37,051 nucleotides of DNA, taken from a virus. Position numbers and translations under genes: made by a program. The notes beneath the pieces were generated by a model. It was not told where the DNA came from. It made no database searches and worked only from the letters and a program-made list of their open reading frames with translations. The stretch is from positions 1-37,051 of IMG/VR virus record IMGVR_UViG_3300042924_005426; one strand, written 5' to 3'. The stretch's first letter is position 1. Every line of letters starts with the position of its first letter. This document shows positions 1 to 37,051 of the stretch, in pieces.

Positions 1-50
1 GTCGCCGGGAGGTTGCCCTGGCTGAAGAACGGCGGCGACGTCGCGGTCAC
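1..50 (-). CDS. Partial ORF running off the left edge
   Basis: Sixteen codons are visible from a GTG at 50-48 that overlaps the TGA of the upstream HNH gene by four bases (GTGA), the usual junction in this operon. The visible start reads VTATSPPFFSQGNLPA. Nothing can be said about function. If the window ends are joined head to tail, the frame stays open through 37051 and stops about 40 bases inside the HNH gene at 36926, giving roughly 70 residues. Confidence 0.4.
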   Translation of the reverse strand, partial: MTATSPPFFSQGNLPA

Positions 51-343
51 CAGTCGTTCGACGTGCGCCACGCGCGCTGGGCGGCGTAGCGGCGGTCATT
101 GCCGAGCTGCCCGCCGGCGCGACGGTTGCACACCGATGCCTCGGGCAGCAGCGGTGAGTTGGGGTCGCCGTCGACCAGGTGGCCGGCGTCCCACGTCGGC
201 ACCTTGCCGGTGCGGGTGCGCGGGTGCTGCGCGAGGGTGAGCCCACAGCGCCAGCACCTCGTGGTCGGGTCGGCGTAGGCGGCGTCCGTGACGAGCTTGG
301 CGAGGCGACGGTAGGGGCCACGGCGGTGCGGCGGGCTAGGCAT
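47..343 (-). CDS. Small HNH-type endonuclease
   Basis: 98 residues. A CWRC pair near residue 30, then DAGHLVDG around residues 52-59 and a closing C-N-R-R-A-G-G segment near residue 72 give the layout of short phage HNH nucleases (zinc-binding Cys pair, His-containing core, CN). Such nucleases often sit next to terminase genes and help cos cleavage or packaging. Here the gene is the last complete one of the early operon, and the terminase module lies at the other end of the window, so the two would be adjacent if the genome is circular. The ATG at 343 has no clear ribosome binding site. Family assignment is fairly sure; the role is inferred. Confidence 0.65.
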   Translation of the reverse strand: MPSPPHRRGPYRRLAKLVTDAAYADPTTRCWRCGLTLAQHPRTRTGKVPTWDAGHLVDGDPNSPLLPEASVCNRRAGGQLGNDRRYAAQRAWRTSNDW

Positions 344-364
344 CGGCGGCCACCAACGACAGCA

Positions 365-386
365 CCCGTGGGCCGAGGCACACGGG
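365..386. repeat. Short inverted repeat upstream of the HNH gene
   Basis: CCCGTG (365-370) and CACGGG (381-386) form a 6-bp stem with a 10-base loop in the gap between the HNH gene and the zinc-finger gene. It is a weak structure with no T-run and may be incidental. Confidence 0.3.
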
Positions 387-413
387 TACGACTGACAAGT
401 TACACACCTGGCG

Positions 414-442
414 GTGGTGACACAAGCGCAGATGTGGTGACA
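414..442. repeat. Direct repeat GTGGTGACA x2
   Basis: GTGGTGACA occurs at 414-422 and again at 434-442, a 20-bp period or about two helical turns. Both copies lie in the short gap after the 228-residue gene. The spacing is compatible with a dimeric protein binding one face of the helix, but no promoter elements are convincing here. Confidence 0.35.
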
Positions 443-445
443 ACG

Positions 446-1132
446 TCACTGCCGCTCGAGCGCAGCGGCGTGCAGGCGCGCCACGTCGTCGGAGTCGGGG
501 CCGACGATGGCGCACCATTCGGCGGCGAGGTCGGGCGGTAGGCGCACCGTGACGCCGGCCACGGTGAGGTCGATCGTGGCGCCCGAGGTGTGCACCTGGG
601 CGGGCGGGTCGTCGGTGTCGGTGCGGGTGCGCTCGAAGGCGGGGCGGTCGGGTCGGCCGGCGCGGGTCCATGCGCGGTGACACGCTGCGCAGTACCCGGC
701 GCGGAGTCGGTCGGCAGGCGTGTTGGCGACGGTGCGACCGCAGGCGTTGCAATCGGCCATGTTCGTGCGCTGGGTCGGCTGGCCGACGTGCAGGCGGGCA
801 ACGAGCTGGGTCAGGGCGTGGTGCGCGTCGCGCAGCGAGGCGATGGCGTCGGTGAGCGCCGTGTCGACGGCGGCCAGGCCGACGATGCGGGCGGCGTCGG
901 ACTGGCCGTCCTCGACGGACTCGAGGTTGCGCTCGCGTTCGATGACGGCGTGCAGCGTCGGGTTCGACACGTCACCGCCGCTGACGGGCTCGCCGCCGCC
1001 GGCGGGGTAGCCGTCGGGCAAGGTCAGGGCGATGGCGTCGTGGGCCTGGGCGAGGAGGGTCGGCAGGCGCGTGGCCTCGAGGGCGATGAGTGTGAGCTGT
1101 TGCTGTTGGCGCCGGTGGCGGAGGTTGGTCAC
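446..1132 (-). CDS. Zinc-finger phage protein of unknown function
   Basis: 228 residues if the GTG at 1132 is used. That start lies 8 bases after an AGGAG, whereas the GTG at 1141 would sit directly on the AGGAG, so 1132 is preferred. The N-terminal half is helical and Gln/Ala-rich. Around residues 127-150 two CxxC pairs (CNACG and CAACH) form a probable zinc ribbon, followed by a Pro/Asp-rich linker and a short C-terminal domain. It follows the primase-helicase gene after a 22-base gap, which suggests a DNA-related early function. I do not recognise the family. Confidence 0.6.
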   Translation of the reverse strand: MTNLRHRRQQQQLTLIALEATRLPTLLAQAHDAIALTLPDGYPAGGGEPVSGGDVSNPTLHAVIERERNLESVEDGQSDAARIVGLAAVDTALTDAIASLRDAHHALTQLVARLHVGQPTQRTNMADCNACGRTVANTPADRLRAGYCAACHRAWTRAGRPDRPAFERTRTDTDDPPAQVHTSGATIDLTVAGVTVRLPPDLAAEWCAIVGPDSDDVARLHAAALERQ

Positions 1133-1154
1133 GATGAGCACTCCTGGGTGGGGG

Positions 1155-3323
1155 TCAGAACTCGGACAGGTCGAGGGGGACGCGGACGCGCTCGGTGGGT
1201 GTCGTCGGGGTGGCCTCCTCGGCCTCTGACCGCGTCCCCCCCCGACCCCTACTACGTAGGGGGTCGGGGACGCGGGGGACGCGGTCAGATTCGGGGGTCC
1301 CGAGGACCGCGTCCCCGATCAGCGGGACGCGGTGGGGACGCGGTGGGACGCGGTCGGTCGATTCTGAGTTATCCACAGGCTGCGGTTCGTCGCGGAAGGG
1401 GGTCACCGAGGTGTAGGTCGATCCCTTGGCGGTGCCCTGCTGGGCGACGAACTCGTCCTCGACGAGGCACACGATCGCCGTGCGGATCACCTCGCCCTTG
1501 CCCTGCACGTTCTGCTCGATCTGGCGCGCCGAGGTCGGCCCGGCGGCCTCCAGGTACTCCGACACCCGCTGCATGTACATGGTCGGGCGGAACCGCTCGG
1601 CGGGCGCGACGAGCTCCACCACGACGCGTTGGCCGGCGTTGTTGATCGTCGCCGTGGCGACCTGGTGGCCGCGCTGGTAGGTGCCGTGGCGGTCCTTCGC
1701 GCATGTCACCTTGAGCTTGCCGTCCTTGGTCTTGGTCGGCGCCACGATGACGTCGACGCCGTAGGCCGCACCGTCGATGGCGGCGAGCTTGCGCTGCGAT
1801 CCGATCGCCCACAGTCCGCGGTCGTCTTTGGACTTCGTGACGTGGTCCAGGCCGATGACCGCGGCGCCGCTACGGGTGAGCATCCGCGGTAGCCGGCGGA
1901 ACCACTGCGCCACGGCGTCGTCGTCGTTGGGTGGGAGCCCTTCCACGGCGAGGGACTCGCCGACCGAGTCGATGACGACCACGTCGGCGTCGAGCGCCTC
2001 GAGCAGGTCATGGGCGGCGAGGTCGACCTTGCCGCCCTTGGTCACGAGCGGGCCGTCGGGGTGGACGTAGCGGAAGCTGGCGCGGATCTGGCGGTCGGTG
2101 AGTCCCACCAGGCGCAGGCGGTGCACCGCGGCGACGGCGGTGTCCTCGTAGTCGATGAACGCCCCGATGCCGCCGCCGTGGATCACCTCGGCGAGTATGT
2201 GTAGGGCGAGCCACGTCTTGCCGCCGCCGGGCTCGCCGCTGATGGAGTGCACGCGCCCTGGGTAGATGAGTCCCTGCCCATCGCTGCGCACGCCGATGGT
2301 GGGCGTGGGGGCGACGTAGTCGCCGTCGAGGATGTCCCCGAGGTCGACGAGCTCCCACCCGCCGACCGGGTCGGCCAGCTCGGCGGCCACCTCGTCGCCC
2401 TGGTGGGCCTGGGTGGCCGGGACGGGTGCGCCGTAGCCGGCGGCGCGCAGGGCGGCCGCTGCGGCGGTGTGGTCGCCGTGGTGACGGGTGGCGGCGACGT
2501 AGCCCAGCTTCGTGTACACCTCGTCGGGTTCGAGGCCGGCGTGGGCCATCGACGTGGTGAAGACCTTCAGGTTGTCGTTCGCGGTGTAGCCGGTGGTGGC
2601 GGACGTGCCGTCGCGGGCATCCTTGCCGGGGCGGGTCCAGTGCCGCTCCCCGGTGCGCCGGTCGGTGTGGGCGAGGGTCCACCCATCGGCGGTGAGGATG
2701 TCACTCCAGTCGACGGCGTCGAGTGCGTCACCGGGCCGGCGCTGTTCGCTGCGCGCGGTGTCGGGCAGTGTGATGCGCGGCGGTGCGGGCGGGTCGTCAC
2801 AGATCAGGTCGAGCAACCACTCGGGCGCCTCGGCGATCTCCTCGCCCTGGCCGGCGTCCCACTGGTAACGGTTGCCGTTGGGGTGCACCGTCGGGGCGAC
2901 GACGATCTGCCCGCCGTCGCCGCGGATGTCGAGCCCTGCGCCGAGGCGGGTGCTCGCGTTGTTGCGGATGCGCCGGCCGTCGGTGGGGTATCGGAACAGG
3001 AAGTGCGTCCCACCCGAGCCGGTGAGGTTCGTCAGGGTGTCGGGCAGCGCCTCGTGGCGCAGCTCGAGCTCGCGGAACGACTCCCACAGGTCGACGTCGA
3101 GTGCGAACACGCCGGATTCGGGGCCGGTGGCGATGCCGACGCCGTGGCCGCGGTACGGCCCGGCGAACCAGGCGACGATGGTGTCCTCGTCGGTGGTGGC
3201 GGCGTTCTGCCATGCCGCCATCGGCGGGCGTTTCGTGCCGGGGGCGATGGGCACCACGCGCAGGCCGCGTCGGGCGTAGTGCAGTGCGAAGGTGAGTGCG
3301 TCGGCGTCATCGGGAACGCTCAT
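1155..3323 (-). CDS. Bifunctional primase-polymerase / AAA+ helicase
   Basis: 722 residues. The N-terminal prim-pol domain (AEP superfamily) shows the metal-binding D-V-D at residues 76-78, SGGTH at 103-107 and the LDIRGDGG strand at 131-138. A RepA/DnaB-like ATPase follows, with Walker A GEPGGGKT at 363-370 and Walker B VVVID at 448-452. It should prime and unwind phage DNA at the replication fork. The ATG overlaps the cytosine methyltransferase stop by ATGA. The last 75 residues are low-complexity (Arg/Pro/Val-rich). Their DNA carries repeated GGGACGCGG elements and a DnaA box, so this tail is probably shaped by an origin rather than by protein function. Assignment is strong; the start is well set by the overlap. 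Confidence 0.88.
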   Translation of the reverse strand: MSVPDDADALTFALHYARRGLRVVPIAPGTKRPPMAAWQNAATTDEDTIVAWFAGPYRGHGVGIATGPESGVFALDVDLWESFRELELRHEALPDTLTNLTGSGGTHFLFRYPTDGRRIRNNASTRLGAGLDIRGDGGQIVVAPTVHPNGNRYQWDAGQGEEIAEAPEWLLDLICDDPPAPPRITLPDTARSEQRRPGDALDAVDWSDILTADGWTLAHTDRRTGERHWTRPGKDARDGTSATTGYTANDNLKVFTTSMAHAGLEPDEVYTKLGYVAATRHHGDHTAAAAALRAAGYGAPVPATQAHQGDEVAAELADPVGGWELVDLGDILDGDYVAPTPTIGVRSDGQGLIYPGRVHSISGEPGGGKTWLALHILAEVIHGGGIGAFIDYEDTAVAAVHRLRLVGLTDRQIRASFRYVHPDGPLVTKGGKVDLAAHDLLEALDADVVVIDSVGESLAVEGLPPNDDDAVAQWFRRLPRMLTRSGAAVIGLDHVTKSKDDRGLWAIGSQRKLAAIDGAAYGVDVIVAPTKTKDGKLKVTCAKDRHGTYQRGHQVATATINNAGQRVVVELVAPAERFRPTMYMQRVSEYLEAAGPTSARQIEQNVQGKGEVIRTAIVCLVEDEFVAQQGTAKGSTYTSVTPFRDEPQPVDNSESTDRVPPRPHRVPLIGDAVLGTPESDRVPRVPDPLRSRGRGGTRSEAEEATPTTPTERVRVPLDLSEF
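1177..1353. repeat. Iteron-like cluster: eight GGGACGCGG copies (putative replication origin)
   Basis: The 9-mer GGGACGCGG occurs on the plus strand at 1177, 1267, 1276, 1324, 1335 and 1345, and as its reverse complement at 1230 and 1307 (leftmost base given). The best extended form is GGGGACGCGGTC. Intervals of 9, 11 and 10 bases put copies about one helical turn apart. Because intervals of 10 and 11 are not multiples of three, the copies are read in different codon phases, so the DNA rather than the peptide is repeated. The cluster lies within the 3' end of the primase-helicase gene, close to a DnaA box and a hairpin. Confidence 0.65.
1240..1269. repeat. Hairpin inside the iteron cluster
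   Basis: CCCCGACCCCTAC (1240-1252) pairs with GTAGGGGGTCGGGG (1256-1269) with one bulged G and a 3-base loop. It sits in coding sequence of the primase-helicase tail between inverted and direct GGGACGCGG copies. This fits an origin structure such as a priming or initiator site. Confidence 0.5.
1369..1377. promoter_or_regulatory. Perfect DnaA box TTATCCACA
   Basis: TTATCCACA matches the bacterial DnaA-box consensus at all nine positions. It sits 15 bases beyond the last GGGACGCGG copy, within a locally AT-richer stretch (attctgagttatccac) in an otherwise GC-rich gene. It encodes part of a V-D-N-S segment in the primase-helicase tail. Together with the repeats it suggests host DnaA helps to start phage replication here. 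Confidence 0.6.
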
Positions 3324-4495
3324 CTGTCGGCGGTCGTCCTGTCTTCGATGCGTCGGCCGATCCATTCGGCGACCGGGGCGACGACGCCGTTGCCGCACAT
3401 GCGGTAGCGGTGCGAGTCGGCGATCTCGGTGCCGTCGGCGCGGTAGCGGGTCCAGTCGTCGGGCCAGCCCATGAGCCGCTCGCACTCGCGTGGGGTGAGG
3501 CGGCGAACGGCACGGTCGGCCAGCACGGCGGCCGACGCGCTGCCGGTTGCGGACCCGGTGCCGAGGGCGTGGCACACGTCGGGGCTCGAGATCGGATCCT
3601 GCGTCGGGTGGAACGACACAGGCACGACACTCCCCTCGAGCACTTCTTGGAGGTCGGCATCGAGCTCTGGCCGGCCGATCGTGCGGCCGTACGCGGCGGT
3701 TAGGGTTCCGACGGTTTGGTCGCCGCTACCTGAGCGAGCGCCTTCTCGAGGTACGCCGGGAGCGGCTTGCCCCGCTTCCCGGCTCGGCGCAGGATTCCCG
3801 CGCACGCCTTCGGGCTCAAGTAGTACCTCGGGCCGACACTGTCCTCGAGGACCTGCGACAACGAACACACGGCGGCGTCGTTGGGCCACTCCGAACCAGC
3901 GAGCGTCAAGCAGCCGCCAGACTGCCGTTCGCTTGGGTCCGACCACCACGCCTGCGGTGCGCCACCCGCCATCGGGCACGTCGGGGAGTGTGCCGGTGAG
4001 TCCCCACAGCACGGCAGCGAAGTCGGCACCGTCGTTGCTGGAGAAAGCTCCAGCGACGTTCTCCCACAGAACCCAAGGGGCAGCGACTGCATCAGCGATA
4101 CGGCACTGGTGCCAGAACAGTCCGCTCCTGCTGCCATCCAGGCCGCCACGGCGTCCAGCCACGGAGAGGTCTTGGCAGGGGGATCCTCCTGCCACAAGGT
4201 CAACTCGTCCACGCTCGACTCCTCCACAATCCACACAGCGATCTGTCGTGATGCCCTCGTCCCGAGCGCCGGGACGCACTCGGTCATTTGCACCCAGTTG
4301 GTGTTCAGGTAGTCGAACGCATGAGCACGCCTGGACATCGGTTACGTCCTCCCAGATGGGCACGTCGGGCCAGTGGCGTGCGAGCACGCTGCGGGCGGTC
4401 GGGTCGATCTCGCACATGCCGACGATGTCCATGCTGGCGGCGTCGAGGCCGCGGTCCATGCCGCCCGCCCCGCTGAACAGGGACAGGACGTTCAC
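3320..4495 (-). CDS. C5-cytosine DNA methyltransferase (Dcm-like)
   Basis: 391 residues from a GTG that overlaps the RusA stop (GTGA). Motif I is LFSGAGGMDRGL at residues 6-17. The catalytic Cys107 is in GGSPCQ (motif IV), ENV at 145-147 is motif VI, QRRRRVF at 205-211 is motif VIII, and a late CGNG segment is motif X. It would methylate cytosine in phage DNA, probably to escape host restriction. Two cysteine pairs (57/59 and 87/90) between motifs I and IV look like a small zinc knuckle. Third-position GC drops in the middle (33 of 60 codons over 3721-3900 by hand count), where another ORF overlaps in a different frame. All key motifs are intact. Confidence 0.9.
   Translation of the reverse strand: MNVLSLFSGAGGMDRGLDAASMDIVGMCEIDPTARSVLARHWPDVPIWEDVTDVQACSCVRLPEHQLGANDRVRPGARDEGITTDRCVDCGGVERGRVDLVAGGSPCQDLSVAGRRGGLDGSRSGLFWHQCRIADAVAAPWVLWENVAGAFSSNDGADFAAVLWGLTGTLPDVPDGGWRTAGVVVGPKRTAVWRLLDARWFGVAQRRRRVFVVAGPRGQCRPEVLLEPEGVRGNPAPSREAGQAAPGVPREGARSGSGDQTVGTLTAAYGRTIGRPELDADLQEVLEGSVVPVSFHPTQDPISSPDVCHALGTGSATGSASAAVLADRAVRRLTPRECERLMGWPDDWTRYRADGTEIADSHRYRMCGNGVVAPVAEWIGRRIEDRTTADR
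3700..4338 (-). CDS. Nested gene in an alternative frame of the methyltransferase
   Basis: 212 codons on the same strand as, and wholly inside, the C5-methyltransferase gene (its residues about 53-265), one frame away. The ATG at 4338 is preceded by GGGAGGA with 8 bases of spacing, a near-ideal ribosome binding site. Over 3721-3900 the nested frame has G or C at 52 of 60 third positions against 33 of 60 for the methyltransferase frame. The C-terminal part, with AAVCSLSQVLED and then YYLSPKACAGILRRAGKRGK, resembles from memory a conserved hypothetical family in phages and prophages, often near cytosine methyltransferases. Function is unknown. The alternative is that the frame is conserved only as a by-product of methyltransferase coding, but the ribosome binding site and codon bias argue against that. 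Confidence 0.55.
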   Translation of the reverse strand: MSRRAHAFDYLNTNWVQMTECVPALGTRASRQIAVWIVEESSVDELTLWQEDPPAKTSPWLDAVAAWMAAGADCSGTSAVSLMQSLPLGFCGRTSLELSPATTVPTSLPCCGDSPAHSPTCPMAGGAPQAWWSDPSERQSGGCLTLAGSEWPNDAAVCSLSQVLEDSVGPRYYLSPKACAGILRRAGKRGKPLPAYLEKALAQVAATKPSEP

Positions 4496-4857
4496 GCTGC
4501 ACCGTGCATCGGTGTGCAGGTGACGGTGACGAGCTCGCCGCCCACAACAAGGTCGGGTTCGAGGCACCGCACCCACGCCGGGGTGTCGTCGGGCCAGAGG
4601 CCGGCGTCGACCAGGCCGTCGATGATCGGTTTCACCGTGGGGAACCAGTTGTGCGGGTCGCGGCGACGGTTGCCGACAACGGGCAGGGCGACAGTGACGA
4701 TCGACGGGCCGGGGAACGTGACGCCCTCGGTGCGCACCCACCGCATCGCCGCCTGGCCGGCGGCGTCGCGCCATGCCCTACTGATCTTCGATCGTTGCGC
4801 CCAGTGCAGACGCTGGTTCATCGTGAGCGCCTGCGCCGGCGGGGGGAATGCGATCAC
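4492..4857 (-). CDS. RusA-like Holliday junction resolvase
   Basis: 121 residues from a GTG overlapping the upstream stop (GTGA). The pattern is that of RusA: an N-terminal proline-rich strand, N-Q-R near residue 14, conserved Asp and Asn in RRDPHNWFPTVK around residues 63-74, then IIDGLVDAGLWPDD with acidic residues that bind metal. RusA nucleases resolve four-way junctions during recombination and clear branched DNA before packaging. It lies between the methyltransferase and a small helical protein in the replication operon. Assignment is confident. Confidence 0.85.
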   Translation of the reverse strand: MIAFPPPAQALTMNQRLHWAQRSKISRAWRDAAGQAAMRWVRTEGVTFPGPSIVTVALPVVGNRRRDPHNWFPTVKPIIDGLVDAGLWPDDTPAWVRCLEPDLVVGGELVTVTCTPMHGAA

Positions 4858-5075
4858 TTGATGTCCTCGAGTCGGGCGACGGCGTCGAGGACGTCGGCCG
4901 CGGCGCGCCGCACCCATCGCACGTCGGGGTGATCGTCGAGGGCGTCGAAGGTGTCGCGGTCGAGCAGCTCGACGATGCGCTGCGCCGCCCACCGGGCGTC
5001 ACGATGAAGCTCGGCGCGCAGCGCATCGCGACGGCGGAGCTCCGACATGATGTCGGAGTACATCGACTCGCTCAT
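4854..5075 (-). CDS. Small helical protein, unknown
   Basis: 73 residues, starting at an ATG in an ATGA overlap with the helicase-methyltransferase stop and ending in a GTGA overlap with rusA. It is rich in Arg, Ala, Asp and Leu, with two amphipathic helices and no cysteines or membrane segments. Translational coupling to RusA suggests a partner or accessory in the same process, but this is inference. I do not recognise a family. Confidence 0.65.
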   Translation of the reverse strand: MSESMYSDIMSELRRRDALRAELHRDARWAAQRIVELLDRDTFDALDDHPDVRWVRRAAADVLDAVARLEDIK

Positions 5076-7633
5076 GCCGGCACGTCGTCGAACAGGCTCA
5101 TGCGCTGCCCGATCTCACGCTCGCGCTTGACGAGGTTCCGACACGCCGTGTCGAAGTAGCTGCGCTTCAGCTCGACGCCGTAGTACCGACGGTCGGCGCC
5201 GAGCGCCGCCCACCCCTCGCTGCCGATGCCGCCGAAGGGCGAGAACACGAGCTCGTCGGGGTTCGACCACAACAGGACGCACCGCTCGATGAGCGAGAGC
5301 TGCAACGGGCAGACGTGGCGCTCCTCGGGGCGCTCCTTCGCCACCTGGGCGTTGAGCACGTCAGTCTCGCGGATGCCGTGCCACGTCGACTGCTCGCCGT
5401 CGGGGTAGATCCACTGCCGCCACTGCTCGGCCTCGGCGTCGGCCACCTCGTCGGGTTCGTACCAGATCGAGTTCATCCAGGCGGTGTGCCGCTCGAAGGT
5501 GTGACCCTCGCGAGTGTGGGTCACCGGCGCCTCGTTCGCGCCCGGCGCGGTGAACACGAGCAGGTACTCGCCGGTCTGCGGCATCGAGTTGGCCGCGTCG
5601 CGGATCGCCGTGACGTGCAGCAGCGAGGTTTCCTTGTTGCGCGTCGCCTCGAGCTGCGGATTCTTGTGGATCGTGATGCGGCGGTGGTAGTGGAACCCGG
5701 CATCGACCATGCCGGCGCGCAGGTCCGACGGGAAGTCGTAGGCGTGGCGGTAGCCGCTCGTGTTGGCGAAGCGAATGATCTCCTTGCAGTGGATCGCCAC
5801 GATTCGGCCCGGCCGCATGACGGGCAGCAGGCGCTCGGCGAAGGTGCGCCACTGGTAGCGGAACTCGGCGTCGCCGCGGACGTTGCCCATGTCCTCGAGC
5901 TCCTGGGAGTAGCTGTAGAGGGCGGCGAACGGCGGTGAGAACACCGACAGGTCGACACTCGCCGGCGTCATGTCGGCCATGTGGGCGAGCGAGTCGCCGT
6001 AGATCATCGTCCAGCGGTCACCGCTGCGGCGGTCGAGCTCGGACTTTGGGGCGGTGGACACGATACGAACCTCCGAGGTGTCGCGTGGGCGGAGCCGTTC
6101 GACGACGGCGGTTTCGATCTCGTCGGCGTCCCCCTGGAACGTCGACTGCTTGTTCATCACGTTCTGGCAGATCGCCTCGTCGAGGGCGGTCAGCGGGACG
6201 TAGACCTGCACCGCCTTCGTCTGGCCGAACCGGTAGCTGCGCCGGATGCACTGGTAGTACCGCTCGAAGCTGTCGGTGATCGTCGAGAAGACCTGCACCG
6301 AACACGCCTGGAGGTTGACGCCGAACCCGAACATGGCGGGCTTCAGGATCAGCACCCGAGGCGCCTCGGGGTCACAGCGCCGGAACCCCTCGATGGCCTC
6401 GTCGCGCACCGCCGGCTTCACCTTGCCCGACAGGTGGCGCGAACCGGGGATCATGGCGGCGAGCTGGTCGCCCTCCTCGTCGAAGGTGACCCAGATGATG
6501 ACCTGGTCCTCGGCGTGCTCGCCGTTGACGAGGTCCGCAATCCACGCCGGCTTCAGGGTCGGATAGCGCTGGACGACCTTGCCGTCACCCAGCTCGAACC
6601 CGTGAGCGATCTGCATCATCTTCGTGCGCGACGTGATGCCGCCGGGTGTCGCGCCGAACAGCGACGGTTGGTCACCTGTCTCGTGCATGCGCGCCGCGGT
6701 GGTCTGTTCGTCGGTGAGCGCGACGACCGGGAACCGCTCGGTCATCTCGGGCAGGTCGGCGAGGTGATCGGCGAAGCCCCAGCGCTTCGGGTCGCGCACG
6801 AACACGGCCCAGCTCGCCAGGTTGGCCGCCCAGGCGTCGCGGGCGTGCGGCTTGAACTGCCAGTCACCGTCACGGTTCATGAAGTACGCCGTCAGGTACT
6901 CGGTGGTGCTGCGCACCTGGTCGAGGAACACGGCGTGCTGGGCGAACTCGGTGCGCTGGTTCGGCGCCGGCGTCGCCGAGCAGGCCAGCTTCCAGCGAAC
7001 GCCGGCGAACGCCCGCATCACGGCGAACTTGCGCACGCCGAACGCCTTGAGCATCGACGACTCGTCGAGCACGACGCCGGCGACGTCGAGGTGTTCACCG
7101 CCGAACCGGTCGCCCTTGCCGCCGCCGTCGAACTTCTCGTAGTTCGTGATGGCGATCGGCGTGGGGTGATCGGGGTCGGCGAGCCACGCCTCGAGCGTGG
7201 GTCGGTCGGTGGCGTCGAGCACGATCGGCGCGCCGTAGAACCGCTCGGCCTCGGCGCAGGTCTGTCGGCACACCGACAGCGGGGCGAGGATCATCACCTT
7301 GCCGTTCGTGTGGCGCGCCACGTTCACCGCCCAATCGAGCTGCATGGCGGTCTTGCCGAGGCCGGTGTCGGCGAACAGGGCGAAGCGCTGGCGGTCCAGG
7401 GCGCGCGCCACGATCCACGCTTGGTAGTCGAACAGGTGCGCACCGAGCTGCCACTCGCTGCGCACCACTCGCTCGTCGATGACGCCGACGGCGGCGAGGG
7501 CGTCGGGGTCGACCCACACATCGCCGCGGTCGTCGATGAACTCGTACTCACCCGCTGCGCGCAGCGTGATCAGGTCGTCGTAGCCCTCGAGCTGGGCGCG
7601 CCAGCGTGGGCCGGTTCGGTCGGTGAGGATCAC
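5072..7633 (-). CDS. SNF2-type helicase fused to a DNA methyltransferase
   Basis: 853 residues from a GTG overlapping the WhiB stop (GTGA). The N-terminal superfamily 2 helicase shows DTGLGKT (89-95, Walker A), LDESS (189-193, in place of DEAH), SATP (219-222, motif III) and QCIRRSYRFGQ (461-471, motif VI). After a linker near residues 500-540, a beta-class amino-methyltransferase follows: catalytic SPPF at 566-569 and SAM-binding FSPFGGIGS at 797-805, placed in the C-terminal half as in circularly permuted enzymes. It would methylate N6-adenine or N4-cytosine, with the helicase perhaps translocating along DNA. Both halves look intact. No endonuclease domain is visible, so this is not a complete restriction enzyme. 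Confidence 0.87.
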   Translation of the reverse strand: MILTDRTGPRWRAQLEGYDDLITLRAAGEYEFIDDRGDVWVDPDALAAVGVIDERVVRSEWQLGAHLFDYQAWIVARALDRQRFALFADTGLGKTAMQLDWAVNVARHTNGKVMILAPLSVCRQTCAEAERFYGAPIVLDATDRPTLEAWLADPDHPTPIAITNYEKFDGGGKGDRFGGEHLDVAGVVLDESSMLKAFGVRKFAVMRAFAGVRWKLACSATPAPNQRTEFAQHAVFLDQVRSTTEYLTAYFMNRDGDWQFKPHARDAWAANLASWAVFVRDPKRWGFADHLADLPEMTERFPVVALTDEQTTAARMHETGDQPSLFGATPGGITSRTKMMQIAHGFELGDGKVVQRYPTLKPAWIADLVNGEHAEDQVIIWVTFDEEGDQLAAMIPGSRHLSGKVKPAVRDEAIEGFRRCDPEAPRVLILKPAMFGFGVNLQACSVQVFSTITDSFERYYQCIRRSYRFGQTKAVQVYVPLTALDEAICQNVMNKQSTFQGDADEIETAVVERLRPRDTSEVRIVSTAPKSELDRRSGDRWTMIYGDSLAHMADMTPASVDLSVFSPPFAALYSYSQELEDMGNVRGDAEFRYQWRTFAERLLPVMRPGRIVAIHCKEIIRFANTSGYRHAYDFPSDLRAGMVDAGFHYHRRITIHKNPQLEATRNKETSLLHVTAIRDAANSMPQTGEYLLVFTAPGANEAPVTHTREGHTFERHTAWMNSIWYEPDEVADAEAEQWRQWIYPDGEQSTWHGIRETDVLNAQVAKERPEERHVCPLQLSLIERCVLLWSNPDELVFSPFGGIGSEGWAALGADRRYYGVELKRSYFDTACRNLVKREREIGQRMSLFDDVPA

Positions 7634-8031
7634 AGCGCACCGCCTCGCCGCCAGGGGCCGCGCATGGCGCGCCGCTCGCGTTCGGATGCGCCACCCCATA
7701 CGCCGATCTGCTCGCCGTGGTCGAGGGCGTAGGCGAGGCACTCGACCGACACGGGGCACCGTGCGCAGATGCCCTTCGCCGCCTCGGTCGGCTCGCCGCG
7801 ATGGGGGTAGAAGATGTGCTGCGGTGCGCCGCGGCACTCGGCCTCGGCGAACCAGTCGGGCGACTCGACGCCGAGCAGGTCGCGCACCTGGATCGTGGTG
7901 GGCGTGACCGGCGCGGCCTTGTTGCGTTTCTGGCGGTAGTCGCGCATCTTGGCGGCGGCGCCCTGGCGGCACTCCTCGCACCGACACCCGTAGCTGTAAC
8001 CGGTCGAGCCGTGGTAGTGGATCACCTTCAT
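7630..8031 (-). CDS. WhiB-family regulator with an extra N-terminal Cys module
   Basis: 133 residues. The WhiB domain has four cluster-binding cysteines at 66, 89, 92 and 98 (CxxC and Cx5C spacing), then GVWGG at 110-114 and a basic tail that contacts DNA. WhiB proteins carry a 4Fe-4S cluster and act with the actinobacterial sigma factor. Phage copies can alter host transcription or superinfection. Residues 6-30 hold an unusual added motif (HGSTGY, then C16, C18, C21 and R) that resembles the free-standing 69-residue protein at 20154. The start ATG overlaps the upstream stop (ATGA). Confidence 0.85.
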   Translation of the reverse strand: MKVIHYHGSTGYSYGCRCEECRQGAAAKMRDYRQKRNKAAPVTPTTIQVRDLLGVESPDWFAEAECRGAPQHIFYPHRGEPTEAAKGICARCPVSVECLAYALDHGEQIGVWGGASERERRAMRGPWRRGGAL

Positions 8032-8504
8032 CGCTGCACCGCCCGGTACAGGCCGCGCCCGACCCGCCCGATGGCGGCGTCGCGGGCGAGCTGGGCGACG
8101 GTGAACTTGACCGTGTTGGCCTTGTAGGCCGGCAGTGCGGCGCAGATGTCGGCCGGCGAGAACGACGTGTCGGGTTCGGCGCTGAGTACAGCGACGACCG
8201 CCGCGGCGCACCCGGTGAGCGCCGTCGGGTGCGCCGCGCGCGCCTCGGCGGTGTCGGCGGCGAGCGCCTCGGTGCTCAGGGGGATGACGTCGGCGTGGCG
8301 CGAGTGCGGCACCGCCTCGGCGATGAACGGCGCCGCCTCGGCGTCGAGGGCGAGCTCGAGCTGATCGTCGGTGCGGCGCAGGTCGACGTCGACCCACATG
8401 TGGTCGGCGTCGACGTTGACGGTGGCGGCGTGGCCGCCCAGGCTCGCCCACATCTGGACGAGCTGGGCGGCCGTGTCGGCGGTGATGGTCACGACGATCG
8501 CCAT
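8028..8504 (-). CDS. Unknown early protein with possible C-terminal winged helix
   Basis: 158 residues, starting at an ATG that shares one base with the preceding stop (TGATG). The N-terminal 80 residues are mixed alpha/beta and acidic. The last 45 residues read like a winged helix-turn-helix (FSPADICAALPAYKANTVKF, then a basic segment ending GRGLYRAV), so DNA binding is possible. It lies between a probable ssDNA-binding protein and WhiB. Function is not assigned. Confidence 0.6.
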   Translation of the reverse strand: MAIVVTITADTAAQLVQMWASLGGHAATVNVDADHMWVDVDLRRTDDQLELALDAEAAPFIAEAVPHSRHADVIPLSTEALAADTAEARAAHPTALTGCAAAVVAVLSAEPDTSFSPADICAALPAYKANTVKFTVAQLARDAAIGRVGRGLYRAVQR

Positions 8505-9094
8505 CAGAACCCGATCAGGTCGGCACCGGCGGCGGGCGGGTCGTCGAGGCGCACCGCCGTGGCGGCGAGGTACTCGGCCTCGGCGGCCTGGACCCACTGC
8601 GAGTCGGCGGGCACCGCACGGCGCAGCGTGAGGGGGCCGTAGACGCCGACGGACTGGCCGCGGGGGACGGCGTCCACCTCGGCCTGGGTCGCCAGCTTGC
8701 CGCCCGAGGGGGCGCCCTGGGCGTTGTAGACCTGCGCGTGGTCGAGCGTCTGGCTCACGATGTCGCCGACCTGCAACGGGCCGAGGCCATTCTTCGCCTC
8801 GATCCACTGCCCGAAGCTGGCGCCGCGCAGGATCATGCGGGCGAGCTCGCCCGGTGCGGGCACCGCGGCGGGGTCCGACCCGATGCCCGACGGCATCGTG
8901 GTGCCGGGCATGACGACGATGGTGACGACGAGCTCCTGGCGGGGCTTGCCGTTGTCCTTCAGCGCCGGCTGGCCGTCCTTGAGCACGTCGCGCTGCACCG
9001 TGCGCACCACGGCGCCGGTGACGGTGTCGCCGATGCGCTGGCGCTTCATGACCGGCACGCGCGGCCCTGTGGGTTCATCGAGTGTGATGGGCAT
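8504..9094 (-). CDS. Early protein, possible OB-fold ssDNA-binding or recombination protein
   Basis: 196 residues with an excellent ribosome binding site (GGGAGGA, 6 bases before ATG). The body is beta-rich with short conserved-looking strands (QRIGDTVTGAVVRT near residue 18, and LQVGDIVSQTL near residue 106). It directly follows a Cas4-like exonuclease, and exonuclease plus annealing or ssDNA-binding protein is a common phage recombination pair. The OB-fold idea rests on this context and on the strand pattern, not on a recognised motif. Confidence 0.6.
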   Translation of the reverse strand: MPITLDEPTGPRVPVMKRQRIGDTVTGAVVRTVQRDVLKDGQPALKDNGKPRQELVVTIVVMPGTTMPSGIGSDPAAVPAPGELARMILRGASFGQWIEAKNGLGPLQVGDIVSQTLDHAQVYNAQGAPSGGKLATQAEVDAVPRGQSVGVYGPLTLRRAVPADSQWVQAAEAEYLAATAVRLDDPPAAGADLIGF

Positions 9095-9129
9095 AGCTGT
9101 TCCTCCCGAGTTGGGTGAGTTGGTTGGGA

Positions 9130-10896
9130 TCAGGCGACGGCGACGAGGGCGGGCGTGCCGGCCTCGTCGACCGCAACGCGGTAGGCGCGGCAGAGCTGTT
9201 CGAGCTGGCCGGCCTGGGCGATGGTGAGGGTGCCCAACAGCGCACCGACCGCCAGGGCCGGTTTCGCTGCGTCCTCGCCGATGACGAGGGCGAGCGCCGA
9301 GCGCGGTGCGGTGTCGTCGCCCGGCGGGTTGCCGGCGAGCTGGGCGAGCTCGAGCGCAGCGGCGGCGATGGCGTGGCGGCGGCGTGGCGTCGGCTGGCCG
9401 TCGGGCGCCATCTTCCACGGGTGCGCCGTGTCGGCCTCGCCGATCCATCGCAACACCTGGGCTTGTTCGTCAGTGGTCATCTGAGCGAGCACCTGCCGCA
9501 ACCACGACACGGCCTCGGGGTCGGCGTGGTCGGTGGCCTCGGCCATGCGCTCGGCGTCGAGGGTGGCGCGCCGCTCGGCCTCGGCGGTGCGGGCCACCGC
9601 GGTGGCGGGGTCCTCGTCGCCGAAGGGCAGATCGGCGGCGGCCTCGATGTGGTCGAGCGTGCCGACGATCGCCGCGAGCTGCGCCGGCGTCCAGTTGTAC
9701 GGGCCGCCGGGGGTGTCCTTCGGGCGGGGCACGTCGAGGGGCCACAGGCCGGCGAGCAGGTTCGATGCACCGCCATGGGCCTTGACCGCTTCGATGCGGT
9801 TACGGACCCACGCGACGCGGGCCTGGTGCACGACGGCGTCGAGCACGCCGGCGAGGGGTCGGGGGTCGGCCGACGCAGCGGGCAAGGAGGACTCCGCTGC
9901 GTCGGCCTGGCCGGCGCCGACGACCCGAGCCCCAGCGGCATCGGGGTCGGGCACCGGCGTAACGGGGGCGGCGGCGGTGGTGGTTGGTCTTTCCACAGAC
10001 CCAACGACCTGCTCCCGAGCTGCACCCTGCCGGGGCTCAGTGTGGGAGGTAGTGCCGCCGCCCTCGATCATCATCGGGACGAGGAGTCCCTTGCGCTTGC
10101 GCCAGTCGCGCACCGTGACGGCGAGCTCGAGCGCCTCGGCGCCCGCTGCGATGTCCAGGACGTGCAGGTCACAGCGCGCCGAACCCGGCTCGACGTGGAC
10201 GATCAGCGCCGTGGCGTGGTCGACGTCGCGCATCGGCAGGCGGACGTCCTCCATGCCGTCGGGCGCTGCGCCCTGGGAGTACAGCGCGTCGGCGTGGGCG
10301 TAGATGGCGAGCTGAATCGACCAGGCGAGGTGGCCGTAGGCGATGCTCGACGCTGCGCCGGTCTTGATGTCGGCGATGCGCAGCACGCCGTCGCACCGTC
10401 GGCGCAGCGTCAGGTCCGACGTGCCGGCGATGCGGTGACGGTCAAGGACGACCATCGCCTCGGACAGCTCGACGACCACGTCGTAGCCGGCGGCGTCGAT
10501 CGCTGCCTTCACCGCGGCGACGTCACCGGCGTAGGGCTCGGGCACGATGAAGGTCGGGTCGGCGTGGGACCGTTCGATCATCGAGTGCAGCGCCGTGCCG
10601 AGGTCGCGCCGTGCGGTCGCGCCGCCGGCTTCCTTCGCCCGCTCGCACACCTTGTTGAGCTCGGCGCGGTCATCGGGGTCGGCGGCCTGGACGAGGGCCA
10701 GCAGGTCGGGCCGCTGGGCGAGGCCGAGCGCCGTCATCCTGTTGGACCAGGTGAGCAGGTTCGCCTGGTCGTCGAGCGCCTTCGCCACGGTGGTGGCTCG
10801 GGTGTAGCCGACGGGCTTGCCGCCCTCGGGTGGCACGACGAGGTAGCGACCCCAGCGGTCGCGCCGCACGGCGTCGGTCGGGTCGAGCGCGATCAT
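9130..10896 (-). CDS. Cas4/RecB-like PD-(D/E)XK exonuclease with C-terminal extension
   Basis: 588 residues from an ATG in an ATGA overlap. The nuclease core has GTSDLTL followed by IADIKTG, the spaced Asp and D-x-K of the PD-(D/E)XK superfamily, around residues 150-180. A downstream Q-L-A-I-Y-A fits the conserved Gln/Tyr motif of RecB/Cas4 nucleases. It should degrade DNA ends for recombination. A Pro/Ala-rich linker near residues 280-330 leads to a long helical C-terminal region (Ala/Glu-rich) of unknown role, so the protein is longer than a plain Cas4-like nuclease. The gene heads the recombination part of the early operon. Confidence 0.78.
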   Translation of the reverse strand: MIALDPTDAVRRDRWGRYLVVPPEGGKPVGYTRATTVAKALDDQANLLTWSNRMTALGLAQRPDLLALVQAADPDDRAELNKVCERAKEAGGATARRDLGTALHSMIERSHADPTFIVPEPYAGDVAAVKAAIDAAGYDVVVELSEAMVVLDRHRIAGTSDLTLRRRCDGVLRIADIKTGAASSIAYGHLAWSIQLAIYAHADALYSQGAAPDGMEDVRLPMRDVDHATALIVHVEPGSARCDLHVLDIAAGAEALELAVTVRDWRKRKGLLVPMMIEGGGTTSHTEPRQGAAREQVVGSVERPTTTAAAPVTPVPDPDAAGARVVGAGQADAAESSLPAASADPRPLAGVLDAVVHQARVAWVRNRIEAVKAHGGASNLLAGLWPLDVPRPKDTPGGPYNWTPAQLAAIVGTLDHIEAAADLPFGDEDPATAVARTAEAERRATLDAERMAEATDHADPEAVSWLRQVLAQMTTDEQAQVLRWIGEADTAHPWKMAPDGQPTPRRRHAIAAAALELAQLAGNPPGDDTAPRSALALVIGEDAAKPALAVGALLGTLTIAQAGQLEQLCRAYRVAVDEAGTPALVAVA

Positions 10897-11186
10897 TGCC
10901 CGACCCCCGGTGCGTCGTCGGGCATGACGGGCGGGCGGCCGTAGGACCTGCGGGCGCGACGGTCGTCGTCGCATTCCGCGAGCTCGGCGATGAGGTCGAG
11001 CGCGCCCTGCCGGATGCGGCCGGCGATGGCGAGCAGCTCGTGCAGGCGCTCGCGGTCGGTGTCGCCGGCCGTAGTGATCGTGCCGTTGTAGGCGAGGTGC
11101 ACGGCGGCGAACACGCCGGGGTGCACCTCGACGACGATGTCGTCAGCGACGACTCCGCCGATCATGGGTGACGAGTGGTAGGGCAC
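10893..11186 (-). CDS. Unknown small early protein
   Basis: 97 residues. The GTG at 11186 follows AAGGAG by 7 bases, the best ribosome binding site in the early region, and the gene is the first after a 141-base gap, so it probably opens the replication operon. The N-terminal half is beta-like and hydrophobic (DIVVEVHPGVFAAVHL), the middle is helical, and the end is Arg/Pro-rich. No known family is recognised. Confidence 0.65.
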   Translation of the reverse strand: MPYHSSPMIGGVVADDIVVEVHPGVFAAVHLAYNGTITTAGDTDRERLHELLAIAGRIRQGALDLIAELAECDDDRRARRSYGRPPVMPDDAPGVGQ

Positions 11187-11208
11187 TGGTAATCTCCTTG
11201 GTGTCGGT

Positions 11209-11245
11209 GCCCACCCCGGTCGCTGTCCAGTGCTGCGGGGTGGGC
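11209..11245. repeat. 10-bp perfect inverted repeat
   Basis: GCCCACCCCG (11209-11218) and CGGGGTGGGC (11236-11245) pair perfectly across a 17-base loop in the gap upstream of the 97-residue gene. There is no U-tract on either strand. It could be a terminator-like or leader structure ahead of the replication operon. Confidence 0.45.
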
Positions 11246-11265
11246 GCTTGTCATTGCTGGGGGGT

Positions 11266-11319
11266 GTCCAGGGCCGGCCGGCTGGCAGGAGGGAAGGGGC
11301 GAGGCGCCCGACCCTGGAC
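11266..11319. repeat. Inverted repeat GTCCAGGG / CCCTGGAC with inner hairpin
   Basis: GTCCAGGG (11266-11273) and CCCTGGAC (11312-11319) are perfect complements enclosing a smaller stem (GGGGCG with CGCCC). The element lies just after the stop of the 41-residue gene on the minus strand, where a terminator for the short excisionase operon would be expected. Confidence 0.4.
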
Positions 11320-11327
11320 GAACGGGG

Positions 11328-11453
11328 TCACCGCAGGCGGCGTCGGTCGCGGCGGTGACAGGTGATGGCGGCGGCGCTGGCGGTGACGCTGGCGCCGGTG
11401 AGCAGCGCCCACTGCCACCACGTCAGGGCGGAGAGCAAGAACGGAGCGGTCAC
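11328..11453 (-). CDS. 41-residue membrane peptide
   Basis: Starts at a GTG in a GTGA overlap with the preceding 54-residue gene. One hydrophobic segment with Trp-rich edge (LTWWQWALLTGASVTASAAA) is followed by a basic tail (HRRDRRRLR), predicting a single membrane span with a cytoplasmic positive end. Third in a short operon after the excisionase. Function is unknown; small phage membrane peptides near the immunity region may act in superinfection exclusion. Confidence 0.5.
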   Translation of the reverse strand: MTAPFLLSALTWWQWALLTGASVTASAAAITCHRRDRRRLR

Positions 11454-11614
11454 TGGTCGTCGTTCTCGATGGGCCAGAGGTGGGCGCCGATGGCGAACCG
11501 CTCGGCGTCGATGTCGTCGTCGTGGTCGCGCCAGGCGGCGACGAAGAAGCGCGACCCGATGATGGCGACGCCGGCCCAGATCGGTAGCCACGTCCAGAAC
11601 TCGGCGCCGCTCAC
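11450..11614 (-). CDS. 54-residue membrane peptide
   Basis: GTG start in a GTGA overlap with the excisionase stop. A hydrophobic stretch (FWTWLPIWAGVAIIGSRFFV) spans residues 6-25 and is followed by an acidic tail (DHDDDID). Single-pass membrane protein of unknown function. The tight overlaps on both sides support translation. Confidence 0.55.
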   Translation of the reverse strand: MSGAEFWTWLPIWAGVAIIGSRFFVAAWRDHDDDIDAERFAIGAHLWPIENDDQ

Positions 11615-11799
11615 GACGACGCCCCGGGGAGCTCGGCGGCGAGGGCTTCGACGGCGTCGGCGTCGAGCAGGTACGGGGCGGTGCCGCCGCCCAGCTTCAT
11701 GGCGGGGATCTGGCCGTTGCGGACTCGACGCTGAGTCGTCCATCGGGACTCGGACAGCACCTCGGCGGCCTGCGCGATCGTCAGTAGTCGTTGGAGCAT
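11611..11799 (-). CDS. xis: Excisionase-like MerR/HTH protein
   Basis: 62 residues. LLTIAQAAEVLSESRWTTQR followed by a basic R-N-G-Q-I-P-A-M-K-L turn is the compact winged-helix 'DNA-binding excisionase' fold: helix, helix, then a wing ending in a hydrophobic Y-L-L. It would steer integrase toward excision and may also repress transcription. It is transcribed divergently from the repressor and integrase. The ATG lies 6 bases after a -10-like TAGACA with no ribosome binding site, so the mRNA is probably leaderless. The symbol denotes the role; other HTH roles are possible. Confidence 0.72.
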   Translation of the reverse strand: MLQRLLTIAQAAEVLSESRWTTQRRVRNGQIPAMKLGGGTAPYLLDADAVEALAAELPGASS

Positions 11800-11805
11800 G
11801 AGGGA

Positions 11806-11834
11806 TGTCTAGTGCGTTTGCTCCAACTTTGCAA
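11806..11834 (-). promoter_or_regulatory. Promoter for the excisionase operon (leaderless type)
   Basis: On the minus strand, TTGCAA (11834-11829) and TAGACA (11811-11806) are separated by 17 bases. The ATG of the excisionase follows after 6 bases, so transcription would begin at or next to the start codon. The -35 element lies within one of the TTGC repeat sites. Confidence 0.5.
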
Positions 11835-11872
11835 CATCAGGGCCGGGACTTTTTTCCTATTGCACCACCTGG
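11818..11872. promoter_or_regulatory. Three phased TTGC operator-like sites
   Basis: TTGCTCCAACTTT (11818), TTGCAACATCAGG (11829) and TTGCACCACCTGG (11860) are related 13-mers; the last two match at 10 of 13 positions. Their starts are 11 and 31 bases apart, about one and three helical turns, so all face the same side. They lie in the intergenic region between the divergent repressor and excisionase genes, two of them over the excisionase promoter. They are likely binding sites for the repressor encoded at 11896. Confidence 0.5.
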
Positions 11873-11895
11873 GGCAGTGTGGTTCCCTTAGATCC

Positions 11896-12210
11896 ATGAC
11901 AACGCAACTAGACCTAACACTGGGCGAGGTCCTCCTCGTGTGGCGCACGCGAGCCGGCTTCACGCTGGCGGGCATGGGCGAGGCGCTCGAGGTCGGACGC
12001 AACACCGTCGCCCGCTGGGAGGCGGGTCAGGGTCGGATGCGCTGGCGCGACGTTGAGGCGTGGGCAGAGGCGTGCAACCAGGACAACGTCAACCTCGTGC
12101 GCCCGCTGTGGGAGCAGGCGGTCGACGCCCGGCCACGCATGGGCCGCCCGCCGCGTGTTACTCAGTGGTCACATCGGCCGTGGGTCCTCGGCGTGCAGGT
12201 GCGGGGCTAA
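11896..12210 (+). CDS. XRE-family HTH repressor (immunity)
   Basis: 104 residues. The helix-turn-helix reads LGEVLLVWRTRAGFTLAGMG, then ALEVGRNTVARWEAG (residues about 8-45), a clear Cro/C1-type domain. The C-terminal half is Trp/Arg-rich and may mediate dimer contacts; no protease domain (LexA-like) is present, so induction would not be by self-cleavage. Position next to integrase and divergent to the excisionase marks it as the likely lysogeny repressor. The ATG at 11896 has no strong ribosome binding site. Confidence 0.8.
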   Translation: MTTQLDLTLGEVLLVWRTRAGFTLAGMGEALEVGRNTVARWEAGQGRMRWRDVEAWAEACNQDNVNLVRPLWEQAVDARPRMGRPPRVTQWSHRPWVLGVQVRG

Positions 12211-12267
12211 TGCTTCAGCGACGGCGCCGACGCGCCGAACCTGTCGCACCCGCCGCAGAGGTCCGAC

Positions 12268-13110
12268 ATGCGACTGAGTGAACACATCGAGCCCTTCGTC
12301 ATCGCCCGTGGCTACGCGCCGTCGTCCGCGCGCCAGCGGCGCGTCCTGCTGCACCGGTTCTGCGCCGAGGTCGGCGACACCGCACCGACGACACCGGCGG
12401 TGCACGCCTGGTGGGCGTCGATCGCGGATCGTGCGCCGGCGACGCGCCATGCGAACCTGTGCGCGGTGCGCCAGTTCCTCGCCTACCTGCGCGCCATCGA
12501 GGTCCTCGTCGGCGACCCGACCGCTGCGCTGCGTTCGCCGCGGGTCGAGGCCGGGCCGCCGGTGGTGCTCAACCATCGCGACGCGCGGGCGGTGCTCGCC
12601 GCAGCGGCCGACCCGCTCGAGCGGTGCGCCATCGCATTGATGCTCGGGTGCGCCCTGCGGATCAGTGACGTGCTCGCCCTTGACGTCGTCGACGTCGACC
12701 CGGTGCAGCGCCTGGTGCGGGTTCGGTCGAAGGGCGCGAAGGTGCGGGTCGTGCCGATGCCCGAGCTCGTGACCGAGCTCGTCGCGGTGCAGATGCTCGC
12801 CGTCGGCGACGGTGCCCTGATGCAGTCGCCGCGGTCGAACGGGCGCATGTCGAACGCTGCGCTGCGGCGGCGCCTGAACGGTGCGCTCGTGCGGGCCGGG
12901 GTGAAGCGTGCGCCGAGGGACAACCGGTCGAGCCACGTCCTGCGCAGGACGTGCGCCACCGAGCTGCTCATGGGCGGCGCCACCATCGTCGACGTGCAGG
13001 CCATCCTCGGTCACAGTTCGCTCGCTTCGACGTCGCGCTACCTGGCCCGGCCTGACGCCGCGCGCCTGCTGGCGGTGATCGAGTCGGGCCCGTTGGGCAG
13101 GGCGGCGTAG
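12268..13110 (+). CDS. int: Tyrosine recombinase (phage integrase)
   Basis: 280 residues from an ATG 6 bases after GAGG. An N-terminal SAM-like core-binding domain (residues 1-95) precedes the catalytic domain. The catalytic residues are all present in order: Arg in CALRISD, Lys in SKGAKVR, His and Arg in SHVLRR, His in LGHSS, and Tyr in TSRYLA. It lacks an arm-binding extension, so it is the short XerC/D-like form. It would integrate the phage into the host chromosome, and its presence shows a temperate life cycle. The attachment site could not be located by eye. Confidence 0.92.
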   Translation: MRLSEHIEPFVIARGYAPSSARQRRVLLHRFCAEVGDTAPTTPAVHAWWASIADRAPATRHANLCAVRQFLAYLRAIEVLVGDPTAALRSPRVEAGPPVVLNHRDARAVLAAAADPLERCAIALMLGCALRISDVLALDVVDVDPVQRLVRVRSKGAKVRVVPMPELVTELVAVQMLAVGDGALMQSPRSNGRMSNAALRRRLNGALVRAGVKRAPRDNRSSHVLRRTCATELLMGGATIVDVQAILGHSSLASTSRYLARPDAARLLAVIESGPLGRAA

Positions 13111-13117
13111 AACGGCA

Positions 13118-13154
13118 CGAACGCCCCGCACCGGCGATCGGTGCGGGGCGTTCG
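13118..13154. terminator. Bidirectional terminator hairpin
   Basis: A perfect 16-bp stem (CGAACGCCCCGCACCG at 13118-13133 with its complement at 13139-13154) and a 5-base loop lie between the convergent integrase and tail-fibre genes. There is no U-tract, as is common for actinobacterial terminators. It would serve both strands. Confidence 0.85.
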
Positions 13155-13187
13155 GCCTCGGGGGGATCTGTTGTCGACGGTGCCGAC

Positions 13188-15926
13188 CTACTCGACGAGC
13201 TCGTAGGTCAGCGCCTGCTGCGCAGCGCCGGTCCAGTAGAACAGCGTCAGCGACGTGGTGGTGGTGCCGTCGCTGTAGGCGAAGGTCACCACGCCGGCGC
13301 CGACGGTGACCGGTGACGACGTCACGGTCAGCGACGGTGCACCCGGCGTGACGTTGCGGGACTGGGTGATGGTGACCGTGACGGCGCCGGCGGATGCCGT
13401 GACCGACGGTGCGTCGATGGTGACGGTGCGGTCGCCGTTGACCGCGCCCGTCGCTGCGCCGTGCGTCGCGCTGACCGACGGCGCGTCGGCGGTGACCGTG
13501 CGGTCCTGGACGATTGCCGTCGTGACGGCGCCGGCGGTGGTCGTGACCGACGGTGCGCCGGCGGTGACGGTGCGGTCCTGGATGATCGCTGTCGTGACGG
13601 CGCCGTGCGCCGCGCTCGAGCTCGGTGCGTCGATGGTGACCGTGCGGTCGCCGCCGATGGACGGCGTCGCTGCACCGTGGGCGAGGGTGACCGACGGTGC
13701 GTCGATGGTGACCGTGCGGTCGCCGCCGATGGACGGCGTCGCTGCACCGTGGGCGAGGGTGACCGACGGCGCGTCGGCGGTGACCGTGCGGTCCTGGACG
13801 ATTGCCGTCGCGACGGCGCCGTGCGCCGCGGTGACCGAGGGGGCGTCGGCAGTGACGGTGCGGTCCTGGACGATCGCTGTCGTGACGGCGCCGTGCGTCG
13901 CGCTGACCGACGGCGCGTCGGCGGTGACCGTGCGGTCCTGGACGATTGCCGTCGTGACGGCGCCGTGCGTCGCGCTGACCGAGGGGGCGTCGGCGGTGAC
14001 GGTGGCGTCCGTGCCGCCGGCCGGCGGATAGGCGATCGGGTTCAGCCACGCGAGCTGGGCGTCGAGGTCGTAGACGTCGTTGGCTCGATCGTGATTGTTA
14101 GGGGTCGTCTGGACCGTGTAGCTGGTGCCCGGCTTGGCGTCGAACGCCGTCTTCAGCGCCGCCTGGTGCTGCCAGTGCACGAGGAAGTCGGCGGTGCCGC
14201 GGATGTACAGGACGGGGCAGAGGTTGGCGGCGCTGTTCAGTCCGATGTGTGACGGGATCGCCTGACGCGGGTACAGCGGGGCGTCCAGAGTGGTCGACGC
14301 GGTGAGCCCCTGGAACGCCCGGTACGACTGGCGCCGGATGATGGACCCCGAGTTGGGGTGCGTCGGGTCCCAGTCGCGAGCGAGGTCGAGGTCGATCGGT
14401 GCGCAGAACACCATGCACGCTATGAACTCGGGGTCAGCGATCCCGGCAGTGAGGCCGCTCGCCCAGGCGGCCCCAGCGGCGCGTGCCCCGTCGAGGGTCA
14501 TCGGCGTGCCCGCCGAGTCCGTAGCGAGGTTGCGCGTCATCGCGGCGTCGAGGGCGAGGTACCCGCCGGCGCTGTAGCCGGTGGCGATCATCTTCGCCGG
14601 GTTCACGTTGTACGTCGCGGCGTTGTCGCGCAGGAACGCTGCGGCACGCTTGTAGTCGAGCACGAACGACGGGTAGCGGCCGAACCCAGGTTGGTTGGGA
14701 GGCTCGCTGAGTGGGTCCGTGGTGCCGTACGGGTCGTACAGCGGCAGCGATGGGTCGGCGGAGGTCCGCACATAGCTGATCGACGCCACGGCGTAGCCGG
14801 CGTCGAGCATGTCGTCGCGCCAGGCCGACGGCAGGTCGGCGCGTGAACCCCTCTGGAAGAAACCAGAGTGAGCCCAGACGAGTAGCGGCCAGCCGCCCGC
14901 CGGCGCCGTGCGGGTCGGGACGTAGAGGTCGAACTTCCGGTTGAACGATCCGCCGCTGACGTAGTTCACGCCGAGGTAGGACGTGTAGTCGGTGCCCGCG
15001 ACGGGCGTCGAGCGGGCGACGGTGCGGTTGGTCGTCGACGAGTAGCGGAAGCGGTCCCCGACGGCCGGCGTCGACGACGGTGCGCCGGTGGCCGTGGTGG
15101 TCGCCGGCGTGGTGCCCGCAGGGTTCGAGCTGAACTGACCGCCGAGGTCGTAATCGGCCCAGGCTTCCACCTCGGCGAAGAAGGCCTGGGTGCCGAAGAA
15201 TCCGGCCGACAGTGAACCGAGCTGGACATTGTCCCATGACACGTCAGTGACGCCGGTGTCCTGCACGCCGCTGACCGGCGTCGTCGAGTCGCCCTGGTAG
15301 ATGCGCCACACGATCTTCGCCGTGCGCGCGGGGTCGGCCTGGATCTCGATGCGATACCAGTCGTTCGCATCGGGCAGCGTGGACGACGACGGGCCACCAC
15401 CGGTGCGGGTGAACCGGGCAGGGCCGACCGAGCGGAACAGTGAGAAGTTACCCGTCGTGCCCACGCGGAACGACAGGAACGTCATGGCCGTCGTCCAGCT
15501 CGGGAACCTGACCATCATGCGCATCGACCAGGCGCCGGTGTAGGTGCCCGGCATGACCGCCGGCGTGCCGGGGTTCGCGGTCGGCGCAATCTGCCAGAAG
15601 AACGTGTCGACGCCACCGGCGAAGTCGTTCGTCTCGAGCTGGCGCGCCGTGGCCGGCCGGCCGGTGGGGCCGCCCGGCTCGATCTCGAGTCGATGTGTGC
15701 CGGTGATGCGCGAGCTGCCCGTCCCCGACCCGACGTCGCCGTAGCCGGTTTCGCCGGGGAAGGCGATGCGCGACGGCACGGTGAGCCCGTTCCACCGGAA
15801 CAGCAGCGCCGAGGGGTTGCCGACCGCCTCGGTCTGGGTGGCGGACGCGCTGACCGACGGCGCGGTCACCGTGACCGACCGGTCTACGGACCCTGTCGAC
15901 TGGGGTGCGAGCAGCGTCAGCAGCAC
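13188..15926 (-). CDS. Tail fibre with ConA-like domain, alpha/beta-hydrolase and repeat stalk
   Basis: 912 residues. Residues 15-30 hold one copy of the repeat motif (DRSVTVTAPSVSAS). A beta-rich ConA/LamG-like domain spans about 70-262, and a Thr/Pro linker 268-290. An alpha/beta-hydrolase covers 300-635, with HSGF (353-356) at the oxyanion site, nucleophile Ser452 in GYSAGG, Asp580 in RGTAD and His612. Nine exact 24-residue repeats (640-855) and a beta-rich tip follow. It most likely binds and de-esterifies a host surface glycan or lipid, as phage tail deacetylases and depolymerases do. It is the last gene of the fibre operon. The catalytic triad is complete; the substrate is unknown. Confidence 0.8.
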   Translation of the reverse strand: MLLTLLAPQSTGSVDRSVTVTAPSVSASATQTEAVGNPSALLFRWNGLTVPSRIAFPGETGYGDVGSGTGSSRITGTHRLEIEPGGPTGRPATARQLETNDFAGGVDTFFWQIAPTANPGTPAVMPGTYTGAWSMRMMVRFPSWTTAMTFLSFRVGTTGNFSLFRSVGPARFTRTGGGPSSSTLPDANDWYRIEIQADPARTAKIVWRIYQGDSTTPVSGVQDTGVTDVSWDNVQLGSLSAGFFGTQAFFAEVEAWADYDLGGQFSSNPAGTTPATTTATGAPSSTPAVGDRFRYSSTTNRTVARSTPVAGTDYTSYLGVNYVSGGSFNRKFDLYVPTRTAPAGGWPLLVWAHSGFFQRGSRADLPSAWRDDMLDAGYAVASISYVRTSADPSLPLYDPYGTTDPLSEPPNQPGFGRYPSFVLDYKRAAAFLRDNAATYNVNPAKMIATGYSAGGYLALDAAMTRNLATDSAGTPMTLDGARAAGAAWASGLTAGIADPEFIACMVFCAPIDLDLARDWDPTHPNSGSIIRRQSYRAFQGLTASTTLDAPLYPRQAIPSHIGLNSAANLCPVLYIRGTADFLVHWQHQAALKTAFDAKPGTSYTVQTTPNNHDRANDVYDLDAQLAWLNPIAYPPAGGTDATVTADAPSVSATHGAVTTAIVQDRTVTADAPSVSATHGAVTTAIVQDRTVTADAPSVTAAHGAVATAIVQDRTVTADAPSVTLAHGAATPSIGGDRTVTIDAPSVTLAHGAATPSIGGDRTVTIDAPSSSAAHGAVTTAIIQDRTVTAGAPSVTTTAGAVTTAIVQDRTVTADAPSVSATHGAATGAVNGDRTVTIDAPSVTASAGAVTVTITQSRNVTPGAPSLTVTSSPVTVGAGVVTFAYSDGTTTTSLTLFYWTGAAQQALTYELVE
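13362..14009 (-). repeat. Nine tandem 72-bp repeats in the fibre gene
   Basis: Each unit encodes 24 residues of the form DRTVTADAPSVSATHGAV plus six more. Two adjacent units are almost identical in DNA (the pair covering about 13650-13790), which implies recent duplication or gene conversion. A tenth, degenerate unit follows downstream. The array is in frame throughout, so copy number can change without breaking the gene. Confidence 0.92.
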
Positions 15927-15938
15927 GGTGGCCCCGCC

Positions 15939-16100
15939 TTACAGGGTGTCGAGTTGGGCGACAGTGAGCTCGGTGTCGGTGATCTCGGCGTCGAGTTCGT
16001 TCACGCGCCCGAGGTCGCCGATGATGACGGCGTGGGATCGCTGCTGGCCGAGGGTGGAAAGCCGGTTGGCGAGGATGAGCTTCAGGTCATCGAGTGTCAT
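15939..16100 (-). CDS. 53-residue coiled-coil protein
   Basis: The ATG at 16100 follows GGGAG by 6 bases. The product (starting MTLDDLKLILANRLSTLGQQ) is almost wholly helical with heptad-like Leu/Ile and an acidic end. Small helical proteins like this occur beside fibre genes and may be chaperones or trimer adaptors; this is inference. It lies between the 542-residue tail protein and the esterase fibre. Confidence 0.65.
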   Translation of the reverse strand: MTLDDLKLILANRLSTLGQQRSHAVIIGDLGRVNELDAEITDTELTVAQLDTL

Positions 16101-16113
16101 CGTTCGCTCCCGG

Positions 16114-17742
16114 TCAGATGAGGGGGATGAGTTCTTGGGTGAGCTGCGACAGGTTCGACTGCAACAGGACAACGTCGTAGAGGTCGGTGCCGTCGATCGC
16201 CGCGAACGCTGCCATGCGAGCGCCTACCGCTGCCGTGCCGGTCTGGATGAAGTCGGTCGAGACGTGCGGGGAGAGGACACGGTTCGCTGCGTCGAAGCGG
16301 TGCATCTGCGAGAGCTGCGACGCGACGTAGAGGTTGATGTAGGTGTAGCGCCCCTCATTGCCGAACGGCGAGTGCGCTGCGGAGGTGCCTGCGTTGAAGG
16401 GGTCGACGCCGCCGTCGTAGACGACAGCGCCGGTCCACAGCGGCGGTGCGCCGGCGGTCGGGGAGCCGGTGCCGCCGGAGAGGTCGAGCAGGTCGAGCGT
16501 GGTCGTTGCGTTGCCGCGGAAGTTGAAACAGAACGCGTGGCGTGCGTTGCGGGGCGTGTCGGGCTGGATGCCCCACGACGGTGCCCACACGTTGCCTGCG
16601 CCGTGGTTGCCGGGGGCAGCGGCGATCCACGTTGCGTTCCAAGCGTCGGAGGCGATGGTCACGTTCCCGACGTAGGAGGCATCGGAGAAGTTGTAGACGT
16701 AGGTGGTGGTGTTCGCCGTCGTGCGGAGCAGAACGAGGTTCGGCAACTCAACGACGTACTTGGCGGTGGCACTCGGCTGGGTCGTCCACGCTGCGCCGAG
16801 CGTGTAGACCGGCGACGGGCCTGCGGTGTGGTGCAGGATGACTCGCCGCTGACCGACCGAGGCGGGTGTGGTCGAGTCGGCCACGACACGGATCTGGAAG
16901 TTGCGGTACTCGTTCGCTGCGATGACAGCGTCACCGCCGGTCGCCTGCCCGGTGAGCGTGCTCGCTGCCGCAGCGGTGGCGGTGAGCGAGTTCAGGCCGG
17001 TGTCGTAGACGAAGCTGCCCTTCACCATGCCCTCGCCGGGGGCGTGATTGTGGGGGACGTACTGCTCGTCGAGCACCGTCGCCGCGGAGTCCGTCGTCAG
17101 CGACGCCGGAAGGTTCGTGATCGACCGGTTGGCGAACGTGTTCGTCGCCACCTCGAAGCTGCGGAACGAACCGGCAGCGAGCGAGGTCGCGTTGATCATG
17201 TAGAGGCGTCCCGACAGCAACTCGTAGCGGGCACCCGATGCCGGGGTGAAGGTGAACGGTGCGCCGAGGGTGATGGTCGGTGTCGTGCCTGCGGTGTTGG
17301 CGGTGATCCATCGCTCCTCGGTCTTGCCCGCCGTGGTGTCGATGATCCGCAGGCGGTAGCCGAACTCACCGGACCCGCCACGGTTGGCGAGCTGGTTCAC
17401 GCCGACCGTCGACGGGAGCGCCGTCGAGATGACCACCGACGTGGTGGTGGCCCCGGCGGCGATCGTGCCGACCGCGCCGAAGCTCGGAGCGAACCACGAG
17501 GTGGCGCCAGCGGCGAACGTGCCGGCGGTCAGGGGTGCGGCGCTGATGCGCTGCCACGACTTCTGGACGACGTTGTAGCGGTTCAGCACGGCGTTCGACC
17601 CGAGGAAGTACACGAACGGGTTGCGCGTCGCGTTGTTGCGGAGGTCCGACGCCACGCTCGCCCCCGCTGCGTGAGCGTTGACGTTCGGGGTGGACTGGAC
17701 CCACATCTGACGGTCGATGACCTTCTTGAACGTGTTCGGCAT
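16114..17742 (-). CDS. Large virion (tail/fibre) protein, unknown fold
   Basis: 542 residues, ATG preceded by AAAGG at 6 bases. The start (MPNTFKKVIDRQMWVQSTP) is typical of a family of phage structural proteins. The body is Ala/Thr/Gly-rich with many regularly spaced aromatic strands, suggesting a beta-propeller or repeated beta-sandwich surface protein. Low charge and Asn/Thr richness fit a virion surface component. No catalytic motif is seen. Part of the fibre operon. Confidence 0.7.
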   Translation of the reverse strand: MPNTFKKVIDRQMWVQSTPNVNAHAAGASVASDLRNNATRNPFVYFLGSNAVLNRYNVVQKSWQRISAAPLTAGTFAAGATSWFAPSFGAVGTIAAGATTTSVVISTALPSTVGVNQLANRGGSGEFGYRLRIIDTTAGKTEERWITANTAGTTPTITLGAPFTFTPASGARYELLSGRLYMINATSLAAGSFRSFEVATNTFANRSITNLPASLTTDSAATVLDEQYVPHNHAPGEGMVKGSFVYDTGLNSLTATAAAASTLTGQATGGDAVIAANEYRNFQIRVVADSTTPASVGQRRVILHHTAGPSPVYTLGAAWTTQPSATAKYVVELPNLVLLRTTANTTTYVYNFSDASYVGNVTIASDAWNATWIAAAPGNHGAGNVWAPSWGIQPDTPRNARHAFCFNFRGNATTTLDLLDLSGGTGSPTAGAPPLWTGAVVYDGGVDPFNAGTSAAHSPFGNEGRYTYINLYVASQLSQMHRFDAANRVLSPHVSTDFIQTGTAAVGARMAAFAAIDGTDLYDVVLLQSNLSQLTQELIPLI

Positions 17743-17752
17743 GGTGGGCCTT

Positions 17753-18196
17753 TCAGGTGATGCGAGCGCGGTGGCAGTTGGCCCAGGCGCTCATGTTCGT
17801 GGCGTTGATGAGCATGGAGCCGTTGCGGCCGTCGATGTTCGTGAGGCCGGTGACGGTCGTGATCGTGCCGCCGCTGATGGACGACACGGTCGACACCGTC
17901 GTGATGGTCCCCGACTCGATCACCGCGGTGGAGCGCTGGCGGCGCAGGAGCGAGTCGTAACCGGGCGGGGACGACAGCAGCGCCAGCAGGCGGCCGATCA
18001 GCGAGTGCGGGGTGCCCATCTCCGACACCTGCAACGGGTTCGCGTCGCTGATGTCCGCCGCGGTCTTCGCGTCGTCGGGGCCGGCGAAGTTGACCAGGCC
18101 GACGGCTTGCGCCTGCGCTGTCTCGCCGCTGTAGGACACCTCGCGGGTGGCGACCCGCTCGCCCGTGCCGGGCGTGTAGCCGACGTTGTCGCCCAT
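17753..18196 (-). CDS. Virion structural protein, unknown
   Basis: 147 residues, ATG sharing one base with the preceding stop (TGATG). The C-terminal half has short beta repeats (SGTITTV and SGGTITTV motifs) typical of fibre or decoration proteins, ending in a small domain with MLINATN. Operon position between other structural genes supports a virion role. Confidence 0.65.
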   Translation of the reverse strand: MGDNVGYTPGTGERVATREVSYSGETAQAQAVGLVNFAGPDDAKTAADISDANPLQVSEMGTPHSLIGRLLALLSSPPGYDSLLRRQRSTAVIESGTITTVSTVSSISGGTITTVTGLTNIDGRNGSMLINATNMSAWANCHRARIT

Positions 18197-18660
18197 CAGA
18201 CGACGTTCGTGTAGTTGACGGCGAAGATGCCGTCACCGAGCGACCAGTTGACGGTGAACGTGCCGGCGATCACGTCCTGCGGGCTGCCGAAGTTGATCGC
18301 GCAGAGGAGTGCGTTGCCCGCCGTGGCGGAGTAGCACGCCAGGCCTCGAGCGTTGAACGTGACGCCGGTCCACTGCATGTTCGTCGCCGATGCCTCGCGG
18401 AACGTCCACTTGCCCGCCGCCGGCGTCGACACCGTCGGGTCGGCGAGTGCCTGGCCGCCGGTGGTGTAGGTGCCCGAGGCGCCCACCTCGTTGGCGCCGT
18501 AGGTGCCGGTCCCGTAGGTCTCGACGCTGTTCGAGTTCTGACCCGAGATGAGGTCGGTGAACAGCGCGATGCGGATCGTGTTCGTGTCGAGGTTCAGCGC
18601 GGTTCCCGACAGCGCGCTGCGCAGGGTCCGGCCGTTCACATAGCTGGCAGAGAAGGGCAT
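18196..18660 (-). CDS. Beta-rich virion structural protein
   Basis: 154 residues. ATG 6 bases after GGAG. Gly/Thr/Ala-rich with strands containing IRIALFTD, TYTTGG and FTVNWSLGDG, a pattern seen in phage tail or capsid decoration proteins. No catalytic or membrane features. Probably part of the adsorption apparatus with its neighbours. Confidence 0.65.
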   Translation of the reverse strand: MPFSASYVNGRTLRSALSGTALNLDTNTIRIALFTDLISGQNSNSVETYGTGTYGANEVGASGTYTTGGQALADPTVSTPAAGKWTFREASATNMQWTGVTFNARGLACYSATAGNALLCAINFGSPQDVIAGTFTVNWSLGDGIFAVNYTNVV

Positions 18661-18661
18661 G

Positions 18662-18901
18662 TCACACTCCTGAATCGAGCACCGCGGCGGGTGCGTTGAC
18701 TGTCACGTCGACCCGGCCGGAACCGTGCCTCGTCCTGTATCCGGCGGGTTCGCCGTTGTCCTCGCGAATGGTTTCCTCGGTGACGGTGTCCGCGGCGCGG
18801 TCGACCACCACTCGGGGCTTGCGTCGTGCGCCGGCGAACTGGACCGAGCGCAGCGCGTCGGGGTCGACGAGTCGACCATCGGGGCCGAACAGCGCGCTCA
18901 C
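18662..18901 (-). CDS. Small structural-operon protein
   Basis: 79 residues from a GTG in a GTGA overlap. Starts VSALFGPDGRLVDPDALRSV and ends in a short beta segment (RVDVTVNAPAAV). Charged and soluble. The family is not recognised; position between two structural genes is the main clue. Confidence 0.6.
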   Translation of the reverse strand: MSALFGPDGRLVDPDALRSVQFAGARRKPRVVVDRAADTVTEETIREDNGEPAGYRTRHGSGRVDVTVNAPAAVLDSGV

Positions 18902-19392
18902 GTCGGCGGCCGCCGTGCGATGAGTCCGACGTAGCCGGCGGGCACCGGCTCGGTCGCGTCGAGTAGCAGGATGCCGGGCGCCGCGACCGAGGCCGTGACG
19001 GTCACCTCGGCGGTGCCCTCGGTGACGGTCACCGTTTCGCTGACCGACCCGACCGGTGCGCCGGCCTGGCCGGCCAGGTGGGGGACCACCTCGCCGTCGA
19101 GCAGCGTGCGCTCGTTCGTCGCGTCGCGCAGGAACCAGAACGTGCGCGCCTTGATCGACGCCACGAGGGTGGCGGGCAGGGTGAACGCCAGGACACCGAC
19201 CGGCGCGGAGGTCGTGACCACCGAGGCGTCGAGCGTTGCCTTCGTGCCGCCGGTCAGGCGTAGCTGCCAGGTGCGCCCGGCGAGGTTGACGGGCGCGCCT
19301 GCGGTGGTGACGAAGCGCAGCTCGAGCTCGGCATCGTCGCCGCGGGTGACAGCGAGGTCGAGCTTGCCGGGGCGCTGGGTGAGCCTGTTCAC
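18898..19392 (-). CDS. Virion protein, possible baseplate/fibre N-terminal domain
   Basis: 164 residues from a GTG in a GTGA overlap with the 56-residue membrane gene. The N-terminal part (LDLAVTRGDDAELELRFVTT, then VNLAGRTWQLRLT) resembles the beta-sandwich seen at the start of BppU-like upper baseplate and fibre proteins. Ala/Thr/Val-rich strands continue to the end. Second gene of the fibre operon. Confidence 0.6.
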   Translation of the reverse strand: MNRLTQRPGKLDLAVTRGDDAELELRFVTTAGAPVNLAGRTWQLRLTGGTKATLDASVVTTSAPVGVLAFTLPATLVASIKARTFWFLRDATNERTLLDGEVVPHLAGQAGAPVGSVSETVTVTEGTAEVTVTASVAAPGILLLDATEPVPAGYVGLIARRPPT

Positions 19393-19559
19393 GGCGTCGT
19401 GTTGGCTGCGGCCATGCCGGTGCCGAGCACGGCGGCGGCGAGGGCGATGAACAGCGGCACCTCGGACTCGGCGACGACGCCGTAGGCGGTGAGCAGCGGC
19501 AGCGCAGCGGTGACGACACGGTAGATCCAGGCGCGGGTGCGTTCGTCGGTGAGGTTCAT
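19389..19559 (-). CDS. Small membrane protein, holin-like
   Basis: 56 residues. ATG follows a GGGG(A) ribosome binding site at 5 bases. Two hydrophobic segments (VVTAALPLLTAYGVVA and PLFIALAAAVLGTGMAAA) are joined by a short polar turn with an N-terminal T-D-E-R-T-R-A. This arrangement matches a widespread actinophage membrane peptide often labelled holin. It is the first gene of the fibre operon and not adjacent to the endolysin, so a second holin candidate at 22265 must also be considered. Confidence 0.65.
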   Translation of the reverse strand: MNLTDERTRAWIYRVVTAALPLLTAYGVVAESEVPLFIALAAAVLGTGMAAANTTP

Positions 19560-19625
19560 CGGGTCCCCTTCGGGTTCGGTGTTCGTGCCGTCACGGACGG
19601 TCGCGGGAATCTTTCGGGTTAGGTG

Positions 19626-19654
19626 TTGACAGCGCTACGGATATGGTGTTTACT
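19626..19654 (+). promoter_or_regulatory. Strong promoter for the plus-strand gene trio
   Basis: A perfect -35 TTGACA (19626-19631), a 17-base spacer and -10 TTTACT (19649-19654). The ATG at 19661 lies 6 bases after the -10, so the message would be leaderless. This is the only consensus sigma-70-type -35 I found outside coding sequence. Confidence 0.7.
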
Positions 19655-19660
19655 GAGGAC

Positions 19661-19915
19661 ATGAACAACACCGCAGCAACCACCACCTCGGCCCGGTTCC
19701 ACGTCGGCCAGACCGTCACCGCCCGCTCGGCGTGCGACTCCGACGCCGTGTTCACCTGGACCGTGTCGGCCCGCTCCGCCCGGTTCGTCACGTTCACCGA
19801 TGACACCGGCCGCACCGCTCGGGTCGGCGTCAAGGTCGACGCCGGCGGCGAGTGGGCGATGCCGCAGGGCACCTTCTCGATGGCGCCGGTTGTCCGGGCC
19901 GAGGTCGCCCGATGA
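19661..19915 (+). CDS. Small beta-rich phage protein (moron gene 1)
   Basis: 84 residues. The start at 19661 is chosen over the ATG at 19643 because a -10 lies exactly 6 bases upstream. The product (FHVGQTVTARSACDSDAVFT, then SARSARFVTF and GTFSMAPVVRAE) resembles a small family common on actinobacterial phages and plasmids, with unknown function. It is encoded against the flow of the surrounding operons and is likely expressed independently, perhaps in the lysogen. Confidence 0.65.
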   Translation: MNNTAATTTSARFHVGQTVTARSACDSDAVFTWTVSARSARFVTFTDDTGRTARVGVKVDAGGEWAMPQGTFSMAPVVRAEVAR

Positions 19916-20157
19916 GCGCGACCCGCCGCACCGCCCGCCACTACGCGCAGCAGATCGCTTGCAGTCAGCAGCTCGCCCGCCAGTACGCCGAGCTCGCCGA
20001 GCACGCCGTGAAGCTCCACGGCAACGGCCCGAGCCCGATGTGGGACGAGGCGCACAGGCTGCGCACCATCGCCGCCGAGTACGACCAGGACGTTGACGAC
20101 ACGATCGAACAGGCCATGCTCGACGGGTACACGTTCGACGACATCGAGGCGGCGTGA
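19912..20157 (+). CDS. Small helical protein (moron gene 2)
   Basis: 81 residues, ATG in an ATGA overlap with the gene before. Helical throughout (ARHYAQQIACSQQLARQYAE) with an acidic C-terminal end. No known domain. The coupling implies co-production with its two neighbours. Confidence 0.6.
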   Translation: MSATRRTARHYAQQIACSQQLARQYAELAEHAVKLHGNGPSPMWDEAHRLRTIAAEYDQDVDDTIEQAMLDGYTFDDIEAA

Positions 20158-20363
20158 GCAGCGCCGAGTATCAGCGCCGGTGGCGGGCATCGAAAGGTGC
20201 CCGCACCGGCCAGCCCGGTCGGCCGGCGACGCAACCCTGTGGGACCGTCGCCGCGTACCGCCGGCACAAGCGTGCCGGCGAGGAACCATGCGGCGCGTGC
20301 CGGGCCGCCGAGGCCGCCCGCCAGCGCGAGCTGTACCGCCGGCGCAAGGGTCAGTCGGCGTAG
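20154..20363 (+). CDS. Small basic Cys-containing protein (moron gene 3)
   Basis: 69 residues from a GTG in a GTGA overlap. It contains CGTVAAYRRHKR, then CGACR and a basic helix (ARQRELYRRRKG), a motif frequent in small actinophage proteins and similar to the N-terminal module of the WhiB protein at 7630. Nucleic-acid binding is likely. Its last 13 bases overlap the end of the oppositely directed metallophosphoesterase gene. Confidence 0.6.
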   Translation: MSSAEYQRRWRASKGARTGQPGRPATQPCGTVAAYRRHKRAGEEPCGACRAAEAARQRELYRRRKGQSA

Positions 20364-21406
20364 ACGGGCATCTGCTGCACGATGCCGCGCTCGGGTGTCA
20401 CCACGGCGAGCGCCTGGCGGGCAGGCTCGGGGCGCAGCGCAAGGCCACGCGCGTATTCACAGAACCCCTTGAGCGATCCGTTCACGATGAAGTTCGGACC
20501 GGTCAGGTACTGATGCCAATGGCCGAACAGGTGCACGTCGACCGCCACGCCCTGTGCCGCCCACATGGCGTCGAGGCGGTGCATGTGCTTCAGCATCGAG
20601 GGGTAGATGCCGCCGACACCGCCGGCGCTGCGGAACGCGTCGCCGTGACTCTGGTGAAACACCGTGTCGTAGATCGGGTAGCACTGGCCCGGTGCCGTCG
20701 TGATGGCGAACGTGATCCGTTCGTCGTCGCGCAGCATGTCGGCGAGCCAGTTGTAGATGACCCACGCGAACGACGACTCGGCGCGTTGCTTCGACGGTGT
20801 CTTGCGGTAGTTGCGGTCATGGTTGCCATCGGTGCACGGCACGAACACCGCACCGAAGCTGTCGGCCAGGTGCGTCAGCGCAGCGGCGAGGCGCGGCACC
20901 CAGTAGGTCACCGACGCCGTCGTCGGCGCCACGTTCGTGCGGACCAATTCCTCGTGGAGATCGCCGCTGAGGAGATCGCCGTTCAGGGCGACGACGATGC
21001 CGTCCCACGTCACGCCGCTGACGTACTCGGTGGCGAGGCGGACGGCGCCGTCGATGACCCGCTCGAGCCGGCGCTCGGCGATCTCACGGTTGTACTCGTT
21101 GAGCCCCGACATGGCGGCGAGGTCGACCACCTCGTCGAGGTGCAGGTCGGACAGCATGAGCAGCGCCGTGGCATGGTGCGCACCCTTGCGCGCCCGCTTC
21201 GTTGTCCACTTCGGGACCTTCATGTCGGCCGGATGCACGGCGGTGTAGCGGTCGAGCAGTGCGCCGAGCTCCTCGGCGCGCTCCTGGACCCGTGCGAGCT
21301 CGCGTCGGGTCGAGGCGTGCTGGCGCTGTTCGGTGACGAGTCGGGCCTGCGCGGCGGCGAGGCGCTCGTCGCGGTCGTGGCCCTCGGCCTCTTCGCGCAG
21401 GCTCAC
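20351..21406 (-). CDS. Metallophosphoesterase
   Basis: 351 residues from a GTG in a GTGA overlap. After an N-terminal coiled coil (about 10-55), the calcineurin-like motifs appear in order: SDLHL (86-90), NGDLLSGD (142-149), GNHDR (195-199), HGD (254-256) and GHWH (295-298). All metal ligands are present. It may act on DNA, like SbcD/Mre11, or on nucleotides. It is the last gene of the late operon and is coupled to a small HTH-like protein. No ATPase partner (SbcC) is visible in the window. Confidence 0.88.
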   Translation of the reverse strand: MSLREEAEGHDRDERLAAAQARLVTEQRQHASTRRELARVQERAEELGALLDRYTAVHPADMKVPKWTTKRARKGAHHATALLMLSDLHLDEVVDLAAMSGLNEYNREIAERRLERVIDGAVRLATEYVSGVTWDGIVVALNGDLLSGDLHEELVRTNVAPTTASVTYWVPRLAAALTHLADSFGAVFVPCTDGNHDRNYRKTPSKQRAESSFAWVIYNWLADMLRDDERITFAITTAPGQCYPIYDTVFHQSHGDAFRSAGGVGGIYPSMLKHMHRLDAMWAAQGVAVDVHLFGHWHQYLTGPNFIVNGSLKGFCEYARGLALRPEPARQALAVVTPERGIVQQMPVYAD

Positions 21407-21648
21407 GGTCGCGGCTTCTGGCGGTGGCGCTGGATGCCTTGCAGCGTGAACGTCCCGAAGCGGTCGCCGTAGTGCTTCGTCAGCACATCGGCGATCGCCC
21501 GGTTGGAGATGCCGCCGACGTCGTCGTGCCACACCAGGTCGATGACGGCCTCTCGCTCGTCGCCGTCGAGGGCGTCGAGCAGGCGCTCGAGGCGGGACGG
21601 CAGGCCAGCCGCGCCCGTTGCCTCGCGCGCCTCGTCGCGCAGGCTCAT
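21403..21648 (-). CDS. Small HTH-like protein
   Basis: 81 residues, ATG sharing a base with the endolysin stop (TGATG). Acidic helical first half, then ISNRAIADVLTKHYGDRFGT followed by a basic end (QRHRQK). This reads like a helix-turn-helix, so DNA binding is plausible. It is translationally coupled to the metallophosphoesterase, which suggests it guides that enzyme or regulates it. Confidence 0.6.
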   Translation of the reverse strand: MSLRDEAREATGAAGLPSRLERLLDALDGDEREAVIDLVWHDDVGGISNRAIADVLTKHYGDRFGTFTLQGIQRHRQKPRP

Positions 21649-22268
21649 CAGCGCTTCCTGATCTCCGCGACCAGTGACTTCACGACCCTGACCAGCTCCT
21701 CGCGAATCCAGGTGCGGGTCTTGCTGTTCTCCTCTGCGACGACCTTGCGCACGATCGCCTCGAGTTCCTGGGCGGTTGCCATGATGTCCTCCTCGCCGGC
21801 CACGGGCCGGTCGGTGGTGGCGGCGACGGTTGCCTTGATGCGGGCACGCGTCAGGATCTGGCCGGCCTCGCGTGTCAGCTCGGCATGAATGTGGTCGATG
21901 TGTGGCGACACGCCGGTGTAGGGCGCGCCGTTCGGGTGAGCTGCCGACCAGACCCGACGGTCCCAGATGATCTGCTGGATTCCCAGCGAGCCGACCATCG
22001 GCAGCAGTAGCCGCACCAGGTCCCACCCGGCGGGGTTCGCTGCGCCGTCGACCAGGGGAAACCCGAAGTCACACGCCCGACCGTCACCGTGCACCGATCG
22101 CTGCGCCGAGCCCCGCACGGTGCGGCAGTTGTAGATGCCGAGGTTGAAGATTCCGCCCTCGTTCCAGTCCTTGGTGGCCCACTCCATCAGTGCGAGTGCG
22201 CCGGGCTGCGGGCCTCCAGCGCAGCGACGGGCGGCGCGGTCGTAGGCGGGGAACCGGGGGGTGCTCAC
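21648..22268 (-). CDS. Endolysin, M15-type peptidase
   Basis: 206 residues from a GTG in a GTGA overlap with the holin candidate. The zinc peptidase core has His60 and Asp67 (HGDGRACDFGF) and HIDHIHAE at 123-130, the layout of D-Ala-D-Ala carboxypeptidase/L,D-peptidase M15 domains used as lysins. Residues 160-206 form a basic helical tail that may bind the wall or membrane. It would cut peptidoglycan stem peptides at the end of infection. No second lysin domain and no lysin B are present. Confidence 0.78.
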   Translation of the reverse strand: MSTPRFPAYDRAARRCAGGPQPGALALMEWATKDWNEGGIFNLGIYNCRTVRGSAQRSVHGDGRACDFGFPLVDGAANPAGWDLVRLLLPMVGSLGIQQIIWDRRVWSAAHPNGAPYTGVSPHIDHIHAELTREAGQILTRARIKATVAATTDRPVAGEEDIMATAQELEAIVRKVVAEENSKTRTWIREELVRVVKSLVAEIRKR

Positions 22269-22591
22269 TGGCCGCGCTTCTCGATGTCGTCGTACGGGGC
22301 GTTCCAGTCGATCTGGGGCATCTTCAGCGCCGCTTCGACCTTCTGTAGCCGGACGTGCACCGGCGTCGTGTCGCCGTTCGGGCCCAGGTGGTACTTGACG
22401 AGCGCGTGGTGTTCCTTGTTCGCCTCGAGGACCTGGTGCTGGGTCCACTCACCGAAGGACGCCGAGATGTGGCGGCGGAACCATCGCACCGGCGGGGTTC
22501 GCCAGAACACCGCTATCGCTGCCGAGACGGCCGTGAACGTGCCGGCGATCACGCCGATGTCGAGCAGCATCGAACGGACCTGAGCGAGCAT
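22265..22591 (-). CDS. Membrane protein, putative holin
   Basis: 108 residues. The ATG at 22591 shares one base with the stop before it (TGATG). One hydrophobic segment (DIGVIAGTFTAVSAAIAVFW, residues about 10-30) is followed by a basic then mixed-charge soluble region with His and Glu. Its overlap with the endolysin gene makes it the best holin or spanin-like lysis partner, though it has only one clear span. Confidence 0.65.
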   Translation of the reverse strand: MLAQVRSMLLDIGVIAGTFTAVSAAIAVFWRTPPVRWFRRHISASFGEWTQHQVLEANKEHHALVKYHLGPNGDTTPVHVRLQKVEAALKMPQIDWNAPYDDIEKRGQ

Positions 22592-23130
22592 CACGCCACC
22601 ATCTCGAGCACGACGGCGAACGTGGCGCGGGTCGCGTTGAGCGCGCCGCCTGAGGTTTGCAACACGACGAGCTCGACGTAGTCGCCGGCGACGAGCTGCA
22701 CGAGGCACGACGTCGACGCGAACGCGTCCTGCGCGGTGATCGGCGCCACCTTGGCGACCGAGTGCGCCACTGTCGTCGATCCGTTCACCCGCACGAACAC
22801 GTCACGATGGCCGGTGCCGTTCGTGGCGAAGCGCACGAACGCATCGCAGCGATACCAACCGCTGAACCCCGTCCCGATGGTCACCCGCGTGTTGTTGGTT
22901 GACTCGCTGTGCCAGGCGTCGCTGTCGCGCAGCGTGGTGCCGGTGCCGAACGCGATAGCCACGTTCGAGTTGTTGGCGATCGACTGCGACGCGCTGCGAT
23001 CGAGCACGACGCCGGGCCGTTTGGCGCAGAACTCCAGGCCGTCGCGCACCGAGTCGCCCCACGACGCCGGCGGCGACGTGCCGGTCGCTGGATTGTGGAT
23101 CGTCTGCGGATCGACGTAGGGGGTCGTCAC
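22591..23130 (-). CDS. C1q/TNF-like minor tail protein
   Basis: 179 residues; GTG start just downstream of GGAGA. After an N-terminal P-A-S-W-G-D-S-V-R-D segment typical of phage tail tip proteins, the rest alternates strands (SGWYRCDAFVRFATN, VFVRVNGST, CLVQLVAGDYVELVVLQTSG) in the pattern of a jelly-roll C1q-like domain. Such domains form receptor-binding trimers. It lies between the large minor tail protein and the lysis genes. Confidence 0.7.
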   Translation of the reverse strand: MTTPYVDPQTIHNPATGTSPPASWGDSVRDGLEFCAKRPGVVLDRSASQSIANNSNVAIAFGTGTTLRDSDAWHSESTNNTRVTIGTGFSGWYRCDAFVRFATNGTGHRDVFVRVNGSTTVAHSVAKVAPITAQDAFASTSCLVQLVAGDYVELVVLQTSGGALNATRATFAVVLEMVA

Positions 23131-23146
23131 GAGGTCTCCATCGAGG

Positions 23147-25066
23147 TCAGAAACTCCACCCGGCGGACCCGCCCCAGTTCGACGTTCCCCACTTCAGGAA
23201 CGAGTAACCGGTGCGGGTCGCGTCGAGCGTGAGTGTCACGGTCCAGCCGGTGAACTCGAACTCGTGGGTCATGCCGATGACATGGGCGTAGAGGTCGAGT
23301 GCGCCGGCGGTGGTCGTCTTGCGGATGCGCACGAGCCACCCCGGCTCAATCTGCGCGGCGAGTGGGGCGAGTACGGCAGCGTTGTCCTCGACGCGGAACG
23401 ACACCCGCTCGGCCTGGATCTGCGGGGTCGACTGCGCGGTGGCGAGCCACTCGGCAATCGAACGCGACTGGCGGTCCGACGGGTGCATCAGGCCAGTCAG
23501 GTTCACGGCGTTGCGCTGGCCGTACTTCGTCACGCTTGCGGCGTCGCGCACGGTCTGCGTTCGGCCCGTGGTCGACGTGACCGACGCGACGTTCACGAGG
23601 TTCAGCGGGTCGTCGACGATCTCGGTGCCGCCCTCGAGCATCTCCTGCGCGCCGCCGGCGATGAGTGTCGGGTCGTCACTGAACGTCACCTGCACCGTGT
23701 TGGACACGGTGTCATCCCACGCCCACGCCCGTCGCGAGAAGCGCAGGTCGCCGTCGCGGTCGACCCATACTCGGCCCTGCTCGGTGTCCTCGACCTGTTG
23801 GAGGAGGGCGAGCGGTTCGCCCTGGCGGTAGCTGTCCAGGGTGATGCCGCCGGCGGTGTCGAGCGTGCCGACGTGGGTGGCGACGCCCATCGACGTGGTC
23901 AGGTTCGTGATGCGCTCGTCGAGTCGCTGTTCGGCCCAGGCCGTGGTCGCTGCGCTGGCAGCACCGGCGGCGAGTGTGGGCAGCGTGCCGGCCGGATGAC
24001 CCGACCAGGTCACGATGGTGTCGATCACGCCCTGGAAGGGCGCCACCGTGGGGAAGTCCAGCGGCCGCCCGCCGATAGTGAACCCGAGCAGTGTCGTCGA
24101 CACGAGCCCGAGTGACGCAGTCGTGTTGCTGACCGCCGCCTCTCGGCCGTCGACCCAGATGCGCAGATCGCCGGTCGACTGCGGGGCGTGCACGACCATG
24201 ACGTGAGTCCGGTCGTCGTAGAGCTGGGCCTCGCCGGCGAGGGTCGTCGCGGTGCGCTTGCCCGACGTCGTGTCGGCGCTGAACTCCACCCGGTCGGGTC
24301 CGACCACGACGGTGAACGGGATGTAGGTCGACGCCACGGCGATGGTCGAGGCGAGGAGGGTGTCGGTCGTGTTGCGGGTCGGCGGAATGCGGAAGATGAA
24401 CAGCGCCGTGAGCGCCGAGGCGTTCGCCGTCAGGGTGATGTCGCTGGGCGCGTAGCTCACGGCGTCGAGCTGGCCGAAGGCCGCCTCGCCGCCGGTGATG
24501 GCCGGGCCGTCGAACTCGTCGAGCACGGCGGTGTGCGGGATCACTGAGCCGGTCAGCTCGTCGACCCACTCGTCACGCCCGCAGCGCAGCACCCTGGCCG
24601 GGGCGGTCGTCCACCCGGCGAGGAACGCGTCGAACGCCGTCGCCGGCCCGTCGCCCTGGGCCAGCAGGCCGAGGACATCGTGGGCGGTCACGGTGACCGT
24701 CGGGTAGCGCGACGTGATCGTCTGCGGCCAGCCAGAGTCGATGAACCCGAACCACCGCGTACGGGTGACCGAGGCGTAGGTCGTGCGGATGCGGACCTGC
24801 GTCGCGTTGTCGAGCTCGCCGAAGTACGGCCCGGCGGTGTTGCGCGGGTTGAACCTGCCGTCGGTGTTGTCCAGGGTCAGCGTCAGTGACCCAGGCGTGA
24901 TGCCGGCGCGGACGTTCGGCCGGCCCGACGTGGCGACGACGGCACCGCTCGATGCCGTCACGTCGACCCATTGCGTCACGTCGACCCAGTCGCCCGCCGC
25001 CGGTGTCGACCCAGGACCGAACCCGAACGCGAACTCGACGGTCATCGCAACGGCGTTGACCGGCAC
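23147..25066 (-). CDS. Large minor tail protein (distal tail/hub) with LamG-like insert
   Basis: 639 residues if the GTG at 25066 is used; it shares a base with the tape measure stop (TAGTG). The ATG at 25045 is an alternative. The N-terminal region (DWVDVTQWV, then SLTLTLDNTDGRFNPRN) is typical of siphovirus tail proteins downstream of the tape measure. A ConA/LamG-like domain lies near residues 180-340 (RVEFSADTTSG, DLRIWVDGREA). The C-terminal part resembles a tail hub. It probably joins the tube to the fibres and may contact the host glycan. Confidence 0.8.
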   Translation of the reverse strand: MPVNAVAMTVEFAFGFGPGSTPAAGDWVDVTQWVDVTASSGAVVATSGRPNVRAGITPGSLTLTLDNTDGRFNPRNTAGPYFGELDNATQVRIRTTYASVTRTRWFGFIDSGWPQTITSRYPTVTVTAHDVLGLLAQGDGPATAFDAFLAGWTTAPARVLRCGRDEWVDELTGSVIPHTAVLDEFDGPAITGGEAAFGQLDAVSYAPSDITLTANASALTALFIFRIPPTRNTTDTLLASTIAVASTYIPFTVVVGPDRVEFSADTTSGKRTATTLAGEAQLYDDRTHVMVVHAPQSTGDLRIWVDGREAAVSNTTASLGLVSTTLLGFTIGGRPLDFPTVAPFQGVIDTIVTWSGHPAGTLPTLAAGAASAATTAWAEQRLDERITNLTTSMGVATHVGTLDTAGGITLDSYRQGEPLALLQQVEDTEQGRVWVDRDGDLRFSRRAWAWDDTVSNTVQVTFSDDPTLIAGGAQEMLEGGTEIVDDPLNLVNVASVTSTTGRTQTVRDAASVTKYGQRNAVNLTGLMHPSDRQSRSIAEWLATAQSTPQIQAERVSFRVEDNAAVLAPLAAQIEPGWLVRIRKTTTAGALDLYAHVIGMTHEFEFTGWTVTLTLDATRTGYSFLKWGTSNWGGSAGWSF

Positions 25067-27177
25067 TACGCCATCGCCCGCTTCAGGCGCGGCATCTGCA
25101 CGCCGCGGGCCACCGCTGTTTCGACCTGCTCGACGATCCACCGCTCAGCGTCACGCGCCACCGGCCCGTTGAACGTCACGTTCACGGTGACGCCGGCGGC
25201 AGCGCCAGCACCCGTCATGCGCGCCTGTATCGCCGCTTCCTGCTGGCGGGTGCGAACGGTTTCGCCGTCGCGCAGCAGTGCGAGCCCTTCGATGTCGCCG
25301 CGGGCATCGAACACGCCGCCCGAGTGCAGGCGCGGTATCTGCACGCGAGTGCCGCGACCGGGCACGCCGGGAATGTCGGGGATCGTGAACCCCTTGCCGC
25401 CGATGGAACCGTTCCATGCTCGTTTGATTGCGTCGCCGGCGGCGCGGAACGGTGCGGCAACGGCATCGGCAAAGCCGGCGAGCGCGTCGCGGGCGGTGTC
25501 CTTGACGCGACGAAACAGGCCGGCGATCCCGTCGAGGGCTCGCGATACGACGTCGCGCGCGCCGTTCATCGCGCCAGAGATGACGCGCTTCACGGCATCG
25601 AACGCGCTCGAGGTGGCCGACCTAATGCCGTTCCACGCACCAGAGAACACGCCGGCGATCGCACCCAGGGCGGCGCCGATCACGACGCGCAGCACGCCGA
25701 GCGCACCCATTACGAGTGACTTGATGTTGTCCCACACGCCAGCGAGGATCGTCTTGATGCCGTTCCACGCGCCCGACCAGTCGCCCTTGATGAGCGCGGT
25801 GACGGTTTGGATGACGCCGCGTACGACCGTGATCGCCGCCTGTATCGACGCGACGATCGTGTCCCACACAACAGAGATGACCGGGGAGAGCCACTCGAAC
25901 ACGGCGGCGATGCCGCGCACGAACCCCGAGACGTTGCTCGCCATGACGGGGAGGATGGCCTGCACGAACGCGACGACGTCGGCGAACGCCTTCCCGAGAC
26001 TGTCGAGGACCGGTTTCAGATCCTCGATGGCCTGGGCGACGACGGGGAACACGTTGTCTCGGATCCACTCGAACGCGGTCTGTAGCGCCGGGATGACCGT
26101 CGTACGGATGTAGTCGAACGCCTGGGCGAGCCGTTCGCGTAGAGCGACCACGACGCCGTCGACCCATTCGCGGAATCCCTCGTTACCGCGGTACAACATG
26201 ACGAGCCCGGCGACGAGCGCGGCGATCGCCGCGACGACCAGGCCGACCGGCGACGCGATGAACCCGATCGCCGTCACAAGCGCACCGACGACCGACACGA
26301 CCGGCCCGATCGCAGCGGCGACGCCGGCCATCACGAGCACGATCGTCTGCCCGCGCTCGCCGAGGTCGTCCCACACCTGCAAGCCGCGCCCGATGAAGTC
26401 GCCCAGCTTCGACAGTAGCGGAATGAGCCGCTCGCCGATCGCCTCTTGGATGTCCTCGAACTTGAGCCGCAACCGCTCCATGCCGCCCTGGGCGGTGCCC
26501 GCTGCGGCAGCGGCCGATCCGCCGAACTGTACCTCGAGCTCCTTGAGCAGGACCTTCTGCGCCGAGGTCACGTCACCGACAGCGACGAACTTCTCGACCT
26601 GCTTCGTCTGGGCGTCGGACAACTGGACGCCAGCGCGACGCAGCGCCGTCATGCCCCTGATCGGATCGTTGAGCGCCTTACCGAGAAGCATGTTCGCCGC
26701 TGGCAGGTCGGTGCCGAGCTTCGCCGCCATGTCCGCCGCGGCGAGCGTCGCCCGGTTGAACACGTCGTTACCCTCGCCGGCCTTGTTCTGCACGTTCGTG
26801 AACGTCAGCAGCACCGAGGCGCCCGACTTCACGAGGTCGCCGTCGATCGCGACCATCTCCTGCATCGAGCGCGCCAGCGTGTCGATCTGATCGGCGCTCG
26901 TCCAGGCCGTGGCACCGGTCGACTTCAGCGATGCGTCGAGCTGCGCCTGCGCCTGCTCGGCCTCACTGAACGCCTGCACCGCCTTCGTGGCGAACAGTCC
27001 GATCGGGGCGGTGAGTCCGATCGTCATGCCGGCGCCGGCCTTCACCATCTTGTCGCCGACGTCCTTCGCCTTCGACGAGAACGACGCAAGCTTGCCCTCG
27101 GCCTGCGAGAGCGACCGCTTCAGGTTTGATTCGTCGCCGAGAATCTTGACGAGGATCGACGCTGACTTGCCGGCCAT
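25066..27177 (-). CDS. Tape measure protein
   Basis: 703 residues, ATG 8 bases after GGAG. N-terminal coiled coil (LKRSLSQAEGKLASFSSKAK), a TP901-like core, a long hydrophobic block near residues 270-340, then Trp-containing repeats (SGAWNGIK and SGAWNGIR) within amphipathic helices. It sets tail length; at about 1.5 angstroms per residue the tail would be roughly 105 nm. It follows the chaperone pair as in all siphoviruses. Assignment is very secure. Confidence 0.93.
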   Translation of the reverse strand: MAGKSASILVKILGDESNLKRSLSQAEGKLASFSSKAKDVGDKMVKAGAGMTIGLTAPIGLFATKAVQAFSEAEQAQAQLDASLKSTGATAWTSADQIDTLARSMQEMVAIDGDLVKSGASVLLTFTNVQNKAGEGNDVFNRATLAAADMAAKLGTDLPAANMLLGKALNDPIRGMTALRRAGVQLSDAQTKQVEKFVAVGDVTSAQKVLLKELEVQFGGSAAAAAGTAQGGMERLRLKFEDIQEAIGERLIPLLSKLGDFIGRGLQVWDDLGERGQTIVLVMAGVAAAIGPVVSVVGALVTAIGFIASPVGLVVAAIAALVAGLVMLYRGNEGFREWVDGVVVALRERLAQAFDYIRTTVIPALQTAFEWIRDNVFPVVAQAIEDLKPVLDSLGKAFADVVAFVQAILPVMASNVSGFVRGIAAVFEWLSPVISVVWDTIVASIQAAITVVRGVIQTVTALIKGDWSGAWNGIKTILAGVWDNIKSLVMGALGVLRVVIGAALGAIAGVFSGAWNGIRSATSSAFDAVKRVISGAMNGARDVVSRALDGIAGLFRRVKDTARDALAGFADAVAAPFRAAGDAIKRAWNGSIGGKGFTIPDIPGVPGRGTRVQIPRLHSGGVFDARGDIEGLALLRDGETVRTRQQEAAIQARMTGAGAAAGVTVNVTFNGPVARDAERWIVEQVETAVARGVQMPRLKRAMA

Positions 27178-27182
27178 GCGAG

Positions 27183-27344
27183 CTACTCCACTCGGGTCAT
27201 GCCGGGCGGCGCGTCGGGGAGCGCTGCGTCGCGCAGCATGTCCACCAGGACGCGATGCTCACGCACCGTCAGTGACCCGTACTGGTCCCACGCGACACCG
27301 AAGTGCCGGCAGACCGCTGCCTTCGTTGCGATGGCAGCGGTCAT
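27183..27344 (-). CDS. Tail assembly chaperone, downstream (T-like) part
   Basis: 53 residues, starting MTAAIATKAAVCRHFGVAWD and ending PGMTRVE. The ATG at 27344 overlaps the first chaperone stop by four bases (ATGA). It is in the -1 frame relative to the first chaperone, so it is reached both by restart and by -1 frameshifting at 27371-27365. It lies just before the tape measure gene, the expected place for the GT-type extension. It is short for this role. Confidence 0.75.
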   Translation of the reverse strand: MTAAIATKAAVCRHFGVAWDQYGSLTVREHRVLVDMLRDAALPDAPPGMTRVE

Positions 27345-27574
27345 GTGGCCGCCACCGCTTCGCCGTTTCCCTCGTCGATCTCCGACAGCTTCACCTGACC
27401 GGCCTGCTCGAGCGTGATACCGGGATCGGTGCGGCGCTTCAGGAGGTAGACGATGACCTTCAGCGCGCGACCCTTCGGCGACCCACTCGACAGCAGCTCG
27501 TCGATCGGTGCGCCGAGCAGCTCCTCGGCTTCCTCGATCTCATTCAGCGTCAGGTCGTCGGGGTCGAAGTTCAC
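27341..27574 (-). CDS. Tail assembly chaperone (G-like)
   Basis: 77 residues from a GTG 9 bases after AGGAG. The acidic N-terminal half (FDPDDLTLNEIEEAEELLGA) and the conserved KGRALKVIVYLLKRRTDP segment are typical of tail assembly chaperones in actinophages. It would coat the tape measure and guide tube assembly. A G GGA AAC heptamer spans codons 69-70 near its 3' end and allows a fused product of about 130 residues. Confidence 0.85.
   Translation of the reverse strand: MNFDPDDLTLNEIEEAEELLGAPIDELLSSGSPKGRALKVIVYLLKRRTDPGITLEQAGQVKLSEIDEGNGEAVAAT
27365..27371 (-). other. Programmed -1 frameshift site GGGAAAC
   Basis: In the G-like chaperone frame the codons are GAG GGA AAC, so the heptamer is phased as G GGA AAC, an exact X XXY YYZ slippery site. 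Slipping back one base gives 70 residues, then R-R-S-G-G-G-H, then all 53 residues of the downstream ORF (130 in total). The sequence after the site is GC-rich, but no specific pseudoknot was identified. Confidence 0.8.
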
Positions 27575-27578
27575 AGGG

Positions 27579-27980
27579 TCAGGCTCCTGGGTTGCTACTG
27601 GTGGCGATCTTGTCGAGCACCGCCTCGACGGCGGTCTGGTAGGCGTCGACGACGTCGTCGACCTTGGCGTCGGCCGCCCGGTACAGGAACGGGTTCGCCT
27701 CGATGTTGCGCCGCGGCCACCCGAAGTGAATGACGCCGGCGTAGGGCACGCTCGCCCGACCGGCGCGCACGACGCCACCGGTCAGGGTGGCGCCGGGGCG
27801 GATCGACTCGAGCAGTCGCGATGACTTCACCGGGACGATCGTCTGTGCCTCGTAGGCGACGAGCTCGGCGGCGTCGCGGTGCGCCTGCTTCAGCTCGGTG
27901 AGCAGGTCACGTTCCTCGGCCTTCTTGATGGCGCGGCGCAGCTCCTTCGCGCCGCGCACCTCGACCGACGGCGCGCTCAG
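27579..27980 (-). CDS. Tail completion protein (HK97 gp10-like)
   Basis: About 126-133 residues. The GAKELRRAIKKAE start and the VPYAGVIHFGWPRRN motif with NPFLYRA near the C terminus are typical of HK97 gp10-like tail-completion proteins at the head-tail interface. The start is uncertain: a CTG at 27980 overlaps the tail tube stop (CTGA) 9 bases after AGGA, and the first standard codon is a GTG at 27959. Confidence 0.8.
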   Translation of the reverse strand: MSAPSVEVRGAKELRRAIKKAEERDLLTELKQAHRDAAELVAYEAQTIVPVKSSRLLESIRPGATLTGGVVRAGRASVPYAGVIHFGWPRRNIEANPFLYRAADAKVDDVVDAYQTAVEAVLDKIATSSNPGA

Positions 27981-28963
27981 AGCGTCGTGTCCTGGTTCGT
28001 GTACTCGATGGTGACCGCTGCGGTCGGCGTGCCTGCGGGGTTCCACAGGACCTTGTAGGGCAGCGGCTGGGTCGGCATCGCATCGAGCGACACCTCGGGG
28101 GAGTCGCCCTGGAACTGCACCGAGGGAATGGTGATCTTCAGCTCCTCGCGGATCGCGGCGACGATGATCGGGCCGGTCCAGGTGAGCACCAGCGGCGCGA
28201 CGGTGCCGGCCGTGAATGCGTTGTACTGCGTCAGCGACTCGAACTCCATCTGCATGGTGCCCTCGAAGGTCGGCACCGAGGCGCGCACGGGCTTCTTCTT
28301 CAGCTCGTTGCCGCGCAGGAACCGGCGGTCGGTCTTCATGCCGAGGTCACAGTCGAGCGACCACGACGTGAGGTCGATGTCGGCGCCGCCCCACGTCGCC
28401 TTGCACTGCGTCCAGGCGTAGGGCAGGCGGTCGCTCGTCGCAGTGTAGGTCGGCGTACCGGCGGCGGTGGCGGTGCTCACGTCCTGAAAGTCGAAGTTGA
28501 ACGTGGCGCCGAGTAGGCCGTCGAGCTCCTGGGACAGCGACCAACCCGTCATGACGCAACCGAGGTGGGTGAACGAACGGATCGTGCCGGTCGCGTCGAC
28601 TCGCTGCGTCTGGATCGTCCAGTGGTCGGTCGGGCCGTCCGAGTTGGTCGCGAACGTCGACCGGCGGGCCGGGGCGGTGACGACGCTCGGGCCGGCGACG
28701 GTGCCCAACATCGACTGGAACAGCAGGCCGTAGCCGGCGGGGGTGACGTCCACCTCGATGGTGCCCTCGCCGCCCATGTTGACCGGCACCGAGCGGGTGT
28801 GGAGCTGGGCCTGCATGCCGCCGCGGAACCCGACCGAGGCGAGGAACTCCTGCTGGCGCTTGAACGTGTCGGCCTTGCCCTCGTAGGCACGGGTCAGCGA
28901 AGCGGCGGTGCCGTAGGTCGTTTCCTTGCCGACGAGGATGGCGTTGTCGAGGATGGAGGGCAT
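27977..28963 (-). CDS. Major tail tube protein
   Basis: 328 residues, ATG 7 bases after AAGGA. The opening (MPSILDNAILVGKETTYGTA) and the long beta-rich body with ELDGLLGATFNFDFQD match the tail tube proteins of actinobacterial siphoviruses, which have one or two tube domains plus a surface domain. It is followed by tail completion and chaperone genes, the standard order. It assembles into hexameric rings. Confidence 0.87.
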   Translation of the reverse strand: MPSILDNAILVGKETTYGTAASLTRAYEGKADTFKRQQEFLASVGFRGGMQAQLHTRSVPVNMGGEGTIEVDVTPAGYGLLFQSMLGTVAGPSVVTAPARRSTFATNSDGPTDHWTIQTQRVDATGTIRSFTHLGCVMTGWSLSQELDGLLGATFNFDFQDVSTATAAGTPTYTATSDRLPYAWTQCKATWGGADIDLTSWSLDCDLGMKTDRRFLRGNELKKKPVRASVPTFEGTMQMEFESLTQYNAFTAGTVAPLVLTWTGPIIVAAIREELKITIPSVQFQGDSPEVSLDAMPTQPLPYKVLWNPAGTPTAAVTIEYTNQDTTL

Positions 28964-28966
28964 CGG

Positions 28967-29158
28967 TCAGTCCTTCGGGGTGGCGGCCGGCGTGGCCTTC
29001 TTGGCGGGCTTCGTGACCAGCTCGAAGTGGTCGTGGGTGTCGAGGCGTTCGGCGTCGGCGTCGGTCGCGTCGAACTCGTCGCCGGTGGCGACGCGGATCA
29101 GTTGGGATGGCAGCACGACGTCGAGGTCGAGTCCGCCGATGTAGCGGTAACGGGGCAC
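28967..29158 (-). CDS. Small head-tail region protein
   Basis: 63 residues from a GTG 7 bases after AGGAG. Starts MPRYRYIGGLDLDVVLPSQL (first residue from GTG) and has an acidic middle and a Lys/Ala/Pro tail (PAKKATPAATPK). It resembles short proteins placed before the tail tube gene in many siphoviruses, similar in style to the 73-residue protein at 30460. Function is unknown. Confidence 0.65.
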   Translation of the reverse strand: MPRYRYIGGLDLDVVLPSQLIRVATGDEFDATDADAERLDTHDHFELVTKPAKKATPAATPKD

Positions 29159-29171
29159 GGGGTGACTCCTG

Positions 29172-29615
29172 TCAGATACGGGCGCGGATGGCGACGCCGG
29201 AACGGACCACGGCGCCGAACCCGCCCTCGACGGCGCCCTCGTTCAGGCGGGGCTGGGCGATCTCGGCGACGATCACCTCGGCCAGGCCGAGGGTCGGGTC
29301 GTCGCGCACGGCAAGCTCGAACACGCCGAGCAGCTCGAAGGCGCGCTCGGTGGCTTGCTGTTGGCTCAGGCCGGGGCCGATGACCTGCACGATGACGTCA
29401 AGGCGGTAGAACTCGTCACGCTTGCGCGACGTGGTGATGGTGACGAACGCCTGCTCGCCCTGGTCGACGGTGTCGCCGATGATGACCGCCTCGCGGGCGA
29501 GCTCGGCCGGTGCGCCGTAGCAGAGCTGCGGGCGGGCACCGGGCCAGTCGGTGGCCTCGGCGATGTCGACGAGGCGCGCCTTGACGGTCGGGATCGTCGA
29601 CGGCGACCAGGTCAT
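29172..29615 (-). CDS. Putative tail terminator protein
   Basis: 147 residues, ATG sharing one base with the connector stop (TGATG). The helix near the start (TVKARLVDIAEATDWPG), the FYRLDVIVQVIGPG strand, the helix with ERAFELLGVFELAVRDDP, and a final long strand fit the alpha/beta fold of tail terminators. Gene order (connector, terminator, tail tube) supports this. It would cap the tube before joining to the head. Confidence 0.7.
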   Translation of the reverse strand: MTWSPSTIPTVKARLVDIAEATDWPGARPQLCYGAPAELAREAVIIGDTVDQGEQAFVTITTSRKRDEFYRLDVIVQVIGPGLSQQQATERAFELLGVFELAVRDDPTLGLAEVIVAEIAQPRLNEGAVEGGFGAVVRSGVAIRARI

Positions 29616-30463
29616 CAGGCGATGCCCGGTCGGGGTCGGCGCATGCCCTGAAGGACGACGTCGACATCGGGGATGCCGGTCAGCGACCCGCCGCGGCCGG
29701 CGACCGCCAGGGCGTAGGTGCCGCCCACCTCGGACGTGTAGGTGGTGGTGCGCGACGGCAAGCCGGCCTTCGACCGGTTCAGGATGTCGCGCACCCGCAG
29801 GAAGAAGGCTTCGACGGCTTCGCCGGTCGGGCGGTCCCACCCGTGTTCGTAGACGACGGTGGCGGTGCCGGTGCGGAAGCGATCCAGGTGCACCACGCCG
29901 GCGTCGGCCAGCGTGGGGCCGTAGGCGATCGCTGCGCCGTCCAGGGTGACCGACCGCACGGTGCGCACCTCGAAGTGCGGCAGGGTGATGCGGTCCTCGC
30001 CGTCGAGCACGACGACGTGCTGGGCGACCCGTGGCACCAGGGCGTAGCCGATGACCCGCTCGAACTCGTCCTCGACGGCGCGGCGGGCGGCGATGATCTT
30101 CGCCGTCGGGTAGGACTCCTCAGCGGCGAGTGAGGGGTCGGCGTCGCGGATCGCTGCGGTCGAGGCGTAGAACCCGCCGGCGACGTCGATGCGTGTCGTG
30201 ACGGTGCGACCGCCGGCCTCGGACCACGTCGCGGTCAACAGGTCGAGGTCGGTGCGGGCGGGCACGGTGACGGTGCGCAGCGTCGGGTCACCGGTGACGG
30301 TGCCCGTCGCGGTGCCCGCTGCGAGCACCGTCGCTGCCAGGCCGGCGACAGCGACGGTGACCGCACCGGTCGGCTCGACGGGGTCGCCCTGGGCGTCGAG
30401 GATCTGTGCGGTGAGCGTCGCCGAGGCGCCGGTGCGGATGCGCTGGTCGGCGACGCTGTTCAC
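29615..30463 (-). CDS. Head-tail connector with N-terminal Ig-like domain
   Basis: 282 residues from a GTG in a GTGA overlap. Residues 1-95 form a beta-sandwich (Thr/Val/Ala-rich). The second half is the helical connector (KIIAARRAVEDEFERVIGYA) followed by the strand block IAYGPTLADAGVVHLDRF and a WDRP motif, typical of gp6/gp15-type adaptors under the portal. A fused Ig-like domain could decorate the virion. Adaptor role is inferred from order and fold pattern. Confidence 0.72.
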   Translation of the reverse strand: MNSVADQRIRTGASATLTAQILDAQGDPVEPTGAVTVAVAGLAATVLAAGTATGTVTGDPTLRTVTVPARTDLDLLTATWSEAGGRTVTTRIDVAGGFYASTAAIRDADPSLAAEESYPTAKIIAARRAVEDEFERVIGYALVPRVAQHVVVLDGEDRITLPHFEVRTVRSVTLDGAAIAYGPTLADAGVVHLDRFRTGTATVVYEHGWDRPTGEAVEAFFLRVRDILNRSKAGLPSRTTTYTSEVGGTYALAVAGRGGSLTGIPDVDVVLQGMRRPRPGIA

Positions 30464-30681
30464 TGCTCGGCCTTGCGGGCCGGCGCCTTGCGGGCGCGCG
30501 GCTTCGGGGCGGCGGCGTTCTCGGGCGCTTCGATCGTCGCCGACTCGATCACCGCAGCGGTGTCGTCGACGGCGGCCGTCGCGAGGTTCTGTGCGATGAG
30601 CGATGCGGCTTCGTCGTCGGGCAGGTCCAGGACTGCGCCCGAGCTGTAGCCGTTCATCGCGATGTGCGTTCGTACCTTCAC
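30460..30681 (-). CDS. Small protein downstream of the capsid gene
   Basis: 73 residues from a GTG 4 bases after AGGAGG. KVRTHIAMNGYSSGAVLDLP, then DDEAASLIAQNLA, is a short beta-hairpin plus helix module found after capsid genes in many phages, with an Ala/Lys/Arg tail. The role is not known; it may be a head fibre or connector accessory. Confidence 0.68.
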   Translation of the reverse strand: MKVRTHIAMNGYSSGAVLDLPDDEAASLIAQNLATAAVDDTAAVIESATIEAPENAAAPKPRARKAPARKAEQ

Positions 30682-30706
30682 GGGTCCTCCTCGATGGGGG
30701 TGACCG

Positions 30707-30739
30707 TCGACCCCCGGCGGGCGTGCCGCCGGGGGTCGA
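30707..30739 (-). terminator. Hairpin after the major capsid gene
   Basis: A perfect 14-bp stem (TCGACCCCCGGCGG with its complement) and a 5-base loop lie 31 bases after the capsid stop on the minus strand. There is no U-tract. It is likely a partial terminator or RNA-stability structure that raises capsid mRNA relative to downstream genes. Confidence 0.75.
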
Positions 30740-30769
30740 GGTTCCTGATGGGCAGCGGTCAGGCTGCGA

Positions 30770-32005
30770 TCAGGTCGTGTAGGTCAGGACCCGTGCGGCG
30801 GCGGCGTCGACGATGCGGGAGTCCGCACGCGTGATGAACCGCCAGGTCATCAGGTCCGTGTTGAACGCGTAGTCGGCGCTCGACTCGATCCGCACGCCAC
30901 CGGCGATGCGGACCATGAGGCCCTTGGACCAGTCGCCGAAGGCGATGCCCTTGGTGCCGTTGGTCTGCACCGTCGGCATCGCCGGATCGGTGAAGATCGG
31001 GTAGCCCGACAGGACGTCGGGCTGGCCGGCCTGGAGGGACGGCTGCCACAGGAACTGACCGGTGCCGGTGCCCTCACGCAGGCGCCGGAGCTGGAGGGTC
31101 ACCGAGTCGTTGCAGATGAACGACGCGTTCGCCCGGTACGGCCTGGTGATCGAGTGCACCAGCGTCAGGATGTCGTTGTAGGTGAACCCGCCGGCGACCG
31201 AACCGGTCGCGGATGCCACCGACGTGAAGCCGTTCGTGCCGTTGATGCCGGTCGGCTGGGAGGAACCGGTGCCGCTGATGAAGGCGGCGCCGATGCCGTT
31301 GCCCAGCGCCTCGCCGCCGCGGCGGGCGAGGAACTCCACGACGTTGACGGCGTTGTCGGCGAGCAGCTCGGAGCTGACCTGCGCCAGGAACGCGTACTTG
31401 TACGCGCCGATCGTGGTCTGACCGAAGGTCGGCTCGGACACGCCGATGGTGCCGGCCTCGGCGACGAGCGCCGCTGCGGGGTAGTTCGCCGACGCTGCGG
31501 TCGGGACCTGGATCGGGTTGCCCGACTCGGTCTCGACGAGCAGCGCGTTGGCGGCGAGGACCGTGGAGGTCTCGCGCATCGCCTCGATGAGTGTCTCGTA
31601 GAACCCGGTGGGGACGGTGTTCAGGCCGGCGGCGGCGGTCAGGCCGGACAGGACGCGGGACTCAGCGGCGGCGGGACCGAAGTCGGCCGACCGGCGCTCA
31701 CCGCGGCCCATCGAGCGCAGGATGTCGGAGTCCGACGGGGTGGCCTCGGTGGTGGCCTCGTCGCGGGACTCCGCCGCGCCGTAGCGCTCGAGGGTGGCGG
31801 CGATGTCGGCGTCGCGCTGCTCGAGCTCGACGACGGACTGCAAGCGGGCGTCCATCGCGTCGAGCTCGGCGTTGCCGCGCTGCCACGATGCCTCCTCCTC
31901 TGCGGAGAAGTCGCGGCCCTCGGTGGCGGCGCGGTCGGACACCTCGCGCATGGCGGCCCATGCCTTCTGGCGCGCCTCGATGAGGCGCTTGATCTCGGGG
32001 TTCAT
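30770..32005 (-). CDS. Major capsid protein (HK97 fold)
   Basis: 411 residues. The ATG at 32005 is preferred because it lies 8 bases after AGGAG; a GTG at 32014 is too close. Residues 1-100 are a helical coiled-coil delta domain (LIEARQKAWAAMREVSDRAA) that serves as a built-in scaffold and is removed by the protease upstream. The rest shows HK97 features: VPTGFYETLIEAMRETS, AEAGTIGVSEPTFGQ, QVSSELLADNAVN, and an E-loop region. It forms the icosahedral shell. Confidence 0.94.
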   Translation of the reverse strand: MNPEIKRLIEARQKAWAAMREVSDRAATEGRDFSAEEEASWQRGNAELDAMDARLQSVVELEQRDADIAATLERYGAAESRDEATTEATPSDSDILRSMGRGERRSADFGPAAAESRVLSGLTAAAGLNTVPTGFYETLIEAMRETSTVLAANALLVETESGNPIQVPTAASANYPAAALVAEAGTIGVSEPTFGQTTIGAYKYAFLAQVSSELLADNAVNVVEFLARRGGEALGNGIGAAFISGTGSSQPTGINGTNGFTSVASATGSVAGGFTYNDILTLVHSITRPYRANASFICNDSVTLQLRRLREGTGTGQFLWQPSLQAGQPDVLSGYPIFTDPAMPTVQTNGTKGIAFGDWSKGLMVRIAGGVRIESSADYAFNTDLMTWRFITRADSRIVDAAAARVLTYTT

Positions 32006-32028
32006 GTTCTGCACTCCTGTGCGGTGGC

Positions 32029-32046
32029 GGGCGCGGCGACGCGCCC
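32029..32046. repeat. Short hairpin upstream of the capsid gene
   Basis: GGGCGCG (32029-32035) and CGCGCCC (32040-32046) pair perfectly with a 4-base GCGA loop in the 83-base gap between protease stop and capsid start. With the hairpin at 30707 it brackets the capsid message and may mark processing or stability. Confidence 0.5.
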
Positions 32047-32088
32047 GTGGGAACGGGTGGGGGTGCTGGGCTGCGTTGCGCGCGGGCG

Positions 32089-32787
32089 TCAGCGGGTGGG
32101 TGGGTTGCGGCGACCACGCCGCGGTGCCTGGTCCTCGCCCTGGTTGTCGACCGGGGGCGTGGGGGCTTCGTCCTGCGCTGCTGCCAGGTCGGGCAGGTCG
32201 CGCAGGATCAGGTCGGTCAGTGCGCCCGTTCGGGCGGCTTCGGTGACCTGCTCGATCGGCAGGTCGACGAACGATGCGAGCGACCGCAGGGCGACGGCGT
32301 TGCCGGCGTCCTGGGTCGACAGGTAGGCGGGTGCGGCAACCGGGCCGAGCTCGTACAGCTCGACGCTGCGCAGGGTGCGCAGCGGGAACCCCTGCTCAGT
32401 GGTGCCCCACTCGTCGTCACGGGTGGCGAAGGTGAACGATGCGCCGGGCAGCTTGCCGGTGCGCACCTTCGCCATCGCCCGCACGGCGTCGGGGTCCTCG
32501 GGGTCGAGGGTCATCGCGAAGCGCAGGCCGGTGCCGTCGGGCTCGACGGCGAGGGTGCCCGACTCGGTCGTCGCCAGTAGCCACGACACGTCGTGGTTCA
32601 CTGCGCCGAGGATGTTGCGCCCGGTCGACAGGGTCGTGGTGAACGCCTCGGGGTCGACCTGCTCGACGAACCCGCCGAGGTTCTGTGACAAGCGGTTGAA
32701 CACGGCGCCGTAGCCGGTGAGCACCGGCGCCGCACCGTCCTCGGTGCGCACCTCGATCGGCGTGGAGTGGTAGCGGAGTTCCTTCAC
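32089..32787 (-). CDS. Prohead (capsid maturation) protease
   Basis: 232 residues from a GTG that follows AGGAGG and overlaps the portal stop (GTGA). It belongs to the HK97 prohead protease family (peptidase S78): GYGAVFNRLSQNLGGFVEQV at the start, catalytic His65 in NHD, and Ser117 in GKLPGASFTF. The C-terminal 60 residues are Pro/Asp/Arg-rich. It cleaves the capsid delta domain during maturation. Confidence 0.9.
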   Translation of the reverse strand: MKELRYHSTPIEVRTEDGAAPVLTGYGAVFNRLSQNLGGFVEQVDPEAFTTTLSTGRNILGAVNHDVSWLLATTESGTLAVEPDGTGLRFAMTLDPEDPDAVRAMAKVRTGKLPGASFTFATRDDEWGTTEQGFPLRTLRSVELYELGPVAAPAYLSTQDAGNAVALRSLASFVDLPIEQVTEAARTGALTDLILRDLPDLAAAQDEAPTPPVDNQGEDQAPRRGRRNPPTR

Positions 32788-34043
32788 GGCATGCCTCCTG
32801 GTGCCGCCGGCGGCGGGTCGGGCATCGAGCCCTCGAGGCCTGCGCCGGCACGGTTGGCGATCGTTCGTGCCTCGTCGGCGGTGATGACGACACCGACCCC
32901 GAGGTAGATCTTCTGAATGAGCTCGGCGATCGAGCGGGCGTCGTTCTCGCCGTCGGCGGTGCCGACCATCGGTGGCCGGTCCTCGAGCTCGCGCACCTCG
33001 TCGATGGTCATGAACCCCGACCCGAGGGCGGTCTGATAGGCGGCGTAACGGGTCGGCAGGTCCGACCGCAACAGCGCAGCGGTGTTGAACCTCACGAACC
33101 GCGGCCGCGGCATCTGCGCGGTGAGCACTTCCTGAATGAGCACGAGGTCGGCATTGATCGAGTCGACCAGGAACTGCTGCACCTGCTGTTCGCGGTTCGC
33201 GTAGGTGACCGACTGCCCCGAGCTGGCGATGCCGATCTTCTCGGGCGGCACGCCGAAGATCTGGCAGATGTCGACCTGAGCGTGGCGCATCGTGGCGAGG
33301 AACTGCGACTCGTCCGCGTTGACCTTGACGTGCTCGACGGACAGGCCGCCGCCGAGCACCGCCGGCCGGCGTCGGCGCCAGGACTGCGTCACCCGCTCGC
33401 GGATCGCTTCGGCCGACGCCGCGTCGAGCATCTGGTCTGACCGGATGATCGTCGAGGGCACCGCACCGTTGCGGAACCAGTCGCGCCCGAACTCCTGCGC
33501 GCGGATCGACAGCTCGATCAGGCCCGAGCGCCGCAACGGCGAGATGCCGAACTGCGAGCCGGGGACGGGGAACCCCGGCACGATGACCAGGTTCTCGACG
33601 CGGAACGACTGGCCGTTGTAGCTGATCGTCGGGCGCGCCATCGTCGCTGACTCCGACACCGACACGAGCGCTGGGTCGAGCCACTCCACGCGGGTCGGCC
33701 AGCCGGCGGCGTCGCGGGCGACCACGGCGCCGAAGGCGTTGCCCCACAGGTCACGACTGATCGACATCTGGCGCAACCAGTGCGACCGCGGCAGCTTGGA
33801 CGGGGCGTCGATCAGTGCCGATGGCACCACCTCTGCCATGCCGTCGGCGCCGGCGCGGTAGGCGTTCACCGGTAGCTGGGCGATGGTGTTCGCCCGAAGC
33901 TGCACGCATGCGATGACGGCGGACAGCTTCAGGCCGTCGACGACACGGTGCGTCGACTCGTCGGGGCGCCAGTCGCCACCGCTACCCCACACGTCCTGGA
34001 ACGTGAGCCCGCGTTCCTCGCGTGCGAACAGGCCGCCGAGCAT
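32784..34043 (-). CDS. Portal protein (HK97 family)
   Basis: 419 residues from the ATG at 34043, which shares one base with the stop before it (TGATG). Typical portal motifs: VDGLKLSAVIACVQLRANTI, LPVNAYR, DLWGNAFGAVV, GISPLRRSGLIEL, FGVPPEKIGIASSGQSVTYA with a Q-rich stretch, and LPTRYAAYQTALGSGFMTID. It forms the dodecameric DNA gate and binds terminase. Its C-terminal tail is Pro/Gly-rich. Confidence 0.93.
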   Translation of the reverse strand: MLGGLFAREERGLTFQDVWGSGGDWRPDESTHRVVDGLKLSAVIACVQLRANTIAQLPVNAYRAGADGMAEVVPSALIDAPSKLPRSHWLRQMSISRDLWGNAFGAVVARDAAGWPTRVEWLDPALVSVSESATMARPTISYNGQSFRVENLVIVPGFPVPGSQFGISPLRRSGLIELSIRAQEFGRDWFRNGAVPSTIIRSDQMLDAASAEAIRERVTQSWRRRRPAVLGGGLSVEHVKVNADESQFLATMRHAQVDICQIFGVPPEKIGIASSGQSVTYANREQQVQQFLVDSINADLVLIQEVLTAQMPRPRFVRFNTAALLRSDLPTRYAAYQTALGSGFMTIDEVRELEDRPPMVGTADGENDARSIAELIQKIYLGVGVVITADEARTIANRAGAGLEGSMPDPPPAAPGGMP

Positions 34044-34189
34044 CAGGCCGCCGCCCGCTCGATCGCCACGCCGATCGCCACGGCGAACACGCCGGCGAGC
34101 ACCATCGCCGCCGGCGGCGACCACAGCGAGACTCCTGCCACGACGAGGGCGGCGCCGGCGATCTGGATGATGGCGGCGAACACTCGCAT
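34043..34189 (-). CDS. 48-residue membrane protein between terminase and portal
   Basis: ATG at 34189 preceded by GAGGT. Two adjacent hydrophobic stretches (VFAAIIQIAGAALVVAGVSL and AAMVLAGVFAVAIGVAIE) make a probable two-span hairpin. It ends at the portal start (TGATG). A membrane peptide at this place is unusual among packaging genes; function is unknown. Confidence 0.65.
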   Translation of the reverse strand: MRVFAAIIQIAGAALVVAGVSLWSPPAAMVLAGVFAVAIGVAIERAAA

Positions 34190-34205
34190 CGGGGAACCTC
34201 TCGGG

Positions 34206-35660
34206 TCAGTACGCGAACACGGGCAGCGGGGCGGCGGGGGCTTCGGTGGGCAGCAGTGCGCGGGCGACGGTGGCGGCGACGAGCGGGGCGATCGACACCG
34301 ACACGCTGCGCGAGCTCCACGCCCACCCGTCACCGAGGGCGCGTTCGGTGGCGTCGGTGCCCGCCGCGTCCATCGGACCTTGGCCGGCCAGGCGGCGCAG
34401 TCGGTCCTCGATCACGTCGAAGTAGAACGCCGAGCAGGCGCCCTTGTAGGCGGCCATGCCCAACACCTCGACGGTCACGTCTAGGCCGGCTTCGGCGAGC
34501 GCCGCCTGCACGGCGTCGACCTGGGCGGCCGCAGCGCCGCCGCCGTTGCACCCGACCGCCACCGGCCGCCAGCGGCGGACCATGTCGACGATCTTCGCGG
34601 GTAGCCACCCGGTGCCACGGTCGTGCGCTGCGAGCTCCACGAACGGTGCCCGCACGTCACCGGCGCCGACGACGACCGACGACACCGACCCATCGCGCGA
34701 CACGTCGAACCCGATCGTCACACCACCAGGCGCAACCGGCACCGGCGGTTCGTCCACGACGCACCGCTCCCACTCGCCCGGTGGGAACTTCGCCACGTCC
34801 TCGCGTGCCACGATCGGCCGCTCAGGGACGCCGAGGCGTTCACGGCAGAACTCGCCCGGCATGTCCGCCAGGGCGGCGAGCTCGGAGCGGACGAACTCCT
34901 CGGAGATGCGGATGCCGAGGGCGGGGTTCGCCCGATACCAGGCGTCGGCGTCCTCGACGTCGACGCCTTCGTCGTTGCCCCACTCGGCGTAGAACAGGCG
35001 GTCACCGTCGCCCTCGCGGCCGCGACGCACCACGCCGTGCAACACCGCCGAGGTCGCCATCGGCGCCGACGACGTGTACCAAACCTGCGGGTCAGGGCGG
35101 GCCGACAGGGTCGGCAGGAGGGCGCCCATCATCTGCGGCGTCAGGGCGAACGCCTCATCGAGGTACACGGCGTCGCCCGACATGCCACGCCCCGACCCCG
35201 ACGAGCGGGCGAGGAAGCGCAGGCGTTCGCCGGTCTTGAGCTCGATGGCCTGCTCGCCGGCGCCGCGGCGGATGCGCGCCACCCGGCGGTCGAGCTCGGG
35301 GCAGGACTCGACGAGGGCGACCATGCGCAGGAAGTGCTCGAAGCAGGTCTTGAACTCGTGAGCGGTGTGCACCTGTAGGCGTTCGTGCAACAGGAACAGG
35401 CCGGCGAGCTGGCGCGCCTCGAGCACCGACCCCTTGCCGTTCTGGCGGCCGACGATGACGGCCACCTCGAACGCTGCCCAGCGGTGGGCGTCATCCTCGG
35501 CCAGGGCGTGGTCGAGGCACCAGGCCTGCCACGGGTCCAGGTGCAAGCCGGCCATCGCGGCCAGCTCGACGGCTTCAGGCCCGGCGCTGGCGCTTGCGCG
35601 GGGCAGCAGGCTTGCCGTCGGCGTCTGCGATCCGATCCTGTCGGCGACGATCGAGCTCAT
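34206..35660 (-). CDS. terL: Terminase large subunit
   Basis: 484 residues. ATPase: LHLDPWQ adenine motif near 40, variant Walker A GRQNGKG at 71-77, and Walker B AVYLDEA at 164-170. Nuclease: IGFDVSRDGS around Asp319 and a later D-V-I-E-D-R-L segment with acidic residues. It cuts and pumps phage DNA into the prohead. The start overlaps the preceding gene by 86 bases, and the N-terminal LPRASASAGPEAVELA is characteristic of actinophage large terminases, which supports this start. Confidence 0.93.
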   Translation of the reverse strand: MSSIVADRIGSQTPTASLLPRASASAGPEAVELAAMAGLHLDPWQAWCLDHALAEDDAHRWAAFEVAVIVGRQNGKGSVLEARQLAGLFLLHERLQVHTAHEFKTCFEHFLRMVALVESCPELDRRVARIRRGAGEQAIELKTGERLRFLARSSGSGRGMSGDAVYLDEAFALTPQMMGALLPTLSARPDPQVWYTSSAPMATSAVLHGVVRRGREGDGDRLFYAEWGNDEGVDVEDADAWYRANPALGIRISEEFVRSELAALADMPGEFCRERLGVPERPIVAREDVAKFPPGEWERCVVDEPPVPVAPGGVTIGFDVSRDGSVSSVVVGAGDVRAPFVELAAHDRGTGWLPAKIVDMVRRWRPVAVGCNGGGAAAAQVDAVQAALAEAGLDVTVEVLGMAAYKGACSAFYFDVIEDRLRRLAGQGPMDAAGTDATERALGDGWAWSSRSVSVSIAPLVAATVARALLPTEAPAAPLPVFAY

Positions 35661-35844
35661 CGAGTGCGGACACCTCCACGCCGGTGGCGAGGTCGTCGAG
35701 TTCGGCGAGGATCGCCGAGAGGCGGCCGGCGATCTGGGCGATGACCGTCGGCGGGGCGAGGTCCATGTCGGCGGCGAGGCGGTCGCGCATCGCCTCGAGG
35801 GTGATGCGCCGGTCGCCGGTGCGGGCGGCGTCGGAGATGGTCAT
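35575..35844 (-). CDS. Putative small terminase subunit
   Basis: 89 residues, ATG sharing one base with the HNH stop (TGATG). A helical N-terminal part (DRRITLEAMRDRLAADMDLA), a second helix (AQIAGRLSAILAELDDLA), then a basic tail (APRKRQRRA) fit the small, often DNA-binding terminase partners that precede the large subunit in actinophages. No classical HTH is evident. Placement is the main argument. Confidence 0.62.
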   Translation of the reverse strand: MTISDAARTGDRRITLEAMRDRLAADMDLAPPTVIAQIAGRLSAILAELDDLATGVEVSALDELDRRRQDRIADADGKPAAPRKRQRRA

Positions 35845-36926
35845 CAGCCAACCAATCTGAGTTGGGCGTTACCGCGATCACTGCGGCGCATGTTGCAGTC
35901 GCGATGCGCTAAGGCGACGTTGTCCCATGTGTGGGTGCCGCCGGCGGCGATCGGGATCAGGTGGTCAGCGGTCGGTGACTTCGGATGAAGTTGGCCGACC
36001 GCCTTGAGGACTCGCTTGCCGCACAGGTGGCAGCGCCACCCATCGCGCCTAGCAAGGTCGCGCAGGTCGATGTCATCACCGGCCGACATGGCGACGAGGC
36101 GCTTGGCGGTGTTGATGCCCTTACGCATCGCCTCGTGCACGAACCTGCACCAGTTGCAGCGGTTCGCCGTGTTTCTTGATGGTCTGCACGATGGCCACCC
36201 ACAGTCGTCACAGTTGACGAGGTCTGTGGAGGCACGCATTCGCCGTTTGCGTGCCGACTTAGCGCGAGACATATTGCGGCAGAAGTCGGAACAGAAGCGA
36301 GCGTTGCGGTTACCCGGCAATTCGGTGCCGGGGATGGCTGCGGCACAGACCTTGCACGATCGCGGCGGAAACCCAGGGTCGATGCCAAAGTTGTTGAAGC
36401 GACACACCTTCGGGAGACAAGTGCCACAGTAGGAGTAACGAGTGCCGCCACCACGATGAAACGGCGAGTCACAGCCGGCACACCGGGCGCCTTCTGGCGC
36501 TTTCGGAAGTTGGCGCACGACGACAATGTCGGCCCGCCGGGCCATCAGCACATCAAGGCGGGCGGTCAGCTCATCGTCCAGTCGCGGGAACAACTCGTCG
36601 GCGCGCTTCTCAGCGCGACGCCGACGTTGCTCAAGTCTGGAAGCGGCCGCGCACTCGTCGCCGCAGAACTTGCCGTCGCCGAAGATCGCGACGCCGCAGG
36701 CACACCACCTATCGGGCTTCGGGAGATAGGCGCCGTGGTCCTTCGGAATCCGGCACTTGTTCAGGCCGAGGTCGTAGATGCCGGCGATGCACCCCAGCTC
36801 AGCGTACCGGCGCTGATAGCCACGCTTGTCGGACCACTCGCCGTGAGGCGGCAGGCACCTGGTGCAGAACTTCCGGCTTCGACCGTCAAGGTCGTGGTCG
36901 CACACAAGGCATGTAGCGTCGGTCAT
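35844..36926 (-). CDS. HNH endonuclease with five upstream zinc-ribbon modules
   Basis: 360 residues; ATG 5 bases after AGGAGGTG. Five CxxC-type pairs of pairs precede the nuclease: Cys 6/9 with 21/24, 75/77 with 88/92, 149/152 with 167/170, 191/194 with 212/216, and 239/242 with 257/260. The C-terminal HNH domain has CHLC at 299-302, DH at 321-322, N336 and H341 followed by C344. HNH proteins beside terminase often assist DNA packaging; the zinc array could give DNA specificity, as in homing enzymes. Codon use appears less GC3-biased than neighbours, so the gene may be a recent arrival. Confidence 0.82.
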   Translation of the reverse strand: MTDATCLVCDHDLDGRSRKFCTRCLPPHGEWSDKRGYQRRYAELGCIAGIYDLGLNKCRIPKDHGAYLPKPDRWCACGVAIFGDGKFCGDECAAASRLEQRRRRAEKRADELFPRLDDELTARLDVLMARRADIVVVRQLPKAPEGARCAGCDSPFHRGGGTRYSYCGTCLPKVCRFNNFGIDPGFPPRSCKVCAAAIPGTELPGNRNARFCSDFCRNMSRAKSARKRRMRASTDLVNCDDCGWPSCRPSRNTANRCNWCRFVHEAMRKGINTAKRLVAMSAGDDIDLRDLARRDGWRCHLCGKRVLKAVGQLHPKSPTADHLIPIAAGGTHTWDNVALAHRDCNMRRSDRGNAQLRLVG

Positions 36927-37051
36927 GTCGGCACCTCCTGGGGGTGTCGGCCACGGCCGGGGCTGTTGACGCAGCGCCCGGCCACTCGGTTGTCGGCGTC
37001 AGGGGGCCGCGGTCGCGATCCCCCCCGTCGCTCGGATTCAGAGACGTTGAG

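Follow-up and report, generated by a model that had tools for sequence, protein, structure and literature searches.

Phage C5-cytosine DNA methyltransferases (MTases) are plausibly tied to restriction evasion, and one two-polypeptide C5-MTase, M.EcoHK31I, reportedly has its beta gene nested in another reading frame of the alpha gene. Same-strand nested genes of 150-210 codons that are conserved between bacterial phyla are, to our knowledge, few. C5-MTases with a second polypeptide are already known, as are out-of-frame genes in phage methylases, the latter exemplified by ShiLan, in which the out-of-frame gene within a phage methylase encodes an HNH endonuclease, a mobile insertion with a patchy distribution (PMC11855218). 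In M.EcoHK31I, the large subunit carries motifs I-VIII and X and the small subunit carries motif IX, according to PMC3404938, which cites Lee, Kam and Shaw (1995).

Here we analyze an MTase locus in a stretch of viral DNA of 37,051 nucleotides (IMG/VR record IMGVR_UViG_3300042924_005426, positions 1 to 37,051; hereafter the window), in which a 212-codon open reading frame (ORF) is nested within the MTase gene. The locus resembles M.EcoHK31I in that a C5-cytosine MTase gene harbors the coding sequence of a second polypeptide in a different reading frame, a trait that for M.EcoHK31I is itself a matter of report. In M.EcoHK31I, however, motif IX is supplied by the small subunit, whereas the window MTase has a motif IX of its own (RRLTPRECERLMGWPDDW) in the outer frame, and the C-terminal domain of the nested protein is unrelated to that small subunit. 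Because the MTase has its own motif IX, and because its nested family is dissimilar to that of a second phage MTase group described below, the locus does not belong to the M.EcoHK31I type, which it would at most resemble in its mode of action. It also differs from an HNH insertion of the ShiLan type, since the nested ORF lies across core motifs of the MTase, occurs in every relative sampled and has no Pfam or NCBIfam domain.

Layout of the two reading frames

The features of the locus are as follows.

3320 to 4501, minus strand: C5-cytosine DNA methyltransferase ORF, outer frame (PF00145 2e-39, TIGR00675 1.2e-40, phrog_116 1.8e-81, alignment A1)
4347 to 4353, minus strand: GGGAGGA, a Shine-Dalgarno-like sequence 8 nt 5′ of the ATG at 4338, identical in sequence and spacing in L007, a 69% identical relative
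3700 to 4338, minus strand: nested gene of 212 codons in the +1 frame of the MTase, ATG start at 4338-4336, entirely within the MTase ORF
4210 to 4212, minus strand: alternative internal start GTG at nested codon 43, preceded by GGAGGAG, with a start codon there in the five closest sequences
3721 to 3879, minus strand: nested C-terminal domain, about residues 154-206, SEWPNDAAVCSLSQVLE..YYLSPKACAGILRRAGKRGKPLPAYLEKALAQVAA, with conserved columns in alignments A2 and A4 and the strongest synonymous constraint
3452 to 3505, minus strand: MTase motif IX, RRLTPRECERLMGWPDDW, outer frame, outside the overlap, with invariant columns in A1

The MTase probably starts at the GTG at 4495-4493, and its frame holds the complete set of motifs I, IV (PCQ), VI (ENV), VIII, IX and X, as located by the PF00145 and TIGR00675 matches and alignment A1. 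A preliminary description of the window had reported a 212-codon ORF nested in another frame of the MTase, a GGGAGGA eight bases before its ATG and an MTase frame intact with every catalytic motif. These observations are borne out, with the ORF at 3700-4338 on the minus strand in +1, the GGGAGGA at 4353-4347 and all motifs in frame 0. Its count of GC third positions (GC3) over 3721-3900 is exact for the nested frame (52/60) and needs correction for the MTase frame, given as 33/60 and recounted as 32/59. Across the full overlap, GC3 amounts to 167/212 in the nested frame and 127/211 in the MTase frame, with 163/181 in the MTase beyond the overlap; codon choice in the overlap tracks the nested frame.

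The genes adjoining the MTase encode a RusA-like resolvase, a primase-polymerase, a helicase/MTase fusion and a WhiB-like product, and this neighborhood suggests an actinobacterial phage. The fusion (5072-7987, minus strand), an unusual gene to find near a C5-MTase, is an ORF of 971 residues whose first part matches helicases and whose last third matches DNA methyltransferases.

Openness and occurrence of the nested frame

The length of the nested ORF is by itself no evidence in DNA of 70% GC, because synonymous randomization of the window MTase at the gene's own codon usage yields a +1 ORF of 213 codons or more in 9-15% of trials; relatives carry the case. On the window alone, the possibility that 70% GC and the conservation of the MTase protein had produced the ORF by accident, without a second protein, was consequently kept live (P 0.09-0.15), and it was the comparative data that led us to reject it. 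We assembled 76 non-redundant loci picked by frame 0 and delimited the stretch from motif IV to motif VIII by MTase alignment. Within this stretch the +1 frame contains 34 stops versus 268±13 expected after synonymous randomization, and 56 sequences are fully open versus 4.1 expected, while the +2 frame, with 292 stops versus 291 expected, behaves as the null model predicts. The second frame is hence open in relatives well above what the first frame leads one to expect. Some of the +1 similarity does stem from MTase conservation, as shown by a median nested-profile score of 17.7 bits on synonymous-randomized copies, but independent +1 translations score a median of 129 bits, and MTase conservation therefore accounts for a minor share. 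The nested ORF is, moreover, just as open in MTases of 30-50% GC, where the median longest +1 ORF spans 155 codons versus 41 for +2. Contradicted by these results, by the stop counts and by the synonymous-site and codon-position data presented below, a chance origin is exceedingly improbable.

Searches with tblastn returned 149 phage records for the nested protein and 531 plasmid records, mostly from Escherichia, for its C-terminal end; the plasmid matches listed are annotated as Dam-family MTases of P1-like plasmids. All 80 IMG/VR loci retrieved with the nested protein have a C5-MTase in frame 0 and the nested match at +1. Since this sample was chosen on the nested frame, two further IMG/VR samples, which overlap slightly in that a few contigs recur, were drawn on the MTase frame only. 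With alignment A1 as query, the nested ORF was present at +1 in 80/80 loci (E about 1e-19 or better, using a profile trained on other loci), and the window MTase as query yielded another 80/80. In bacterial genomes, the nested ORF lies inside an intact MTase at 79 of 80 loci, whose titles name Pseudomonadota, Acidobacteria, Planctomycetes, Verrucomicrobia, Bacteroidota and Bacillota; many of these loci are presumably prophages. The dmt gene of E. coli phage P1 likewise holds the nested ORF at +1, and its record has no nested CDS. The nested protein is 212 aa long in the window and typically about 145 aa; its C-terminal domain is better conserved than the MTase, with 45-74% identity versus 30-43% in most distant relatives.

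An MTase that had kept its own frame and lost the nested ORF was never seen in the MTase-frame samples, and no stand-alone nested copy away from an MTase was confirmed among the loci analyzed. Thibault gp104 and phage 813R1 were considered as stand-alone copies and rejected, as they sit in split or broken MTases. In Mycobacterium phage Thibault (L168, 1432-1677), gp104 corresponds to the nested frame, which is called there as the gene of a 'hypothetical protein' among fragments named DNA methylase and HNH endonuclease. In E. coli phage 813R1 (L170, 961-3142), a P1-like dmt frame is interrupted before and after the nested ORF, which is itself intact, likely through sequencing error, because the adjoining rdgC gene is also broken. 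Plasmid C5-MTases used as controls have no long +1 ORF in L367, L368 and L372 (80, 37 and 51 codons); those of L369, from a C. difficile plasmid, and L371, from an Enterococcus plasmid, have +1 ORFs of 155 and 182 codons with weak similarity to the nested family, of which they are perhaps diverged members.

For the segment YYLSPKACAGILRRAGKRGK, the preliminary description had pointed to a conserved family from phages and prophages. The family is real, but its members are not independent genes, as the relatives in the loci examined sit at +1 in MTase genes. The accompanying view that constraint in two frames is rare does not hold for this MTase clade, where dual coding is general.

Constraint on both frames and the nested start

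The same description had held that a second gene would be refuted if homologues of the nested protein were found solely as translations of MTase genes and if synonymous variation among MTase homologues were normal. The former is literally the case, yet it is not decisive; synonymous variation decides, and it was not normal. Across 93 independent MTase pairs, taking the last 120 nested codons as the inside of the overlap, synonymous codon change in the MTase frame was 19% inside versus 42% outside, and it was lower inside in 92 of the 93 pairs (Wilcoxon p 6e-17). The reduction is bounded by the second ORF. From about 0.45 upstream, synonymous change falls to 0.11-0.13 at 60 to 31 codons before the nested stop, reaches its minimum of 0.11 some 30-45 codons before that stop, where the nested C-terminal domain is encoded, and returns to 0.40 directly after it.

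Divergence at MTase position 3 drops in these pairs from 0.475 outside to 0.223 inside the overlap, while that at position 1 only drops from 0.238 to 0.183. From 45 to 16 codons ahead of the nested stop, but not in the final bin before it, MTase position 1, the third position of the nested codons, is more variable than MTase position 3. This codon-position pattern argues for protein constraint in the +1 frame and not for an RNA or DNA signal; an RNA or DNA element in place of a protein was rejected, since nested third positions vary more freely and nested positions 1 and 2 are held. The comparative evidence from openness, synonymous depletion and codon positions very strongly supports the earlier proposal of real dual coding, and we regard it as virtually certain that the locus encodes both the MTase and the nested protein, with the two frames each under purifying selection at the protein level.

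The nested start can be examined separately. In a P1-like subgroup, the nested ATG overlaps an MTase Asn/Asp codon, which is NAT in 40 sequences versus NAC in 3; elsewhere in the genes of this subgroup, Asn/Asp codons are NAT 814 times versus NAC 948 times. These counts show that the nested start codon is selected in the subgroup. Closer to the window, nested codon 43 is GTG in the window, L007, L009 and L376 and ATG in L375, preceded by a GGAGG-like sequence in most of these five sequences; L009 has two +1 stops just upstream of it, and L376 also has +1 stops just before the start. The shared codon-43 start had raised the suspicion that the ATG at 4338 was placed too far upstream; against this, the first 43 nested codons show 0/33 synonymous changes between the window and L007, versus 30/92 outside (Fisher p 3e-5), with 8/2/2 changes at MTase positions 1/2/3. 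The ATG at 4338 is thus probably used in the window lineage, as judged from this one pair, and the GTG at 4212 is perhaps a second start.

Two readings of the overlap concern its translation. Selection on a start codon within the MTase frame, together with a Shine-Dalgarno-like sequence, is also what one would see if +1 internal initiation regulated MTase synthesis, through competing or coupled translation, and the product were secondary. The constraint, however, peaks close to the C-terminus, a long way from the start, and tracks nested amino-acid-changing positions, and mere translation would not keep ACAGILRRAEKRGK across phyla; regulation of this kind is very unlikely to be the main explanation. 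Ribosomal frameshifting from the MTase, joining its N-terminus to the nested C-terminal part, would suit a nested frame that is always +1, as a +1 shift needs, but it is less probable still, given that the nested ATG is under selection (40 vs 3), that the part of the nested ORF upstream of the C-terminal domain stays open and under constraint, and that +1 stops stand just before the start in relatives such as L009 and L376. We instead favor an overprinted second protein, whose translation would begin at an internal start codon of its own in the +1 frame of the phage C5-MTase, on the same mRNA.

The nested protein and its possible role

The conserved C-terminal segment of the nested protein reads SEWPNDAAVCSLSQVLE..P.YFLS..ACAGILRRAEKRGK.LP..L..AL in alignments A2 and A4, which reveal no motif IX in the window nested protein. 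AlphaFold models this C-terminal domain as helices and as the sole long part with high pLDDT (about 80-98), with most of the rest at low confidence. Residues 156-212 are basic (pI 9.6; family median 8.9). The protein has no match in Pfam, NCBIfam, PADLOC or PDB, and Foldseek with VIA-align on the nested models gave a best Z of 5.2, to sigma-A domain 2, which is within the noise stated for such models. A weak match links the nested C-terminal region to phrog_16143 (139 aa, 'DNA methyltransferase'; 7.4e-05 for the window and 9.7e-08 for L080), so that nested-frame proteins already sit in some phage annotations; unlike in our reading, phrog_16143 is named after the MTase and is given no nested-frame function.

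More distant phage C5-MTases were taken as controls and proved to have long +1 ORFs of a different kind (L254 1688-2389, L255 1631-2236, L256 1673-2254, L259-L283 and L287-L366). Of 108 loci of this second phage MTase group, 104 have a +1 ORF that shares 100 codons or more with the MTase. These ORFs are filed in databases as phrog_1008, labelled 'DNA methyltransferase', from MTases of Paenibacillus, Mycobacterium and Lacticaseibacillus phages. Like the window ORF, they are nested at +1 in a phage C5-MTase, in the corresponding place, and they often start ..QLTLF. Synonymous change in this group is 0.19 inside versus 0.33 outside (33 of 39 pairs). The motif IX-like sequence LNPxWVEWLMGFPxGWT occurs solely in the +1 ORF in 101 of the 104 loci, and frame 0 there has motifs I-VIII and X and is without IX, a division that agrees with that of M.EcoHK31I as given in PMC3404938. 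The window nested protein has no phrog_1008 match and no C-terminal LNPxWVEWLMGFPxGWT, which places it outside that family, and hhalign gives the two nested families a probability of 0.7%.

The preliminary description had suggested a partner or modulator of the MTase, which is plausible. We propose that the nested product may be a small accessory subunit acting with the MTase; it could, for example, bind close to the variable (target-recognition) region, either to the MTase or to its DNA, the start of that region overlapping the nested C-terminal domain. Such a role would parallel that of the second polypeptide of M.EcoHK31I. We favor it because the two proteins would share one message, are inherited as a unit and were never separated in our samples, and because the sister layout is that of a two-polypeptide enzyme: the second group divides its motifs (101/104 loci) as M.EcoHK31I does in the published account. 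Co-occurrence is nevertheless weak evidence for interaction, since an overlapping gene travels with its host gene whatever its role. The window MTase is itself motif-complete and does not obviously need a partner, and the dissimilarity of the two nested families makes the analogy one of architecture and not of descent. The case for a partner role is therefore evenly poised in our estimation, and we lean slightly towards the explanation as a whole, an overprinted gene encoding an accessory MTase subunit.

The main rival accepts that the nested product is translated and selected and makes it an independent accessory protein that merely shares MTase DNA, for instance one that counteracts a restriction or type IV system with which the host senses methylated DNA, or one that regulates the operon. 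The basic C-terminal domain, the higher conservation of the nested domain relative to the MTase and the plausible tie of phage C5-MTases to restriction evasion all fit such a protein. It shows no similarity to any PADLOC defense model or annotated family, however, and a useful lone gene should eventually appear as a stand-alone copy, none of which was confirmed in the loci analyzed; we consider this rival rather unlikely. Returning to the accessory subunit, the more specific statement that the clade extending from P1 dmt to several phyla obligatorily encodes an undescribed +1 protein serving as a non-catalytic subunit that controls the MTase is put forward tentatively, as falling a little short of an even chance. 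If true, this overprinted partner would differ from the M.EcoHK31I subunit that carries motif IX, and partners of two different kinds would have arisen within one enzyme family. Taken with the motif IX group, the data suggest that C5-MTases repeatedly encode a partner in a second frame.

We found no report of the nested family in motif-complete phage MTases in the open-access literature searched. Hundreds of phage genomes, and the textbook phage P1, contain the nested gene, apparently without an annotation for it, and past mutations in dmt-type genes may have struck two proteins. Annotation of phage MTases overlooks or mislabels a conserved protein, PHROGs labelling such proteins 'DNA methyltransferase'. 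In Paenibacillus phage Toothless (L285), the overlapping frames at 1186-2256 and 1388-2092 are both annotated 'DNA-cytosine methyltransferase', and in Mycobacterium phage Llama (L286, 1201-1960) the annotation splits the MTase into two genes, with frame 0 stopping early and motif X lying in +1.
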